Shown here in pieces: positions 1 to 64,000 of a DNA stretch of 64,000 nucleotides (position 1 is the stretch's first letter; the number at the start of each line of letters is the position of its first letter). The DNA comes from Microbacterium faecale. Its GTDB lineage: Bacteria; Actinomycetota; Actinomycetes; Actinomycetales; Microbacteriaceae. The stretch spans positions 1,808,166 through 1,872,165 of the forward strand of contig NZ_BMHO01000001.1 of the NCBI RefSeq assembly GCF_014640975.1, in the 5' to 3' direction. Below the pieces are notes generated by a model, which saw only the letters and a list, made by a program, of their open reading frames with translations, ran no database searches and was not told the DNA's origin. The position numbers were made by a program, and so were the translations under genes.

Positions 1-1
1 C

Positions 2-781
2 GACGCCTCCCTGCCCGATGGATCCCGCCTGCACGTCGTGCTGTCGGGTATCGCTCGGCGGCACTGGGCCGTGAATATCCGCAAGTTCCTGCGTGGCGTT
101 CGCACGCTCGATCGCCTCGTCGACCTGGGATCCCTGCCGGCCGAGACAGCGCGGATGCTCGCGCACGCGATGCGAGGCGGCCAGTCGATCATCGTGTCGG
201 GCGCGACGCACGCCGGCAAGACGACCCTGCTCGGCGCGCTCGTGTCGGCGTGCCGACCCGATCAGCGGATCGTGACGGTGGAGGAGACCTTCGAGCTGTC
301 CATCGATGCTCCGGACCTCGTCGCGTTGCAGGGGCGGCAGCCGAGTCTGGAGGGCACCGGAGAGATCACGCTGCGCCGCCTCGTGAAGGAATCCCTGCGC
401 ATGCGTCCCGACCGGCTCGTCGTCGGCGAGGTCCGAGACGCAGAGGCCCTCGACCTCGTCCTCGCGCTCAACACCGGCCTCCCAGGTGCCGCGACGATCC
501 ATGCGAACTCGGCTGCCGACGCGCTCGTGAAGCTCTCGTCCCTCCCGCTGCTGGCCGGGCGCAACATCGATCGCGATTTCGTCCTGCCGGCGGTCGCCTC
601 CTCCGTCGATCTCGTCGTGCACTGCGCACGGTCCGCGGACGGTTCGCGGCACGTTGCGGAAGTCGCGGCGCCGACGGGCCAGATCGACGGCGGTGTGCCG
701 GTGACGCGCACGCTGTACCGCGCCACCCCGACCGATCCGGTGCCGAGCAGGCCACTGCGACGCTCGGAGCGCGCGGCATGA
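2..781 (+). CDS. tadA: Tad pilus secretion ATPase TadA/CpaF, C-terminal part (5' truncated by window edge)
   Basis: Hexameric secretion ATPase that powers assembly of Tad/Flp-type pili at the cytoplasmic membrane. The reading frame is open from base 2, and the residues before the first GTG (LPDGSRLH) are typical CpaF sequence, so the gene begins outside the window. Walker A is GATHAGKTT. It is followed by an acidic VTVEETFEL stretch, the VVGEVRDAEALD Walker B region and TIHANSAADAL with the conserved His of GspE/CpaF ATPases. The last four bases (ATGA) overlap the start of the next gene, so translation is coupled. Family assignment is firm. The exact substrate (pilus or another Tad-type secretion system) is inferred from the downstream TadB/C, Flp-like and TadE/G-like genes. 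Confidence 0.93.
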   Translation, partial: DASLPDGSRLHVVLSGIARRHWAVNIRKFLRGVRTLDRLVDLGSLPAETARMLAHAMRGGQSIIVSGATHAGKTTLLGALVSACRPDQRIVTVEETFELSIDAPDLVALQGRQPSLEGTGEITLRRLVKESLRMRPDRLVVGEVRDAEALDLVLALNTGLPGAATIHANSAADALVKLSSLPLLAGRNIDRDFVLPAVASSVDLVVHCARSADGSRHVAEVAAPTGQIDGGVPVTRTLYRATPTDPVPSRPLRRSERAA

Positions 782-1647
782 CCGTCCTGCTGGGCGCGAT
801 GCTCGCGGCCGGGCTGCTGCTTGCTGCGGCGCCGTGGCTGTGGCCGCGGGCGACTCCGACGCCGCGCGGCACCGGACCGGGTGCCCTCGCGCGTCGCGCG
901 GCCGTGTTGCTCGAATCAGCCGGTTACGCGACGCTCGCCCCGCGCGTCCTCGCGGTCGCCATCGCCGCGTGCGCTCTCGTCGCGAGCGCGGTCGTATGGC
1001 TCGTCACCGCGACCGTCGCGCTCACGGTCCTGGCGGCCGTCGCCGCGGCGTGCGCCCCCGTCGTCTGGCTGCGGGCACGCGCTTCGAAGCTCGTACGCGA
1101 ACGCCGTGGGATGTGGCCGGACGTGTGCGACCTCCTCGTGGGATCCGTGCGCGCTGGCCTCTCGCTTCCCGACGCGGTGTCGGCCCTCGCCGGATCCGCG
1201 CCACCCGCCGTGCGAGGTGGCTTCGCGCGGTTCGAACGCGACATGCGACAGTCGGGTCACTTCCCCTCGAGCCTCGACCGTCTCAAGCAGGCACTGGCGG
1301 ATCCGATGGCCGATCGCATCATCGAAACGCTGCGGATGGCGCGAGAGGTCGGCGGCACCGAACTCGTTCCCGTGCTCCGAGCGCTCTCGGCGTCGATCCG
1401 GTCCGATGCCGCACTGCGAGGCGAGGTGGAATCCAAGCAGTCCTGGACGAAGGGGGCGGCGATCCTCGGCGTCGTCGCCCCCTGGGCCGTTCTCGTCCTC
1501 CTCTCGCTCCGGCCCGCCGCGGCGTCGGCTTACGGTTCCCCGGGCGGGATCGCGCTCATCCTCGTCGGAGCGGGCGTGTCGGTCGTGGCGTACCGTGTCA
1601 TGCTGCGCGTCGGCCGCCTCCCCGAGCCCAGGCGGTGGTTCGCGTGA
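778..1647 (+). CDS. TadB-like type II secretion F-family membrane protein
   Basis: Integral membrane platform protein of the Tad pilus machine, 289 aa. The N-terminus has two hydrophobic segments (about residues 1-20 and 58-100). A cytoplasmic T2SSF domain follows (about 110-225, with DVCDLLVGSVRAGLSLPDA and the conserved MAREVGGTEL region). Two C-terminal membrane spans end the protein. The ATG at 778 overlaps the tadA stop. A much longer open frame runs upstream in the same phase but only shadows tadA, so the short form is chosen. The stop overlaps the GTG of the next gene (GTGA). TadB is expected to work as a hetero-oligomer with TadC and the ATPase. Confidence 0.88.
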   Translation: MTVLLGAMLAAGLLLAAAPWLWPRATPTPRGTGPGALARRAAVLLESAGYATLAPRVLAVAIAACALVASAVVWLVTATVALTVLAAVAAACAPVVWLRARASKLVRERRGMWPDVCDLLVGSVRAGLSLPDAVSALAGSAPPAVRGGFARFERDMRQSGHFPSSLDRLKQALADPMADRIIETLRMAREVGGTELVPVLRALSASIRSDAALRGEVESKQSWTKGAAILGVVAPWAVLVLLSLRPAAASAYGSPGGIALILVGAGVSVVAYRVMLRVGRLPEPRRWFA

Positions 1648-2585
1648 TCCACCCGGCCGACGCCGCGATCGCCGTGCTCCTCGGGGGTGCGCTCGGGGCG
1701 GGCCTGTGGTGCATCGCCGCCGCGGCTCCCGGATGGCGGGCGCCGACGCTCGTCGTGCGCATCGCCCCATACATCCGCGACGTGACGGATCCGTCGGGCA
1801 GGACGCTGCCTCAGACCATCGCGGATCCGACCCTCGTGCTCGCGGGCGGCATGAGCACGGCGTGGCGACGCGCACAGCGCCGGTTCGCGACGATCGCAGG
1901 CCGGTCGGAGGCGATCGAACTCCGACTCGCGCAGGCGGGACGCGGGCACGACGTCGCGGCGTTCCGCGGCAACCAGCTCGCATGGGCGCTCGTCGGGGGA
2001 GCGATTGCCACCGCCCTCGTCGCGCTGCTCGTCGCGACGGACCGATTCTCCGCGGCCGCCCTCGTGCTGCCGGCGGTCGGCGCCGTCGGCGGATTCATCG
2101 CTCGTGACGTCGCTCTCACCTCCCGGGCGCGGGCGCGCGTCGCACGCATCGAAGAGGAACTGCCGACCGTCCTCGAGTTCCTCTCGCTGTGTCTGGCGGC
2201 GGGCGAGGGGATCCTCGGCAGCGTCCGCCGGGTCGCGACAGTCGGCAGCGGGGAGCTCACCGCGGAACTGCGGGCCGTGACGATCGACGTCGACACCGGC
2301 ACGCCCCTCACCGACGCGCTCACGACGATGGCCCATCGGCTACGTGCCCCGGTGCTGACGCGCGCGTGCGACCACGTCATCGCCGCGATCGACCGCGGCT
2401 CGCCGCTGGCCGAGACCCTGCAGGCCCAGGCCGCTGACGCCCGTGACGATGCCAAACGCCGCCTCATCGAGACGGCCGGCCGCAAGGAGATCTTCATGCT
2501 GCTGCCGGTGGTGTTCGGGCTGTTGCCGCTCTCGGTCCTGTTCGCGATCTTCCCCGGCGTGACGATGCTGCAGTTCGGATTCTGA
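1644..2585 (+). CDS. TadC-like type II secretion F-family membrane protein
   Basis: Second platform protein of the Tad apparatus, 313 aa. It starts with GTG inside the previous stop codon. There is an N-terminal hydrophobic stretch, two central spans (about residues 110-155), then a T2SSF domain with RIEEELPTVLEFLSLCLAAG, and a final hydrophobic anchor (MLLPVVFGLLPLSVLFAIFP). The domain order matches TadC. Translational coupling with its TadB-like neighbour fits equimolar production of the two platform subunits. The longer upstream extension of the frame is an overlap shadow and is excluded. Confidence 0.87.
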   Translation: MIHPADAAIAVLLGGALGAGLWCIAAAAPGWRAPTLVVRIAPYIRDVTDPSGRTLPQTIADPTLVLAGGMSTAWRRAQRRFATIAGRSEAIELRLAQAGRGHDVAAFRGNQLAWALVGGAIATALVALLVATDRFSAAALVLPAVGAVGGFIARDVALTSRARARVARIEEELPTVLEFLSLCLAAGEGILGSVRRVATVGSGELTAELRAVTIDVDTGTPLTDALTTMAHRLRAPVLTRACDHVIAAIDRGSPLAETLQAQAADARDDAKRRLIETAGRKEIFMLLPVVFGLLPLSVLFAIFPGVTMLQFGF

Positions 2586-2607
2586 CAACCCGTAGAAAGG
2601 AAGACAC

Positions 2608-2820
2608 ATGTTGAGATCTCTCGCCCGCGCCGCTCGGCGCGCGCCCCGACGGATCCGCACCGCGTTCGGCGAGGTGCGCGACGAGGAACGCGGAGACATC
2701 CCCGGCTGGGTGCTCGTGACGCTCATGACCGCCGCGATCGTCGTCGCCATCTGGTTGCTCGCCGAACCGGCCCTGCGCGGCCTGTTCGAAGACGCGATGA
2801 ACCGCGTCACCGGCCTGTGA
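2608..2820 (+). CDS. Flp-pilin-like small membrane protein
   Basis: A 70-aa protein preceded by a good ribosome binding site (GAAAGGA). A basic N-terminus is followed by DEERGDIPGW, then one hydrophobic helix (VLVTLMTAAIVVAIWLLA) and a short tail. Size, position after tadC and the single helix fit a Flp-type pilin. It lacks the canonical Glu at +5 after the glycine: the G|DIPGW site has Trp there. It may therefore be a divergent pilin or a helix-anchored accessory subunit. The RG-D/S-x-P sequence resembles that of the next three proteins. Its stop overlaps the next start. Confidence 0.7.
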   Translation: MLRSLARAARRAPRRIRTAFGEVRDEERGDIPGWVLVTLMTAAIVVAIWLLAEPALRGLFEDAMNRVTGL

Positions 2821-3206
2821 CAGTGCGACACCCCGCCGAGCGCGGCTCTGCGCCCGTCGAGTTCATCCTCGTCGGGCTGCTGCTGTCGGCCCTCACCCTC
2901 GCCGTGCTCCAGTTCGGGCTCGCCGCATACACCCGCAACGTGGTGCAGGATGCCGCGGTCGAAGCGGCGTTCCATGCGGGCCTCGCCGACACGTCCGCCG
3001 CCGACGCCGAGCAGCGCGCACGCGAGATGGTCACACGGGCGCTCGGCCGCGACGTCGTCGATCGGGCGTTCATCACCCCCTCGACGCACGCCGGGGTGCG
3101 TCTCATCTCCGTCGATCTCGCGACGACGTATCCGCTCGTCGGGCTCTTCGGGATCCCGGCAGGAAGCTTGGTGAGCGCGCGTGCGCCGGTCGAGATCGTC
3201 GGATGA
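2817..3206 (+). CDS. TadE-like pseudopilin
   Basis: A 129-aa TadE-family protein that starts with GTG overlapping the preceding stop. The N-terminal ERGSAPVEF motif puts Glu five residues after the Gly, as in prepilin-peptidase substrates. A transmembrane helix follows (FILVGLLLSALTLAVLQFGL). The remaining ~90 residues form the extracytoplasmic domain. TadE pseudopilins are minor components needed for Tad pilus assembly. The helix start, short length and gene neighbourhood support the call. Confidence 0.85.
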   Translation: MTVRHPAERGSAPVEFILVGLLLSALTLAVLQFGLAAYTRNVVQDAAVEAAFHAGLADTSAADAEQRAREMVTRALGRDVVDRAFITPSTHAGVRLISVDLATTYPLVGLFGIPAGSLVSARAPVEIVG

Positions 3207-3615
3207 GCGCGGCAGCGCGCCGCTCGAGTTCATCGTCGCGGGGCTCGTCCTCCTCGTACCGATCGTCTACCTTGTCATCGCGCTCGCTGCCGTGCAGAAC
3301 GCCGCGCTCGGCACGGAGGCCACGGCGCGGTTCGTCGCCCGCACCCTCGCGTCGGGGGCGGCGGTGCCGCCCGAGCTCGTGCGCGACACCATCGCGTCGG
3401 CTTACGGGCTGGACCCGCACCGGCTCGAGGTCGACATCGCATGCGTGCCGCGGTCTGACCCCTGTCCGGCGGCGGGAGCGACGATCGTCGTCAGCGTCTC
3501 CGACACCGTCGCGCTGCCCCTCGCTCCCGAGGTGCTCGGGATCGCCGAGGCGCTGAGCGTTCCCGTGTCGGCGACGAGCACCTACCGCGTCGAGCGGCTG
3601 GCGGAGCTGGAATGA
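3181..3615 (+). CDS. TadE-like pseudopilin (second copy)
   Basis: A 144-aa protein starting with a GTG that lies 26 bases inside the previous gene. DERGSAPLEF again gives a G|SAPLE prepilin-like site ahead of a hydrophobic helix (about residues 18-40). The outer domain has a Cys pair (ACVPRSDPCP) that could form a disulfide. It is similar in architecture to its neighbour, so the two probably form a TadE/TadF-like pair. Start choice is moderately certain; the phase is fixed by the motif. Confidence 0.82.
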   Translation: MRRSRSSDERGSAPLEFIVAGLVLLVPIVYLVIALAAVQNAALGTEATARFVARTLASGAAVPPELVRDTIASAYGLDPHRLEVDIACVPRSDPCPAAGATIVVSVSDTVALPLAPEVLGIAEALSVPVSATSTYRVERLAELE

Positions 3616-4031
3616 GGCCCATCCCAGATGACGAGAGGGGAAGCATCCTCCCTCTGACGATCGGCTACGCCGTCCTCGCACTCGCGATCGTCCTCGTGAG
3701 CGTCAACGCGATCTCCCTGTTCGTCGCACAGAAGCGGGTCGACGCGCTTGCCGATGCGTCGGCGCTCGCCGCATCCGACGGATTCGAAATCATCGCGGAG
3801 GAATCCGGAGCGGCGATCGTGCTCGACCACGGCAAGGCCGCCGCGCTCGCCGAGGACATCGTCGCTGTGTCGCCCGTCGATGCTCACCTGGTCGAGCTCA
3901 CCACGACCGACGGATCCACCGCGCGGGCCATCGTGTCGATCGTGTGGCATCCGTTCCTTGTCTCGGCGTTCCTCCCGGGCGAGGTCATGCTGACCGGGAC
4001 GGCGACCAGCAGGGCGTCGCTCGCTGGCTGA
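3612..4031 (+). CDS. TadG-like pilus-associated protein with N-terminal helix
   Basis: A 139-aa protein, with its ATG overlapping the previous stop (ATGA). It begins with DERGSILPLTIGYAV and a single hydrophobic helix. The region after it (AQKRVDALADASALAASDGF) matches the start of TadG/RcpC-like proteins. It is far shorter than full TadG because it lacks a von Willebrand A domain, so it is a minimal form. This is the last gene of the pilus operon: the next gene is convergent, with a six-base gap. Confidence 0.75.
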   Translation: MRPIPDDERGSILPLTIGYAVLALAIVLVSVNAISLFVAQKRVDALADASALAASDGFEIIAEESGAAIVLDHGKAAALAEDIVAVSPVDAHLVELTTTDGSTARAIVSIVWHPFLVSAFLPGEVMLTGTATSRASLAG

Positions 4032-4037
4032 GGCGCC

Positions 4038-4811
4038 TTACGCGATCTGCGACTGGTCGCGAATCATGCGCGCGATGTCGCTGCGGAGGCGCACGAAAGC
4101 GTCGTCTGCGCGTGTCGTGACCTGGTCGCGCGGCCGCGGCAGATCGACGTCGACGGTGGCGACGATCGTGGACGGCGACTTCGACAGCACGAGCACCTGA
4201 TCGGCGAGATACACGCTCTCGTCGATGTCGTGCGTGACGAAGAGGATCGTCATCCCGAACTTCTCCCGCACGTCGAGCATCAGGTCCTCGAGTTCGGCGC
4301 GCGTCTGCGCGTCGACCGACGCGAATGGTTCGTCCATCAGGAGGATCCGCGGTCGATACGCGAGGGCGCGCGCGATCGCGACGCGCTGCTGCATGCCGCC
4401 GGACAGCTGCCACGGGTACTTGTCCGCGGATCCGCCGAGCCCGACCGCGGCGAGTGTTTCGTCGACGCGTTCACGGCGATCGGCCTTCTGCATGTCGCGC
4501 GGCAGTACGAACGCGATGTTGCTCGCGACCGTGCGCCAGGGGAACAGCGAGCGGCTGTAGTCCTGGAAGACGAGTGCGAGATCGCGCGGCACGCCGTCGA
4601 CTGGTTCGCCCGCGAGAAGCACCTCGCCGCGGGTCGGCTCCATGAGTCCCGACAGGCACCGCAGCATCGTCGTCTTGCCGCAGCCAGACGGTCCGACGAT
4701 CGAGATGAATGCGCCCTCGGGGACGACGAAGTCCAATCGCCCGATCGCCTCGTGCCGCTGTCTGCCCTCGTAGACGTGGCCGAGACCCTCGATTGTCAGC
4801 AGGTCGGTCAT
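4038..4811 (-). CDS. ABC transporter ATP-binding protein, NitT/TauT type
   Basis: 257-aa ATPase energising import through the two permeases encoded upstream. It has Walker A GPSGCGKTTM, a Q-loop in VFQDYSRSLFPW, the signature LSGGMQQRVAIARA, Walker B ILLMDEPFASVDAQTR and an H-switch VTHDIDE. The FPWRTV sequence after the Q-loop is typical of SsuB/TauB/nitrate-type importers. The ATG overlaps the stop of the upstream permease (ATGA). It is the last gene of a four-gene operon read from 7456. The substrate is not shown by the sequence. Confidence 0.92.
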   Translation of the reverse strand: MTDLLTIEGLGHVYEGRQRHEAIGRLDFVVPEGAFISIVGPSGCGKTTMLRCLSGLMEPTRGEVLLAGEPVDGVPRDLALVFQDYSRSLFPWRTVASNIAFVLPRDMQKADRRERVDETLAAVGLGGSADKYPWQLSGGMQQRVAIARALAYRPRILLMDEPFASVDAQTRAELEDLMLDVREKFGMTILFVTHDIDESVYLADQVLVLSKSPSTIVATVDVDLPRPRDQVTTRADDAFVRLRSDIARMIRDQSQIA

Positions 4812-5656
4812 GACGCTCCTTCTCGTGAGCCCCGGTGCCAGCTGGTCAGCCGCGACTCCACCAGGGCGAGGATCGCGTTGAGAACGTAGCCGAGGATCCC
4901 CAACAGCAGGATTCCCGCCCACATGTCCTCCATCTGATACGTGCGCTGTGCACCGAGGATGACGTTTCCGATTCCGTCCGGCAGTCCGACCATCTCCGAG
5001 ATCACCATGATGATCAGGGCGACGGACAGGCTCACGCGCATCCCGGCGAAGATCTTCGGAGCCGCGCTCGGCAGGATGACACCGAAGAACACCTTGCGCT
5101 TGTCGAACTCGAACACTCGACCGGTGTCGAGATGCAGCTGCTCGACGCTCCGCACTCCGTCGATCGTGTTGAGCACGACGGGCCAGATCACTGTGAACAC
5201 GATGAGCGAGATCCGCATCTCCGAACCGAAGCCCAGCAGGATCAGGAAGATCGGGATGAGCGCGGGCGGGGGGATCGCCCGCACGAAGTGGACGATCGGC
5301 TCTACGTAATCGCCGACGGCCCTGCTGCGGCCGATCGCGACGCCGAGCAGGACACCCAGCACGACCGCGAGTGACCATCCGCCGAGCATCCGGCTGAGGC
5401 TCGGCACCACCTGCGACCCGACCGTCTCCGTGAGGAAGAGTGACGTCGCGGGTCCGGAGAACCAGAGCTCGACGAAGCGCCGGATGATCGCCGAGATCGG
5501 CGGGAAGAAGAGCGACTCCGCCAGGCGAGCGGCAATCTCCCACACGATGCCGAGCGTGAGAAGCGCGCCCCAGCGGATCGCGAACTCTCCGAGACGACCG
5601 ATGCCGCGTCGTCCGCGACGCGGCACCGCGGTCCATGAGGTATCGACCGTGGCCAT
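4808..5656 (-). CDS. ABC transporter permease (NitT/TauT, BPD family), second permease
   Basis: 282-aa inner-membrane permease with about six hydrophobic segments. The coupling-helix motif sits near FGVILPSAAPKIFAGMRVS (the EAA-type loop that contacts the ATPase). The ATG at 5656 is chosen because it abuts the previous stop; the longer upstream frame is a shadow of the other permease. It differs clearly in sequence from the adjacent permease, so the pore is probably a heterodimer. Confidence 0.9.
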   Translation of the reverse strand: MATVDTSWTAVPRRGRRGIGRLGEFAIRWGALLTLGIVWEIAARLAESLFFPPISAIIRRFVELWFSGPATSLFLTETVGSQVVPSLSRMLGGWSLAVVLGVLLGVAIGRSRAVGDYVEPIVHFVRAIPPPALIPIFLILLGFGSEMRISLIVFTVIWPVVLNTIDGVRSVEQLHLDTGRVFEFDKRKVFFGVILPSAAPKIFAGMRVSLSVALIIMVISEMVGLPDGIGNVILGAQRTYQMEDMWAGILLLGILGYVLNAILALVESRLTSWHRGSREGAS

Positions 5657-6450
5657 CACGTCTCCTTCCCCGCGGTGCGCAGCGCGGGCTGCCATGACAG
5701 GAAGCGCCGCTCGATGAGAACGAGGATCCCATTGACGACGAGGCCGATGAGTCCGGCGATGATCGTCGACGCATAGACGAGATCCGGTCGGTTGCCGGTC
5801 GCGCTGGCGTCGAGCATCCACCGGCCGAGACCGTCGGAGGCGCCCGCGAGCAGCTCCGCACTGACGGCCACGATGAGCGCGACCGACGCCGCGATCCGGA
5901 TCCCCGTGAAGATGAACGGGGCCGCGCTCGGCAGCGAGACCGCGAAGAGCGTCGCGACGCGACCGCGCCCGAAGCTCTTCGCGGTGAGCTTCGCGACGGG
6001 GTCGACGTCGTGCATGCCGTAGATCGTGTTGAACAGCACCGGCCACGAGGTCGAGAACACGATCAGCGCGATCTTCATCTCCGCGTCGTTTCCGAGCACG
6101 AGCATCGCGACCGGGATGAGCGCGACCGACGGGATCGGACGGATGAACTCGATGATGGCCTGACTCGCCGAATAGGCGCGCCGGGACGATCCGAGCAGCA
6201 CCCCGATCGTGACCGACACGAGGATGCAGATCACCAGCCCGATCGCCCACGCGTAGAGCGTGGCGACCACCGCGCTGAGGAAGGCAGGATCGATCAGCAG
6301 CTGGCCGACGCGCAGCAGCACGAGGGAGGTCGGCGGCAGGAATGTCGCGCTCACGATGCCCGAGCGCGAGATGATCTCGGCAACGGCGAAGAGGGCGATG
6401 AAACCCACCGCTCCGCGGCGGATCGCCGTGCCCCGGGACGTGCGGGTCAC
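5656..6450 (-). CDS. ABC transporter permease (NitT/TauT, BPD family), first permease
   Basis: 264-aa permease starting with GTG. It has multiple membrane segments and the EAA-type loop FAVSLPSAAPFIFTGIRIA. It lies seven bases after the binding-protein gene and shares a base with the next permease, so these genes form one tight operon. Two distinct permeases with a single ATPase and a single binding protein are less common in this family than one permease used as a homodimer. Confidence 0.9.
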   Translation of the reverse strand: MTRTSRGTAIRRGAVGFIALFAVAEIISRSGIVSATFLPPTSLVLLRVGQLLIDPAFLSAVVATLYAWAIGLVICILVSVTIGVLLGSSRRAYSASQAIIEFIRPIPSVALIPVAMLVLGNDAEMKIALIVFSTSWPVLFNTIYGMHDVDPVAKLTAKSFGRGRVATLFAVSLPSAAPFIFTGIRIAASVALIVAVSAELLAGASDGLGRWMLDASATGNRPDLVYASTIIAGLIGLVVNGILVLIERRFLSWQPALRTAGKET

Positions 6451-6457
6451 GTGGAGA

Positions 6458-7456
6458 TCACTCGCCCTGCCACGCGTACTGCGACAGATCCTCGATCGGC
6501 GAGTCGATCAGCTCGTATTCGAGCATCAGCTCCTGCGTGAGCTCGGCGCCCTCGACGCTGGGCGTGCCGTCCTCGACGAAGCTCGGCAGCACCAGCTCTC
6601 CGGCGATCTCGGGCGTCAGCGTCGTGAATGTCGGAAGGATGTCGACGACGACCTGGGGGTCGTCGATCGCGAGCTGCGTCGCCTTGTCCATGGCTCGCAC
6701 GAACGCGTCGACGATTTCGGGGTTCTCTTCCGCCCACGCCTTCGACGCGTCCCACGTGATCAGCGGACTGTTCTCCTGACGCTCGTTGCAGACGGATGGG
6801 TCGAACAGGCTCACGAGCCCCTCCGGGGCACCGATCGTGATGAACGGCTCGGGCACGAATCCGCCCGCGATGCGGTCCTGGAGGACCGCGGCGCCGACCT
6901 CGGGGAACGGCACCTCGACGAGTTCGTAGTCATCGGCGGCGAGTCCGCCCGTCGCGAGGCAGTCGCGCAGCTGGACCTCGGTGGCCGACTGCAGGGTGTT
7001 GACCGCGAGCGTCTCGCCGCGAAGGTCCTCGATCGACGAGAATCCGGCGCTCTCGTCGACGAGCAGACCGTTGATGCCGGCCTTACTGGAGTCCGTGCCC
7101 TCCCGGACGACGACGACCTCGAGGCCCTGCGCGACGGCCGCGAGCGTGTTCGTCCACGTCGCGGAGGTGAATTCGAGCTCGCCGGAGACGAGCTGCGTCA
7201 CGCCGACCGCGCCGCCGGCGATCGTCTCAATCGTGACGTCCAGGCCCTCTTCTTCGAAGAAGCCCTCCTGGTCGGCGATGTACAGCGGGGCATAGTCGCC
7301 GGCGGGAAGGGAGCCCACCGTGATCGGAGTTGGGCTGTCCGGATCGGGCGCCTCGCCGCCGCCAGCGGGGGAGTCGGATCCGCCACAGCCGGCGAGAACG
7401 CCGGCGAGCGTCGCGACCGCAGCGAGAGCTGCGACACGCTTCAGTGGGTACGTCAT
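6458..7456 (-). CDS. ABC transporter substrate-binding lipoprotein (NMT1/SsuA-like)
   Basis: 332-aa extracytoplasmic solute-binding protein. The signal peptide has a hydrophobic core (VAALAAVATLAGVL) and ends in the lipobox LAGC, so the mature protein is lipid-anchored. The fold has the NMT1 features: a YAPLYIADQEGFFEEEGLDV start and alternating domains. The ATG at 7456 fits the signal peptide; upstream in-frame sequence is non-coding and holds a palindrome at 7525. The ligand is unknown. The shared operator with a CoA-ligase operon suggests an organic acid rather than nitrate or taurine (inference). Confidence 0.9.
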   Translation of the reverse strand: MTYPLKRVAALAAVATLAGVLAGCGGSDSPAGGGEAPDPDSPTPITVGSLPAGDYAPLYIADQEGFFEEEGLDVTIETIAGGAVGVTQLVSGELEFTSATWTNTLAAVAQGLEVVVVREGTDSSKAGINGLLVDESAGFSSIEDLRGETLAVNTLQSATEVQLRDCLATGGLAADDYELVEVPFPEVGAAVLQDRIAGGFVPEPFITIGAPEGLVSLFDPSVCNERQENSPLITWDASKAWAEENPEIVDAFVRAMDKATQLAIDDPQVVVDILPTFTTLTPEIAGELVLPSFVEDGTPSVEGAELTQELMLEYELIDSPIEDLSQYAWQGE

Positions 7457-7524
7457 GTGGTCCTCATCTCGTCCTTGAGCGTGGATCTCGGGTGAGGAGT
7501 CCGTCTGGTGACGATTCCTCAATA

Positions 7525-7540
7525 TCAGGTTACCTGAAAC
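7525..7540. promoter_or_regulatory. Palindromic operator, site 2, upstream of ABC importer operon
   Basis: TCAGGT-T-ACCTGA is a perfect six-base-arm palindrome lying 69 bases upstream of the binding-protein start. The 16-base string TCAGGTTACCTGAAAC also occurs in the same orientation at 10614, next to a MarR gene. It is the likely binding site of that MarR protein. Confidence 0.75.
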
Positions 7541-7579
7541 AGAGCGCGTCGGGAAGAGGCTGAAGATCACGGAATGGAC

Positions 7580-9187
7580 TCAGACTGCCTGCCCCTCCGC
7601 GACCGTGCGCTCGCGCATGATCGCAAGATCGACCTTGCCCGTGGGACTGCGTTCGAGATCGCGCACGACGAGGATCCGCCGTGGCTTCTTGAAGCCCGCA
7701 AGCTCCGCGCTCACGTGGTCCGCGAGCGCTCGCACGTCGAGCTGATCGGGGGCCTCCGTGGCGACGACGGCCGCGACCGACTCTCCCCACCGCGCGTCGG
7801 GAATGCCGAGCACAATGGCGTCGTCGATCACGCCGAAGCGCATCAGAGACGCCTCCACCTCGGCGGGGTAGACCTTCTCGCCCCCGGAGTTCACGACGGC
7901 CGCGCCGCGTCCGAGGAGGTCGATCTCGCCACCTTCGAGTACCCGGACGAGGTCGCCGGCGATGATGTGGCGCTTGCCGCGGATCTCCACGAAGTTCGCC
8001 GCGGTCTTCGCGGTGTCCTTGTAGTAGCCGCGCGGCATGCCTCCCGTGAAGGCGATCCGGCCCACGGCGCCCGGGATGTCCTGCACCTCCTCGCGTTCGT
8101 CGTCGAGCACGACGGTGCCCGGCGTCATCACGAACCGCACCGGCACGTCCGCCGCGGAGCGAGAGATGCTCAGCGCGACCGCGCCTCCCTCGGTCGAAGC
8201 GAGAATGTCGGAGATCACCAGGTTCGGCGCGAGCTGGTGCAGGCGCCGCTTCGTGTCGTCGCTGAATCGCATACCCGCCGAGATCATCGAGGTCAGCTCG
8301 GGGAGCTCTTCCACCCCGAGTTTCGCCGCGGCTTCGAGGAGCGGGATCGCGATCGCGTCTCCCGCGACGGCCACCCGCGTGACGCGGTGGTCGATGATCG
8401 CGCGCACGGCGCGCTCGGCGTCGAAGCGCGGCATCGGCAGCACGATGATGGATCCGCCCAGCAGCAGCGCATTGATGACGCTCGTCAGCGCGGTGCCGTG
8501 CATATACGGCGAGAGCGCGAGCGCGGCGATCCGTGGGGTTTCGGGATCCGTCGCCATCCGCACCACGTCGTCGGCCGACTCGGGGAGGGGCAGATCGGCG
8601 GTGAGATATGCGTTGTAGAGTTGCATCTCGAGCATCTGCTGCACGCCCCACATGGCGGCCTTGGGCGCGCCTGTCGTGCCGCCCGTGTAGATGAAGAACT
8701 CCCCGTCGACCGCGTCCTCGTGGGGGAGCGGCGCGAGGTCCGCGATGTCCGCGAAGTCGCGCGCGCCGGGCAGCAGCGGAGCGTCGACGTCCTGCACCTG
8801 AAGGAGGGCGACGGGGTTCGTGAGTTCCCCCGTCGCTTCGGCTGCGACCTCGGCGAGACCTCCTCCGTACACGAGAGCCTCGGCATCGCAGTCCTCCAGG
8901 AGGGCGGTGACCTCATGCGCGCGGTAACGGAAGTTGAGCGGCACCGGGACGACGCCTACGCGCAGGCAGCCAGCGAAGGCGATGAGCCACTCGGGTCGGT
9001 TCTGAAGGAGGATCGCGACCTTGCCGTCGCGAGAGATGCCCAGCTCGGCGAGCAGGGCGGCGAAGCGCGCGGCGGCGTCATCGAACTCGGCGTTCGTGAG
9101 CGTGCCCTCGCCCACCGTGACGATGGCGGGGAGATCCGGTGCGGCCAGCGCGATCCGGTGCCAGAGATCTGCGTAGTGTCCCTGCAT
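7580..9187 (-). CDS. Acyl-CoA synthetase / AMP-dependent ligase
   Basis: 535-aa ANL-superfamily ligase that would activate a carboxylic acid to its CoA thioester. The ATP/AMP P-loop motif is FIYTGGTTGAPKAAMWG. Further core motifs are GGMPRGYYKD, AGDLVRVLEGGEI and a terminal SPTGKVDL with the catalytic Lys. The frame is open further upstream, but the ATG at 9187 lies five bases inside the SDR stop and starts with typical family sequence (HYADLWHRIALAAPDLPA). It is the last gene of the maoC-sdr-ligase operon. Substrate class (fatty, aromatic or steroid acid) cannot be read from sequence. Confidence 0.9.
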   Translation of the reverse strand: MQGHYADLWHRIALAAPDLPAIVTVGEGTLTNAEFDDAAARFAALLAELGISRDGKVAILLQNRPEWLIAFAGCLRVGVVPVPLNFRYRAHEVTALLEDCDAEALVYGGGLAEVAAEATGELTNPVALLQVQDVDAPLLPGARDFADIADLAPLPHEDAVDGEFFIYTGGTTGAPKAAMWGVQQMLEMQLYNAYLTADLPLPESADDVVRMATDPETPRIAALALSPYMHGTALTSVINALLLGGSIIVLPMPRFDAERAVRAIIDHRVTRVAVAGDAIAIPLLEAAAKLGVEELPELTSMISAGMRFSDDTKRRLHQLAPNLVISDILASTEGGAVALSISRSAADVPVRFVMTPGTVVLDDEREEVQDIPGAVGRIAFTGGMPRGYYKDTAKTAANFVEIRGKRHIIAGDLVRVLEGGEIDLLGRGAAVVNSGGEKVYPAEVEASLMRFGVIDDAIVLGIPDARWGESVAAVVATEAPDQLDVRALADHVSAELAGFKKPRRILVVRDLERSPTGKVDLAIMRERTVAEGQAV

Positions 9188-9191
9188 GGCG

Positions 9192-10106
9192 TCAGTCCAG
9201 CGGAGCGAACGTCGGGCCGGATGGCTGGGCGTGCGGCGCGAGCTCGGCGTTCCAGACATCGCGGATCTCCTCTGCGCTCCAGCCGTCATCGCGGTCTCGC
9301 GTCTCGAGCGGAACCGGATGGGCGAAGAGGGTGAGGCGGTCGCCGCCGATACCGATGGCCTGCCCGGTCACGTCCGCGGATTCCTCGGAGACGAGCCAGA
9401 CGATCAGCGGCGCGACGTCGTCTGGGGACCCGAGCGCGTGTTCGCGGCGGATCACCCGAGGAAGCTCCTCGCCGCGCTGGAACGCGTCCCACGCGTCGGC
9501 GTAGATCGGGATCGTGCCGGTCATGGCGGTCATGGCCGTCGGGATGACTGCGTTGACGGCGACGCTGGCGCGAGCGAGCTCGAGCGACCAGGTGCGAGCC
9601 ATCGCGACGATGCCCGCCTTGCATGCCGAGTAGGCGGTCTGGCCGAAGCTGCCGAACTGGCCAGCCGGCGATCCGATGAGGATGATCCGCCCAGCGTGAC
9701 CCGCCTCCCGGAAGTGCGTCGCGGCGGCGCGCCCACAGGTGAAGGCTCCGCGCAGGTGGGTGCGCACGACCGTGTCGAACTCGTCGTCGGTTGTCTTCCA
9801 CAGCACGCGATCGCGCAAAACGCCCGCGTTGGCGATCATCGCGTCCAGGCGCCCGAACTCCTTCACGGCTGCGGCGACGAGCTGGTCGGCGGTCTCGGCG
9901 GATCCGACGGGTGCCACCACCACGGCGGCTCGTCCGCCCGCCTCGCGTGCGAGCGCCGCCGTCTGTTCTGCCGACTCTTCGTCGACGTCGTTGACGACGA
10001 CCGCGGCGCCGGCCCGAGCGAGGGCGACAGCGTACGAACGTCCGAGTCCGCGACCGGCTCCCGTCACGACGGCGACGCGTCCGGCCAGGTCGATCGAGCC
10101 GTTCAT
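9192..10106 (-). CDS. Short-chain dehydrogenase/reductase (3-hydroxyacyl-CoA dehydrogenase-like)
   Basis: 304-aa Rossmann-fold oxidoreductase with the NAD(P) motif TGAGRGLG, NAG (IANAGVL) and the catalytic Ser...Tyr-x-x-x-Lys (IGSPAG and YSACK). It is about 50 residues longer than a classical SDR at the C-terminus, as in peroxisomal MFE-2-like dehydrogenases that pair with MaoC hydratases. The ATG overlaps the maoC stop (ATGA). With its neighbours it could provide the hydration-oxidation steps of a CoA-linked beta-oxidation. Confidence 0.88.
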   Translation of the reverse strand: MNGSIDLAGRVAVVTGAGRGLGRSYAVALARAGAAVVVNDVDEESAEQTAALAREAGGRAAVVVAPVGSAETADQLVAAAVKEFGRLDAMIANAGVLRDRVLWKTTDDEFDTVVRTHLRGAFTCGRAAATHFREAGHAGRIILIGSPAGQFGSFGQTAYSACKAGIVAMARTWSLELARASVAVNAVIPTAMTAMTGTIPIYADAWDAFQRGEELPRVIRREHALGSPDDVAPLIVWLVSEESADVTGQAIGIGGDRLTLFAHPVPLETRDRDDGWSAEEIRDVWNAELAPHAQPSGPTFAPLD

Positions 10107-10573
10107 GCGTAGTACCTCAGCACCATGTCGGCGACGCACGCCGGCTTGGATCCGCCCTCGACCTCGAAGGTGACGCGCGGGGCGACCTGGTAGCCGCCCG
10201 GCACCTCCTCGACGCGCAGCACCTCGCCCGAGACACGGATCCGTGCCCCGACCGGAACGGGGGCGGGGAACCGGAGTCGGTCGAGCCCGTAGTTGATGCC
10301 CACCCCGATGTCGGTGACCTCGAAGACCTCCGCCATCAGCGGAACGACGAGGCTGAGGGTGAGGTAGCCGTGCACGATCGTCTGCCCGAAGGGCGTCTCC
10401 CGCGCGAAGTTCGGATCGATGTGCACCGGGTTCCGATCGCCGGAGAGGTCGGCGAACGCCTGCACATCGTCCTGCGTGACGACTCGCCAGGACGAGGGAC
10501 CGAACGTGCGTCCGGCCATCGACGGCAGATCGTGTAGTGGGATCGTCAGGGTTCCCGTGGGTTGTGAAGTCAT
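10103..10573 (-). CDS. MaoC-like (R)-specific enoyl-CoA hydratase
   Basis: 156-aa hot-dog-fold protein with the hydratase-2 motif: DRNPVHID, then PFGQTIVHGYLTLSL, carrying the catalytic Asp and His. It would hydrate a 2-enoyl-CoA. It is the first gene of a three-gene operon divergent from the MarR regulator, with a palindromic operator 39 bases upstream of its ATG. The neighbouring SDR and ligase support a role in acid catabolism. Confidence 0.88.
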   Translation of the reverse strand: MTSQPTGTLTIPLHDLPSMAGRTFGPSSWRVVTQDDVQAFADLSGDRNPVHIDPNFARETPFGQTIVHGYLTLSLVVPLMAEVFEVTDIGVGINYGLDRLRFPAPVPVGARIRVSGEVLRVEEVPGGYQVAPRVTFEVEGGSKPACVADMVLRYYA

Positions 10574-10611
10574 GCGTCCTCCTCAGCAGCGACGTTGCAG
10601 ACTGGATAAGA

Positions 10612-10628
10612 TTCAGGTTACCTGAAAC
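10612..10628. promoter_or_regulatory. Palindromic operator, site 1, between maoC operon and marR
   Basis: TTCAGGT-T-ACCTGAA is a perfect seven-base-arm palindrome, followed by AC, in the divergent intergenic region. It shares TCAGGTTACCTGAAAC with the site at 7525. The position suits autoregulation of the MarR gene and control of the divergent maoC operon. Confidence 0.8.
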
Positions 10629-10682
10629 TATGGCATGGCGTCGACAGGCGCCCGACCATCCGCGATAATCGAGGGGATTCCC

Positions 10683-11147
10683 ATGGACCCGCTGCCTTCG
10701 TCCCTTCCCGAGGGTTACCTCGTCTACCTCGTCAAGCAAGTCGAGGCGGGCATGCGCCGCCCCTTCGAGAAGCTCTTCGGTGAGCACGGGATCTCCCTGG
10801 GGGGCTTCACGGCGATCAACGTGCTGCAGAACCGTCCGGGCATCACCTCGTCCGAGCTCGCACGCCGATCCTTTGTGCGCGCCCAGACGATGGCAGAGAC
10901 GGTGACCGGTCTCGTCCACGCGGGGCTCGTGCGGCGCGAGAAGGATCCCGCCCACGGGCGTCAGATCCTGCTGTTCCTCACGGACGCCGGCAGGGAGCGG
11001 ATCGCCGCGCTCAGACCGGACGTGCGCGCGCTGCAGGAGCGGATGACGGCCGGACTCGACGCCGCCGAAGAGGACGACCTCGTGCGCGCGCTGCGCACCT
11101 GTCGTGATGCGCTCGTCCGGCTCGCCAGCGACGATCCGACAGACTGA
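10683..11147 (+). CDS. MarR-family transcriptional regulator
   Basis: 154-aa winged-helix regulator. The helix-turn-helix lies around GITSSELARRSFVRAQTMAE, and the wing around GLVRREKDPAHGRQILLFLT contains the conserved D-x-R-type motif. ATG 10683 is preferred over the in-frame ATG at 10635 because GAGGGG sits six bases upstream. It is divergent from the maoC-sdr-ligase operon, and its putative operator also precedes the ABC importer. MarR proteins of this setting usually release DNA on binding an aromatic acid or CoA ester; the ligand here is unknown. Confidence 0.88.
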   Translation: MDPLPSSLPEGYLVYLVKQVEAGMRRPFEKLFGEHGISLGGFTAINVLQNRPGITSSELARRSFVRAQTMAETVTGLVHAGLVRREKDPAHGRQILLFLTDAGRERIAALRPDVRALQERMTAGLDAAEEDDLVRALRTCRDALVRLASDDPTD

Positions 11148-11150
11148 CGC

Positions 11151-12443
11151 TCACCGCGGATGCGGCAGGAAGCGCGGCACCCACCTCAGGAAGGCGAGTC
11201 CGCCCAGCACCCCGATCATCCCGACGGCGCCGGTAGCGACGGAGAGGGTCGCGAGTGCGGTGACGGCGGACACGAGAAGGGGGGCTCCCGCCCCACCGCA
11301 GTCGGTGATCGTGCGCCACGCGCCGAGGAACTGAGGGGTGTTCGCGCGGGGCGCGAGATCGGATCCGAGCGTCAGGAGTGCGCCTGACGAGAGGCCGTTG
11401 CCGACGCCGACCGCGATCGCGAGAGCTCCGAACCACATCGACGCCGTCGTCAGTTCGTGGGTCAGCGACAGCGCGAGGAACGACGCGCCCATCAGGAACT
11501 GAGCGGGCACGGTCGTCCACACGCGCCCGAACCGGTCCATGACCTGCCCGCTGGCGTAGAAGAGTGAGAACTCGATGGCGCCGGCCAGGCCGATGATGAG
11601 CGCGACGTTCGCGGAGTCCAGTCCGATCGACAGACCCCAGAGGGGGAGGATCGTCTGCCGTCCCGTGCGCACGGCGGACAGCATCGCGCCCGCGACGCCG
11701 AGTCGCGCGAGCACGACGCGATGGTCCCACATGGTGCGAAACAGGCCGGCGCGCGCGCCGGTCGGGATGCCGCCCGTGATCGGCTCCCCGGTGTCGGCGA
11801 AGCCGTGATCCACGCCTCGAGCTCGCGCCTCGCGCTCGGCGGCCAGTGCCTTCTCTTCCGGGTCCGGGCCGAACGCGACGAGCAGCCCGACGCCGACGAG
11901 GCACACGCCGAAAAAGATGATGGTGGAACGATCCTGCCCTGTCCACCAGATCAGCCCGGCGGCGATTGCCGGCCCCGTGAACGCGCCGAGGCGGAAGGAG
12001 CCGCCGACGAGGGCGAGCGCCCTGGCACGATGCGAGTACGGCACGCGCGCTGTCATGAACGTGTGACGCGCGATGTGGAAGACCGCCGCGCACATTCCGA
12101 TGAGGAACGTGGCGATGCCGAGCACCGCGAGGTGGGGCGCGGCGTACATTGCGGCGACGCCGACGAGCGCGATGATCGAGGCGACGACCATCGCGCGCCG
12201 TTCGCCCGCGCGCTCCACGAGGAGCCCCGCCGGGAGGTTGCCGCACAGCTGTCCGACGATGAGGCACGCGGCTACGAGCGCGGCGGCTGCGAGAGTAGCG
12301 CCGAGATCCGTCGCGATCATGGGCAGCACGGGAACGATCGCGCCTTCACCCATCGAGAACAGGGCGGTCGGCGCGTAGATCATGGGCCAATAGCGGCGGA
12401 TCGCGTCGGCTGCGGCGCCCCGCGTCGCCGAATCGTCGTTCAT
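11151..12443 (-). CDS. MFS transporter
   Basis: 430-aa major facilitator protein with about 12 hydrophobic segments. The cytoplasmic loop motif after TM2 is present in degenerate form (GNLPAGLLVERAGERRAMV). ATG 12443 is taken; a GTG immediately upstream is possible. It is convergent with marR (three-base gap) and divergent from prfB. Substrate and direction are unknown. The similarity is to general drug/metabolite efflux MFS proteins. Confidence 0.82.
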   Translation of the reverse strand: MNDDSATRGAAADAIRRYWPMIYAPTALFSMGEGAIVPVLPMIATDLGATLAAAALVAACLIVGQLCGNLPAGLLVERAGERRAMVVASIIALVGVAAMYAAPHLAVLGIATFLIGMCAAVFHIARHTFMTARVPYSHRARALALVGGSFRLGAFTGPAIAAGLIWWTGQDRSTIIFFGVCLVGVGLLVAFGPDPEEKALAAEREARARGVDHGFADTGEPITGGIPTGARAGLFRTMWDHRVVLARLGVAGAMLSAVRTGRQTILPLWGLSIGLDSANVALIIGLAGAIEFSLFYASGQVMDRFGRVWTTVPAQFLMGASFLALSLTHELTTASMWFGALAIAVGVGNGLSSGALLTLGSDLAPRANTPQFLGAWRTITDCGGAGAPLLVSAVTALATLSVATGAVGMIGVLGGLAFLRWVPRFLPHPR

Positions 12444-12499
12444 CACGAGCCACGTTACTCGTGCGTGGTCGCCCGGCGATCGCGATAGGCTGAAGCGTC

Positions 12500-13609
12500 A
12501 TGCATGAACTCGATCTGTCCGCCGACATCCAGGCCCTGCGCACCACCTTCGACAACATCCTCGACGTGGTCGATCTCGACGCGCGGCGTCGCGAGATCGA
12601 CGAGCTCGAGCAGGAGGCCGCGGACCCGGCGCTCTGGAGCGACCAGGACAACGCGCAGCGCGTGACCAGTCAGCTCAGTCACCGCAAGGCCGCCGTCCGG
12701 AAGATCGAGTCGGCCGTGTCTCGCCTCGACGATCTCGAGGTGATGGTCGAGCTCGCGAACGAGATGCAGGATGAGGACGCTGCGGCCGAGGCCCGCACCG
12801 AGCTCGCCGACCTCGGCAAGACGATCCAGGACCTCGAAGTGCAGACGCTTCTCGACGGCGAGTACGACGAGCGTGCCGCCGTCGTGACGATCCGCGCGGG
12901 GGCGGGCGGCGACGACGCCACCGACTTCTCGCAGATGCTGCTGCGCATGTACCTGCGCTGGGCGGAGCGTCACGGCTACCCGACGAAGGTGCTCGATACC
13001 TCTTACGCCGAGGGCGCCGGCATCAAGTCGGCGACGTTCGAAGTCGACGTCCCCTACGCATACGGCGTGCTCTCGGTCGAGGCCGGCACGCACCGCCTTG
13101 CGCGCATCAGCCCCTTCGGATCCGCCGACAAGCGTCAGACCAGCTTCGCCGCGGTCGAGGTGATCCCGCTCATGGAAGAGGCGACCGAGGTCGAGATCCC
13201 CGAGAACGACATTCGCGTGGACGTGTTCCGCTCCTCCGGTCCCGGTGGGCAGTCGGTGAACACGACCGACTCGGCCGTGCGCCTCACGCACGTGCCGACG
13301 GGAATCGTCATTTCGATGCAGAACGAGAAGTCGCAGATCCAGAACCGCGCCGCCGCGATGCGCCTGCTCCAGACACGCCTCCTGCTGCTACAGCAGGAGG
13401 AGGAGGCGGCGAAGAAGAAGGAGCTCGCGGGCACGATCACGGCAAGCTGGGGCGACCAGATCCGCTCGTACTTCCTCTATGGGCAGCAGCTCGTGAAGGA
13501 CCTCCGCACCGGCTACGAGATGACGCAGCCCGATCAGGTGTTCGACGGCGATCTCGAAGGGCTGATCAACGCGGGCATCCGCTGGCGCAAGCGCTCGGAC
13601 GACGACTGA
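12500..13609 (+). CDS. prfB: Peptide chain release factor 2
   Basis: 369-aa class I release factor reading UGA and UAA. It contains the GGQ peptidyl-hydrolysis motif (SSGPGGQSVN) and the RF2-specific SPF codon-recognition tripeptide (ARISPFGSADKRQ). The frame is continuous from ATG 12500, so there is no programmed +1 frameshift of the kind seen in E. coli prfB. The next gene begins in the stop codon. The ftsE-ftsX-smpB genes that commonly follow prfB in actinobacteria are not here. Confidence 0.96.
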   Translation: MHELDLSADIQALRTTFDNILDVVDLDARRREIDELEQEAADPALWSDQDNAQRVTSQLSHRKAAVRKIESAVSRLDDLEVMVELANEMQDEDAAAEARTELADLGKTIQDLEVQTLLDGEYDERAAVVTIRAGAGGDDATDFSQMLLRMYLRWAERHGYPTKVLDTSYAEGAGIKSATFEVDVPYAYGVLSVEAGTHRLARISPFGSADKRQTSFAAVEVIPLMEEATEVEIPENDIRVDVFRSSGPGGQSVNTTDSAVRLTHVPTGIVISMQNEKSQIQNRAAAMRLLQTRLLLLQQEEEAAKKKELAGTITASWGDQIRSYFLYGQQLVKDLRTGYEMTQPDQVFDGDLEGLINAGIRWRKRSDDD

Positions 13610-14058
13610 TGTCGAACGACGACGCGTTCCGCTGGGACGGGGACGACGACCCCACCCTCGCTGTCACGCCCGACGCGGATGCGGACGCGGCCGAGCCGTC
13701 GCCCGAGCCCGATCTGGCGCCGCAGGAGACCGACGAGACCACCACGGAGGTTGCCGGCACCGGGAACGTCGCGCTGGTCGCTTACGGGGTGCTCGGCGGT
13801 GTCTACGCCCTGTGGACGGTCGGCTGGATCCTCGGGTCCGGACGCGTCCTCGATTGGATCGTCGCCCAACCGGGGTCCGTGCCCGATCCGATGTATCTCG
13901 CGAGCATGGTGCTGGCGATCCTCGCCCCGGCATTCTGGTTCGGCGCCTCGCTGCTGCTCACCCGTCGGAAGCGGGCGTGGCTGCGATTCGTCGCCCTCAG
14001 TATCGGCGCCCTGGTGCTCGTACCGTGGCCGTTCGTGACGGTCGGGGTGATCGGGTGA
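13609..14058 (+). CDS. Uncharacterised membrane protein
   Basis: 149 aa. The N-terminal ~50 residues are acidic and disordered (many Asp, Pro, Glu, Thr). Three predicted membrane helices follow (about 53-75, 92-115, 127-147). Its ATG overlaps the prfB stop by one base and its stop overlaps the next GTG, so it is cotranslated with both neighbours. I do not recognise a family with known function. Confidence 0.75.
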   Translation: MSNDDAFRWDGDDDPTLAVTPDADADAAEPSPEPDLAPQETDETTTEVAGTGNVALVAYGVLGGVYALWTVGWILGSGRVLDWIVAQPGSVPDPMYLASMVLAILAPAFWFGASLLLTRRKRAWLRFVALSIGALVLVPWPFVTVGVIG

Positions 14059-14411
14059 GCGCCCCCAGAACCGACCGGCGCCGCGCTGCGCCCGCATGGA
14101 TCATTGCGACGATCGCAGGCATCTTCGGACTCTTCTACGCCTACGCGGTCTGGGCAGGCCTGGCCAACCTCCTCGCGATGAACTCGCTTGCGACGAACGT
14201 CCTCGGCGGATCCCTCCAGCCGACCGCGTGGATCGCGCTCATCCTGGCAATGGTGCTGCCCGTGATCATCTTCGTGGTCGCCGTCGTCACGGGCGCCCGC
14301 CGCGCGGTGTGGAAGCTCGCGGTCCTTCTCACGGTGGGACTTTCGATCGTCGGCGCCTACTGGATCAACGTGCAGGCGCTGTTCACGCACGCCGCCGTCG
14401 TCTTCCAATGA
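14055..14411 (+). CDS. Small three-helix membrane protein
   Basis: 118 aa, GTG start overlapping the previous stop (GTGA). A basic N-terminus (PRTDRRRAAPAW) is followed by hydrophobic segments at about 15-40, 55-78 and 85-108. It is cotranslated with the acidic-N-terminus membrane protein, so the two may act as a pair. Function unknown. Confidence 0.72.
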   Translation: MSAPRTDRRRAAPAWIIATIAGIFGLFYAYAVWAGLANLLAMNSLATNVLGGSLQPTAWIALILAMVLPVIIFVVAVVTGARRAVWKLAVLLTVGLSIVGAYWINVQALFTHAAVVFQ

Positions 14412-14516
14412 CATCTCGGTTCTGAGCATCCTCCGAGGCGCATTAGGCTGTTGACCACGGCGGCGCCGGGGGCGCGGCCGTTCCCCTGAACGCCGTGCCA
14501 CCGCGGAGGAACCATA

Positions 14517-16106
14517 GTGTCGAAGCCCGTCGTCCTGCTCGCAGAACAGCTCTCACCCGCAACGATCGAGGCTCTCGGCCCCGACTTCGACGTGCGCACC
14601 GTCGACGGCACCGACCGCGACGCGCTGTTCGGTGCTCTGTCTGAGGCGAACGCGGTGCTCATCCGTTCGGCGACGAAGATGGACGAAGAGGCACTCTCGC
14701 ACGCGCCGAACCTGAAGGTCATCGCCCGCGCGGGCGTCGGCCTCGACAACGTCGACATCAAGGCGGCGACGCAGGCCGGTGTCATGGTCGTCAACGCCCC
14801 GACGTCGAACATCATCTCGGCGGCCGAGCTCACCTGCGGTCACATCATCAGCCTCGCGCGGAGCATTCCCGCCGCGAATGCATCGCTCGCCGCGGGGGAA
14901 TGGAAGCGCAACTCCTTCACCGGCACCGAGCTGTTCGAGAAGACCCTCGGCGTGATCGGCCTGGGCCGGATCGGGGCGCTCGTGACCGAACGGATGCAGG
15001 CATTCGGTATGCGCGTCGTCGCATACGACCCCTACGTGACGGTGGCGCGCGCGCAGCAGCTCGGCGTCGAGCTCGTCTCGCTCGAGGAGCTCGTGGCGCA
15101 GGTCGACTTCCTGACGATCCACATGCCGCGCACGCCGGAGACGACCGGCATGATCAGCACCGAGCAGCTGAAGGCCATGAAGCCCACCGCGTACGTCGTT
15201 AACGTCGCGCGCGGCGGCCTCATCGACGAGGCGGCGCTCGCCGCCGCGCTCGAAGCGGGCGAGATCGCCGGCGCCGGCATCGACGTGTTCACGCAGGAGC
15301 CCCCCGTCGACGCGACACTGACTGGCCAGCCGTCCGCCGTCGTCACGCCGCACCTGGGCGCATCCACCGTCGAGGCGCAGGAAAAGGCTGGGGTGTCGGT
15401 CGCCCGGTCGGTGAAGCTCGCGCTGGAAGGCGACCTCGTGCCGGACGCGGTCAACGTTGCCGGCGGTGTGATCGACCCGTTCGTGCGCCCAGGCATCGAT
15501 CTCGTCGAGAAGCTCGGTCAGGTGTTCTCCGGCATCTCGCGCAGCGCCCTGACGAGCCTCGAGATCGACGTGCGCGGCGAGCTCGCCGACTACGACGTGA
15601 GCGTGTACAAGCTCGCGGCGCTCAAGGGGATCCTCACGGGCACCGTGAGCGAGAAGGTGTCGTACGTCAACGCGCCGGTTCTTGCCGAGCAGCGCGGCAT
15701 CGACACGCGCCTGACCGTCGAGAAGGACAGCCCCGAGTTCCGCAACCTGACGACCCTTACGGGCACGCTCGCCGACGGCACCGTGCTGAGTGTCGCCGGT
15801 ACGCTCGCGGGCACGCGCATGGTGCAGAAGCTCGTCGGCATCAACGGATACGAGCTCGACGCACCGCTCGCCGACCACCACCTCGTCATCCTGTACCGCG
15901 ACCGACCGGGCGTCGTCGCGGTCTACGCGGAGCAGTTCGGCGAGAACGGCATCAACATCGATGGTCTGCAGGTCTCCCGCGGCGGCGATGACGAAGCGCT
16001 CAGCGTCGTCACCGTCGACAAGCGCGTTCCCGAGAGCGTCGTCGACGCCATCGGATCGGCGATCGACGCGCGCGTGATCCGTCAGATCGAGCTCATCGAG
16101 GCCTGA
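14517..16106 (+). CDS. serA: D-3-phosphoglycerate dehydrogenase
   Basis: 529-aa enzyme of the first step of serine synthesis (3-phosphoglycerate to 3-phosphohydroxypyruvate, NAD-linked). GTG start with GGAGG eight bases upstream. The catalytic/NAD domain has LGVIGLGRIGALV, the Arg in NVARGGLID, and the Glu-His pair (QEPPV and TPHLGAST). An intervening domain and a C-terminal ACT domain (VILYRDRPGVVAVYAEQFGE) follow, as in the long actinobacterial form regulated by serine. Single-gene unit ended by a strong hairpin at 16122. Confidence 0.96.
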   Translation: MSKPVVLLAEQLSPATIEALGPDFDVRTVDGTDRDALFGALSEANAVLIRSATKMDEEALSHAPNLKVIARAGVGLDNVDIKAATQAGVMVVNAPTSNIISAAELTCGHIISLARSIPAANASLAAGEWKRNSFTGTELFEKTLGVIGLGRIGALVTERMQAFGMRVVAYDPYVTVARAQQLGVELVSLEELVAQVDFLTIHMPRTPETTGMISTEQLKAMKPTAYVVNVARGGLIDEAALAAALEAGEIAGAGIDVFTQEPPVDATLTGQPSAVVTPHLGASTVEAQEKAGVSVARSVKLALEGDLVPDAVNVAGGVIDPFVRPGIDLVEKLGQVFSGISRSALTSLEIDVRGELADYDVSVYKLAALKGILTGTVSEKVSYVNAPVLAEQRGIDTRLTVEKDSPEFRNLTTLTGTLADGTVLSVAGTLAGTRMVQKLVGINGYELDAPLADHHLVILYRDRPGVVAVYAEQFGENGINIDGLQVSRGGDDEALSVVTVDKRVPESVVDAIGSAIDARVIRQIELIEA

Positions 16107-16121
16107 ATCACCAATGAATGT

Positions 16122-16153
16122 CCGCGCCCCTCGGCTTCGGTCGAGGGGCGCGG
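16122..16153 (+). terminator. Rho-independent terminator after serA
   Basis: A perfect 12-base-pair GC stem (CCGCGCCCCTCG / CGAGGGGCGCGG) with an 8-base loop containing TTCG, followed by a short T-containing tail. It lies 15 bases after the serA stop. Confidence 0.82.
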
Positions 16154-16187
16154 GTTCTTCCCAGCCCCCTGCACAAGGATGCCGACG

Positions 16188-17720
16188 ATGAGTTTGTCGA
16201 CGGATGCGATCGCGACCGATGGTCCGCGCGCCGACTGGCGCGGCTGGGCCGCGCTCGTGGTGTTGATGCTGCCCGTGCTGCTGGTGTCGATCGACAACAC
16301 GATCCTCAACTTCGCGCTGCCGGCCATCGCCCGCGAGCTCGAACCCAGCAGCGCGGAGCAGCTGTGGATCATCGACGCGTACTCACTTGTCCTCGCCGGT
16401 CTCCTGGTCACCGCGGGCAGCCTCGGCGACCGTATCGGGCGGCGACGGATCCTGCTGATCGGCGCTGTCGGCTTCACGCTGGTCTCCGTCGGGGCCGTCT
16501 TCGCGCCGACGTCTGGCACGCTGATCGCCGCGCGCGCCGCGATGGGCGTGTTCGGCGCCGCGCTCATGCCGTCGACGATGTCTCTGCTGCGCTCGACCTT
16601 CCGCAACCGTGATCAGCGGCGCATCGCGATCGCGGCGTGGTCCGGCAGCTTCGCCGCGGGCGGCGCGCTCGGGCCCATCGTGGGCGGCCTGCTCATCGAA
16701 TACTTCCCGTGGCGGAGCGTGTTCCTGATCGCGGTGCCGGTGCTCGTGCTGATGCTCGCGTTCGTGCCGTTGCTCGTGCGCGAGAGTCGCGACCCGAACC
16801 CCGGGCCCGTCGACGGGTGGGGGATCGTCCTCTCGATGCTCGCCCTCGCGCCGCTCGCATTCGGCATCAAGGAGCTCGCGTCCGAGTCTCCCGTGGCCGG
16901 CGTGCTCTCGCTCGTGGTGGGGCTCGGTTTCGGGTGGGGCTTCGTGCGCCGGCAGCGGCGGATCCCGCATCCGATGCTCGACCTGTCGCTGTTCCAGCGA
17001 CCGAAGTTCACCGGTTCACTCATCGTGAATCTCGCCTGCATCATGGCCTACATCGGGTTCCTCTACTTCGCCTCGCAGCACCTGCAGATGATCGCCGGGC
17101 TCTCGGCGCTCGACGCGGGCCTCGCGCTGCTGCCGGGCGCCGTCGTCGCGATCGCGGCGGGATTCGCGGTAGTGCCCTTCGCGCGGCGTTACCGCGCCTC
17201 CATCGTTGTGCCCGTGACGCTCGTCGTCGGCGTCGCGGGGCTCGTCCTCGTCGGGGTCGCGGGAGCCCACGACACGTGGATGCTCATCCTGGCATTCGTC
17301 CTGCTCGGAGTCGGTCTCGGCGCGGCCCAGGCTGTGTCCGGTGAGCTCATCATCTCGTCGGCGCCGGCCGAGAGAGCCGGCGCAGCCAGCGCGATCAGCG
17401 AGACCGCGTACGAGTTCGGCGCTGTGCTCGGCACGTCCATCCTCGGGGGGATCCTCACCGCCTGGTATCGCATTGCGCTCGAGATTCCCGCGGGCGTCCC
17501 GGGTCGCCTGGGCGCGCACGCCCGCGAGACGCTGGCGGGGGCAGTCAACGCCGCCGACGAGATCGGCGGACCCGTCGGTCAGGCTCTCTCGGAGAACGCC
17601 GCGGCAGCGTTCGACGGGGGAGTGATCGCCACATCGCTCATCGCGGCCGCCTTCTTGGTGATCGCAGGCGTCGTCTCGGCGGCTACGCTGGGAAGACGCC
17701 GCGCCGTCGAGCCGCGGTGA
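16188..17720 (+). CDS. MFS transporter, DHA2 (QacA/SmvA-like) family
   Basis: 510-aa, ~14-helix drug:H+ antiporter-type protein. Motif A is [20 protein letters not shown]. The TM5 antiporter motif region is [23 protein letters not shown] 16188 is chosen because AAGGA lies eight bases upstream; an in-frame ATG at 16179 has no spacing for a ribosome site. It closely resembles the transposon-borne pump at 49545, so this genome has two members of the subfamily in this window. Substrate unknown. Confidence 0.85.
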
Positions 17721-17743
17721 TTCGCCACAGACAAGGAGTCTTC

Positions 17744-18796
17744 ATGTCGCGCGTCGTGAAACTGGCCGTCATCCCGGGTGACGGCATCGGCCCCGAGGTC
17801 ATCGCGGAAGCGGAGAAGGCGCTCGACGCCGCGAGCCAGGGCAGCGACGTGACGTTCGACAAGACCCGTTTCTCGCTCGGAGCCGGGCGCTACCTCGAGA
17901 CCGGAGACGTGCTCACCGACGACGACCTCGCGTCGATCTCCCAGCACGACGCGATCCTGCTCGGCGCGGTCGGCGGTGTGCCGAACGATCCGCGCCTGGC
18001 CGGCGCGAACATCGAGCGCGGTCTCCTGCTGGGGCTGCGCTTCGCGCTCGATCACTACGTGAACCTGCGCCCCTCGAAGCTGTTCCCCGGCGTACCGGGC
18101 CCGCTGCGGGATCCAGGCGACGTCGACTTCGTCGTCGTGCGCGAGGGGACCGAGGGCGCCTACGTCGGCAACGGCGGCGTGCTGCGGCCGGGAACCGACC
18201 ACGAGATCGCGAACGAGCTGGGCGTGAACACAGCCCACGGCGTGCGCCGCGTCGTCGAGTACGCGTTCGACCTCGCCGAGCGCCGTCGCGGCAAGCTCAC
18301 GCTCGTGCACAAGACGAACGTGATGGTGAACGCCGGCCGACTCTGGACGCGGATCGTCGATGAGGTGGCCCGCGCGCACCCGGCCGTCACCGTCGACTAC
18401 ATGCACATCGACGCGGCCACCATTCACCTGGTCGACACGCCGAGCCGGTTCGATGTGATCGTCACCGACAACCTCTTCGGCGACATCCTCACCGATCTCG
18501 CCGGTGCAATCACCGGCGGCATCGGACTGGCCGCGTCGGGCAACCTGAACCCGGCCGGCGACTTCCCGTCGATGTTCGAGCCCGTGCACGGTTCGGCGCC
18601 CGACATCGCGGGACAGCAGAAGGCGGATCCTACCGCCGCGATCGGATCGATCGCGCTGCTGCTTGACCACCTCGGCCTCACCGAGGAGAGTGTCAGGGTC
18701 GACCGGGCACTCGAAGAGGACATCGCCGCGCGCGACGGCCGACAGCGATCGACGGTCGAGATCGGCGACGCCATCGTGGCGCGCCTGACGGCCTGA
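17744..18796 (+). CDS. leuB: 3-isopropylmalate dehydrogenase
   Basis: 350-aa enzyme of the third leucine-synthesis step, oxidising and decarboxylating 3-isopropylmalate. [10 protein letters not shown] and the active-site Lys/Asp region ([27 protein letters not shown]) are present, as is the C-terminal [15 protein letters not shown] 17744 has AAGGAG upstream; the longer in-frame start lacks one. It is separated from leuCD (39532) by 21 kb, and ilvE follows directly. Confidence 0.95.
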
Positions 18797-18832
18797 GACC
18801 GCGCGCCGACGACCCCGCAGAAAGAAGAAGCC

Positions 18833-19930
18833 ATGGACATCACCGCCCCCGCCGAGGACTCCGCACCGCTGCAGTTCCTCGTTCGCCGGAACCTCGCGGC
18901 GAAGAGCGCCGCCGAGCGTGAGACGCTGCTCGAGAATCCCGGGTTCGGCAGCGTCTTCACCGACCACATGGTCAACCTCTGCTGGTCAGAGAAGGGCGGA
19001 TGGCACCGACCGCGTGTCGAACCCTACGGGCCGATCTCGCTGGATCCTGCCGCCGCCGTGCTGCACTACGCGCAGGAGGTCTTCGAGGGGCTGAAAGCCT
19101 ACCGCCACGCCGATGGCGGAATCTACACGTTCCGCCCCGAGCAGAACGCGCGACGCTTCAACCGCAGCGCCCGGCGCCTGTCGATGCCCGAGCTGCCGGA
19201 GGAGATCTTCCTGCAGGCGCTGAGCGAGCTGATCGCGGCGGACGGCGACTGGGTGCCCTCGGGCGCGGACCAGACGCTGTATCTGCGTCCGTTCATGTTC
19301 GCGAAGGAGGCGTTCCTCGGGGTGCGCCCGGCGAAGAAGTACGACTTCTACGTGATCGGCAGCCCCGCCGGCGCGTATTTCACCGGAGGCGTTACCCCGG
19401 TGAAGATCTGGCTGAGCGAGAACTACGCGCGCGCCGCCCAGGGCGGCACGGGCGCGGCGAAGACCGGCGGCAACTACGCCTCAAGTCTGCTCCCGCAGGC
19501 CGAGGCAGCCGAACAGGGATGTGACCAGGTGGTCTTCCTCGACTCGCGTGGCAACGTCGAGGAACTGGGAGGCATGAACGTCGTGTTCGTGAAGAAGGAC
19601 GGCACGCTCGTCACCCCCGACTCCGGAAGCATCCTCGACGGGGTCACGCGCAACTCCCTCCTGCAGCTGGCGGAGGATCGCGGACACCGCGTCGAACGGC
19701 GAGCCGTGCCGTTCACGGAGTGGCGCGAGGGCGTCGCCTCGGGCGACATCGTCGAGGTGTTCGCGTGCGGCACGGCCGCCGTCGTGACGCCGATCGGCGA
19801 GCTGAAGGCCGAGGGCTTCGTCGACGAGCAGCCGAGCGGATCCCTCGCCCACTCGCTGCGCGAAGAGCTCACCGACATCCAGTACGGTCGTGCGGCGGAT
19901 CGCCACGGCTGGCTGACGAAGCTGGGCTGA
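18833..19930 (+). CDS. ilvE: Branched-chain-amino-acid aminotransferase
   Basis: 365-aa fold-type IV PLP enzyme that interconverts branched-chain amino acids and their 2-oxo acids. It has the PLP-Lys region GAAKTGGNYASSLLPQ, the sequence VEELGGMNVVFV and a C-terminal ACGTAAVVTPIG motif. The long N-terminus (PLQFLVRRN) is typical of actinobacterial IlvE. It follows leuB by 36 bases with a purine-rich ribosome site, so the two probably form a branched-chain unit. Confidence 0.95.
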   Translation: MDITAPAEDSAPLQFLVRRNLAAKSAAERETLLENPGFGSVFTDHMVNLCWSEKGGWHRPRVEPYGPISLDPAAAVLHYAQEVFEGLKAYRHADGGIYTFRPEQNARRFNRSARRLSMPELPEEIFLQALSELIAADGDWVPSGADQTLYLRPFMFAKEAFLGVRPAKKYDFYVIGSPAGAYFTGGVTPVKIWLSENYARAAQGGTGAAKTGGNYASSLLPQAEAAEQGCDQVVFLDSRGNVEELGGMNVVFVKKDGTLVTPDSGSILDGVTRNSLLQLAEDRGHRVERRAVPFTEWREGVASGDIVEVFACGTAAVVTPIGELKAEGFVDEQPSGSLAHSLREELTDIQYGRAADRHGWLTKLG

Positions 19931-19934
19931 GGCC

Positions 19935-20702
19935 GTGAAGATCGCCCGGTTCAGTCACAACGACGCCATCAAGTACGGCATCGTCGACGGGACGGACCTC
20001 GTCGTGCTCGCCGGCGACCCCATGTTCGCCGGATTCGACACGACGGGGGAGCGCGTATCGCTCGGCGACGTCGCGCTGCTCGCGCCCGTGATCCCGCGCT
20101 CGAAGGTCGTGTGCGTCGGTCGCAACTATCGTGCACACGCGGAAGAGCTGAACAACGACCTCCCGAACGAGCCGTTGCTGTTCTTCAAGCCGAACACCGC
20201 CGTGATCGGGCCGGGCGACGCGATCGTCCGGCCGTCGCAGACCGACGACACGCAGTGGGAGGGCGAGCTCGCCGTCGTCATCGGCACGATTGCGAAGAAC
20301 GTCGCCGCCGACGACGCGGCGGATGTGATCTTCGGCTACACGGTCGCGAACGACGTCACCGCGCGTGACCTGCAGGGTCCGGATCGCCAGTGGGCGCGGG
20401 CCAAGGGAATGGACACGTTTTGTCCCCTCGGGCCGGCCATCGAGACCGAGTTCGACGTCGCATCGGGCGAGGTCATCACGCGGCACAACGAGGTCGAGGT
20501 GCAGCGCGGTCGCTTCCAGGACATGATCTTTCCGATTCCGGAGCTGATCGAATACATCACGGCGGCCTTCACGCTCCTGCCGGGTGACGTCATCCTGACG
20601 GGCACGCCCTCCGGTGTCGGGCCGTTCCGCGGCGGCGACGCCGTGGAGGTCGAGATTCCCGGAATCGGGATCCTGCGCAATCTCGCGCGCGATGCCGCTT
20701 GA
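19935..20702 (+). CDS. Fumarylacetoacetate hydrolase family protein
   Basis: 255-aa FAH-domain enzyme. It has the metal-ligand motifs WEGELAVVIG (Glu-x-Glu) and a downstream Asp in ANDVTARDLQ, plus the family string LTGTPSGVGPF. GTG start four bases after ilvE. Members act as 2-hydroxyhepta-2,4-diene-1,7-dioate isomerases, acylpyruvases or oxaloacetate decarboxylases; the specific substrate is not shown. It overlaps the following MFS gene by 11 bases. Confidence 0.88.
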   Translation: MKIARFSHNDAIKYGIVDGTDLVVLAGDPMFAGFDTTGERVSLGDVALLAPVIPRSKVVCVGRNYRAHAEELNNDLPNEPLLFFKPNTAVIGPGDAIVRPSQTDDTQWEGELAVVIGTIAKNVAADDAADVIFGYTVANDVTARDLQGPDRQWARAKGMDTFCPLGPAIETEFDVASGEVITRHNEVEVQRGRFQDMIFPIPELIEYITAAFTLLPGDVILTGTPSGVGPFRGGDAVEVEIPGIGILRNLARDAA

Positions 20703-21915
20703 CGTGGAGACGCTGACGCCTGAGCGCATCCGGGGGATCCAGCGCCGCATGGTCTGGGTGCTCAGCATCGGTCAGGTGCTGGGCGGCATCGCAACCGGAG
20801 TGACGATCTCCCTCGGCGCGCTGCTGGCGGCACACGTCTCGGGTGACGACGCGCTGTCGGGACTCGCCACCGCCGGCATCACGCTCGGAGCCGCCCTGAT
20901 CGCCGTTCCGCTCGCCGCGACGGCGAGACGGGCCGGGCGCCGCGTCTCGCTGACGACCGGCATGATCGTCGCGCTGCTCGGGATCCTCGTCGTGGTCGCC
21001 GCCACCGCCTCGGGGACGTTCGTGCTGCTGATCGCGGGGTTCGTGCTCATCGGCGCGGGACAGGCGGCGAACCTGCAGTCCCGCTTCGCGGCGACAGACC
21101 TCGCGACGAACGCGACTCGGGCGCGGGACCTGTCGCTGGTCGTCTGGGCCACGACCGTCGGATCGGTGCTCGGACCGAATCTCACCGGACCCGGCGAGGC
21201 GATCGGGCGCGCGCTCGGGATGCCGGAGCTGACCGGTCCCTACGTCTTCTCCATCGCCGCGCAGCTCGCGGCGGTGGCGCTGTATCTCGGGTTCCTCCGA
21301 CCGGATCCGCTCGTGATCGCGGCGCAGCTGCTCCGCAGCGGGAGCACCGCGACGCGCGCTGCTCCCGTCGATCGCCCGGCCGCCGCGCGGTACGCGATCC
21401 TCGCGGTCGCCGGCGCACACGGCGTGATGGTCGCGGTCATGGCCATGACACCCGTGCATCTCGAGCATCACGGCGCCTCGCTCGGCATCATCGGGTTCAC
21501 CATCAGTCTGCACATCGCGGGCATGTACGCGCTGTCGCCGGTCTTCGGGATGCTCGCTGACCGCGTCGGCCGGGTTGCCACCGTGCTCCTCGGGCAGGGC
21601 ATCCTCGTCGTCTCACTCGTCCTGGCGGCCGTGGGACAAGACTCGACGCTCCTCGTCACGGCGGCCCTGGTGCTGCTCGGCCTCGGGTGGAGCGCGTCCA
21701 CGGTCGCGGGCGCCGCGCTGCTCACGGAGGCGACGGAGCCGGCGCACCGCACGCGACGTCAGGGGAGAAGCGACCTCATCATGAACCTCGTCGGCGCGAC
21801 CGGCGCCATCGGCGCGGGCGGTGTGCTGTCCTGGATCGGATATGGCGGCCTCGCGCTCGTCGCGCTGGTGGTCGTCGCGGTGGTCTGTCTGCTTTCTCCT
21901 CTGGGCCGTCGGTAA
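20692..21915 (+). CDS. MFS transporter
   Basis: 407-aa 12-helix MFS protein. ATG 20692 lies inside the FAH gene's end. It has repeated hydrophobic segments and an MFS loop [15 protein letters not shown] between halves. The stop is 8-11 bases before gltX. Substrate unknown. Coupling to a FAH-family enzyme may hint at metabolite transport, but this neighbour arrangement is also common simply by gene order. Confidence 0.82.
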
Positions 21916-21926
21916 GATCGACAGTG

Positions 21927-23432
21927 ATGTCTTCCGCAGCTGATTCCCTCACCACCCGCGCGACCGGATCCGATGTGCGCGTTCGGTTCTGCCCGTCACC
22001 GACGGGTCTGCCGCACGTCGGTCTCATTCGCACGGCACTGTTCAACTGGGGCTTCGCGCGCCACCACGGCGGAACGCTCGTGTTCCGAATCGAGGACACG
22101 GACGCGAACCGCGACAGCCAGGAGAGCTACGACCAGCTGATCGACGCGCTCAGGTGGCTCGGCCTCGACTGGGACGAGGGCGTCGAGGTCGGAGGGCCCC
22201 ATGCGCCCTACCGCCAGTCGGAGCGGCACGACATCCATCGCGAGGTGCTCGATCGGCTGCTCGAGAAGGGCCTCGTGTACGAGAGCTTCTCGACGGCCGA
22301 GGAGATCGACGCGCGCAACGAAGCGAACGGCCGAGCGAAGCAGCAGGGATACGACAACTACGACCGCGACCTCACCGAGGACCAGAAGGCCGCATTCCGT
22401 GCGGAGGGGCGCACGCCCGCCCTGCGGCTCAAGGTGCCGGACGAGGACATCACGTACGACGACCTCGTGCGCGGCAACGTGACCTTCCCGGCCGGCAGCT
22501 TCAGCGACTTCGTCATCGTGCGGCCGAACGGCGTGCCGCTCTACACGTTCGTCAACCCTGTCGACGACGCGCTGATGGGCATCACCCACGTGCTGCGCGG
22601 TGAGGACCTCATGCCGTCGACGCCGCGGCAGATCGTGCTCTACCGCGCGCTCATCGAAGCCGGCGTGGCATCGTTCATCCCGCGATTCGGACACATGCCG
22701 CTCGTGCTCGGCGACGGCACGAAGAAGCTCTCGAAGAGGGATCCGCGCGCCGACCTGTTCCTGCAGCGCGACAAGGGATTCATCCGCGAAGGCCTCCTGA
22801 ACTACCTCGCTCTGCTCGGCTGGTCGATCGCGCCCGACCGTGACGTCTTCTCGCTCGACGAGTTCGTCGCGGCGTTCGACATCGTCGACGTGAACCCGAA
22901 CCCGGCGCGTTTCGACCAGAAGAAGGCCGAGTCGATCAACGGCGACCACGTGCGTCTTCTCGACGGTGCGACCTTCGTCGAGCGGCTCGTGCCGTACCTC
23001 CAGCGGTCCGGCGTGCTCGGCGAGGAACCGGGGGCGGAGGAGCTGTCTCTGCTCGAGGCGGCTGCGCCACTCGTGCAGGAGCGTCTGCAGTTGCTCGGAG
23101 ACGCGAGCGACATGCTCGGCTTCCTCTTCACCGACGACATCGCCTACGACGAGGATGCGGTCGCGAAGCTCAAAGATGCCCCGCGGATCCTCGCGGCGAG
23201 CGTCGAGGCGCTTTCGGGCCTCGAGGACTTCCGCGCCGAACCGATCCAGGACGCGCTTGCGGCGGCGCTCGTCGACGGGCTCGAGCTCAAGCCGCGCGTG
23301 GCATACGGCGCACCGCGCGTCGCGATCTCCGGTCGGCGCGTTTCACCGCCGCTGTTCGAGTCGATGGAGCTGCTCGGTCGTGAGCGGACGCTGCAGCGCC
23401 TGCGCACGCTGGGGGAGCGCCTCGCCGACTGA
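21927..23432 (+). CDS. gltX: Glutamate--tRNA ligase
   Basis: 501-aa class I synthetase charging tRNA-Glu. In bacteria lacking GlnRS it also charges tRNA-Gln for later amidation by GatCAB. The HIGH-like motif is in [18 protein letters not shown] and the KMSKS-like motif in [14 protein letters not shown] 21927 is used, with a GTG immediately upstream as an alternative. A tRNA-Gln gene lies 91 bases downstream. Confidence 0.95.
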
Positions 23433-23523
23433 GCGGGGCACGCCCGGCGGCGCGGCGCGATTGGCGCCGCCGAAATCGATCGGGTAAGCTAGACCCTTGT
23501 GACGGCGAGAGCCGGAACGCCCT

Positions 23524-23598
23524 TGGGGTATGGTGTAATTGGCAACACGGCTGATTCTGGTTCAGTTGTTCTTGGTTCGAGTCCAGGTACCCCAGCCA
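23524..23598 (+). tRNA. tRNA-Gln (anticodon CTG), CCA encoded
   Basis: Full cloverleaf: acceptor TGGGGTA/TACCCCA, D arm GTGT...ACAC, anticodon stem GCTGA/TCAGT with loop TTCTGGT (anticodon CTG at positions 34-36), T arm CTTGG-TTCGAGT-CCAGG, discriminator G and encoded CCA at 23596-23598. It reads CAG codons. Confidence 0.96.
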
Positions 23599-23623
23599 AT
23601 ATCCTCGCTCCTGTGCGAGACCC

Positions 23624-23651
23624 GCTCCCCGCATCATTCCGGGGAGCTTTT
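23624..23651 (+). terminator. Terminator after tRNA-Gln
   Basis: Perfect 8-base-pair stem GCTCCCCG/CGGGGAGC with an 8-base loop, followed by TTTT. It lies 26 bases after the tRNA. The remaining ~175 bases to the next gene show only that gene's leader. Confidence 0.8.
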
Positions 23652-23826
23652 GCGGTTCTGGCGCCGCGCGGCGGCCCCGACTCCGGCCGCAACGGATACG
23701 ATCGGCCGTAAGGCGTCGCGCGGTTCGCCGATGACCGGCGAGTGACTCCCGTCTGCGCGTCCGACATCGTTGTTCGTCGCCGGTTGCCCGACCGGCGGAT
23801 CACACATCGAAACGAAGGAGTTCGAG

Positions 23827-25311
23827 ATGAGCGATACCACCACGGTCCGAACGGGCCTGTACATCGGCGGCGAGGAACGCTTCACCGACGAGGTGCTCGC
23901 GGTCGCCGACCCCGGTAAGCCGGGCGTCGTCGTCGGCGAGGCCGCATCCGCGTCCGCGGACGACGTCGACGATGCCATCGCCGCGGCGAAGGCCGCGTTC
24001 CCCGACTGGTCGGCGCTCTCGGCCCACGAGCGCGCGTCCGCGATGGCGAGCGCGATCGCCGGTATCGCCGACGACCGCGACGAGGACGCCGCGATCCTGT
24101 CGCAGGAGAATGGCAAGATCCGTATGGAGGGCTGGGTCGACGCGCTCGTGTTCGAGCTGCGCTGGAACCTCGCGCTCGAGCTCGCCGACGACGTCGATCG
24201 CGGTACGGTCCTCGAGCCCGCCCCGGGTATCCCCGTCACGACGCAGGTGGGATACCAGCCGCTCGGCGTCGCCTCCCTCATCGTGCCGTTCAACTGGCCG
24301 ATCGCAATCCTCGGCGCCGCGCTCCCGCACGCGTTGCTGGCCGGGAACACGACGATCGTGAAGCCGCCGCCCTCGACGCCGCTGGCGATCACCCGTGTGG
24401 TGCAGCGGGTGGCAGAGAAGCTGCCGGCGGGCGTCCTGAACGTCGTCACCGGCAAGGACGAGAACATGTCGGCCCTGATCCAGAGCCCCGACGTCGCGAA
24501 GCTGTGCTTCACGGGCAGCGTGAACGGCGGCAAGAAGATGATGGAAATGGCCTCTGCGTCGCTGACGCGCGTCACTCTCGAGCTCGGTGGCAACGATGCG
24601 GCGGTGTTCGCGGAGGATGCGATCCTCGACGACACGCACCTCGACCGCCTGTTCGCGGGGATCTACGACACCACGGGCCAGATCTGTATGAACGCCAAGC
24701 GCGTCTACGTGCACCGCTCGAGACTCGACGAACTCGTCGCTGGCCTCGAATCGCGTCTGGAAAAGGTCGTGCTCGGGTACGGCCTCGACGAAGGCACGAC
24801 GATGGGACCGCTGCACCAGCCGGCGCAGAAGAAGTTCGTCGACGAGATCATCCAGGAGGCGAAGGACGCCGGCGCGGACGTGCGCGAGTTCGGCGAGCTC
24901 CCGGGTGGCGACCTGGCTGGCGGGAACTTCGTCCGCCCCGCGATCGTCATCGACCCGGATCCGTCGCTGCGCGTCGTGACCGAAGAGCAGTTCGGTCCGG
25001 TCATCCCGGTCATCCCGTTCGACACCGAGGACGAGGCGGTCGCAGCGGCAAACGACACGTGGGGCGGCCTGTGCGGTTCGGTCTGGACCGCGGACCCGGC
25101 GACCGCGCAGCGGATCGGTTCCCAGCTCGAGTGCGGCTACGTCTGGATCAACGACCACGGTGCCCCGCGCCTCGACCTGCGCGCCCCGTTCGGCGGGATG
25201 AAGCTGTCGGGCTTCGGCCGTGAGCAGGGCGTTCACGGTGTGCGGGCGTTCCAGGACACGCGCTCGATCGCGACCCTCGACGAAGAGGCTCTGGCCGCCA
25301 TGGCCCACTGA
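23827..25311 (+). CDS. NAD(P)-dependent aldehyde dehydrogenase
   Basis: 494-aa ALDH-superfamily enzyme oxidising an aldehyde to its acid. The catalytic Glu is in LELGGNDAAVF and the catalytic Cys in TTGQICMNAKR; the coenzyme-binding FTGSVNGGKKM is present. ATG 23827 has AAGGAG upstream. It is convergent with a zinc alcohol dehydrogenase, with which it could form an alcohol-aldehyde-acid route. The specific aldehyde is unknown. Confidence 0.9.
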   Translation: MSDTTTVRTGLYIGGEERFTDEVLAVADPGKPGVVVGEAASASADDVDDAIAAAKAAFPDWSALSAHERASAMASAIAGIADDRDEDAAILSQENGKIRMEGWVDALVFELRWNLALELADDVDRGTVLEPAPGIPVTTQVGYQPLGVASLIVPFNWPIAILGAALPHALLAGNTTIVKPPPSTPLAITRVVQRVAEKLPAGVLNVVTGKDENMSALIQSPDVAKLCFTGSVNGGKKMMEMASASLTRVTLELGGNDAAVFAEDAILDDTHLDRLFAGIYDTTGQICMNAKRVYVHRSRLDELVAGLESRLEKVVLGYGLDEGTTMGPLHQPAQKKFVDEIIQEAKDAGADVREFGELPGGDLAGGNFVRPAIVIDPDPSLRVVTEEQFGPVIPVIPFDTEDEAVAAANDTWGGLCGSVWTADPATAQRIGSQLECGYVWINDHGAPRLDLRAPFGGMKLSGFGREQGVHGVRAFQDTRSIATLDEEALAAMAH

Positions 25312-25323
25312 CGTACGGCCGTC

Positions 25324-25361
25324 CAGTGAGTCCGCGCTCGGATCAGAGCGCGGACTCACTG
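25324..25361. terminator. Bidirectional terminator between convergent ALDH and ADH genes
   Basis: A perfect 16-base-pair inverted repeat (arms CAGTGAGTCCGCGCTC and its complement) with a six-base loop. Its right arm contains the ADH stop and last codons. No strong T-run follows on either side. Confidence 0.72.
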
Positions 25362-26542
25362 CGTCGTGGACGCGGATCCAGGACGACCTTGACGCACCCA
25401 TCGCTCTTCTGCTGGAACATCTCATACGCGCTCGGCGCTTCGCTCAGGGGCAGCCGGTGCGTCACGAGGTCATCCGTTCCGAGCGGGTCGAGCGGATCTT
25501 CGACCAACGGAAGCAGGTCATCGATCCACTCGGTGACGTTGCACTGGCCCATCCGCAGCTGAACCTGTTTGTCGAAGAGCGTGAGCATCGGCAAGGGGCT
25601 CGCCTGGCCGCCGTAGACGCCGCTGAGGGAGACGGTTCCGCCGCGACGCACGAGATCGATCGAGGCATGCAGTGCGGCCAGACGATCCGTCCCGGCCGTC
25701 GCCATCAGCTTGCGCGCCGCGGGATCGGGCAGCAGACCGGTGGCCTGGTGCGCCAGCTTCCCGAGCGGCGAGCCGTGTGCTTCCATGCCCACGGCGTCGA
25801 CGACGGCATCCGGGCCGCGCCCCTCGGTGAGATCGCGGATCCGATCGTTCACGTCGTCAGTGAGCTCGAACGCATGCACGCCGTAACGCGCCGCGAGCGC
25901 CCGTCGCTCGGGAACCGGATCGACGGCGAACACCTGCGCGCCGAGATGGATGCCGATACGCGCGGCGAACTGACCGACCGGGCCGAGCCCGTAGACGGCC
26001 AGCGAGTCTCCCGCGCCCACTCCGGCGTAGCGTACGCCCTGCCATGCGGTGGGGAGGATGTCGCTCAGGAACAGGTAGCGGTGGTCGGTCAGCTCTGAGC
26101 CCACCGCGATCGGATTGGTATTCGCGTGGGGCACGCGCAGATACTCGGCCTGGCCGCCGGGAACCGAACCATACAGCCGCGAATAGCCGTACAGCGCGGC
26201 GCCCGACCCATACTCGCGCACCTGCGTCGTCTCACACTGCGTGGTGAGCCCACGCCTGCACATCCAACATGTCCCGCACGAGATGATGAACGGCACCACG
26301 ACGCGGTCGCCGATCGACAGATGTGCATCCGGGCCCGCGTCGACCACTTTCCCCATCGTTTCGTGACCGATGATGTCGCCCTCGTCCATGAACGGAACGA
26401 GCACCTCGTACAGGTGCAGGTCGGACCCGCAGATCGCCGTCGAGGTCACCTCGATGATCACGTCGTCAGGCTGCGTCATGGTCGGATCTGGAACCGTCTC
26501 GACGCTCACCTTCCGTTTTCCCTGCCACGTCAGTGCACGCAC
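25343..26542 (-). CDS. Zinc-dependent alcohol dehydrogenase (formaldehyde dehydrogenase-like)
   Basis: 399-aa medium-chain dehydrogenase. Catalytic zinc ligands are in ICGSDLHLYE and GHETMGKV. The structural zinc lobe has four Cys in CGTCWMCRRGLTTQC. The Rossmann motif is VYGLGPVGQFAARIG. Length and spacing fit the glutathione-independent FdhA-like branch. GTG start. The last codons lie in a terminator hairpin shared with the convergent aldehyde dehydrogenase gene. Confidence 0.9.
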   Translation of the reverse strand: MRALTWQGKRKVSVETVPDPTMTQPDDVIIEVTSTAICGSDLHLYEVLVPFMDEGDIIGHETMGKVVDAGPDAHLSIGDRVVVPFIISCGTCWMCRRGLTTQCETTQVREYGSGAALYGYSRLYGSVPGGQAEYLRVPHANTNPIAVGSELTDHRYLFLSDILPTAWQGVRYAGVGAGDSLAVYGLGPVGQFAARIGIHLGAQVFAVDPVPERRALAARYGVHAFELTDDVNDRIRDLTEGRGPDAVVDAVGMEAHGSPLGKLAHQATGLLPDPAARKLMATAGTDRLAALHASIDLVRRGGTVSLSGVYGGQASPLPMLTLFDKQVQLRMGQCNVTEWIDDLLPLVEDPLDPLGTDDLVTHRLPLSEAPSAYEMFQQKSDGCVKVVLDPRPRRSESAL

Positions 26543-26575
26543 GTTCTCTCCTCCGTTTCGCGGCTACCGTCGCCG

Positions 26576-26597
26576 ACCACCCTGCGGGCAGGGTGGT
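26576..26597. repeat. Perfect palindrome upstream of the ADH gene
   Basis: ACCACCCTGC-GG-GCAGGGTGGT, two 10-base arms with a two-base centre, 34 bases upstream of the ADH start and downstream of the topoisomerase gene. No T-run follows, so it is more likely an operator or a cruciform-type site than a terminator. Confidence 0.5.
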
Positions 26598-26669
26598 GCG
26601 CGAACAAAGGGGGTGGATCTGTTGCGCGCGGTAGCGTATGCGCGCGCGAGTCGGCCGTCTCTCGACGCA

Positions 26670-27671
26670 TCAGGGGACGGTGTCGTCGTTGCCACGTCTG
26701 GAGGCGGGGTCGAGCAGCTCGAGCAGCTCGGATTCAATCGCGCGCCCTGCGCGGTGACAGAGCACCTCGCCGTGCTCGTATAAGTCGACAACTCGTGGGT
26801 CCACGTACGCGGATCGGGCCGTGGCGGGCGTGTTGCCGAGGATGCGCGCGACCTCGCCGAAGGCATGGGCGACGGCATTGCGACGGCCGGTGGCGGTGGG
26901 TTGCGGTCCGGCGCGTGCGAGGCTGCGCGCAGCGACCGCTGTGCCGCGCAGCGTACGGAAGTCCTTCGCCGAGAAGTCTCCCTTCGTCCGTCTCCGGATG
27001 TCCTCGTTGATGTCGCGCGCGGCGAGCGGGCGCCAATCGGCGCCGTCGTGCCACGAGAGGAGGTGCTCGCCGGGGTCGCCGCGGATCAGCTGACGCAGGA
27101 GGCGCGCGAGGTCCCGATCTCGGATCACCGACTCCCACGGCTGCCCGCTCTTGCCCGGGAATCGCAGCTTCACGTGGTCGCCATCGATCTCGACGTGGCG
27201 CTGCGTGAGCGTGGTCAGACCGACACTGCCGTTCTCGTGTGCGTACCGTTCTGAGCCCACCCGGAGCAGACCGGCATCGAGCAGACGGAACGCGGCTGCG
27301 AGGACGGTTTCGCGGGCTAGGCCGGGCTTCTTCCGGAGGTCGCGCGTCACGGACGAGCGCGCTGCAGGCAGTGCGCGCGCGAAGGGGAGGACACGATTGA
27401 ACTTTCGCGCCGACGCTCGGCTGGTCCACTGCTCGTGGTAAAGGTACTGCCGTCGCCCGGCATCGTCCACGCCCGTCGCCTGCAGATGCCCGTCAGCGCG
27501 CGGACAGATCCACACATCGCGCCAGGCGGGTGCGATGGCGAGGTGGCGGATCCTCTCGAGGTGCTCATCCGCACTGATGCGCGCGTCGTTCGCGTTGCGA
27601 TACTCGAAACCGCGGCCGCGCCGGATCCGGCGCCAGCCCGCCGCACGAGCACTCACGCGCCGCAGCCGCAC
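26670..27671 (-). CDS. DNA topoisomerase IB (poxvirus-like)
   Basis: 333-aa type IB topoisomerase that relaxes supercoils by nicking one strand. The N-terminal DNA-binding domain contains GFEYRNANDARIS and IAPAWRDVWICP. The catalytic domain contains the Arg/Lys/His residues and ends with the active-site Tyr region TARSAYVDPRVV. Bacterial copies are small like this one and sporadic in distribution. GTG start. It stands alone, divergent from a small acidic gene. Confidence 0.88.
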   Translation of the reverse strand: MRLRRVSARAAGWRRIRRGRGFEYRNANDARISADEHLERIRHLAIAPAWRDVWICPRADGHLQATGVDDAGRRQYLYHEQWTSRASARKFNRVLPFARALPAARSSVTRDLRKKPGLARETVLAAAFRLLDAGLLRVGSERYAHENGSVGLTTLTQRHVEIDGDHVKLRFPGKSGQPWESVIRDRDLARLLRQLIRGDPGEHLLSWHDGADWRPLAARDINEDIRRRTKGDFSAKDFRTLRGTAVAARSLARAGPQPTATGRRNAVAHAFGEVARILGNTPATARSAYVDPRVVDLYEHGEVLCHRAGRAIESELLELLDPASRRGNDDTVP

Positions 27672-27813
27672 CTCGGCCCTCTCAGCGCGACCGGCCGACC
27701 GTCGTTGTGCATGATCCGACGATTACCGGGTCGATCCGCTCTCGTCAACGGGGTCGACCGTGCGCAGTGCCGCCGCTAGTTTGTTCCGACCGCCGAGAAG
27801 AAGGGACGACAGC

Positions 27814-28017
27814 GTGAGTGACAGCGAACGCGGAAACACGAAGCACGGACCCGCACTCGACGAAGAGATGGAACAGGAGACGCGCGGCATGGTGCAGGGT
27901 CACGGGCGACCGCACGCGGAACCGTTCCGTGAGAGCGAGCCGCTACCCGACGACACCGACCCCGACGAAGTCGAGCAGGCATTCGACCGTGGTGAGGAGG
28001 CCGACGACGATGAGTGA
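27814..28017 (+). CDS. Small acidic protein of unknown function
   Basis: 67 aa, very rich in Asp/Glu, with no hydrophobic segment and a likely disordered structure. GTG 27814 has AAGGG upstream; a longer in-frame ATG at 27760 lacks one. The last eight bases overlap the next gene, so translation is probably coupled. No family recognised. Confidence 0.6.
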   Translation: MSDSERGNTKHGPALDEEMEQETRGMVQGHGRPHAEPFRESEPLPDDTDPDEVEQAFDRGEEADDDE

Positions 28018-29128
28018 ACTCAGGAAGCTGACGACCGCGCTTGGCGAACCGGGTAGGTGGACGTTCGCGTACGTGGATGGACCAGGCCCGGACCCCCGGG
28101 TCGAGGAAGAGGCGAAACAGGACGCTGTGCGTCGCAGGCTCTCCGATTCCGGCGCGACCGACGCCGCCGTCGATGCCGTGATGAGCTGCGTCACGCGCGC
28201 CACGGGCATGCCCGCGCCCTCGGCCCGATACATAGCCGCACGCGACGACGACGTCGTCGTCGATGCTGCGTTTCCGGAACCGCGGGTGGGTCCCGAAGAG
28301 ATCGGAACGGCCGCATTGCCGCCGCTTCTGCCGATGCTGCGTCACGGCGCCGAAACGGCGGGCTACCTCGTCGTCGAGGCGGCACGCGACGGTGCGCACC
28401 TGACGTGGGGACGGGCCGACCGCCAGCCGGAGGCTCTCGACGACGTCGAGGGAGACGCCGATGCGCTGTCGAAGGTGCGCGGGGCGGGGCTCGCGCACTC
28501 GCGCTACCAACGCTCGGCCGAGGAGAACTGGAAGGCGAACCAGAGCGAGGTGGCTGAGGCGGTCGACCGTGTCGTGCGTGAGCGGCAGCCGGCGTTCGTC
28601 GTGATCGCTGGCGACGTCCGGGCGCGGCAGCTGCTGCAGGAACAGCTCGCTCCGGCCAGCCGCGAGATCGCTGTCGAGGTCGACGCGCACACAGCCGCCG
28701 ACGGCACGGACGATGCTGCCCTTGATCGCGCCGTCACGGAGGCGATCGCAGACCGAATCGAGGGGCGCGCCGCGGCGGCACGGGACCGCGCGGCGGCGGC
28801 CGACGGAGAGCGAGGGGCACGCGGCACCGAGGAGGTCATGGCCGCTCTCCAGCAGGCGCAGGTCGAGACCCTCCTGCTGGACGTTCGCCTCTGGGAGTCG
28901 GACCACACCCTCGACGCACTCGAAACGCAGCCGTGGGTCGGCGACGGGAGAAACCTCGACGTGGGCGTCGTCGGCCGGGTGTCCGCGCCCGAGGCGCTTG
29001 CACGCGCGGCTCTTCTCACGGATGCGCGCGTGCTCGTCGAAGAGGATGAGCCCGTCGGCGAGGACGAACCGCGACGCCTCGGCGAACCGGACCAGCCGCT
29101 CGCGGCACTGCGCTGGAGTGCGGGCTGA
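28010..29128 (+). CDS. Rv2629 / Vms1-Ankzf1-like (bacterial eRF1-type) protein
   Basis: 372 aa. The N-terminal domain resembles Rv2629 of mycobacteria. A central RNase H-like/eRF1 domain 2 (about residues 115-215) includes AHSRYQRSAEENWKANQ, with a Gln before a conserved basic/aromatic helix. A C-terminal domain (about 265-372) resembles eRF1 domain 3. Vms1/Ankzf1 relatives are peptidyl-tRNA hydrolases that release nascent chains on stalled ribosomes, so a ribosome-rescue or stress role is inferred. Mycobacterial Rv2629 belongs to the dormancy regulon. ATG 28010 overlaps the acidic small gene; the longer upstream frame is a shadow. Confidence 0.7.
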   Translation: MSELRKLTTALGEPGRWTFAYVDGPGPDPRVEEEAKQDAVRRRLSDSGATDAAVDAVMSCVTRATGMPAPSARYIAARDDDVVVDAAFPEPRVGPEEIGTAALPPLLPMLRHGAETAGYLVVEAARDGAHLTWGRADRQPEALDDVEGDADALSKVRGAGLAHSRYQRSAEENWKANQSEVAEAVDRVVRERQPAFVVIAGDVRARQLLQEQLAPASREIAVEVDAHTAADGTDDAALDRAVTEAIADRIEGRAAAARDRAAAADGERGARGTEEVMAALQQAQVETLLLDVRLWESDHTLDALETQPWVGDGRNLDVGVVGRVSAPEALARAALLTDARVLVEEDEPVGEDEPRRLGEPDQPLAALRWSAG

Positions 29129-29152
29129 CGGGATCGCTTCCGTCGTCGCCGG

Positions 29153-30304
29153 TCACGCCGCGTCTTGGTCGAAGCCCATCGCGTAGGCGTGACCGGCCGC
29201 TCGCGCGAGCGGGGAGCGCATCGCGGTGCGGATGCCGGCCACGACGAGCCCGTGCGTCCGCGCACCCCGACCGCGACCCAGCGCGGTGTTGACGCTCGCG
29301 AGCCGCGCGGCAGCGCGGGCGGAGGCGAGACGACGCTTCTCCCAGCGGTCGAGCGCCTGGAAGTGCTCGGGATTGGCGAGCCAGGCGGCGAGCGGCGACG
29401 CAAGCGTGACGGCGTCCAGAATGCCGAGGTTCATTCCCTGACCCCCGATCGGGCTCACCTCGTGCGCCGCGTCGCCAATGAGGAGGAGGCGACCCGCCCG
29501 CATCCTGCTCACGAGCGAACGCCGGATCCCGAACGCTGTTGCCGTCTCGATTCGTTCCGCGAGTTTCGGATCGCGAGCGGCGACGGCCGCGCGCAGCCGG
29601 GTCGCTCGCTGCGCGGTCGCTTCCGCGCCCCGGGCGCCGGGGTCCCAGGCGACGAGGCGGCGTGCTCCTTCCGGCAACGGGAAGGATTCGAGCACGCCGC
29701 GTGCACCGAGGTCCACGATTGCCGTGTCGGCGGGCTCGTCCCCACCGGCGGCGAGGTCGGTCATGAGATACCCGTCGGGGTATCGGTGCCACACGGAGCG
29801 AATCGGCACTCCCAGCGATTCGCCGCCAGCACCGGACGCGACCACGATCACCCGAGCGTGGACGTCGCGTTCGCCCGCGGGCGTGACGAGTGACGCGATT
29901 GCGTCATCGGATCGCGAGATCACTGCTCGCGCCTCCGTTCGCCATTCCGGAGCGGGAGCCGCGTGACGCAGGGCGGCTTCCGTGATGGCCTGCGGCACCG
30001 CCGCGACGAAAGGAAACCGTGCGCGTCGTCGATCGAAGCGCACGGCGCCGAGGATTCGTCCGTCCGCTCGGGCCACGCCCCGTGTGATCCGGGCTGCTCG
30101 CGCCAGGATGTGATCGGTCACTCCCGACGGCTCGAGCGCGGCGAGCGTCGGTGGGTGGACACCGATCGCGCGCGAGCCCGGCGCCCCATCCGGGCGACGG
30201 TCGACGATGCTCGCGTCGACGCCGAGGCGGCGGAGCTCGGCGCCGAGGGCGAGACCGGCGGGACCGGCGCCGATGATGAGGACGTCGTGGTCAAGTGGGG
30301 TCAC
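29153..30304 (-). CDS. FAD-dependent monooxygenase of the type III PKS cluster
   Basis: 383-aa PHBH-fold flavoprotein: GAGPAGLALGAELRRLG at the N-terminus (FAD ADP-binding) and GDAAHEVSPIGGQGMNLG (ribityl/flavin binding). In alkylresorcinol clusters the equivalent enzyme (SrsC-like) hydroxylates the ring to give a quinol/quinone; the same step is inferred here. GTG start overlaps the methyltransferase stop. Last of three genes. Confidence 0.85.
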   Translation of the reverse strand: MTPLDHDVLIIGAGPAGLALGAELRRLGVDASIVDRRPDGAPGSRAIGVHPPTLAALEPSGVTDHILARAARITRGVARADGRILGAVRFDRRRARFPFVAAVPQAITEAALRHAAPAPEWRTEARAVISRSDDAIASLVTPAGERDVHARVIVVASGAGGESLGVPIRSVWHRYPDGYLMTDLAAGGDEPADTAIVDLGARGVLESFPLPEGARRLVAWDPGARGAEATAQRATRLRAAVAARDPKLAERIETATAFGIRRSLVSRMRAGRLLLIGDAAHEVSPIGGQGMNLGILDAVTLASPLAAWLANPEHFQALDRWEKRRLASARAAARLASVNTALGRGRGARTHGLVVAGIRTAMRSPLARAAGHAYAMGFDQDAA

Positions 30305-31005
30305 GTCACCCGACCCGACGCGTCGTGGAGGGCGAGCAGGCGATACGGGGCGGGAGCGTGGACGTGCCAGCCCGCAGGCAGCCGCATCGACAGCTCGCGC
30401 CGGGTGTAGCTGCGCCGGATGCTGCGCAGCCCGTCGACGCGCACGAAGGATCCGGGCGCGAGCGGTGCGGCCGCGGCGGAGAACGCAGCGTACGCGGCGC
30501 GACTCCGTGCGATGTCGGAATGCGCACTCAGCGTCGTGGCGAGAATCGTCGAATCCGCGAGGAGTCCGTCGAATTGCTCGCGATCCAGGTGGTGGAGGAG
30601 ATGATTCGAGAGGACGACGTCGAACGCATCGCCGGCGGCGACGAGATCCCCGCTGACGGCCTGTCGATACGTCACCCCCGGCATCGGCGTCGCCGCGCGC
30701 GCGACCGCGAAGGCGTGCGGCTCCGGATCGATCCCTACTCCCGCGATGTCGAGCCCGTCCCGCCTGGCCAGGCCCACCACGCGGCGCAGCACGTCACCGC
30801 CGCCGCACCCGACGTCGAGGATGCGCACCGGCCGGCCGAGGCCGAGGAACGCCGGGCGCAGCAAGGTGCGATAGACCCGGCCCCAGGCGGCGACGGCGCG
30901 GTTCACGATCGCGAGGCGGCGCAGTGTGCGGGTGAGCCGCTCCGCGTCGCAGTCGGGGTCGTCCATCAGCTCCGTCAGGTCGTCCGCGCGGGTGCGCAGG
31001 CTCAT
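30301..31005 (-). CDS. SAM-dependent methyltransferase of the type III PKS cluster
   Basis: 234-aa class I methyltransferase. Motif I is ILDVGCGGGDVL; the acidic second strand is GVGIDPEPHA; a following motif is FDVVLSNHLLHHL. It would methylate the polyketide-derived phenol or quinol on O or C. Start and stop overlap both neighbours, marking a tightly coupled three-gene operon. This is a different methyltransferase type from the isoprenylcysteine-like SrsB of Streptomyces. Confidence 0.85.
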   Translation of the reverse strand: MSLRTRADDLTELMDDPDCDAERLTRTLRRLAIVNRAVAAWGRVYRTLLRPAFLGLGRPVRILDVGCGGGDVLRRVVGLARRDGLDIAGVGIDPEPHAFAVARAATPMPGVTYRQAVSGDLVAAGDAFDVVLSNHLLHHLDREQFDGLLADSTILATTLSAHSDIARSRAAYAAFSAAAAPLAPGSFVRVDGLRSIRRSYTRRELSMRLPAGWHVHAPAPYRLLALHDASGRVT

Positions 31006-32126
31006 CGCGCCGCCTCATCGGCGGCGGGTGACGCGCGCCGCGTGAACTGAGCCGTCTCGACCGTCAGTCCCGGTCCGAAGCAGAGCCCGACGACGTCAGC
31101 GCCGTCCGCGAGTGCGTCGTCGGCGAGGATCCGCTCAAGGATGAAGAGGATCGTGGCGCTGGACATGTTGCCGTAGTCGCGCAGTACGGCACGCGAATCC
31201 GCCATCGCCGAGTCGACGAGCGACAGCCCGTCCTGGACGCGGTCGAGCACGCTGCGACCTCCCGGGTGCACGGCCCACGCGTCGACCTCGGCGGCCGCAT
31301 CCTCGACTCCGGGGAACATCGTGTCGACGACGCCGCGGATCTCGCGGCCGATGATGCGCGGCACCTCCGCCGTGAGACGCATCTCGAAGCCGCGGTCGCC
31401 GATCGTCCAGTCCATGTCGGCCTCACCCTCGCTGGTGATCGCCGTCGAGAAGTCGCCGATCTCGAACAAGGCGCCCTCGCGCGAGGGGGCGCGAGAGGAG
31501 ACGACGGCAGCGCCGGCCCCGTCGCCGAACACCGCGGACGCGACGATCTGCTCCGGGTCGCTCGACGACCGGATGTGGAGCGAGCACAGCTCCGTACACA
31601 CCACGAGGACGACCGAGCCCGGCTGCGCGTCGGCGATGCGGGTGGCAGCGCGCAGGGCCGGGAACGCGGCCGCGCAGCCCATGAATCCGATGTGATAGCG
31701 CTCGACGGTCGGCTCCAGTCCGAGATCCTGGACGAGTCGGAAGTCGGGGCCGGGCGCGAAGAAGCCCGTGCACGACGCCGTCACGACGTGCGTGACGTCC
31801 GCGGCGGCGACGTGCGACCGCGCGAGCGCTGTCCTGGCCGCCGTGGCAGAGAGCGCCGGGGCGTCGCGGCGATACAGCGCGTTTCTGTCGCCCGTCGTCG
31901 GTGAGAGCAGGTTCCCGTCGTCGTCGGTGAACAGCGTGTGCTGCGCGCCGATCTCACCGATCACCGAATATCTGCTGTCGATCGCGGAATGATCGAAGAC
32001 GGATCCGATCAGCCGGCGCGCCAGCCGGTCCGTGCCGGGCTGCGATGCGAAGAAATCTCGGACAACGGGCTGACTGAGATGGCCGTCGGGAACAGCAGTC
32101 CCGAGGCCGAGGATCGATGTGCGCAT
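31002..32126 (-). CDS. Type III polyketide synthase
   Basis: 374-aa chalcone/stilbene synthase-fold enzyme that condenses a starter acyl-CoA with malonyl-CoA units. The catalytic triad is visible: Cys in VTASCTGFFAPGPD, His in AWAVHPGGRSVLD and Asn in YGNMSSATILF. ATG 32126 gives the normal N-terminus (RTSILGLGTAVP); the upstream frame is spurious. The methyltransferase and flavin monooxygenase downstream suggest an alkylresorcinol or alkylquinone membrane lipid as product (inference). Confidence 0.92.
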   Translation of the reverse strand: MRTSILGLGTAVPDGHLSQPVVRDFFASQPGTDRLARRLIGSVFDHSAIDSRYSVIGEIGAQHTLFTDDDGNLLSPTTGDRNALYRRDAPALSATAARTALARSHVAAADVTHVVTASCTGFFAPGPDFRLVQDLGLEPTVERYHIGFMGCAAAFPALRAATRIADAQPGSVVLVVCTELCSLHIRSSSDPEQIVASAVFGDGAGAAVVSSRAPSREGALFEIGDFSTAITSEGEADMDWTIGDRGFEMRLTAEVPRIIGREIRGVVDTMFPGVEDAAAEVDAWAVHPGGRSVLDRVQDGLSLVDSAMADSRAVLRDYGNMSSATILFILERILADDALADGADVVGLCFGPGLTVETAQFTRRASPAADEAAR

Positions 32127-32300
32127 GCCCGCACGATAGTCGTGCCCATGCACGGTGTCGTGGGGGTTGACACGACGACCGCCGTCACTCGCGATGGCCT
32201 CAGCGATATAACAGCTCGGTGGCCGTGCGGCAACCCCGTCGCCCGCGCGGCGATCAACGCTCACGATGGGGTGCAGTCAACGAGTGAAGAGGAGAACCTC

Positions 32301-32714
32301 ATGAAATCAGCGAACCGGCTTGTCGGAATCATCTTCGGCGCCGTCTACCTCGTGGTCGGCGTGCTCGGATTCTTCGTCACCATGGGGGTTGGGTTCCTCG
32401 CTACCGAGGGCAGTCTGCTGCTCGGAGTCTTCGAGGTGAACCCGCTTCACAACATCGTCCACCTCGCGGTCGGCGCGGCGCTCCTGCTCGGCGGCCTGGC
32501 GGGGGTGATGGCTGCGAGGTCAGTCAATGGTGTCGTCGGTGCGGTCTATCTCGTTGTGGGCGTCGTCGGGTTCTTCATCGCCGACACCGCCGCCAACATC
32601 CTCGCGCTCAATACGGCCGACCACATCCTGCACCTGGGCAGCGCGCTCGTGCTTCTAGGCGTCAGTATCGCGGCGGACAAGGGGCGGGGCGCACCTGACC
32701 GCGGCGTCGCGTGA
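32301..32714 (+). CDS. DUF4383 membrane protein
   Basis: 137 aa with four hydrophobic segments. It contains the DUF4383 pattern NPLHNIVHLAVGAALLL near the middle and ADHILHLGSALVLL at the end, each with conserved His residues in membrane helices. AGGAG nine bases upstream supports ATG 32301; the longer frame overlaps regulatory sequence of the PKS cluster. Function unknown. It is coupled to the next gene. Confidence 0.85.
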   Translation: MKSANRLVGIIFGAVYLVVGVLGFFVTMGVGFLATEGSLLLGVFEVNPLHNIVHLAVGAALLLGGLAGVMAARSVNGVVGAVYLVVGVVGFFIADTAANILALNTADHILHLGSALVLLGVSIAADKGRGAPDRGVA

Positions 32715-33187
32715 TGATGGCGGCCGTAGGAGCTGGCTTCGCGGCGATCGGCGCAGGGCTCATCCTCTGCGCCGTCGGCGCCGGGGCTGGCGTTCCCGCG
32801 GCGATCGGCCTGGTCGCGCTGGCGCTGGCAGAGTTCGCGTGGGCCGTGGCGACGATGCACACGCGGCGTGTGCTCGCACCGCGCAGTGCGCTGGCCGCGA
32901 GCGTCGCGATCGTGGCAGGAGCGACCCTCCTGCTGTTCACTGCGAGGATCGGTCTGGCACCCTTCCTCGCGCTGCTCGCGCTGCATGGCGCTGTCGGGAT
33001 CGCCGCCGCCGTTGTCCTGCGACGGCGTGCTCGTGATCAACCGATCTCGGCGACCGATTCGCGGATGCCTCTCGTCGCCGTCATCGTCGTCCAGGCGATG
33101 GCCGTCGCGGCCGTGACGACGCCCGCGCTGGCTGATACCGAGCCCGGCGATATGGCCGTGCCGCACGGCACCCACCACGAGCACTGA
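32711..33187 (+). CDS. Hydrophobic membrane protein with His-rich tail
   Basis: 158 aa with about five membrane helices. The short C-terminal tail, after a final hydrophobic stretch ending in PALA, reads DTEPGDMAVPHGTHHEH, a possible metal-binding end. The GTG/ATG cluster at 32711-32719 overlaps the DUF4383 stop, so the two are cotranslated. No family recognised. Confidence 0.65.
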   Translation: MMMAAVGAGFAAIGAGLILCAVGAGAGVPAAIGLVALALAEFAWAVATMHTRRVLAPRSALAASVAIVAGATLLLFTARIGLAPFLALLALHGAVGIAAAVVLRRRARDQPISATDSRMPLVAVIVVQAMAVAAVTTPALADTEPGDMAVPHGTHHEH

Positions 33188-33217
33188 CGGGCGGCAGCAC
33201 CGACGGGAAGGCGCCGG

Positions 33218-33961
33218 TCAGAGCTTGATTTCGACGTTCCCGTCCTCGCGGAGCTTCGTGACGATCTTCTCGACGGCCGCGTTCTGCTCCTGGGAGACCG
33301 CCTGGTCGGCGAGCTGCTGCTTCACCTCGTCGAACTTCGGGATCTCGCCTTCGCCGCCCTGCTGCTGCTTCGACTGCTCGACCATCTGGTCGTACTGCTC
33401 GCGCAGCTCCTCGTCGCTGGGCGCCTCCACGTTGGTCTCTGCCGCGACGTAGGCGTCGATGCGCACCTGATCTGCGGCGTCTTCGCGGACGTCTTCCTCG
33501 GCGATGCCCTGCTCGTCGAACGCCGCGATGACGTCGTCGACCGATTCGAGGCCGTTCTGCGTTGCAAGATCCTTCAGGACGCCATCGACATCCTCGTCCG
33601 TCGCTTCAATGCCCGAAGCCGTTGCGGCCTGCGTCAGCAGTGCCGAGTTCACGAGCATGTCGGCGACCTGCACCTTCAGCTCGTCCTGGTCGACCTCCTG
33701 GCCCGACTGCTGCTGCATCATCGACGCCTGCTGCAGCTGCGGTTCGTACGCTGACGTGAAGTCCTCGAGCGTGATTTCCTCGTCGTTGACGACGGCGACG
33801 ATGTCGGGCAGACCGTCGAGGTCGGCCTCGGGGGCGGCGGGTGCGGCGTCCGTCGGAGCTGGTGTCGCTTCCTCCTCGGGATCCTCGGCGCCGGCGCTGC
33901 ACCCGGCCAGCGCAAGGGCGCCGACGAGCGTGCCGGCGACGAGCAAACGGGAAATCGACAT
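33218..33961 (-). CDS. SurA N-terminal domain lipoprotein
   Basis: 247-aa exported lipoprotein with lipobox LALAGC. A Pro/Ala/Thr/Glu-rich linker follows (about residues 24-48). The SurA_N-type chaperone region starts at IVAVVNDEEITLEDFTSAYE. The C-terminus is Gln/Glu-rich and there is no PPIase domain. It probably acts as a periplasm-side folding or holdase factor (inference from SurA/PrsA relatives). It is monocistronic, with a convergent membrane gene downstream. Confidence 0.82.
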   Translation of the reverse strand: MSISRLLVAGTLVGALALAGCSAGAEDPEEEATPAPTDAAPAAPEADLDGLPDIVAVVNDEEITLEDFTSAYEPQLQQASMMQQQSGQEVDQDELKVQVADMLVNSALLTQAATASGIEATDEDVDGVLKDLATQNGLESVDDVIAAFDEQGIAEEDVREDAADQVRIDAYVAAETNVEAPSDEELREQYDQMVEQSKQQQGGEGEIPKFDEVKQQLADQAVSQEQNAAVEKIVTKLREDGNVEIKL

Positions 33962-34056
33962 AGGGCCTCCAGAGCGTCCGAACGTTTTGCGCGACGCTAC
34001 ACCCCGCGCTGAGGAGCGCAGTCAGCGCGCAGTCAGAAAACGCACAACGTAACCGG

Positions 34057-34800
34057 TCAGCCCGTGACGTATCGGAGCAGCAGTTCGTCGCCGGATTTCA
34101 GGAGGGTCGCGAGCCGAAAGGCGGTCGGGGCGGCCTCTGTCGCGTCGGCGATGCGCCGGCCGTCGCCCGATTCGAGCGACGGGGCGAGAGTCAGGCACAG
34201 CTCGTCGATCGCCCCCTCGACGATCCCCGCGCCGAACAGCGACGGGCCGCCCTCGGAGTGGATCCGACCGAGGCCTCGCCGGACGAGGTCTGCGCGGACC
34301 TGCCCGAGCGCGACGTCGGAGTCACCCGCATCGACCACGTCGGCGACGTTCGCGAGGCGCTCCCGGCGCTCGGCGGGGGCCGCAGCCACCGTGTAGACGA
34401 TCGGGCGCACCGGTGCGTCTCGGAACACAGCCGACGACGGATCCACGTCGAGACTCCGCGAGACGAGGGCGAAGGTCGGCTGCGGGGCGAATCCGTGGCG
34501 CTGTCGCCACGCGGCGGCGTCCTCGTCGAGTTCCATCTCGTTGTACTTCTCGACACGGACGGTCCCTGCGCCGACGAGCACCACGTCGGCGAGGCGGCGC
34601 AGGAGTGTGAACACCCGGCTGTCGGCGTCGCCTCCCAAGCCCGCCGAGCGTCCGTCGCGCGTCGCGGCGCCGTCAAGGCTGGAGACGAAGTTCATGCGCA
34701 GCCAGGGGACGGTGTCCGGAAATGCGTACGTCGCGAGGAGGGCCTCGTCGTCGAGGTCGTCGGAGGGATGCGGAAACAGGCGGTCAATGCGAGCAGTCAT
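34057..34800 (-). CDS. Pyrimidine reductase / dihydrofolate reductase-fold protein (RibD C-terminal-like)
   Basis: 247-aa RibD_C-type NADPH reductase. Motifs are MNFVSSLDGAATRDG, VVLVGAGTVRVEKY and a C-terminal SEGGPSLFGAGIVEGAIDEL. It lacks the deaminase domain of full RibD. The actinobacterial orthologue group includes Rv2671, which has been linked to antifolate tolerance, so a riboflavin or folate-related reductase role is plausible. ATG 34800 is preceded by AGGAGG on the minus strand. A palindrome lies 24 bases upstream. Confidence 0.83.
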   Translation of the reverse strand: MTARIDRLFPHPSDDLDDEALLATYAFPDTVPWLRMNFVSSLDGAATRDGRSAGLGGDADSRVFTLLRRLADVVLVGAGTVRVEKYNEMELDEDAAAWRQRHGFAPQPTFALVSRSLDVDPSSAVFRDAPVRPIVYTVAAAPAERRERLANVADVVDAGDSDVALGQVRADLVRRGLGRIHSEGGPSLFGAGIVEGAIDELCLTLAPSLESGDGRRIADATEAAPTAFRLATLLKSGDELLLRYVTG

Positions 34801-34824
34801 ACGTTCCTCCTGGGGCGAGTGTTG

Positions 34825-34839
34825 TGTCCGAGTCGGACA
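34825..34839. promoter_or_regulatory. Candidate operator palindrome upstream of the RibD-C-like gene
   Basis: TGTCCGA-G-TCGGACA, a perfect seven-base-arm palindrome 24 bases before the minus-strand ATG at 34800. No regulator gene is adjacent. The rest of the 242-base intergenic region (34801-35042) shows no convincing gene. Confidence 0.5.
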
Positions 34840-35042
34840 GGTGCGCGCCATCCGCCGACGCCCCCGCGCCGTGTGGCGTCCCGGGGATCCATGGCGAACT
34901 CCTCACTCGTCGACGGCGACGGTCTCTTCCATCATGGTGCACGGGCGGCGCGAATCGGACGGTCGTTGCTGGCCGGTCACGGCTTGCGTGCATAAGCTCC
35001 TCGTAACGACCGCATCCGGTGGTCACCATGAGGAGAACGATC

Positions 35043-35963
35043 ATGTCGGCACCTACGCGCATCGGCGTCGTATTCAACCCGTCGAAGGGCGCTCCGGACA
35101 AGCTCGAGAAGGCGCTCGAGAGCGTCGACGCGACGGTCACGTGGCACGAAACGGACCCCGATGACCCGGGGATCGCGGCCGCTCGCGCCGCGATCGAGGC
35201 GGGCGCGGAACTTGTGCTTGCGGCCGGGGGTGACGGCACCGTGCGCGCGGTGGCCGCCCACCTCGCAGAGAGCGGCGCTGACGTAGACCTCGGCATCGTC
35301 CCCCTCGGAACCGGGAACCTTCTCGCGCGGAACCTCGAGGTGCCGCTCGGCGACGTCGCCGCGGCCGTTGAGCGCGCCGTGATCGGCGAGCCGCGCAGGA
35401 TCGACGTCGGCTGGGCCGACACCGGACAGGCTCGCTACGCGTTCGTCGTCATGGCGGGCTTCGGCATCGACGCGCACATGATCACCGAGACCGACGACGA
35501 CCTGAAGGATCGCGCGGGGTGGGTCGCCTACGTCGAGGCGCTCGGCCGCGCCGTGACGGCCAGCGAGGTCATCGACGTGCGCCTTACGGCGGACGACGGC
35601 GAGCCCCGAGACGGATCCGCGCACACGCTGATCGTCGGCAACTGCGGCACGCTGCAGGGTGGTTTCACACTCCTTCCCGATGCCGACCCCTCCGATGGCG
35701 AGCTCGACCTGCTGCTCCTCGACGCCGACGGCGTGGGCGGCTGGATGGATACGCTCCGCAACGTCGTGTGGGACAACGGCATCGCCCGTGCCTTCGGCCG
35801 CGGCGCCGATGCGCAGTCGAGCGACAGCGTGACTCACCGTCGCGTTCGTTCGCTATCGCTCGAGCTGGCCGAGCCGCGCGTGGTGGAGGTCGACGGCGAC
35901 GAGGTCGCCGAGACGACGTCGCTCGAGATCACGCTCCAGCCGGGTGCGCTGCGCGTGCGCTGA
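35043..35963 (+). CDS. Diacylglycerol kinase-family lipid kinase
   Basis: 306-aa DAGK-catalytic-domain protein. It has VVFNPSKG at the start, the nucleotide-binding GGDGTVRAVA motif, and PLGTGNLLARNL, all typical of DgkB/YegS-like lipid kinases. AGGAG eight bases upstream supports ATG 35043. It would phosphorylate a membrane lipid such as diacylglycerol or an inositol-type precursor; the exact lipid is unknown. Convergent with the CoA-transferase gene with no gap. Confidence 0.88.
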   Translation: MSAPTRIGVVFNPSKGAPDKLEKALESVDATVTWHETDPDDPGIAAARAAIEAGAELVLAAGGDGTVRAVAAHLAESGADVDLGIVPLGTGNLLARNLEVPLGDVAAAVERAVIGEPRRIDVGWADTGQARYAFVVMAGFGIDAHMITETDDDLKDRAGWVAYVEALGRAVTASEVIDVRLTADDGEPRDGSAHTLIVGNCGTLQGGFTLLPDADPSDGELDLLLLDADGVGGWMDTLRNVVWDNGIARAFGRGADAQSSDSVTHRRVRSLSLELAEPRVVEVDGDEVAETTSLEITLQPGALRVR

Positions 35964-37214
35964 CTATTGCGTCCAGGCAAGTGCCGCGCCGCCGTACTCG
36001 CCGACGTCGCGCTCGATCGTCCGCCGGTCGTAGAGGAGTGGCGGCGGCACGGCGAGCAACTCGCCGTGCGGTGACGAGACGTTGACGACCGGTACGCCGA
36101 GCGGAATGTCCGCATCGTGCGCGACGCGGTCGCGCGCGAGCAGAGTGCGTGCCGCTCCGAGCAGACTCGCGCGGATGATGCCGCCGGAGCCATCGGCCAG
36201 CAGGCCCATGACGCGGCCGGCGAGGTGGGCGCCCGTCGCGACGTCCAGCGCCTGCACGGGCAGCGCCCCGGGTGATCCGTCGGCGGTGCGGCAGGCGTCG
36301 GCGATTCCCGTCGCTGCCTGCACGATCGAATCGAAGCCGACCCGGTCGCCCCACGGTCCGTGCTCGCCCCACGCCGACAGCGACCCGACGATGAGCGACG
36401 GCATCTCGGACACGAGCGCCTCGGGAGACAACCCGAACCGATCGAGGGCGCCGGGGCGGTACCCGAGCAGGACGACGTCGGCCGAGCGCGCGAGCGCCAG
36501 CACGTCGTCTGCGTGGTGGTCGAGATCCGCTACGGCGGAGCGCTTGCCCATGCCGGTGACGAGGTGCTGCACGATCGGCTCCGGCATCCGCGGTGGATCG
36601 ATCCGCAGAACGTCGGCGCCGAGGCACGCAAGCAGCTGCGAAGCCGACGGGCCCGCGAGCACGCGCGTGAGGTCCAGGACTCGGATCCCCTCGAGCGGCA
36701 TCGTGGCCGCGGGCGGCATCGCGCGTTCCGCGGCGGGGGAGACCTCGACCCACCGGTCGCCGGCCGTTGCGATCTCGTGTGGGTGCTCTCGCCATTCCTC
36801 CTCGGTGCGCACGCGCGTTGCGACGCCGCCCGCGTCGAGGATCGCGGCCTCGAGGTCGTCGACGCGCCATGCCGCCGCAACGTCGTCGAGCGACGGACGG
36901 TCGGATGCGCCGGTGGCGCGCGCGATCGCCTCCGCATGGTGCGGATAGTTCGCGTGCGTGCGCAGCACGCCGTCGCGGGTCTCGACGAACCCCGACAGCG
37001 GGGCCCACGGATTCACGGTGCGGCCGTTCACACGCAGGTGTGAGAAGGCGCCGAAGGCGGCGCGGACGAGCTCAGCGGTCGTCTCGACCCGCGCGGGGCG
37101 GCCCCGCACAGCGGACAGGCGTGCCGCCTCGTCCGCGGCGATCTCGACGGCCGGAACCGCAAGTGACTCCACGTCAAGGGCGCACTGCCACCATCTGCGC
37201 ACCGTCACGCTCAT
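35964..37214 (-). CDS. Class III (CaiB/BaiF-type) CoA-transferase, rearranged domain order
   Basis: 416 aa. The usual N-terminal signature IRVLDLTRVLAGPSASQLL starts only at about residue 175, followed by LGADVLRIDPP. The likely catalytic Asp is in the GFDSIVQAATG motif (about 295). The first ~165 residues (with LRTHANYPHH and EEWREHPH) resemble the part that in standard family members lies downstream, so the domains appear permuted or derived from the end of a duplicated enzyme. It would move CoA between carboxylic acids; substrates unknown. Confidence 0.78.
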   Translation of the reverse strand: MSVTVRRWWQCALDVESLAVPAVEIAADEAARLSAVRGRPARVETTAELVRAAFGAFSHLRVNGRTVNPWAPLSGFVETRDGVLRTHANYPHHAEAIARATGASDRPSLDDVAAAWRVDDLEAAILDAGGVATRVRTEEEWREHPHEIATAGDRWVEVSPAAERAMPPAATMPLEGIRVLDLTRVLAGPSASQLLACLGADVLRIDPPRMPEPIVQHLVTGMGKRSAVADLDHHADDVLALARSADVVLLGYRPGALDRFGLSPEALVSEMPSLIVGSLSAWGEHGPWGDRVGFDSIVQAATGIADACRTADGSPGALPVQALDVATGAHLAGRVMGLLADGSGGIIRASLLGAARTLLARDRVAHDADIPLGVPVVNVSSPHGELLAVPPPLLYDRRTIERDVGEYGGAALAWTQ

Positions 37215-37252
37215 GCGAGCAGGCTATCGACTGGGCGCGTGGAGGGCCAGGT

Positions 37253-37888
37253 TCAGATGTCGATGGTGTCGCCCGCGTCGAGTTCGTGGAACGTGCCGCC
37301 ACCCTGCGCGGTCGCCCACGCAAGCCGATCGCGGTGCATGCGCAACCCCGCCGGGGAGAGGGTGCCATCGTGTGTTCCGAAGGCCGCGCGGGGCGCCACC
37401 TCGAGGACGAAGTCCATCGCCTCGCCGATCTTCAGCCAGGGAGCGCCGATGGGAGCGGCCAGCATCGCGACGTCGACGCCGGTCGGCACCGCATACGAAT
37501 CCCCCGGGTAATACAGCGCGCCGTCGACCAAGACGCCCACGTTGTCGATGAGGGGGATCGACGAGTGGATCTCGCAGTGGGTGCCGCCGAAGAACGCCAG
37601 TTCGAACACACCGGCGCGCACCGCGTCTCCGGGGGAGACGACGGTGGTCTCGACGGGAGCGGCGGCCGCGGTCGCCGCGGTTGTGTAGATCGGGACGTCC
37701 GGGAACTCGTCGCGGAGCCGGCGCAGGTGCTCCGGCGTCCAATGGTCGGCATGCTCGTGAGTCACGACCACGCCGACGACGCCGTCGAGGTCTGTCAGAG
37801 CCGGGGTCAGACCGCCGGGATCGATCACGAGGGTCTCGCCGGATCGCTCGACGGTGAGAAACGCGTGCGGGTGCTTTGTGACGTGCAT
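37253..37888 (-). CDS. MBL-fold metal-dependent hydrolase
   Basis: 211-aa metallo-beta-lactamase-fold protein of the UlaG/YcfI-like branch. The metal motif is THEHADHWTPEH (H-x-H-x-D-H). Later ligands are in GGTHCEIH, YYPGDSY and GTHDG. ATG 37888 is chosen because the fold starts there; the longer frame runs through an unrelated leader and the tRNA region. The small size suggests a simple hydrolase. Substrate unknown. Confidence 0.85.
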   Translation of the reverse strand: MHVTKHPHAFLTVERSGETLVIDPGGLTPALTDLDGVVGVVVTHEHADHWTPEHLRRLRDEFPDVPIYTTAATAAAAPVETTVVSPGDAVRAGVFELAFFGGTHCEIHSSIPLIDNVGVLVDGALYYPGDSYAVPTGVDVAMLAAPIGAPWLKIGEAMDFVLEVAPRAAFGTHDGTLSPAGLRMHRDRLAWATAQGGGTFHELDAGDTIDI

Positions 37889-38045
37889 ATGTCGAGCATG
37901 CCAGCCGTCAGGACGCAGATCGACCACCCTGGCGGGGAAGACACGCCCGAGGGGGAGAGGGCGGGCGGCCGGATTTGGAGAGGCGTCGAAGCGCAATGTA
38001 TGCTGGGGGGGTTGCCGCGAGAGCGGAACAACGGAAAGAAGATGC

Positions 38046-38118
38046 GGCCCCATCGTATAGCGGCCTAGTACGCTGGCCTCTCACGCCGGTAACGCGGGTT
38101 CGAATCCCGCTGGGGTCA
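38046..38118 (+). tRNA. tRNA-Glu (anticodon CTC)
   Basis: Cloverleaf: acceptor GGCCCCA/TGGGGTC, D arm GTA...TAC, anticodon stem CTGGC/GCCGG with loop CTCTCAC (CTC at 34-36), T arm GCGGG-TTCGAAT-CCCGC, discriminator A. CCA is not encoded. It reads GAG. Confidence 0.96.
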
Positions 38119-38126
38119 CGCACATT

Positions 38127-38156
38127 CGAAAGCCCGGACGCGAGTCCGGGCTTTCG
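38127..38156 (+). terminator. Terminator after tRNA-Glu
   Basis: A perfect 13-base-pair stem, CGAAAGCCCGGAC/GTCCGGGCTTTCG, with a GCGA tetraloop, nine bases after the tRNA. The following sequence has only scattered T residues. Confidence 0.85.
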
Positions 38157-38173
38157 GCGTCTTCCCTGCCAGT

Positions 38174-38200
38174 ACCGCCCCGGTGGGGCGGTAGGGTAGA
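38174..38200 (+). promoter_or_regulatory. Hairpin and probable promoter element before the terC riboswitch
   Basis: A perfect eight-base-arm repeat ACCGCCCC-GGT-GGGGCGGT (38174-38192) runs into TAGGGT (38192-38197), a plausible actinobacterial -10. The riboswitch consensus begins about 12 bases later, so transcription probably starts here. Confidence 0.5.
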
Positions 38201-38202
38201 CA

Positions 38203-38330
38203 CCGCGAGAGGGAGTATCCCGAACTTCGCGCGCATCGTCAGGACGAGCTCCATCCAAGAGGCTCCGGGCGCGTGGCGCACCTCCGGGTGCGGGGAGAGA
38301 CTTTCGGACGTCACCGCACCCCGAAAGGAC
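38203..38330 (+). promoter_or_regulatory. yybP-ykoY (manganese) riboswitch upstream of terC
   Basis: The conserved core strings are present in order: CGAGAGGGAGTATCCCG at 38206, then CGTCAGGACGAG at 38237, then GGGGAGAGAC at 38292. These are the two internal-loop Mn2+-binding segments of the family. CTTTCGG (38301-38307) is perfectly complementary to CCGAAAG (38321-38327), which contains the AAAGG ribosome site of terC. A mask over the start of translation is therefore possible. Ligand-bound folding would use the CTTTCGG strand in the closing stem (inference). Confidence 0.85.
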
Positions 38331-38335
38331 CACCG

Positions 38336-39328
38336 TTGGAAATTCCCCTCGCGTTTCAGATCGGCGCGCTCGCGCTGCTCGTCGTCATCCTGATCGCCGA
38401 CCTGCTGTTGATCCTGAAGCGACCGCACATCCCGTCGACCCGCGAGTCGGCGCTGTGGGTCGGCTTCTACGTCACGCTCGCGCTCGTCTTCGCCGGCGTG
38501 CTGTGGGCGATCGGTGACGCGGACCACGCTGTCGAATTCGTTGCGGGCTGGCTGACGGAGTACAGCCTGTCGATCGACAACCTGTTCGTCTTCGTGCTGA
38601 TCATGTCGCAGTTCTCGGTGCCACGGAAGTATCAGCAAGAGGTGCTGATGGTCGGCATCATCATCGCGCTGGTGCTGCGCGCGGCGTTCATCCTCGTCGG
38701 TGCCGCCCTGATCGAGCGCTGGAGCTTCGTCTTCTACATCTTCGGCGCGTTCCTCGTCTACACCGCGGCGCGTCAGATCTTCGAGCGGGGACATGACGAC
38801 GACGCGAAGAAGGAGACCTTCCTCGTTCGGCAGCTGCGGCGGTTCATCCCGATCCACGATTCTTACGACGGCGCGAAACTTCGCACGACCGTGAACGGGA
38901 GGAAGATGCTGACCCCGATGCTGATCGTGTTCCTCTCGATCGGCGTGACGGATGTGATCTTCGCGATCGACTCGATCCCCGCGATCTTCGGTATCACTCA
39001 GGTGCCGTTCCTCGTGTTCGCGGCGAACCTGTTCGCGCTCATGGGTCTGCGGCAACTGTACTTCCTGTTGGGCGATCTGCTCGAGCGACTGCGCTACCTG
39101 AAGTACGGCGTCGCCTTCATCCTCGCGTTCATCGGTGTGAAACTCGTCTTCCACGCGATGCACGTGAACGAGTTGCCGTTCATCAACGGCGGCGAGCACA
39201 TCGAGTGGGTGCCCGTCATCAGCAACTGGACGTCGCTTGGGGTGATCGCTGGAGCGATCGTCGTCTCCACCGTCGCGAGTCTCGCGGTGAGCCGCATCGA
39301 ACGAAAGCGCGCCGTCGCGGAGGAATGA
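38336..39328 (+). CDS. TerC-family membrane protein (probable manganese exporter)
   Basis: 330-aa integral membrane protein with about nine hydrophobic segments. It carries the two acidic TerC/Alx motifs, EYSLSIDNLFVFVLIM and IGVTDVIFAIDSIPAIF, whose Asp residues are thought to bind the cation. It starts with TTG at 38336 (AAAGGA six bases upstream), which is the start controlled by the riboswitch. The longer frame from 38273 runs through the riboswitch. TerC/Alx proteins under this RNA class export Mn2+ or load it into exported metalloproteins. Confidence 0.9.
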   Translation: MEIPLAFQIGALALLVVILIADLLLILKRPHIPSTRESALWVGFYVTLALVFAGVLWAIGDADHAVEFVAGWLTEYSLSIDNLFVFVLIMSQFSVPRKYQQEVLMVGIIIALVLRAAFILVGAALIERWSFVFYIFGAFLVYTAARQIFERGHDDDAKKETFLVRQLRRFIPIHDSYDGAKLRTTVNGRKMLTPMLIVFLSIGVTDVIFAIDSIPAIFGITQVPFLVFAANLFALMGLRQLYFLLGDLLERLRYLKYGVAFILAFIGVKLVFHAMHVNELPFINGGEHIEWVPVISNWTSLGVIAGAIVVSTVASLAVSRIERKRAVAEE

Positions 39329-39352
39329 TCGGTTCCGAGATTCTGTCCTGAG

Positions 39353-39402
39353 CAGAGTGCTCATCTCTGGCGCCCTTCCGGCGATCAGGGGTGAGCACTC
39401 TG
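39353..39402 (+). terminator. Terminator-like hairpin after terC
   Basis: A perfect 11-base-pair stem CAGAGTGCTCA/TGAGCACTCTG with a 28-base interior, followed by TTATTGT. It lies 25 bases after the terC stop and just before the leu leader, so it isolates terC from leuCD. The TATTGT tail may also serve as a -10 for the leu leader. Confidence 0.68.
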
Positions 39403-39415
39403 TTATTGTCAAGGG

Positions 39416-39466
39416 GTGCGGCACAAGAGTCTCCTCCTTATCTGCCGCGACGGGATCACGCTCTAG
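39416..39466 (+). CDS. Leucine-rich leader peptide upstream of leuC
   Basis: 16-residue open frame [19 protein letters not shown] start, with three consecutive Leu codons (CTC CTC CTT) and a further CTC before TAG. A leader rich in the pathway's end-product residue, directly upstream of leuCD, is the hallmark of attenuation. GTG 39416 lies six bases after TATTGT, so the message may be leaderless. Peptide not demonstrated. Confidence 0.72.
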
Positions 39467-39481
39467 GCCCTCCCGTCGCGG
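39445..39481 (+). promoter_or_regulatory. Attenuator hairpin overlapping the leu leader peptide
   Basis: A perfect 11-base-pair inverted repeat CCGCGACGGGA/TCCCGTCGCGG with a 15-base loop that spans the end of the leader. No T-run follows. The preceding TCTCCT (39430-39435, the Leu codons) is complementary to AGGAGA (39514-39519), the leuC ribosome site, so control may be translational. Confidence 0.65.
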
Positions 39482-39531
39482 AGTCAGTCGACGGCCGACA
39501 CCCACGACGTCTCAGGAGAGAGGGAACGAAA

Positions 39532-40986
39532 ATGAGCGTTGATACACCGAATCGCCCCCGCACACTGGCCGAGAAGCTGTGGGACGACCACGTCGTCGTC
39601 CGCGGTGAGGGCCAGGAACCCGACCTGATCTACATCGATCTCCACCTCATTCACGAGGTGACGAGCCCGCAGGCGTTCGACGGCTTGCGCGCCGAGGGGC
39701 GCGCGCCGCGCCGGCTCGATCTGACGATCGGCACGGAGGATCACAACACCCCGACGCTCAACATCGACAAGCCGATCGCCGACCTCACCAGTCGGACGCA
39801 GGTCGACACGCTGCGAAACAACGCCGAGGAGTTCGGGGTGCGACTGCACTCGCTCGGTGACGTGGAGCAGGGAATCGTGCATGTGATGGGGCCGCAGCTC
39901 GGACTGACGATGCCCGGCATCACCGTCGTCTGCGGCGACAGTCATACCTCGACGCATGGCGCGTTCGGTGCCCTCGCGTTCGGCATCGGCACCAGCGAGG
40001 TCGAGCATGTCATGGCGACGCAGACGCTCTCGCTCAAGCCGTTCAAGACGATGGCGATCAACGTGGACGGCGAGCTGAAGCCGGGCGTGACCGCGAAGGA
40101 CATCATCCTCGCCGTCATCGCGAAGATCGGCACGAGCGGCGGCCAGGGGTACGTGCTCGAATACCGTGGATCCGCCATCCGGGCCCTCTCGATGGAGGGA
40201 CGGATGACCGTCTGCAACATGTCGATCGAGGCCGGCGCTCGCGCGGGCATGGTCGCGCCGGACGAGACCACCTTCGAGTATGTGAAGGGGCGCACGCACG
40301 CCCCGACCGGCGCCGACTGGGACGAGGCCGTCGCGTACTGGAAGACGTTGCCCACAGACGAGGGAGCGACGTTCGACGCCGAGGTGTTCATCGACGCCGA
40401 CGAGCTCGAACCCTTCGTCACGTGGGGGACGAACCCAGGCCAGGGTGTCTCGCTGAGCGACTCCGTGCCGTTGCTGGACAGCTTCGCCGACGAGGCGTCG
40501 CGCCAGGCGGCCGAGCGCGCCTACGAGTACATGGACATCACGCCGGGCACGCCGATGAAGGACATTCCCGTCGATGCGGTCTTCATGGGGTCGTGCACGA
40601 ACAGCCGAATCGAGGATCTGCGCGCGTTCGCGTCGATCATCGAGGGCCGCACCAAGGCCGACGGCGTCCGCGTCATGGTCGTGCCGGGTTCCGCGCGCGT
40701 GCGCCTCGAGGCCGAGGCCGAGGGCATCGACAAGATCGTGACGGCGTTCGGCGCGGAATGGCGGTTCGCGGGGTGCTCGATGTGTCTGGGGATGAACCCC
40801 GACCAGCTCGCGCCGGGGGAGCGCTGCGCCTCCACGAGCAACCGAAACTTCGAGGGGCGCCAGGGCAAGGGCGGACGCACTCACCTCGTCTCTCCGCTCG
40901 TCGCGGCCGCGACGGCCGTGCGCGGCACGCTGTCGAGCCCGAGCGACCTCGAGAACGCTGACGTCCGCGCGCTGGTAGGAGCCTGA
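39532..40986 (+). CDS. leuC: 3-isopropylmalate dehydratase large subunit
   Basis: 484-aa aconitase-family subunit that isomerises 2- to 3-isopropylmalate together with LeuD. The [4Fe-4S] Cys residues are in [13 protein letters not shown] and [32 protein letters not shown] and NEDH-type residues are present. ATG 39532 has AGGAGAGAGGG upstream; a longer in-frame start runs through the leader region. LeuD follows by one base. Confidence 0.96.
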
Positions 40987-40987
40987 C

Positions 40988-41584
40988 ATGGAGAAGTTCA
41001 CGACACACACGGGCGTCGCCGCGCCGCTGAAGCGCTCGAACGTCGACACCGACCAGATCATTCCCGCCGTCTATCTCAAGCGCGTGACGAAGACGGGCTT
41101 CGAGGATGCCCTCTTCGCGGAATGGCGTCAGCACGAGGACTTCGTGCTGAACCAGGATTCCTTCCGTGGCGCGTCGGTGCTCGTCGCCGGCCCCGACTTC
41201 GGAACGGGATCCAGCCGCGAACACGCTGTGTGGGCGCTGCGCGACTTCGGCTTTCGGGTCGTGCTCAGTACGCGATTCGCCGATATCTTCCGCGGCAACT
41301 CGGGCAAGCAGGGACTGGTGGCCGGCGTCATCTCCGAAGAGACGCTCGAGAAGCTCTGGGGAGCGATCGACGCGAACCCGGGCGTCGAGATGACAGTCGA
41401 TCTTGTCGAGCGCACAGTAACGCTCGGCGACTTCACGGCCCCCTTCGAGATCGACGATTACACTAGATGGCGGCTCCTCGAAGGGCTTGACGACATCGGG
41501 CTCACGCTGCGACACGAAGACAAGATCACGCAGTTCGAGGCCCGCCGCGAGGCGTGGCGGCCGCGGACCCTCCCGGTTCCGTGA
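40988..41584 (+). CDS. leuD: 3-isopropylmalate dehydratase small subunit
   Basis: 198-aa partner of LeuC. It contains [16 protein letters not shown] at the start and the substrate-recognition motif [17 protein letters not shown]. Starts one base after the leuC stop. A perfect 10-bp hairpin follows the stop. Confidence 0.95.
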
Positions 41585-41592
41585 GCCGAGGA

Positions 41593-41617
41593 CGCCACCC
41601 CGAGACCCGGGGTGGCG
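41593..41617 (+). terminator. Terminator-like hairpin after leuD
   Basis: CGCCACCCCG-AGACC-CGGGGTGGCG, a perfect 10-base-pair stem followed by GGTTC. The T tail is weak, so read-through into murA is possible. Confidence 0.65.
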
Positions 41618-41649
41618 GGTTCGCCGGAAGACAGTGAGGATCCACGAGA

Positions 41650-43011
41650 ATGACGCTCATAGGCGGCACGCAGGCGCAGGCGACTCCGACGCTCGGAGAC
41701 GTCCTCGAGATCCGCGGCGGTCGGCCGCTGCGCGGTCAGGTCGACGTGAAGGGCGCGAAGAATCTCGCGACGAAGGCGATGGTCGCGTCGCTGCTCGGCG
41801 AGACGCCATCCACGCTGCGTGACGTTCCCGAGATCCGCGATGTCGAGGTCGTGCGCTCGCTGCTCGGCGTGCATGGCGTGACGGTCACGGAGGGCGAGGA
41901 GCCAGGATCCCTGGTACTCGACCCGACCCGTGCGAAGTCCGCCGGCTTCGAGGAGATCGACGCGCACGCCGGATCCAGCAGAATCCCGATCCTGTTCTGC
42001 GGCCCGCTGCTGCACGTGCTCGGTCAGGCGTTCATCCCCGACCTCGGCGGATGCCGTATCGGCGATCGTCCGATCGACTTCCACCTCGACGCGCTGCGCG
42101 AGTTCGGCGCCGTCGTCGACAAGCAGCCCAATGGGATCCGCCTGTCTGCGCCCGATGGTCTCCACGGTGCGAACATCGAGCTGCCGTACCCGAGCGTCGG
42201 CGCGACCGAGCAGGTGCTGCTCACCGCCGTGCGCGCGAAGGGCGTCACCGAACTGCGCAATGCCGCGATCGAGCCCGAGATCATGGACCTCATCGGCGTG
42301 CTGCAGAAGATGGGCGCGATCATCTCCTATGAGCCGAACCGCGTGATCTTCATCGAGGGTGTCGACGAGCTCGGCGGCTACGTGCACCGCAGCCTCTTCG
42401 ACCGCAACGAGGCCGCGAGCTGGGCCTGCGCCGCGCTCGCGACCGACGGCGAGATCTTCGTCAAGGGCGCTCGCCAGTACGAGATGCTCACGTTCCTCAA
42501 CGTCTTCCGGAAGGTCGGCGGCGAATTCGACATCCGCGACGACGGGATCACGTTCCGTCGCGCGAAGACGCCGCTGCGCCCGGTCATGGTCGAGACCGAC
42601 GTGCACCCCGGCTTCATGACCGACTGGCAGCAGCCGCTCATCGTGGCGCTGACGCAGGCGGAAGGCGTGTCGACCGTGCACGAGACTGTGTACGAGAACC
42701 GCCTCGGCTTCACGGCCGCGCTCAACCAGATGGGCGCCGACATCGTCGTGCACCCCGATGGCCTGGCCAGCAACGACCGTCGCGTGCCGCGCCGCGAGCT
42801 CGAGCAGGCCGCCGTGATCACCGGGCCCACCGCGCTGCGCGGTGCCGAGATCATCGTGCCGGACCTGCGAGGCGGGTACGCCTACGTGATCGCCGCCCTC
42901 GCGGCGGAGGGCACCTCGCGCGTGTCGAACGTCGGCATCATCCGCCGCGGATACGAGAAGTTCTTCGACAAGCTCACCGCCCTCGGTGCCGACTTCGACA
43001 TCGTGGGGTGA
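41650..43011 (+). CDS. murA: UDP-N-acetylglucosamine 1-carboxyvinyltransferase
   Basis: 453-aa enzyme of the first committed step of peptidoglycan precursor synthesis (enolpyruvyl transfer from PEP). The Lys of VKGAKN and the fosfomycin-target Cys in DLGGCRIGDRP are both present, so the active site is of the fosfomycin-sensitive type. The catalytic Asp region is QPLIVALTQAEG. It heads the murA-plsC-gpsA-ddl cluster. Confidence 0.95.
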   Translation: MTLIGGTQAQATPTLGDVLEIRGGRPLRGQVDVKGAKNLATKAMVASLLGETPSTLRDVPEIRDVEVVRSLLGVHGVTVTEGEEPGSLVLDPTRAKSAGFEEIDAHAGSSRIPILFCGPLLHVLGQAFIPDLGGCRIGDRPIDFHLDALREFGAVVDKQPNGIRLSAPDGLHGANIELPYPSVGATEQVLLTAVRAKGVTELRNAAIEPEIMDLIGVLQKMGAIISYEPNRVIFIEGVDELGGYVHRSLFDRNEAASWACAALATDGEIFVKGARQYEMLTFLNVFRKVGGEFDIRDDGITFRRAKTPLRPVMVETDVHPGFMTDWQQPLIVALTQAEGVSTVHETVYENRLGFTAALNQMGADIVVHPDGLASNDRRVPRRELEQAAVITGPTALRGAEIIVPDLRGGYAYVIAALAAEGTSRVSNVGIIRRGYEKFFDKLTALGADFDIVG

Positions 43012-43754
43012 TCGTGGGCAGAGCCTCCCGAGAGAAGACCCGCCCCAGCCTGTTCTGGCTCCTCGCCATGATCGTGGTGCCGATCGTGGGGTGGCTCGCG
43101 AGGATCGAGATCCGCGGCGCCCATCACCTCCCGCGCGACGGCGCTTACGTGATGGCGCCGAACCACCACAGCGAGATCGACCCGCTGACGGTGGCGGTCG
43201 CGACCTGGAAGATCGGGCGCGCGCCACGCTTCATGGCGAAAGAGAGCCTGTTTCGCGTGCCCGTGCTCGGGTCGGCACTGAAGGCGACCGGCATGGTGCC
43301 CGTCACTCGCGGCAAGAGCGGCGCGGCGCAGTCAATGGAGCAGGCCAGCGAGCTGGTGCGGGGAGCGCGCGGCGTCATCGTCTATCCCGAGGGCACGCTG
43401 ACGCGCGATCCCGACCTGTGGCCGATGCGCGGCAAGTCGGGCGCCGTGCGCCTCGCGCTTGCCGGTGACATCCCGCTGATCCCGGTCGCGCACTGGGGAG
43501 AGCAGCAGTTCATGCCGCGCTACGGCAAGCTCAAGCCGTTCCCGCCGCGTCGCCGCGTCACCGTTCTCATCGGCGAGCCGGTGGATCTGTCCGACCTGAG
43601 CGGGCGCGCCCACGAGGCGAGTGCGCTGTCGGAGGCGACGACGCGACTCATGGACGAGATCTCCCGGCTGCTCGGCGAACTCCGGGATGAGGCTCCGCCG
43701 AAGGAGCGCTGGGATCCGGTGCGCCGCGGCCAGAACGAGACGGGGCGCATGTGA
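43008..43754 (+). CDS. plsC: 1-acyl-sn-glycerol-3-phosphate acyltransferase
   Basis: 248-aa membrane acyltransferase of phosphatidic acid synthesis. The catalytic motif is NHHSEIDP (H-x4-D), the substrate motif is in EGTLTRDPDLWP, and there is an N-terminal hydrophobic anchor (FWLLAMIVVPIVGWL). The GTG at 43008 overlaps the murA stop; a second in-frame GTG at 43014 is possible. Its stop overlaps the gpsA start. Confidence 0.9.
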   Translation: MIVGRASREKTRPSLFWLLAMIVVPIVGWLARIEIRGAHHLPRDGAYVMAPNHHSEIDPLTVAVATWKIGRAPRFMAKESLFRVPVLGSALKATGMVPVTRGKSGAAQSMEQASELVRGARGVIVYPEGTLTRDPDLWPMRGKSGAVRLALAGDIPLIPVAHWGEQQFMPRYGKLKPFPPRRRVTVLIGEPVDLSDLSGRAHEASALSEATTRLMDEISRLLGELRDEAPPKERWDPVRRGQNETGRM

Positions 43755-44857
43755 GCGCGCGCGTCGCCGTGCTCGGCGCCGGCAGCTGGGGCACGACGTT
43801 CGGGAAGATCCTCGCCGACGGCGGGGCGGACGTCATAATGTGGGCGCGCCGCCCCGACATGGCGCGCGAGATCGACGAGGCGAAGCGCAACTCGCGCTAC
43901 CTGCCCGGCATCAACCTGCCGCGCTCGATGCGCGCGACCCACGACATCACGCGCGCGCTGGACGGTGTGGACGAGGTCTACCTCTCGGTCCCGAGCAAGT
44001 CCGCGCGCGAGACTCTCAAGCCGCTGCGGACGATGCTGTCGCGCACAGATGCACCGATCGTCAGCCTGATGAAGGGCGTCGAGAAGCAGACCGGCCTGCG
44101 GATGAGCCAGGTGATCGAGGAGGTCATCGGCTGCGACCGATCGCGGATCGCCGTCATCAGCGGACCGAATCTCGCGCGGGAGATCGCTGAGGAGCAGCCG
44201 ACCGCCGCCGTCGTCTCAGCTCACGCGGCAGACACCGCGGCGCGCCTGGCGCTCACGGCCTCCAACGGCTACTTCCGCACGTTCGTGAACACCGATGTCG
44301 CCGGCACCGAGTTCGCCGGCGTGCTGAAGAACCTCATTGCCGTCGCGACGGGCATCGTCGACGGCGTCGGCTACGGCGAGAACACGAAGGCCTCGATCAT
44401 CACGCGCGGCCTCGTCGAGATGACCGACTTCGCGGTCGCCTACGGCGCGCAGTACGAGACGATGCAGGGGCTCGCGGGGCTCGGCGACCTCATCGCGACG
44501 TGCCAGTCGCCCCTCAGTCGCAACAACACCGCCGGGCGCCTGCTCGGCCAGGGATACACGCTCGACGACGTCGTCGCGCACATGGAGCAGACCGCCGAGG
44601 GGCTCAGTTCGGTGGCGCCGATCCTGCAGCTCGCGCAGGCGAAGGACGTCGACATGCCGATCGTGAAGCAGGTGAAGATGGTGCTGGATGGCACGATGGA
44701 GCCTCGCGACATCGCGCCGCATCTCACGACCGACGACGACACTCCGCAGGAGGAGACACAGCATGCAGCGAGCAACGGTGGCGGTGCTCTTCGGAGGGCG
44801 GTCGAGCGAGCACGAGATCTCTTCGGCGACGGCGGGGGGCGTGCTCGGCGCAATTGA
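43751..44857 (+). CDS. gpsA: Glycerol-3-phosphate dehydrogenase [NAD(P)+]
   Basis: 368-aa enzyme making sn-glycerol-3-phosphate for phospholipids. The Rossmann motif is VAVLGAGSWGTTFGK. The catalytic Lys lies in GVLKNLIAVATGI and the substrate-binding residues in SRNNTAGRLLGQG. GTG start overlaps plsC. The last 32 residues are Gly/Arg/Ala-rich, beyond the conserved end, and lie over the first 95 bases of ddl in another frame. Confidence 0.93.
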   Translation: MSARVAVLGAGSWGTTFGKILADGGADVIMWARRPDMAREIDEAKRNSRYLPGINLPRSMRATHDITRALDGVDEVYLSVPSKSARETLKPLRTMLSRTDAPIVSLMKGVEKQTGLRMSQVIEEVIGCDRSRIAVISGPNLAREIAEEQPTAAVVSAHAADTAARLALTASNGYFRTFVNTDVAGTEFAGVLKNLIAVATGIVDGVGYGENTKASIITRGLVEMTDFAVAYGAQYETMQGLAGLGDLIATCQSPLSRNNTAGRLLGQGYTLDDVVAHMEQTAEGLSSVAPILQLAQAKDVDMPIVKQVKMVLDGTMEPRDIAPHLTTDDDTPQEETQHAASNGGGALRRAVERARDLFGDGGGRARRN

Positions 44858-45857
44858 CCGCGACCGGTACCGCGTCATTCCCGTCGGCATCACGAGGGAG
44901 GGCGTCTTCGTCCTCGAACAGGACGATCCGGACCGCTTTCGCCTCGACGCGCACAAGCTCCCGGAGGTCGTCGACAACGGCACCCGGATCCTGTGGCCGA
45001 TGCCGGGTGATGACCGCGCGTTGCGCGTGCGTCGCGCCGACGGCACGATCGATGACCTCGGCGCCGTCGACGTCGTCCTTCCGATCCTGCACGGCCTGCA
45101 CGGCGAAGACGGCACGATCCAGGGCTTTCTCGACACGCTTGCGATCCCGTACGCGGGAGGCGGTGTGCTCGACTCCGCGGTGTGCCTCGACAAGCACTTC
45201 ACGAAGATCGCGTTGCACGACGCAGGGATCGCGGTCGCGCCCGGCATCGTCGTCAGGTCGCGCCGCTGGGCCTCCGAGCCGGACGTCGTCCGCGACGAGG
45301 TGACGGCGCTCGGCTACCCGGTATTCGTCAAGCCTGCGCGCGCCGGGTCGAGCGTCGGCGTCTCGAAGGTGCACGGCCCAGACGAGCTCGACGGTGCGAT
45401 GCGCACGGCCTTCGACGAAGATGACAAGATCCTCGTCGAGTGCGGCATGCGCGGGCGCGAGATCGAGGTCGCGGTCCTCGAGGGCCGCGGATCGGCGCCG
45501 ACACGTGCCTCGCTTCCGGGCGAGATCGTTGTCACGACGCGCGAGTTCTACGACTTCGAGGGCAAGTACCTCGGCGGCGACGGGGCCGAGGTCATCTGCC
45601 CGGCCGACCTCACGGACGCACAGACTGAGCGGATCCGCGACATCGGCGCACGGGCGTTCGATGCGGTCGAGGGGCGCGGCCTGGCGCGTGTGGACGTCTT
45701 CCTCACCGATGACGATGAGATCGTCGTGAACGAGCTCAACACGATGCCGGGTTTCACGCCCATCTCGATGTACCCGAAGTGCTGGATCGCCTCGGGCCTC
45801 AGCTACGCCGACCTGATCTCGGAGCTCATCGAGCTCGGGCGCGCGCGCACCGCCTGA
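44763..45857 (+). CDS. ddl: D-alanine--D-alanine ligase
   Basis: 364-aa ATP-grasp ligase forming D-Ala-D-Ala for the cell wall. The start is VAVLFGGRSSEHEIS; the active-site loop is PARAGSSVGVSKV; the magnesium ligands lie in NELNTMPGFTP. ATG 44763 has AGGAGG-type sequence 10 bases upstream and lies 95 bases inside gpsA; the longer frame to 44688 has no support. Vancomycin-type (D-Lac) residues are not assessed. Confidence 0.94.
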   Translation: MQRATVAVLFGGRSSEHEISSATAGGVLGAIDRDRYRVIPVGITREGVFVLEQDDPDRFRLDAHKLPEVVDNGTRILWPMPGDDRALRVRRADGTIDDLGAVDVVLPILHGLHGEDGTIQGFLDTLAIPYAGGGVLDSAVCLDKHFTKIALHDAGIAVAPGIVVRSRRWASEPDVVRDEVTALGYPVFVKPARAGSSVGVSKVHGPDELDGAMRTAFDEDDKILVECGMRGREIEVAVLEGRGSAPTRASLPGEIVVTTREFYDFEGKYLGGDGAEVICPADLTDAQTERIRDIGARAFDAVEGRGLARVDVFLTDDDEIVVNELNTMPGFTPISMYPKCWIASGLSYADLISELIELGRARTA

Positions 45858-46349
45858 TCAGCTCGTCTGCGGAACGTCCTCGTCGATCATCTCGGCGTCC
45901 TCGACCGTCGTGCACCTGGTGTTCTCCGGGAGGGTGGCGACGGCATTGCTGAGACTGCTGAGGACGTCGTTGCTGCTGACGGCCTCGGTGTCGACGTAGG
46001 CCTGGGCAGCCGGGGTGCGGCCGTACGTGGTCAGTCGCAGGTTCGGGAAGTCGCTGTCGTCGACGATCCAGTCGACGCCGCCGATGGAGACGCACTGGAG
46101 CGTTGAGGGCCCCGGCGGCTCGAGGCCGCACGTGAAGAGCACGGCGCTCGGATCGCCCCACGCGGCGGTCGCCTGGGCATCGGTCCAGACGCGATCGAAG
46201 TCGGCGATGGCATCGGGGACACGCACCGTGACGTCGGCGCAGCGCGGATCGTTCGCGTGCGCCGCGGGCTCGAGGTGCACCGTCGGGGTGCACCCGGCAG
46301 CCACGAGAGCGACACCGGCAGCGGCCAGCGCGAGCAGACGACGAATCAC
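45858..46349 (-). CDS. DUF3515 lipoprotein
   Basis: 163-aa exported protein with lipobox VAAGC after a short hydrophobic signal. The mature part has Cys residues (CADVTV, TCGLEP, LQC, RCTT) and the DUF3515 core GVDWIVDD. The family is actinobacterial and of unknown role. It commonly sits beside thiL and ddl; here thiL lies on the far side of the inserted transposon. GTG start. Confidence 0.85.
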   Translation of the reverse strand: MIRRLLALAAAGVALVAAGCTPTVHLEPAAHANDPRCADVTVRVPDAIADFDRVWTDAQATAAWGDPSAVLFTCGLEPPGPSTLQCVSIGGVDWIVDDSDFPNLRLTTYGRTPAAQAYVDTEAVSSNDVLSSLSNAVATLPENTRCTTVEDAEMIDEDVPQTS

Positions 46350-46403
46350 GCACCCAGCCTAGATCCTGCGTCCTGGGGACGATCTGACTTCTCCGTCTCC
46401 GCC

Positions 46404-46428
46404 AGATGACGCGAATGCACCGAAAACG
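46404..46428 (+). repeat. Left terminal inverted repeat
   Basis: 25 bases beginning AGATGACGCGAATGCACC. The exact reverse complement is at 51976-52000. A weaker match continues inward (TTATCT shared, one-base offset), giving about 40 related bases per end. The 119 bases between it and the tnpC stop hold no gene. Confidence 0.92.
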
Positions 46429-46547
46429 ACCCGTTATCTGGGGTCTGGTCAGACGTGGTCATGACGTCCAGCACGAGACTCAGCGGATCGGAAGTCTTCC
46501 TGGTGGACGCGGTTATCTTGAGCCGTCCATCGAGCGGCTCGGCCTCG

Positions 46548-46937
46548 TCACCGTGCCGTGGTCGATGCCCGTAGTTGCCCGAGGGTGTGTTCCAACTGTT
46601 TCCGGAGTCGCTGGTTCTCGGTGGTGAGGTCACGGACGCGAGCGTTGGCAACTTCGAGGCGGCGTCGTAAGGACGCATCGGTGGAACGTTGCGACGCGGG
46701 CAGCGGTGCGCCGCCGGCTCCTTGCTGGAGGTCGCGGCGTCGTCGGATCTCGGCGCAGATGTCGGGCTGGGTGTAGAGCCAGGAACGTGAGACTTGCGCT
46801 TTCTGCACGACGATCTGGAAGGTGACCGCACCGCCTTCGCGGTCGAGGTCACGAAGAGCCTGGGTGGCTTTGGCGCGCGTGGCCTCGTGACGCAGTTGGG
46901 CGGCGGCGATCAGGTGATGGCTGTTATCGGCATGCAT
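46548..46937 (-). CDS. tnpC: TnpC-like DUF6262 protein
   Basis: 129 aa, the size of Tn554 TnpC (about 125). The N-terminal half has a predicted HTH-like region (IVVQKAQVSRSWLYTQPDI). The C-terminal half is a heptad coiled coil (LRRRLEVANARVRDLTTENQ). ATG 46937 overlaps the tnpB stop (TGATG); the longer upstream frame is a shadow of tnpB. TnpC is thought to aid orientation or efficiency of transposition. Confidence 0.82.
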   Translation of the reverse strand: MHADNSHHLIAAAQLRHEATRAKATQALRDLDREGGAVTFQIVVQKAQVSRSWLYTQPDICAEIRRRRDLQQGAGGAPLPASQRSTDASLRRRLEVANARVRDLTTENQRLRKQLEHTLGQLRASTTAR

Positions 46938-48412
46938 CAGGTGCTTGCCTCGCCATCCTCGTCGTTCTCCAATGTGGTAATGATCTGGTCGAGGTTTCCC
47001 AGGACCTGCTGGTTCATCTCGATCAGCCGTTGCTGACCGCGGGCTTCGGCCGCGGTGATGATCTGCACAACCTGTTGACGATGCTGGCGGTGCTCGGGCA
47101 GGAACTCCGAGGTGGTGATGAACATCGGGCAGCTCAGGCACGCGTTCGCGTGCGGGCAGGACTTCTGGACTGGCAGCCCGCAGAAGCCGTTGGGCAGGGC
47201 CTGGGTCGCTCGCCCGACCCGCTGCTTGGCCCAGGCCGCCTCGGCCAACGGTCCGTCCGGGTCGAGGGTGACCGTCTCGCCCTTGATGTTGACCTTCTTC
47301 GCGGCTTCCCAGTGCCGGCGGATCGTGGTGTCACTGAGCCGGGCGTAGTGGGCGGTCATGGCGTGGGAGTCGTGGTCGAGAATCCGCCGAACCACTTCTT
47401 GGGGGACGTCGCGGTTGATCAGCCTGGTACCCAGGGTGTGCCGGAAGCTGTGCGGGACGACGCGAACGGGTTGGCCGTGCTCGTCACGGACGTCGCAGCG
47501 CTTGAGCCAGCGGTGAAGCGCCTTGCGGTAGGCGCCGTCACCGACCGATTCCTGACCATCGTCGTTGTGCGTGACGCGCGGGAACAGCACCGGCGCACCG
47601 TCCGGCCATCGCTCTTGGAGGCGGCGGCGCTGCGCGGTGATGGCCTCGGTGAGCTCGGCGTCGATGGGCACCAGGGCCTCGCGTTTCATCTTGTGGTTGA
47701 GGTAGCGCAGGTAGGGCGCTCCCTCACCGTCGTGGACGATGCAGTCGGTCGGCAGGCGGACGGTGTCGGTGATGCGCAGCCCACACCCCATCAAAATCTG
47801 CGTGATCAGCTCGTAGCTGGGGTTGTTCCACTTGGCGAGGTTGTCCGAGTTCTCCAGCTGGGCCATCACGGCTTCGCTCAGCGCGCGCGGTTGCCGGATG
47901 GCTTCCTTGGGGAAGTCCTCGCTGAAGAACATCACCGCCGACGGCAGGGAGTCATCCCAGCCGTGCTGCCGGATGGTGGTGAAGAACAGATTCAGCTGGC
48001 CGATCAGCATGCGGTGTTTCACGGTGCCCGCGAACCGGGCATGCAGGTGAGCGAGGTAGCGCTCCAACACCTCCCGGTTTAGGTCTGCCATCCCCTGGAC
48101 AGAAGGCGCCACGTCCTCGAGGAACTGCCCGAAGTGCATGATCGCCCGTGTGCCGGAGGAGACGCTGATCACACCGAGGCCCGTGGCCAGGCGCCACCGC
48201 GCCCAGCGTTTGGCCAAGACCTTAAGCCAGGACTGCCCGATGTCCTCGAAGATGATCCGGGCCAGCCGCCTGTCCTTGACGCCGAGCTCACGCAGCCGCC
48301 AGACGTCCTTGCCGTACTCGGCGTCCCATCTGCTGGTCTGGCGGGGTGTCCGGCGCCGCTCGCTCGCCGTCGCTGATGGCTGTTCAGGCACCAGCGGACT
48401 CGGTGTGCTCAC
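46937..48412 (-). CDS. tnpB: Tyrosine recombinase, Tn554 TnpB-like
   Basis: 491-aa integrase. The catalytic residues are visible: Arg in GCGLRITDTVRLP, H-x-x-R in PHSFRHTLGTRL and Tyr in AHYARLSD. After the catalytic domain there is a Cys cluster (CGLPVQKSCPHANACLSCPM) that could bind a metal, as in Tn554-type TnpB. GTG 48412 overlaps the tnpA stop (GTGA); the open frame continues upstream to 48691 as a shadow of tnpA. Confidence 0.88.
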   Translation of the reverse strand: MSTPSPLVPEQPSATASERRRTPRQTSRWDAEYGKDVWRLRELGVKDRRLARIIFEDIGQSWLKVLAKRWARWRLATGLGVISVSSGTRAIMHFGQFLEDVAPSVQGMADLNREVLERYLAHLHARFAGTVKHRMLIGQLNLFFTTIRQHGWDDSLPSAVMFFSEDFPKEAIRQPRALSEAVMAQLENSDNLAKWNNPSYELITQILMGCGLRITDTVRLPTDCIVHDGEGAPYLRYLNHKMKREALVPIDAELTEAITAQRRRLQERWPDGAPVLFPRVTHNDDGQESVGDGAYRKALHRWLKRCDVRDEHGQPVRVVPHSFRHTLGTRLINRDVPQEVVRRILDHDSHAMTAHYARLSDTTIRRHWEAAKKVNIKGETVTLDPDGPLAEAAWAKQRVGRATQALPNGFCGLPVQKSCPHANACLSCPMFITTSEFLPEHRQHRQQVVQIITAAEARGQQRLIEMNQQVLGNLDQIITTLENDEDGEAST

Positions 48413-49545
48413 AGTCGGACCTCTCGGCCGGTGAACCAGCCCGCTTCCTCCAGCGCCTGGCGGACGTCCTCGGCACTCAGATGCCCGTAGACGGCGGCAG
48501 TAGTGGTGATGTCGGCGTGGCCAAGGAGCTTGGAGACCACCTCGATCGGCACACCGTCCCGCAGCATCCGGGTCGCGGCGGTATGGCGGTACCAGTGCGG
48601 ATCGAAGTCGATCCCGGTACGGCGGCGCAGCCGCTTGACCAGGTCGTAGACGGCCGTGTAGGTCAGCGGGTGGCCGTGGGGTCGGCCCCACAGGGTCACG
48701 AAGACGTAGTCGGAGTCCAGGTCGCCGTACTCCAGGTGCAGGTAGTCGGCATAGAGCCGGACCAACTCTGCGCTGACCGGTACCGTCCGCGGGTTGCGTG
48801 ACTTGGAGCGTGCCCCGTTGTCGTTGACCCGGCGCTGGACCGTGATCTGGGACTCGGCCGCGGCGATGTCCTCATGTCGCAGGCCCAGCGCCTCCCCGAT
48901 CCGCATCCCGGTGTCAAAGAGCACGGCGAACAGGAACCGGTCCCGCAGATGGGCACAGGCATCGAGGATCGTCTGCACCTCGACGGCGGTGAGCACGCGC
49001 GGGAGCTTGCGCTGCGCGTTCAGCACGATGGCCCGCCGCGGCTGCGGTTTGCCCTTGCTGATGTGGTGCAAGAACGGCTTCCATCCCGAACTGCGGCCTC
49101 CGGCCGGCTGCCACGTCCTGAGCAGCTCCCCGAGGTCGATGCCGTGGCGGGCGGCGTGCTGGTAGAACGCGCTGAGAGCGGAGAGCTTGTGGTTGACCGT
49201 CACCTCGGTGCAGTGGTGCTGCACCGACGACAGGATCAGGACCGTCCCGTCGCGCAATTCTGGCGGACGGCGCAGCCAGGCGACGAACTCGGCGACGTTC
49301 TCCAATCGCACCTCACGCCAGTCCAAAGCCTGGCCGCTGAGGAACTCGAACCAGTCCTTCAAATCGTGGGCGTAGGCCTTGACCGTGTTCGGCGACCGCT
49401 CGATCTGCGTCAAGTACGCCAGATATCGCTCAATCGGAGCCACCGGGGCACCGTCACCACCGAGCACCGTCCACGACTCCACGGCATCGATCGGCGAGAG
49501 CACCCGCTGGACAAACAGGCCACTCATCGGCGCGACTGCACTCAT
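48409..49545 (-). CDS. tnpA: Tyrosine recombinase, Tn554 TnpA-like
   Basis: 378-aa integrase with an N-terminal SAM-like DNA-binding domain (IERYLAYLTQIERSPNTVKA). The catalytic domain has Arg in DTGMRIGEALGL, H-x-x-R in HWYRHTAATRML and the nucleophilic Tyr in TTAAVYGHLS. ATG 49545 overlaps the stop of the efflux gene (TGATG), so cargo and recombinases form one translational unit. It acts with TnpB in strand exchange. Confidence 0.88.
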   Translation of the reverse strand: MSAVAPMSGLFVQRVLSPIDAVESWTVLGGDGAPVAPIERYLAYLTQIERSPNTVKAYAHDLKDWFEFLSGQALDWREVRLENVAEFVAWLRRPPELRDGTVLILSSVQHHCTEVTVNHKLSALSAFYQHAARHGIDLGELLRTWQPAGGRSSGWKPFLHHISKGKPQPRRAIVLNAQRKLPRVLTAVEVQTILDACAHLRDRFLFAVLFDTGMRIGEALGLRHEDIAAAESQITVQRRVNDNGARSKSRNPRTVPVSAELVRLYADYLHLEYGDLDSDYVFVTLWGRPHGHPLTYTAVYDLVKRLRRRTGIDFDPHWYRHTAATRMLRDGVPIEVVSKLLGHADITTTAAVYGHLSAEDVRQALEEAGWFTGREVRL

Positions 49546-51104
49546 CAATTCTCGGTATCTGCGGTCGGGTGCGTGGACTGGGCTGAGGCTCTTCCCCGAT
49601 GGAGCAATATCGGGCACACGATGGCGGTCGCGACGAGGACGAGTCCTCCAGTGACTGTGGCGGCACCGAGCCCGTCGACGAAGGCGTGACGGGCAAGGTT
49701 AGCGAGGTGAGTCGCGGCTTCAGTCGGAAGTTGCTCGGCAACACTGATGGCTGCGCCGAGGCTCGAACTGATGACCTCAGTGGCATCCGGAGGGAGGTCG
49801 TCGGGTACTCCGTCGAGGACTCGTGAACGGTACAGGGCGGTACCGATTGAGCCCAGAACAGCAATGCCCAGCGCGGCGCCCAGTTCTGCGGCGGTCTCCG
49901 ACAGGGCGGACGCAGCACCCGAGCGGTTCGGCGGGGCGGAGCCGACCACGACGTCGGTGGCGAGCGTCATCATCGGGGCGATACCTGCACCGATGAAGGC
50001 GGATGAGACGATGGCGACGATCAAGCCATCGTCGACCGGGACCCGGCTGAGCACTAGCATTCCCCCGGCAGCCACGGCCGCGCCTGCCCCGAAGACAAGG
50101 GGGTAGCCGAAGCGGGGCACGAGCACGGAGGCGAGAACAGACATTCCACCGACGGCGACCATGATCGGCAGCATCGCAAGGGCGGCGAGCAACGGCGACA
50201 GTCCTGCAACGAGCTGCAGATACTGTGCGCTATAGAGCATCACGCCGACAAGTGAGAACATCGCCAGACCCGCCCCCAGGACGGCACCACTGAAACGAGG
50301 GTTGGCAAACAGGCGGACATCGACCAAAGGCGACTGGAGACGCCGCTGCCGGATGAGGAACACGGTGCCAGCCAGTACGCCGACGACCAGTCCGACCACG
50401 GCGGCAGGGGTGAGTGCGAGTTCCTCGGCGGCGGTCTTGATCGCCCAGACGACCGGGATGATCGCGGCGAAGGATAGTAGGACGCTGAGCACGTCCAGTC
50501 GCGCCGATGTCGGGCTCCGGTACTCGGGAACGAGGCGGGGTGCCAGTACCAACAGGAGCACGATGACGGGCACGTTGATGAGGAACACCGATCCCCACCA
50601 GAAGGCTTCGAGTAGCAGACCGCCGATGATCGGACCCAGCGCGATGCCCCCGGACAGGCTCGCGGTCCAGATGCCGATCGCTCGGGTGCGCTCGGCCGGG
50701 TCGGTGAACATGTTGCGTATCAGTGAGAGCGTCGAGGGCATGAGTGTGGCCCCGCCGATTCCCATCAGGGCACGTGCGGCGATGAGAACCTCCGAGGTCG
50801 GAGCGAACGCCGCCAGCGTCGAGGCCATGCCGAACACCGCGGCACCGATCAGGAGCAGCCGACGCCGGCCGATCCGGTCGCCGATGTTGCCCATGACGAT
50901 GAGCAGGCCGGCCAGCAGGAACCCATAGGCGTCGAGAATCCACAGCGTCTGGCTCGGGCTCGGGGTCAGCTCATGCGTGATGGTCGGAATCGCGATGTGC
51001 AGGATTGTGATGTCCATCGAGGTCAATATCACGGGCAGCGTCAGCACGGCGAGTCCGAGCCACCGCGACCGTGGACCGAGTGAACGAGAAGTTTGGGACG
51101 ACAC
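49545..51104 (-). CDS. MFS drug-efflux transporter (DHA2 family), transposon cargo
   Basis: 519-aa, ~14-helix proton-coupled exporter. Motif A is [20 protein letters not shown], the antiporter motif region is SGGIALGPIIGGLLLEAFWW, and the D-E-type membrane residues of QacA/SmvA/LfrA-like pumps start with TSMDITILHIAIP. GTG 51104 is preceded by AAGGAGG and faces a perfect operator for the divergent TetR protein. It probably gives resistance to a cationic drug or antibiotic; the substrate cannot be read. Confidence 0.88.
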   Translation of the reverse strand: MSSQTSRSLGPRSRWLGLAVLTLPVILTSMDITILHIAIPTITHELTPSPSQTLWILDAYGFLLAGLLIVMGNIGDRIGRRRLLLIGAAVFGMASTLAAFAPTSEVLIAARALMGIGGATLMPSTLSLIRNMFTDPAERTRAIGIWTASLSGGIALGPIIGGLLLEAFWWGSVFLINVPVIVLLLVLAPRLVPEYRSPTSARLDVLSVLLSFAAIIPVVWAIKTAAEELALTPAAVVGLVVGVLAGTVFLIRQRRLQSPLVDVRLFANPRFSGAVLGAGLAMFSLVGVMLYSAQYLQLVAGLSPLLAALAMLPIMVAVGGMSVLASVLVPRFGYPLVFGAGAAVAAGGMLVLSRVPVDDGLIVAIVSSAFIGAGIAPMMTLATDVVVGSAPPNRSGAASALSETAAELGAALGIAVLGSIGTALYRSRVLDGVPDDLPPDATEVISSSLGAAISVAEQLPTEAATHLANLARHAFVDGLGAATVTGGLVLVATAIVCPILLHRGRASAQSTHPTADTEN

Positions 51105-51115
51105 GATTCCTCCTT

Positions 51116-51156
51116 GGGTACAACGTACGCAAACCACCGTAGCGTACGTTGTACCC
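51116..51156. promoter_or_regulatory. TetR operator between efflux pump and regulator
   Basis: GGGTACAACGTACGC and its exact reverse complement, with an 11-base spacer, occupy the 83-base divergent region. The left arm begins 12 bases upstream of the pump start. Both promoters probably overlap it, giving mutual repression. Confidence 0.85.
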
Positions 51157-51187
51157 ATCGCGATACACTGGGTTCCGGAGGTGTCGC

Positions 51188-51865
51188 TTGAGTCCACGAG
51201 TCGGGCCGTCTGGTCCCTTATCCCGCGACCGGATCGTCGCGTCGGCGATCGAGCTTGCTGACGAGGACGGTTTGGACGCGGTGACGATGCGGCGCGTTGC
51301 CGAACGGCTCGGTGCCGGAGCGATGTCGCTGTACCGGCACGTGGCCGACAAGGACGAGCTCATCGGTGCCATGGTCGAGCAGGTCACCGCCGAGTACTCC
51401 TACCCTGATGCAACCGGCTTGGGCTGGCGGGAATGCATGCACATACTTGCCCGGCAGGACTGGGCTTCGTTTCTCGCTCACCCGTGGCTGCTGACTGCCA
51501 ACGCCACCGTCACCCCACCCTTCGGCACCGCCTCGCTAGCCGCGATGGAGTGGGCACTGTCCGCCCTGGAGGAATTGCACCTGATGCCGGACGAGGCCGC
51601 CCGTGCGATCATGACGATGAACAACTACGTCCAGGGCAGCGCACGCGTTGCCCTCGGAGACCGGCAAGCCGACGCGGGCGACGACCCGGGCCGTGCCTGG
51701 CAGCACCGACTCCACGATCTGGACCTGGGAGATTTCCCACACCTGAGCCGACTCATCGCGCATCGGCATCCCGCCGGCGAACGAGACTGGTTCACAAGCG
51801 GGCTGGATGTAATTCTCGACGGAGTCGAGGCACGCCAGAACCCACACCCGGTACAGCGGGGATAA
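51188..51865 (+). CDS. TetR-family repressor of the efflux pump
   Basis: 225-aa regulator with the HTH in DEDGLDAVTMRRVAERLGAG followed by MSLYRHVADKDEL. The C-terminal part (about residues 80-210) is a TetR_C-like ligand-binding domain rich in aromatic and charged residues. TTG 51188 is preferred: GGAGG lies six bases upstream. The ATG at 51149 would overlap the operator. It is expected to repress the divergent MFS gene until the drug binds. Confidence 0.85.
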   Translation: MSPRVGPSGPLSRDRIVASAIELADEDGLDAVTMRRVAERLGAGAMSLYRHVADKDELIGAMVEQVTAEYSYPDATGLGWRECMHILARQDWASFLAHPWLLTANATVTPPFGTASLAAMEWALSALEELHLMPDEAARAIMTMNNYVQGSARVALGDRQADAGDDPGRAWQHRLHDLDLGDFPHLSRLIAHRHPAGERDWFTSGLDVILDGVEARQNPHPVQRG

Positions 51866-51975
51866 ACAGGTCACGCGACCAAGCCGGCCCCAGGTCCTCC
51901 TTACCGTAGACACCGTCCACGACACAGAACTGAAGATCACAGCAAGCTTCTGGCCTCAGGACTCTAGATAAGCGA

Positions 51976-52000
51976 CGTTTTCGGTGCATTCGCGTCATCT
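51976..52000 (-). repeat. Right terminal inverted repeat
   Basis: Exact reverse complement of 46404-46428. Its outer edge touches the last base of the thiL stop codon (52001-52003). The ~110 bases from the TetR stop to this repeat carry no gene. Confidence 0.92.
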
Positions 52001-52969
52001 TCAGGGGGTCGGGGATGACCAGTCGCGATAGGGGTCCCAGCCGCCGTGGCCGCGGTACGGGGATCCGTCGACCGTGACCGGGGCGTCGGCGCGGGGGAGG
52101 ACGCGGCCGATCTCGCGGAAATCCGCCGGCACGGCCGCCGGCGGGAACGTCGCGAGCAGAGCGTGGTCCTCGCCGCCACGGAGGGCGAGCGACGGGTCGT
52201 CCCCGAGCGCGGACGCATGCAGATCGAGCGTCACGTTCGACGCGTCAGCGATGCGCGACGCGTCGAGCGCGAGGCCGTCCGAGACGTCCATCATCGCCGT
52301 GGCACCAGCGGCAGCGGCCACGGGACCGCTCGTCAGTGGGGGGCGGGGACGAAGGTGGCGCTCCACGGCGTGCCGGTCCGCGTCCCGCAGCTCGTCGAGC
52401 GCCGGAGGGGATCCGTCGTAGCGCTCGAACAGCATGTCGAGACCTCGCGCCGAGACGCCCATGTCGCCGGCGATCGCCACGACGTCGCCAGACCGCGCTC
52501 CGGAGCGCAGCACCGGTGGGCGCCCGTCGGTGTCGCCGAGTGCGGTCACCGCGATCGTGAGCACGGACGACTGCGTGAGGTCGCCGCCGACGACGGCGCA
52601 GCCCGGGGCGAGCGTATCGCACGCCTCGCGCAGTCCGTCGGCCATCGCCTCGATCTCACCGACCGGCGTCTCTCCGGGCACGGCGAGGGCGACCAACAGG
52701 CTCGTCGCGCGGGCACCCATCGCCGCGACGTCCGCGAGGTTGACCGCGGCGGCCTTCCAGCCGAGGTCGTATCCCGTGGACCATTCGCGCCGGAAGTCGG
52801 GGCCGTCGACGAGCGTGTCGGTCGTGGCGACGACGGATCCCGTCACCGCGAGCACCGCGGCGTCGTCACCCGGGCCGACCTCGGTCACCGTCGCCCGGCC
52901 GGTGCGCGCGAGGATGCGCCGCAGGATCTCCCCCTCGGACAGGTCGCGGACCATCTCGCGTTCGCTCAT
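52001..52969 (-). CDS. thiL: Thiamine-monophosphate kinase
   Basis: 322-aa PurM-like kinase making thiamine diphosphate from the monophosphate. Motifs are GPGDDAAVLAV, ATTDTLVDGPDF, NLADVAAMGARATSLLVAL and MMDVSDGLALDASRI. The frame and conserved motifs are intact to its stop, which lies immediately at the transposon right end; whether the natural last codons were altered cannot be decided here. rsmD is just upstream on the same strand. Confidence 0.93.
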   Translation of the reverse strand: MSEREMVRDLSEGEILRRILARTGRATVTEVGPGDDAAVLAVTGSVVATTDTLVDGPDFRREWSTGYDLGWKAAAVNLADVAAMGARATSLLVALAVPGETPVGEIEAMADGLREACDTLAPGCAVVGGDLTQSSVLTIAVTALGDTDGRPPVLRSGARSGDVVAIAGDMGVSARGLDMLFERYDGSPPALDELRDADRHAVERHLRPRPPLTSGPVAAAAGATAMMDVSDGLALDASRIADASNVTLDLHASALGDDPSLALRGGEDHALLATFPPAAVPADFREIGRVLPRADAPVTVDGSPYRGHGGWDPYRDWSSPTP

Positions 52970-52973
52970 CTGC

Positions 52974-53543
52974 TCAGCCTATGGCGACGGCGGGCTCGCC
53001 CCACCACAGCGTCGTGTCGCCGTACCGGCGGTCGCGGACGGCGCGCAGGTGCGCCTCCTCCCATCCGGGCGGCCCCGATCGCGACGCACGTTCGACGATC
53101 ACGAGCGCGTCGTCGACGAGGAGTGGACGAAGCGCGTCGAGCGCCGCCGCGAGATCGGCGTCCGGCAGGTCATACGGCGGATCGACGAACGCGATGTCGT
53201 ACTGACGCGAAGATGCGCGCAGGAACGCGGCGACCGCGGACGTGTGCACGACGGCTTCGGATCCGGTCGCGCGCGCGATGCGGTCGGCGTTGCGCCACGC
53301 GACGGCGGCCGCCTTGCGGTCTCGCTCGACGACATCGGCGCGCGCCGCTCCTCGGCTGAGCGCTTCGAGGCCGAGCGCGCCAGATCCGGCGTAGAGATCG
53401 ACGACGACCGCGTCCGGCAGCATTCCCGTCGCCTCGAGCGCAGAGAAGAGGGACTCGCGCACGCGGTCGCTCGTGGGGCGCGTGCCGCTCGCGGGCACGT
53501 CGAGGCGGAGGCCGCTCGCGCGGCCCGAGATGATGCGAGTCAC
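52974..53543 (-). CDS. rsmD: 16S rRNA (guanine(966)-N(2))-methyltransferase
   Basis: 189-aa methyltransferase modifying G966 of 16S rRNA. It contains the SAM motif VVDLYAGSGALGLEAL and the catalytic DPPY (FVDPPYDLPDADL). GTG start. It is four bases from thiL and divergent from recG, a standard arrangement. Confidence 0.93.
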   Translation of the reverse strand: MTRIISGRASGLRLDVPASGTRPTSDRVRESLFSALEATGMLPDAVVVDLYAGSGALGLEALSRGAARADVVERDRKAAAVAWRNADRIARATGSEAVVHTSAVAAFLRASSRQYDIAFVDPPYDLPDADLAAALDALRPLLVDDALVIVERASRSGPPGWEEAHLRAVRDRRYGDTTLWWGEPAVAIG

Positions 53544-53599
53544 GGATCCAGCCTACGGGCGACGCCGCGCCCGTCCGAGGTCGACCGTAGGATCGACCC

Positions 53600-55777
53600 A
53601 TGACGTTGGCGCTGGAGACCCCGCTCGCAGACGCGGTCGGGCAGAAGCTGGCGAATTCGCTCGCGCGCGCCTTCGCGATGTCGACCGTCGGTGATCTGGT
53701 GGGACACTACCCCCGCCGCTATGCGAAGCGCGGCGACCTCACGCCCATTCTCGAACTTCCCATCGGCCAGACGGCCACGATCGTCGCTGAGGTGCGGCGC
53801 GCGAACTCCCGCCCCATGCGCAACCGGCGCGGGACGCTGCTCGAGGTCGTCATCGGAGATGGCTTCGGTGAGATGTCGTTGACGTTCTTCGGCCAGGCAT
53901 GGCGCGGCAAGGAGCTCGTCCCCGGTGCGCGCGGCATCTTCTCCGGGAAGGTGGGGGAGTACCGCGGCCAGCTCCAGTTCTCACATCCGGACTATCAGCT
54001 GTTCGACGACGAGCTCGAGGCGCATCAGAACGCCGAGGACTTCGCGGAGCGCCCCCTGCCGTTCTATCCCGCGACCGCGACGCTGCCGACATGGCAGCTG
54101 CAGAAGGTCATCAGCTCGGTGCTCGACGACCTCGGCGAGGTGCCGGATCCGCTGACGGACGACGCGCGGCGGGAGCATAAGGCGCTGGCGTCGCGCGACG
54201 CGCTCGAGCGGATCCATCGCCCGCGCACCGATGCCGATGTGCACCGCGCCCGCCACACGCTCCGGCTGCACGAGGCGCTGGTGATGCAGACGGCGCTGCT
54301 GCAGCAGCGGTGGTTCGTGCGCGCGATGTCGGCGACGTCCCGCCCACCGGTCGACGGCGGCCCGCTGTCGCGATTCGACGCGTCGCTGCCGTTCGCGCTG
54401 ACACCCGACCAACAGAGCGTGGGAGCGACTCTCGCTGACGACCTCGTCGGCGAGGCTCCGATGAACCGGCTGATCCAGGGCGAGGTCGGCTCCGGCAAGA
54501 CCCTCGTGGCGTTGCGCGCGATGCTGCAGGTGGCCGACTCGGCCGGGCAGAGCGCGCTCATCGCGCCGACGGAGGTGCTCGCGGCACAGCACCTGCGGTC
54601 GATCACGAAGATGCTCGGCCCGGACATGGCGGCCGAGCTGATGCCGACGCTGCTCACGGGACAGATGTCGACCGCGGAACGGCGGAAGGCCTCGTTGCGC
54701 GTCGCGTCAGGCCAGGCACGCATCATCGTCGGCACGCACGCGCTGCTGAGCGATAAGACGACGTTCGCCGACCTCGGCCTCATCGTCGTGGACGAGCAGC
54801 ACCGGTTCGGCGTGGAGCAGCGCGAGACGTTGCGCGCGAAGGGCACCCACCCGCACGTGCTCGTGCTGACCGCGACGCCGATCCCGCGCACCGTCGCGAT
54901 GACGGTTTTCGGTGACCTCGACGTGTCGACGATCCGCACCATGCCGCCCGGGCGCGCGGGCATCGAGACGTTTGTCGCGCCGCTCGCCGAGAAGCCGGCG
55001 TGGTTCGGCCGCGTCTGGCAGCGCGCCGCCGAGGAAGTCACCAAGGGACATCAGGTGTTCGTCGTGTGCGCGGCGATCGACGTCGAGGCCGGCGGCTCGA
55101 CGGCGGTCGTGGAGGACGACGTCGACGATGTCCCCATCGACCCGGAGGAAGGCCAGCGCGGCCCGCGCTTCGGCGTCGTGCAAGTCGCCAGCTCGCTCCG
55201 CGAACAGCCGGCGACGTCGCACCTGCGGATCCGCCCCCTCCACGGCAAGATGCCGAGCGAGGAGAAGGACGCCATCATGCAGGCGTTCGCCCGCGGCGAG
55301 ATCGACGTCGTCGTAGCGACGACCGTGATCGAGGTCGGCGTCGACGTTCCGAACGCGTCGACGATGATCATCCTCGATGCCGACCGCTTCGGCGTCTCGC
55401 AGCTCCACCAGCTGCGCGGGCGCGTCGGGCGCGGGCGGATCCCCGGACTCTGCCTGCTTGTCACCGACGCCCTCGAGGGCACGCCGGCGCGCGAGCGCGT
55501 CGACGCCGTGGCCGCGACGACAGACGGCTTCGAGCTGGCGGAGGTCGACCTCGAGCTCCGCGGCGAGGGCGACGTCCTCGGCGGCGCGCAGTCCGGCTCG
55601 CGGTCATCGCTGCGGCTGTTGCGCGTCATCAAGGACGCGCCGCTGATCGAACGCGCCCGCGATCTGGCCGAGCGGATCCTCGCCGACGACCCCGCGCTCG
55701 ACACGCACGCGGGTCTCGCCACGATGCTGACGACCAGACTCGGCGAGGCCGAACGCGCCGCTCTCCGCAAGAACTGA
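53600..55777 (+). CDS. recG: ATP-dependent DNA helicase RecG
   Basis: 725-aa fork-regression helicase. The N-terminal wedge/OB domain (about 60-150) is followed by Walker A QGEVGSGKTLVAL, a DExH-type box VVDEQHRFGVEQRE, motif III LTATPIPRT and helicase motif VI QLRGRVGRG, with the RecG C-terminal segment VDLELRGEGDVLGGAQSG. All conserved blocks appear intact. Divergent from rsmD. Confidence 0.95.
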   Translation: MTLALETPLADAVGQKLANSLARAFAMSTVGDLVGHYPRRYAKRGDLTPILELPIGQTATIVAEVRRANSRPMRNRRGTLLEVVIGDGFGEMSLTFFGQAWRGKELVPGARGIFSGKVGEYRGQLQFSHPDYQLFDDELEAHQNAEDFAERPLPFYPATATLPTWQLQKVISSVLDDLGEVPDPLTDDARREHKALASRDALERIHRPRTDADVHRARHTLRLHEALVMQTALLQQRWFVRAMSATSRPPVDGGPLSRFDASLPFALTPDQQSVGATLADDLVGEAPMNRLIQGEVGSGKTLVALRAMLQVADSAGQSALIAPTEVLAAQHLRSITKMLGPDMAAELMPTLLTGQMSTAERRKASLRVASGQARIIVGTHALLSDKTTFADLGLIVVDEQHRFGVEQRETLRAKGTHPHVLVLTATPIPRTVAMTVFGDLDVSTIRTMPPGRAGIETFVAPLAEKPAWFGRVWQRAAEEVTKGHQVFVVCAAIDVEAGGSTAVVEDDVDDVPIDPEEGQRGPRFGVVQVASSLREQPATSHLRIRPLHGKMPSEEKDAIMQAFARGEIDVVVATTVIEVGVDVPNASTMIILDADRFGVSQLHQLRGRVGRGRIPGLCLLVTDALEGTPARERVDAVAATTDGFELAEVDLELRGEGDVLGGAQSGSRSSLRLLRVIKDAPLIERARDLAERILADDPALDTHAGLATMLTTRLGEAERAALRKN

Positions 55778-55812
55778 GAGCGGCTTCTTCTTCGCTTCAC
55801 CCTCTTGGGCGC

Positions 55813-55897
55813 GTTGCTCAACGTGGTACCTCCTGCGCGGCCCGTGGCACGCCGCGGCGCACCGCGAAGCGCTCGCGGCGGCACCACGTTGAGCAAC
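55813..55897. repeat. Intergenic inverted repeat between recG and coaD
   Basis: GTTGCTCAACGTGGT (55813-55827) and its exact reverse complement (55883-55897) enclose 55 GC-rich bases that contain further short complementary runs. The 138-base gap shows no gene. It may be a terminator-like fold or a repetitive extragenic palindrome. Confidence 0.7.
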
Positions 55898-55915
55898 ACA
55901 CCCTAGGCTGGAGGC

Positions 55916-56416
55916 ATGAGCAACCGGATCGCCGTTGTCCCCGGATCCTTCGACCCGCCGACACTCGGGCATCTCGACATCATCCGTCGCGCCGCGGGTC
56001 TCTATGACGAGATCCACGTGGTTGTCGTTCACAACCCCGACAAGGAGGGCATGCTCCCGAGCGCGCTTCGACTGCGGTTGCTCGAGCAGTCGATCGAGGA
56101 GGAGGGGCTGGCAGGCAAGGTCGTCGTCGGATCCTGGAGCGTCGGTCTGCTCGTCGACTACGCGCAGGAAGTCGGCGCTGGCGTGCTCGTGAAGGGCATC
56201 CGCTCGCAGCAGGACGTCGCGTACGAGACGCCGATGGCGGTCGTGAATAACCACCTCGCTGGCGTCGAGACGGTGTTCCTCCTCGCGGATCCCGCCAACT
56301 CGGTCGTGTCGAGCTCGCTTGTGCGCCAGGTCGCGAGCCTCGGCGGCGACGTCTCGCCGTATGTTCCGCCGGCGGTTGTGCGCTATCTGAACGATTCGTC
56401 GCCCAGCGACTTCTGA
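55916..56416 (+). CDS. coaD: Phosphopantetheine adenylyltransferase
   Basis: 166-aa enzyme of the penultimate CoA-synthesis step. The nucleotidyl-transfer motif is [14 protein letters not shown], and the active-site region is [31 protein letters not shown] is present at the end. Typical family length. GGAGG lies four to five bases before the ATG. Confidence 0.95.
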
Positions 56417-56441
56417 GCGCATCCGGACGTAGGCTGAAACC

Positions 56442-56996
56442 GTGAAGAAACATCTGAACGGGCCTTTCGTGCTGCCCGCGCGCGAGATCGTGCGGCGGCC
56501 GGGCGACATGCGCGAGCACGCGCTCACGATCCCGGTGCCGGAACGCTGGGGCGAGGGCGTCGTGTCGGTCGCGGCCGGAAGCGAGCTCGCACTCGACGTG
56601 CGCCTCGAGTCCGTTCACGAAGGGATCCTCGTCTCGGGGACGGCCCGCACAACGTACGAAGGTGAATGCAGTCGCTGTCTGCGTGAGATCACGCAGCCCG
56701 TCGAAGTCGAGTTCCAAGAGCTTTTCGAGTATCCTGGAGACGAAACCCCTGACTTCGAGCTTCAAGACGACCACGTGGATCTTGAAACTCTGGTGAGGGA
56801 TGCGATTGTATTGTCGCTTCCGTTTCAGCCGGTGTGTCGGCCGGACTGCCCGGGTCTTGACCCCGTCACGGGCGAGGAGCTGACCGAGTCACCCGGTGTG
56901 GCGCAGGACCCCATCGATCCACGGTGGGCGGCGCTCCGAGAACTTACCGAAACCGATCCGGCGCACGGCGTCGGCCAGAGCAGAGAAGAGAGCTAG
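56442..56996 (+). CDS. yceD: YceD family (DUF177) protein
   Basis: 184 aa, GTG start, with two Cys pairs: CSRCLREI and [15 protein letters not shown]. This spacing is typical of DUF177 proteins, which are nearly always next to rpmF and have been linked to 23S rRNA accumulation or ribosome assembly. The rpmF start follows by two bases. Confidence 0.9.
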
Positions 56997-56998
56997 CC

Positions 56999-57208
56999 AT
57001 GGCTGGTAACCCCCCGAAGAGAAGGCTGTCCCGTTCGAACACGCGCTCGCGTCGTTCGCAGTGGAAGGCCAAGGCGCCGGCCCTCGTCAAGACGGTGGAG
57101 AACGGCAAGGTCACCTACAGCCGTCCGCACCAGGCGAAGGTCGTCACCGACTCGCAGGGCACCGAGCTGTTCCTCGAGTACAAGGGCCGCAAGGTCGCCG
57201 ACGTCTGA
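56999..57208 (+). CDS. rpmF: 50S ribosomal protein L32
   Basis: 69-aa ribosomal protein. It starts [19 protein letters not shown] and ends [10 protein letters not shown]. It has no Cys, so it is the zinc-free (C-minus) form. The [10 protein letters not shown]-terminus has a small insertion relative to the common MAVPKRK. Cotranscribed with yceD and rnc. Confidence 0.95.
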
Positions 57209-57216
57209 ACCGCGTC

Positions 57217-57909
57217 ATGACTCCGCGCACTGACGAGCGCGCGCTCGAGTCGCTTACCGAGAAGCTCGGCGTCGATATCGACGCCGAGCTTCTCGTATTA
57301 GCGCTCACGCACCGCTCCTACGCCTACGAGAACGGCGGCATCCCGCACAACGAGCGCCTCGAGTTTCTCGGCGACTCTGTGCTCGGTCTCGCTGTGACGG
57401 CGATGCTCTACGAACGCTTCCCGGACGTGTCCGAGGGTGAGCTGGCGAAGCGACGCGCCGCGGTCGTGTCGACGATCGCGCTGGCCGATGTCGCGAGGGG
57501 CATCGGGCTGGGGGAGCACCTCAAGCTCGGCAGAGGCGAGGAGCAGACCGGCGGGCGCGCGAAGGACTCGATCCTCGCGGACGCGACCGAGGCGCTCTTC
57601 GGCGCGGCCTTCCTGGCGGCGGGGCGCGCCGCTGCCGACGCGCTGGTGCTGCGCCTCATCACGCCGCTCGTGGACGACCCGGCGCGATACGGTGCCGCTG
57701 TCGACCCGAAGACGAGCGTGCAGGAGCTCGCGGCGCGCCTCGAGGTGCCTCCGCCGCGATACGAGATCACGGGCACCGGCCCGGATCATGACCGTCGGTA
57801 CGTGGCGGTCCTGACGGTGGGCGAGCACAGCGCGACCGGCACGGGCACGAGCAAGAAGCAGGCCGAGATGGCCGCGGCGCTCACGCTGTGGCGGAACGTG
57901 CATGCCTGA
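57217..57909 (+). CDS. rnc: Ribonuclease III
   Basis: 230-aa double-strand-specific RNase. The catalytic domain has the signature NERLEFLGDSVLGLAVTAML and acidic residues ADATEALFGA. The C-terminal dsRNA-binding domain contains DPKTSVQELAA and TGTSKKQAEMAAA. ATG 57217 follows rpmF by eight bases; the longer frame is a shadow of rpmF. mutM overlaps its end by eight bases. Confidence 0.95.
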   Translation: MTPRTDERALESLTEKLGVDIDAELLVLALTHRSYAYENGGIPHNERLEFLGDSVLGLAVTAMLYERFPDVSEGELAKRRAAVVSTIALADVARGIGLGEHLKLGRGEEQTGGRAKDSILADATEALFGAAFLAAGRAAADALVLRLITPLVDDPARYGAAVDPKTSVQELAARLEVPPPRYEITGTGPDHDRRYVAVLTVGEHSATGTGTSKKQAEMAAALTLWRNVHA

Positions 57910-58810
57910 GCTGCCCGAGGTCGAGGTGGTCCGATCGGGCCTCGCGCCTGCGCTCATCGGCGCGCGCATCACGGGTGTCGAGGTGCACGATGAGCGTGCC
58001 CTCACGCGGCATGTCGCCGTCTCCGCGACCTCGCGCGGCACCGACTTCGAGGCGCGACTGACGGGATCCGCGGTGCGCGCGGCCGTCCGCCGCGGCAAGT
58101 TCCTCTGGTTCCCGCTCGACGGCGCCGCGGACGCGATCGTGGCGCATCTCGGCATGAGCGGCCAGATGCTCCTCCGCGCGCCCGGCGCGGCGCCTGAACG
58201 TCACGAGCGGATCCGCTTCTCGATCGAGCATCCGGACCATGGCGAGCTCGCCGTCGTCTTCGCGGACCAGCGCACGTTCGGATCCCTTGCGATCGACCAG
58301 CTCGTGCCGACCGTGGACGGCGCGGCGGGCGGCTTCGGGGATCCGCTGCCTGTGGTGGCGAGCCAGGCCGCGCACATCGCGCGGGATCCGCTCGATCCGG
58401 CGTTCGACGACGGCGCGTTCCGGGCGCTGCTGCGACGCCGCTCCTCGGCGATCAAGCGGGTCCTCCTCGATCAGACCGCCGTGAGTGGCATCGGCAACAT
58501 CTACGCCGACGAGGCGCTCTGGGCGGCCCGGGTCCACCCGGAGACCCTCGCGGCGACGCTCTCGACGCGCGCGGCGAACCGTGTGCTCGCCGAGGTGCGG
58601 GCGGTGCTCGCCAAGGCACTCACCGAGGGCGGGACGAGCTTCGACGCGCAGTACGTGAACGTCAACGGCGAGGCCGGGTATTTCGCCCACTCGCTCAACG
58701 CCTACGGGCGGCACGGCGAGCCGTGCGCGCGCTGCGGCACGCCGCTGGTCCGGGTGTCGTTCACGAACCGGTCGAGCCACTTCTGTCGCCGTTGCCAGCG
58801 CAAAAGGTAG
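57902..58810 (+). CDS. mutM: Formamidopyrimidine-DNA glycosylase
   Basis: 302-aa bifunctional base-excision enzyme removing oxidised purines. The start PELPEVEVVRSGL supplies the catalytic Pro-2 and Glu-3. The DNA-binding H2TH region contains SGIGNIYADEALW. A C-terminal zinc finger with four Cys (CARCGTPLVRV and FCRRCQ) completes it. The conserved smc gene often found next is not in this window. Confidence 0.95.
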   Translation: MPELPEVEVVRSGLAPALIGARITGVEVHDERALTRHVAVSATSRGTDFEARLTGSAVRAAVRRGKFLWFPLDGAADAIVAHLGMSGQMLLRAPGAAPERHERIRFSIEHPDHGELAVVFADQRTFGSLAIDQLVPTVDGAAGGFGDPLPVVASQAAHIARDPLDPAFDDGAFRALLRRRSSAIKRVLLDQTAVSGIGNIYADEALWAARVHPETLAATLSTRAANRVLAEVRAVLAKALTEGGTSFDAQYVNVNGEAGYFAHSLNAYGRHGEPCARCGTPLVRVSFTNRSSHFCRRCQRKR

Positions 58811-58843
58811 CCGCCGGACCATCGCTCAGACGGCGCCGGCCGG

Positions 58844-61279
58844 TCATTCCGCAGCGGCGGCCGGGACCGACAGCGAGCGGCCGACCGAGACGACGTCGGA
58901 CGGAGCCATCGCGATGCCGATACCGGTCGGGCGCGGCGTGAAACCGGGGACGTCGTCGAGCCCGTACGTGTGGTCGACGACGCGGAGGCCGATGGCCTCG
59001 GATCCGCCGTTCTCGACCCGCAGCGTCACCACGACGCCGTCGTTGGACGGCCCGTGGATCTCCAATCCGAACGCCCAGGGGCCGTTTTCCCGGTCCGTGA
59101 TGTCGGCGAGCGGGAGGCCGTCGACTGTCGACGCCGCGACGGGTCGGTCGCTGTACAGCGTGACCACGGGGGCGTCGCGCGCGGAACGCACCCGGACCTC
59201 GAGGACGCGAACGTCGCCGTCGAGTCGGTCGTCGAGAACGGCCACCTCGGGTGCCGCCAGGTCAGCGGGGTCGGCGAGGCCCGTGCGAGCGGAGTCACCG
59301 AACCACGGGACCTGCTGCGCGACGGCCGCCGAACGCGGATCCGCTTCGCCGCCGCAGGTGACGAAGTCACAGGTCCAGTCGGACGGCTGTCGATCGCGAC
59401 TGACCCACGCGGCTGTCTGCGTGTCGTCGTCGACGACGTAATGCAGGTGTGCGGGGCGAGGGTGGTCCGCGTCGAAGCGGTCGATCGCGAGCCCCGCCGC
59501 GGTGAGGGACACCGCGAGCACGAGAAGGACGCCGGTGATCCCCGTGCCGCGCGCGGCGAGTATTCGGCGCACGCGCGATCGGCGGTCTGTGGGCGAATGC
59601 GCCCGGAAGGCAAGCTCGATGAGGGGGAGGAACGGGACGGCGAGCAGGGCGATGAGGAAGGCCACCATTGCCCCGGAGGCGATGCCGCCCGAGGAGGCAA
59701 GCAGCTCCCACACGAGCTGCGGGAGGAACAGTGCCGCGACCACGGCGCCCGCGGTGAGCGCGACCAGCCGCCACCGTGGCGACGGCGCGAAGAGAGCGAC
59801 CGCGATCCCGACCGTTCCGCCGAGGGCAGGGAGCGTGAAGAGATATGACATCCCGGGCACCGTTCCTGCCGTGATGACGCCGATCAACACCGGCCAGGCG
59901 AGCGCGCCCAGGGCGAGAGCGGTCGGACCGAGCAGACGCCTCAGCAGCGCGTACCAGCCGACGAGGACCGCCGCCGTCAGGGCGACGATGGCGAAGCGGT
60001 AGAGCTCCGCGCGGTGCGGGTCGCCCATCCCGAAGTCGGCGTAGCCGGGCCGCAACGCGACCAGCGCCTCCCAGAGGCCGAAGCTGGCCAAAGCGGAGAC
60101 GGCCATCATCACGGCGGCGGATCCGAATGCCGCAAGCGTGCGCCCGATGCGGAGCAGGCCCCGGCGCTGTGCCACGATGATCGCTCCGACAAGGAGGATG
60201 AGGCTCAGGCCCGCGAGGGGCAGCGCAAGGCCCGTCGGGTACTGCACGAGCTGTCCGAAGGCCGTGAAGAAGACCGCGTCGTCGCACTCCGTCGTGGCTG
60301 CCTCGCCGAGGTCTGCCGCGCCGAATGTACGCGTCAGGTCGAGCAGGTTCGCACCGTGATGCTGGAGGCTTGCCGCGCTGAGGTTCTCGATCGTGTCCTG
60401 CGGCGTATGGTACGCCGTGGTGCCGCGGAAGAATCCCGAGGTCAGTCCGGAGAATCCCGCCGAGGTGAAGACCCCGAGGTCGGTGTTGTGGGAGGTCAGC
60501 TCGAAGAACGACGCGGTGGCGGAGTCGCCGAAGGGATGCGGCACCGATCCGTATGCGTCGAGCAGGCAGCGATTACCGGCAGACGTCTCGAACACCGTCG
60601 ACGGGCCATGACTGCCGCCGGCCTCGAGGTTCAACACGACACCGCCGTTGTGCGCAAGAGGATGATCGCGCACGAACGCGTCGGCGCCGAGCATGCCAGG
60701 TTCCTCGCCGTCGGTGAACACCACCACGATGTCGTTTCGGGGTTCCTCGCCATGCTGCAGGGCGCGCACGGTCTCCAGGATCGCGACAACCGCGGCGCCA
60801 TTGTCGGCAGCCCCGGGGCTGTTCATCGAGGAGTCGTAGTGCGCCAGGAGGAAGATGCGACCGCTCGAATCGGCACCAGGGATGACTGCGACCACGTTGT
60901 CGACCGCGCCGACGAGGTCCGAGCCGTCGTTGCCCGAGCGCACCGGAGATGCGCCCAGCGTCTGCTGCAGCTGCGGCTCGAGCCCGAGCTCGCGCAGGCG
61001 ATCGACGAGTTCGTCCCGCGCGCGATCCGCGGCGGGCGTCCCGGTCGGGTGCGGCGTGGTCGCGAAGGCGGGGATGTGCTCAGCGGCGCGCGCGGCGCTG
61101 AACTCGCTCTGCGGCGCCGACGAGGGCTCCGGTCCCGGCGGAATGAGATCCAGCGTTGCCATGGCGCCGATGATGAGGAGCACGAGTGAGGCCACGAGCC
61201 CGCTGAGTGCTCGGACGGGGGCGCCGACGAGCGTAGACGCGCGGCGCGGCGTCTCGCTCGGGTCGTTCGTCGTGCTCAT
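58844..61279 (-). CDS. M28-family membrane metallopeptidase (Fxna/Ermp1-like)
   Basis: 811 aa. An N-terminal membrane anchor (about 24-46) precedes an M28 peptidase domain. The zinc ligands are in AHYDSSMNSPGAADNGAA, DGEEPGMLGA, NLEAGG and the C-side His in AYHTPQDT. About eight membrane helices fill the middle (370-610) and a beta-rich outer domain follows. Architecture resembles eukaryotic ER aminopeptidases and their bacterial relatives. The ATG at 61279 has AAGGAG upstream. It is divergent from a PadR gene with two palindromic repeats between them, so PadR control is likely. Confidence 0.85.
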   Translation of the reverse strand: MSTTNDPSETPRRASTLVGAPVRALSGLVASLVLLIIGAMATLDLIPPGPEPSSAPQSEFSAARAAEHIPAFATTPHPTGTPAADRARDELVDRLRELGLEPQLQQTLGASPVRSGNDGSDLVGAVDNVVAVIPGADSSGRIFLLAHYDSSMNSPGAADNGAAVVAILETVRALQHGEEPRNDIVVVFTDGEEPGMLGADAFVRDHPLAHNGGVVLNLEAGGSHGPSTVFETSAGNRCLLDAYGSVPHPFGDSATASFFELTSHNTDLGVFTSAGFSGLTSGFFRGTTAYHTPQDTIENLSAASLQHHGANLLDLTRTFGAADLGEAATTECDDAVFFTAFGQLVQYPTGLALPLAGLSLILLVGAIIVAQRRGLLRIGRTLAAFGSAAVMMAVSALASFGLWEALVALRPGYADFGMGDPHRAELYRFAIVALTAAVLVGWYALLRRLLGPTALALGALAWPVLIGVITAGTVPGMSYLFTLPALGGTVGIAVALFAPSPRWRLVALTAGAVVAALFLPQLVWELLASSGGIASGAMVAFLIALLAVPFLPLIELAFRAHSPTDRRSRVRRILAARGTGITGVLLVLAVSLTAAGLAIDRFDADHPRPAHLHYVVDDDTQTAAWVSRDRQPSDWTCDFVTCGGEADPRSAAVAQQVPWFGDSARTGLADPADLAAPEVAVLDDRLDGDVRVLEVRVRSARDAPVVTLYSDRPVAASTVDGLPLADITDRENGPWAFGLEIHGPSNDGVVVTLRVENGGSEAIGLRVVDHTYGLDDVPGFTPRPTGIGIAMAPSDVVSVGRSLSVPAAAAE

Positions 61280-61306
61280 CGATTCGGTGCTCCTTGACGG
61301 TCGACA

Positions 61307-61348
61307 GTCCACAGTGGAATATGAAAAGTATTGACCGTCCACAGTGGA
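61307..61348. promoter_or_regulatory. Paired operator repeats between M28 peptidase and PadR
   Basis: GTCCACAGTGGA occurs at 61307-61318 and again at 61337-61348, 30 bases apart (three helical turns). Each contains the palindrome TCCAC-A-GTGGA. The second copy lies inside a wider palindrome with TTGAC/GTCAA arms. It is the probable PadR binding region. Confidence 0.75.
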
Positions 61349-61397
61349 GTGTCAAGCGCTAAGATCGACGTGAACGCAGCAGAACTCGAGGGGGACC

Positions 61398-61979
61398 GTG
61401 ACCGACAAGCCGCTGAACACGACCGCTGCGTCCCTGCTCGGGATGCTGCACGACGGTCCGCTGAGCGGGTGGGATCTCGTCGCGAAGGCCGAAGACGAGA
61501 TCGGCGCGTTCTGGAGCCTCACGCGCAGCCAGGTCTATCGCGAGCTCAAAACGCTGTCGGAGCGCGGACTGATCGAGGCCGGGCGTGCGGGCGCGCGCGA
61601 TCGGCGTCCCTACAGCCTCACCGGCGACGGCCGCGCGGCGTTCCAGGAGTGGTTGGCGACAGAGCCCCAGCGGGAAGTCATCCGCTATCCGCTCCTCCTG
61701 CGCCTGCGCTTCGGACGCTTCCTGTCGGCGGAGCAGATCGCCGCGCTCATTCGTGACGCGCACGCCGAGCACTCCACGGCACTCGAGTCCTACTTCGCGG
61801 AGCGCGCGGCAGCGGAAGACGCAGCCGCGCGGGGCGTCGAGATCCCCGGGGTGGACGACTTCACGCTCGCGGTCCTTGATCTCGGGATCCGTTACGAACA
61901 GGCGATGGTCGACTGGCTGGCGCTCCTGCCCGAGCGCATCGATGTGGACGGTGCCGCCAACGGCTCAACCGCGGAGTGA
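61398..61979 (+). CDS. PadR-family transcriptional regulator
   Basis: 193-aa regulator. The N-terminal winged helix has SLLGMLHDGPLSGWDLV and the recognition region SQVYRELKTLSERGLI; the C-terminal part is a Vir_act_alpha_C-type coiled domain. GTG start with a purine-rich upstream region. Probable repressor of the divergent peptidase and of itself. Confidence 0.88.
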   Translation: MTDKPLNTTAASLLGMLHDGPLSGWDLVAKAEDEIGAFWSLTRSQVYRELKTLSERGLIEAGRAGARDRRPYSLTGDGRAAFQEWLATEPQREVIRYPLLLRLRFGRFLSAEQIAALIRDAHAEHSTALESYFAERAAAEDAAARGVEIPGVDDFTLAVLDLGIRYEQAMVDWLALLPERIDVDGAANGSTAE

Positions 61980-62016
61980 GACAGCCGCTCGCGCTGACGG
62001 AGTTGGTCCTCGCCGT

Positions 62017-63108
62017 TCAGATCGCGAGATCGCGCACGAGTTGTGCCACTGCCTCACGCCCGGCGCGATTCGCACCGACGGTCGACTGCGAGGGCCCGAA
62101 GCCGATGAGGTGCACGCGCGGTTCGCCGAAGACCTGCGTGCCGCGCATCGTCACCCCGCCGATCTCGTTCACGAGGTAGAGCGGATCCAGGTGTCGGATG
62201 TCGGCGCGAAACCCCGTCGCCCAGAGGATCGTGTCGATGGGGGTGAGGGATCCGTCCGCTTCGCGGACGCCCTCGGGCTCGATGCGCGTGAACATTGGTC
62301 GTCGATCGAGCGCGCCGCGGTCGTGCGCGGCGCGCGCCGCCGGGCTCCAGTTCAGGCCCGTGTAGCTCACGATGCTGCCGGTTGGCCGCCCGGCCTCCGC
62401 GTCGGCGGTCACCTTCTCGATCGTGTCGCGTCCGGTCGTCTCGGGCTCGAAGTCGCCCTCGATGAACACGGGTTCGCGGCGGGTGTACCAGAACGTGTCG
62501 GCGACGCGGGAGATCTCTTCGAGCAGTTGCACCGCGGAGATGCCGCCGCCGACGACCGCCACCCGCCGGTCGGTGAAATCTTCGAGCCGCGTGTAGTCGC
62601 GGGTGTGCAACTGCTCGCCGAGGAATGTGTCGGCGCCCGGGTAGACGGGAAGGACCGGCGCGTTCCACGTGCCCGTGGCGTTGATGACCGCGCGCGTGCG
62701 CCAGAGCGTGTCGCGCGTGCGGACGAGAAGGTCGCCGTCCTCCTCGTCGTCTGCGTAGTCGACCCGCTCGACCCGTACGGGACGCACGATGGGTAGCCCG
62801 TGGCGTCGTTCGAACTCCGCGAAGTACCGCGGTACCGCCTCTCGGCTGGGGTCGGGTCGATGCGTATCCGGCGGTGGCATGCCGGGCAGCGCGAAAATGC
62901 CGTTGAGCTTCGGCACGACGAGTGATTCCCACCGGTGCTGCCAGGCGCCGCCCGGAGCGTCGTTCTCGTCGAGTACGACGAACGAGCGATCAGCCTCCGA
63001 GTGGTCGAGAGCGCTGGCGAACCCTCGCCGGGAGAGGTGATGCGCCGCCGAGAGCCCCGCCTGACCTCCACCGATGACGACGACGGTGGCGAATCGGGAG
63101 GTGGTCAC
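62017..63108 (-). CDS. FAD-dependent NAD(P)-binding oxidoreductase (flavin monooxygenase-like)
   Basis: 363-aa flavoprotein with FAD motif VVIGGGQAGLSAAHHL, a second dinucleotide motif VAVVGGGISAVQLL and an ATG-type motif in LWATGFRADIRHL, as in YUCCA/FMO-like and Baeyer-Villiger-type proteins. The GTG at 63108 is chosen because the upstream ATG at 63180 would overlap the divergent GNAT start. Substrate unknown. Confidence 0.85.
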   Translation of the reverse strand: MTTSRFATVVVIGGGQAGLSAAHHLSRRGFASALDHSEADRSFVVLDENDAPGGAWQHRWESLVVPKLNGIFALPGMPPPDTHRPDPSREAVPRYFAEFERRHGLPIVRPVRVERVDYADDEEDGDLLVRTRDTLWRTRAVINATGTWNAPVLPVYPGADTFLGEQLHTRDYTRLEDFTDRRVAVVGGGISAVQLLEEISRVADTFWYTRREPVFIEGDFEPETTGRDTIEKVTADAEAGRPTGSIVSYTGLNWSPAARAAHDRGALDRRPMFTRIEPEGVREADGSLTPIDTILWATGFRADIRHLDPLYLVNEIGGVTMRGTQVFGEPRVHLIGFGPSQSTVGANRAGREAVAQLVRDLAI

Positions 63109-63172
63109 ATCCTGGCCAACCCGCGAGGCACCGGCACTATTCCGCACCGGCCACGGCACATACCCTGCTCTT

Positions 63173-63742
63173 ATGGACATCGATGTTCGCCCCGCGGTCG
63201 TGTTCGAAGACGTCGCGGCCGTCGTCGGCCCGAAGAAACCGACCTCCAACGTCTGTTTCTGCCTGAGCTATCGTCTCCGAAGCAGAGAGAACAACGCCCT
63301 TCGGGGCCCAGCGCGCGCCGAGCGTGTTCGCGAGCTGTGCGGCGAGGATCCGCCGCCGGGTGTGATCGCCTACCGCGACGGCGAGCCCGTCGGCTGGGCG
63401 GCTGTGCACCCGCGCGCCCGCACGAGCTTTGCGCACAACCGACGGATACCGGCCATCGATGACCTCGACGTCTGGTCACTGTGGTGTCTCCGTGTGCGTC
63501 CCGGCTATCGAAAGCAGGGGATCACCTATGCCCTCGTTCAGGGCGCGGTCGCGCACGCGCGCACCGGCGGAGCGCCGGCGATCGAGGCCTATCCGGTCGA
63601 TAACGGCGACGCGCGTGTCGATCTGACGATGGCGTACGTCGGCACGCGCAAGCTGTTTGAACGGGCGGGCTTCACGAAGGCTGCATCCACCGACTCGGTT
63701 CTCAACGGCTTCCCGCGCGTGCTGATGCGTCTCGCGCTCTGA
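63173..63742 (+). CDS. GNAT-family N-acetyltransferase
   Basis: 189 aa with the acetyl-CoA motif RVRPGYRKQGITYALV (R/Q-x-x-G-x-A-like) and a following AVAHARTGGAPAIEAYPVD. A Cys-rich segment sits near residues 28-33 (NVCFCLSY), as in a subset of uncharacterised actinobacterial GNATs. The longer in-frame start at 63074 lies inside the divergent gene. Acceptor unknown. Confidence 0.83.
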   Translation: MDIDVRPAVVFEDVAAVVGPKKPTSNVCFCLSYRLRSRENNALRGPARAERVRELCGEDPPPGVIAYRDGEPVGWAAVHPRARTSFAHNRRIPAIDDLDVWSLWCLRVRPGYRKQGITYALVQGAVAHARTGGAPAIEAYPVDNGDARVDLTMAYVGTRKLFERAGFTKAASTDSVLNGFPRVLMRLAL

Positions 63743-63748
63743 CGCCCT

Positions 63749-63800
63749 GCGAGTGCGATTTCGCCCTCACGGACGTGGAAAAGGGCGGGAGGGCACTCGC
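63749..63800. terminator. Two-tier hairpin between GNAT and the partial minus-strand gene
   Basis: Outer arms GCGAGTGC/GCACTCGC and inner arms CGCCCT/AGGGCG are nested symmetrically. It lies just after the GNAT stop and between convergent genes, so it may terminate both. T-runs are absent. Confidence 0.5.
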
Positions 63801-63863
63801 GAACCAGATCGCGGGCCCCGCATTCGCGCGCCTCGTCGCGGAAGGAGGGCGTCGCGGGAGGGG

Positions 63864-64000
63864 TCAGCGCAGCGTGCGCGCGAGGGCGAGCGTGTCGCGG
63901 GCGACCTGCGCGGACGAGTCCGGGTCGCGCATCCACAGCGGAACGGCGCGCGTAGTGATGCCGAGAGCGGTAAGCGGATCCGTCGCGGCCGCGTCGGTCT
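63864..64000 (-). CDS. C-terminal fragment of an unidentified protein (cut by window edge)
   Basis: The reading frame with stop at 63864-63866 remains open to the window edge: 44 residues ending WMRDPDSSAQVARDTLALAR and TLR. Codon usage fits a real high-GC gene, and it is convergent with the GNAT gene. The family cannot be decided from so short a piece. Confidence 0.6.
   Translation of the reverse strand, partial: TDAAATDPLTALGITTRAVPLWMRDPDSSAQVARDTLALARTLR

Follow-up and report, generated by a model that had tools for sequence, protein, structure and literature searches.

When a mobile element lies between exact inverted repeats, do the repeats belong to the element or to the DNA that received it? 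The question is raised by a three-gene transposon of Microbacterium faecale, found in a 64,000-nucleotide stretch of the genome (the window) in which positions 46404–46428 and 51976–52000 form exact 25-bp inverted repeats. A search of the whole window for the 25-mer at up to 3 mismatches gave two matches only, both being the arms themselves, and the 25-mer had no match in 100 shuffles of the window. An earlier note on this DNA had taken the repeats to be the ends of a Tn554-like transposon. Their coordinates and exactness hold, as does the presence between them of a tnpA-tnpB-tnpC-type trio and an efflux cassette, here an MFS transporter and a TetR regulator. The repeats lie outside the element however, whose own ends are at 46434 and 51971. 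It is almost certain that a Tn554-family transposon (46434–51971) has inserted beside thiL, into the loop of an intergenic palindrome that belongs to a REP-like repeat family specific to the host; the 25-bp inverted repeats would then be the separated arms of its target.

Genes, cargo and relatives of the element

The features of the locus, in order along the window, are these:

46404..46428, plus strand: left arm of the host palindrome (target, outside the transposon), its half-site family recurring in 20 further palindromes of this genome; both 25-bp arms of the window are AGATGACGCGAATGCACC arms
46428..46433, plus strand: 6-bp coupling sequence GACCCG, tnpC side, its first base being the last base of the left arm
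46434..46445, plus strand: true transposon end, tnpC side, TTATCTGGGGTC
46434..51971, no strand: transposon proper, 5,538 bp
46548..46937, minus strand: tnpC (DUF6262, PF19776), 129 aa, its ATG overlapping the tnpB stop
46937..48412, minus strand: tnpB, tyrosine recombinase (PF00589), 491 aa from a GTG overlapping the tnpA stop
48409..49617, minus strand: tnpA ORF, tyrosine recombinase (PF00589), 402 aa from the first GTG
49545..51197, minus strand: cargo, MFS transporter ORF
51149..51865, plus strand: cargo, TetR-family regulator ORF, divergent from the MFS ORF
51960..51971, plus strand: true transposon end, cargo/tnpA side, GACTCTAGATAA
51972..51977, plus strand: 6-bp coupling sequence GCGACG, tnpA side, overlapping the first two bases of the right arm
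51976..52000, plus strand: right arm of the host palindrome, directly adjoining the thiL stop codon

TnpA and TnpB both carry the Phage_integrase domain and TnpC the DUF6262 domain, and the three genes follow one another with successive overlaps of a few bases. GxR and HxxRH motifs were found in both TnpA and TnpB by pattern matching. The C-terminal tyrosine motif was recognised by pattern in TnpA, whilst the tyrosine of TnpB was missed by the pattern and was read from an alignment to the relative in L174, a Tn554-type element beside a piece of a JAB-domain (RadC-type) gene. TnpA, TnpB and TnpC are 40, 33 and 29% identical to their counterparts in L174. The true start of tnpA is probably later than the first GTG, because most relatives match from about residue 34. 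The coordinates of the MFS and TetR genes are the extents of the ORFs, in which the start codons are not fixed. The MFS ORF is DHA2/LfrA/QepA/SmvA-like, with all NCBIfam scores below their curated cut-offs. TnpA has one full-length match in its own genome, the window copy, along with three partial matches at 34–39% identity, one of which falls inside the window TnpB.

A contig scan for relatives of TnpA gave 66 loci. The complete trio is present in the same order in 11 of the 11 relatives tested, the TnpA of L135 and the TnpB of L033 being matched in two pieces. Besides the window's host, the sub-clade is seen in records named Brevibacterium, Brachybacterium, Rothia, Nesterenkonia and Kocuria. 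A wider search in one further family, chosen by guess, found the element in none of 221 genomes. The cargo between tnpA and the end varies across the copies. L030 carries TetR and MFS genes, identified by a domain scan, and L032 and L033 share its ORF layout; L035 carries a malate:quinone oxidoreductase, L028 a histidine phosphatase, the Kocuria plasmid an ABC transporter and two-component genes, L140 NmrA-like, ABC-2 and WYL proteins, and L142 an AHSA1 protein. The copy in L135, on a Kocuria rosea plasmid, is about 90% identical, and an erm gene lies just past its end motif. At L062 6117–6317 a more distant element adjoins a piece of an IS256/Mutator-type transposase gene (PF00872), and flank letters like those of L062 occur at several Mycobacterium loci.

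Ends and coupling sequences

The element's own ends, at 46434 and 51971, are imperfect inverted repeats of each other over 12 bp, with the consensus TTATCTNGRGTC. Imperfect terminal repeats are common to all nine copies with two ends placed, 9–12 of the first 12 bases agreeing; these are the window copy and eight others, among them the one on the Kocuria plasmid and two from additional genomes, and they measure 4.8 to 8.4 kb. L140, L142 and most second ends were located by a search for TTATCT and so are not independent support for the end motif. The earlier note had stated that Tn554-family elements are not described as having terminal inverted repeats, whereas excerpts of PMC10214605 describe imperfect ones at the Tn554 termini.

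Printed side by side, all eight of the closest loci have TTATCT at the same place. On the tnpC side, blastn matches to the window start at 46431–46432, inward of the 25-bp repeat, in four of these eight (L029, L030, L033 and L034), and 8–13 bp into the left arm in three (L028, L031 and L032, at 46416, 46416 and 46421); the match of L035 starts at 46504 only. The run into the left arm is probably due to similar A-rich target bases. On the cargo side some 65–70 bp are conserved up to AGATAA in L030, L032 and L033. In L034 (12096, minus strand) and L035 (12012, minus strand), TTATCTNGAGTCGTCCAT occurs again roughly 80 bp inward of the end on the tnpC side; this second motif may be an additional site for the recombinases or may mark an older, nested end. 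When the two flanks of each copy were compared (45 bp per flank, start within 14), exact inverted repeats between them reached at most 25 bp in the window and, in the other eight two-ended copies, 3 to 8 bp.

Six bases lie between TTATCT and the target arms. This coupling length was adopted from the published Tn554 rule, which the data fit, rather than derived independently. According to excerpts of PMC10214605, Tn554, when it transposes, takes 6 bp of the donor's flanking DNA along to its new position. Under this rule GCGACG, on the tnpA side, would be the target's own sequence and GACCCG, on the tnpC side, the footprint of an earlier site. GACCCG also stands at the tnpA-side junction of the L174 element, directly before TTATCC, which may be chance. 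L028 and L029 have the same coupling 6-mer (CGGTCG) at their two ends, and in the other seven of the nine copies the two 6-mers differ. Counted by eye, CGnnCG occurs in 12 of 18 coupling 6-mers, and AAA or TAA within the next four bases in 12 of 18 flanks. Since the two 6-mers of the window differ, its empty site is not fixed to the base.

Host palindromes and the choice of target

The host genome (3.12 Mb, 4 contigs) was searched whole, once with the full 25-mer and once with only the inner 21 bases. Both queries found related sites away from the element, and these read as palindromes without any element in them. The gapped pattern AATGCAYC-n-TGCATT matched 16 palindromes and a control pattern none; counted from AATG to CATT, every one of the 16 is 32 or 33 bp long. 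A half-site pattern allowing up to 2 mismatches gave 81 matches in the same genome versus 30 for its control; 41 of the 81 are exact, the two arms of the window among them, and pairing the half-site matches by eye added 4 further palindromes with variant arms. The genome thus holds at least 20 uninterrupted palindromes of this arm type (AATGCACC...GGTGCATT, 32–33 bp) plus the split one. They reach about 50 bp and have two types of outer arm, ACCTTCC and ACATGAC. The palindrome at C2:117546-117593 has in each of its arms an exact copy of ATGACGCGAATGCACC, the half-site of both window arms, and the window arms (14 and 13 bp, AATG to CATT) with a 6-bp spacer make 33 bp, a family length.

In being short, multi-copy and extragenic the palindromes look like REP-type repeats. 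Overlap with a GC3-predicted gene is absent at 14 of the 15 loci examined, being present in L026, and at 7 of the 15 the palindrome starts within about 60 bp 3' of the predicted stop of the left gene. Tandem palindromes or half-sites at 72-bp steps occur, for example, at G000:C1:1133798-1133917, 2423889-2424008, 2267586-2267705 and 768108-768553. Six palindromes folded as RNA gave -32 to -50.7 kcal/mol, with z-scores of -9.3 to -11.7, and no Rfam match was found in 12 palindrome loci. A narrower pattern, which recovers 12 of the host's own 16, had a match in 4 of 58 other genomes of the genus, with a true palindrome in 3, one per genome. The arm's inner 21-mer, sought with up to 2 mismatches in 299 genomes of the family (the host among them), was found in the host and once in one other genome. 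The palindrome family, which in its own genome includes the tandem 72-bp arrays, is rare in the remaining genomes of the genus.

The neighbouring thiL gene (window 52001–52969) is inverted, lying on the minus strand like rsmD, and the element is at its 3' side. Fifty-seven other genomes of the genus have a ThiL match, and the order DUF3515(-) thiL(+) was seen in all 29 of those examined, 28 of them with rsmD(-) after thiL. In L095, the genus genome with the best ThiL match, it is rsmD that is turned around. Single-gene inversions thus recur in the thiL cluster, since rsmD is inverted in L095 and thiL in the window. No uninterrupted palindrome was found in the thiL flanks printed from genomes of the genus, in which ThiL is at most 71% identical.

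Could the 25-bp repeats nonetheless be true terminal inverted repeats, and the element-free palindromes miniature derivatives made of two fused ends? An exact 25-bp symmetry does flank the element, palindromes with arms of the same type are present in the genome, and the blastn matches of three of the eight close relatives extend into the left arm. This explanation is very improbable however, because homology begins inward of the repeat in four of those eight, because the loops of the palindromes are variable, with TTATCT in none of the 16 printed, and because tandem steps of 72 bp and positions near stop codons are features of REP repeats. The earlier note had itself named trio copies without the repeats, and repeats standing alone, as findings that would count against terminal inverted repeats. 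Both were made, since at least 20 further sites in the host genome carry repeats of this family but no element, and none of the eight other copies with both ends placed has an exact flanking inverted repeat above 8 bp. The arms are those of a split host palindrome, and a misleading signal is thereby corrected: exact inverted repeats that enclose a mobile element can belong to its target. The idea that the palindromes are fused-end remnants of the element is largely refuted by the copies of the element elsewhere.

The row of three recombination genes, taken with the inverted repeats, had also led to the proposal of an intermediate between Tn554 and RIT elements. This is more improbable still. 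TnpC is a DUF6262 protein rather than a third tyrosine recombinase, and each of the three proteins matches a Tn554-type partner, whereas RIT elements have three recombinases and 34-bp terminal repeats in the account excerpted from PMC10214605. Neither a third catalytic recombinase nor a RitA/B/C match was met in the close relatives, which were examined for the tnpA-tnpB-tnpC trio. The alternative proposal of an undescribed actinobacterial branch gives way to a Tn554-related actinobacterial class already defined in 2012 (PMC3414803, in the passages available). The likeness to Tn554 is borne out by the homology and common order of the three proteins, by the 6-bp coupling sequences and by the shared end core TTATC. 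Because of its own 12-bp ends, its 6-bp couplings and its protein homology to a Tn554-type element, the element, judged from sequence, belongs to the Tn554 family, in the class of actinobacterial transposons described in 2012, and is not a Tn554/RIT intermediate.

For a Tn554-family transposon inserted in a host palindrome, a route of insertion can be proposed. With the help of TnpC, the recombinases TnpA and TnpB would bring the ends together in a circular form, joined via the TTATCT/AGATAA core half-sites, and the circle would insert by strand exchange over the 6-bp spacer into target half-sites which often follow AAAA-CGnnCG-TTTT. The loop of the host palindrome, GAAAAC-n6-TTTTC, would present a core of this kind, symmetric and A-rich, within a genome rich in GC. 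The insertion itself is intergenic, beside thiL, and not at the att554 site of radC. Insertion at att554 in radC marks classic Tn554 and not the whole related class. With about 21 palindromes of 50 bp in 3.12 Mb, after-the-fact arithmetic puts the chance of a random hit at about 3 in 10,000.

It is unlikely, if far from negligible, that elements of this clade generally favour hairpins or palindromes as targets, the window insertion being one example. The window site is a perfect palindrome, short inverted matches join the flanks of L035 (8 bp) and L032 (7 bp), 11 of 20 positions agree in L028, and the A-rich half-sites, by the count made by eye above, stand on both sides of the targets. Against this, dyad symmetry in the other eight copies shows no excess over cross-paired flanks: the score over 8 bp is 4.25 versus 3.75 (sd 1.43), over 12 bp 5.88 versus 5.32, and over 20 bp 8.62 versus 8.12. 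There is little or no symmetry at L140 and L142, and the target dyad of L035, sought as a repeat in its host, had 0 matches at up to 3 mismatches. When flanks were joined in seven copies, an ORF was seen to span the insertion site in L032 and L033, which seemingly lie in genes; the flanks of L028, at 49–50 bp, are too short to judge an interrupted gene. Pfam gave no match on the L040 flank or on the seemingly interrupted genes of L032 and L033 (L139 and L141). Since the other flanks lack excess symmetry, the L035 dyad is unrepeated and L032 and L033 seem to lie in genes, a preference for palindromes would be drawn from one insertion. The palindrome is not required by the element; a short core target matches what the loops of the host palindromes present. 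It can be suggested only tentatively that a Tn554-family tyrosine-recombinase transposon is able to take as its attachment site the loop of a REP-like hairpin which its host carries in many copies. If this is true, a single genome would offer it about 20 safe landing sites that spare genes.

Comparison with known systems

The yardstick for Tn554 homology was the Tn554-type element L174, on Exiguobacterium plasmid NZ_CP075898, and not Tn554 itself. Beyond the order and identity of the three proteins, the two elements share the tnpA-side end core TTATC and resistance-type cargo. By contrast, the window target is not a RadC-type gene, the cargo is placed between tnpA and the end instead of beyond tnpC, and TnpB has 491 aa in the window as against 632 aa in L174. 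The far end of the L174 element was looked for and not found.

The actinobacterial Tn554-related transposons of Van Houdt et al. (2012; PMC3414803) come from the same phylum and have two tyrosine recombinases with, in most cases, a TnpC-like third gene. Ends, couplings and targets do not appear in the passages of that paper available here; the present work adds them, as ends at base level and 6-bp coupling sequences, for one actinobacterial sub-clade with varied cargo. The two sources, as excerpted, disagree on hosts, since PMC10214605 lists only Staphylococcus and Enterococcus for the three-gene type and PMC3414803 has actinobacteria. The excerpts of PMC10214605 also describe strand-biased circularizing elements (SEs), which resemble the window element in their imperfect terminal repeats (13–19 bp), 6-bp footprint and two recombinases, but which have a fourth gene (Tfp) and are reported mainly from Gammaproteobacteria. 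The gene trio is a likeness to RIT elements as described there, whilst their third tyrosine recombinase and 34-bp terminal repeats were not met in the window.

Insertion sequences that target REP repeats (IS1397, ISKpn1, IS621 and ISPpu9/10; PMC1525189, in part) likewise place a mobile element in a host REP palindrome. The families named in the portion of that paper available are IS3, IS110, IS4, IS256 and IS5, in contrast to the tyrosine-recombinase transposon of the window. Among the literature matches listed, such targeting is reported for insertion sequences only, with no tyrosine-recombinase transposon in a REP repeat, most subscription papers being outside the coverage. It is mildly new for a transposon with tyrosine recombinases to lie in the loop of a REP-like repeat, and this hints that REP-like repeats may serve as landing sites for transposons of this kind as well as for insertion sequences.
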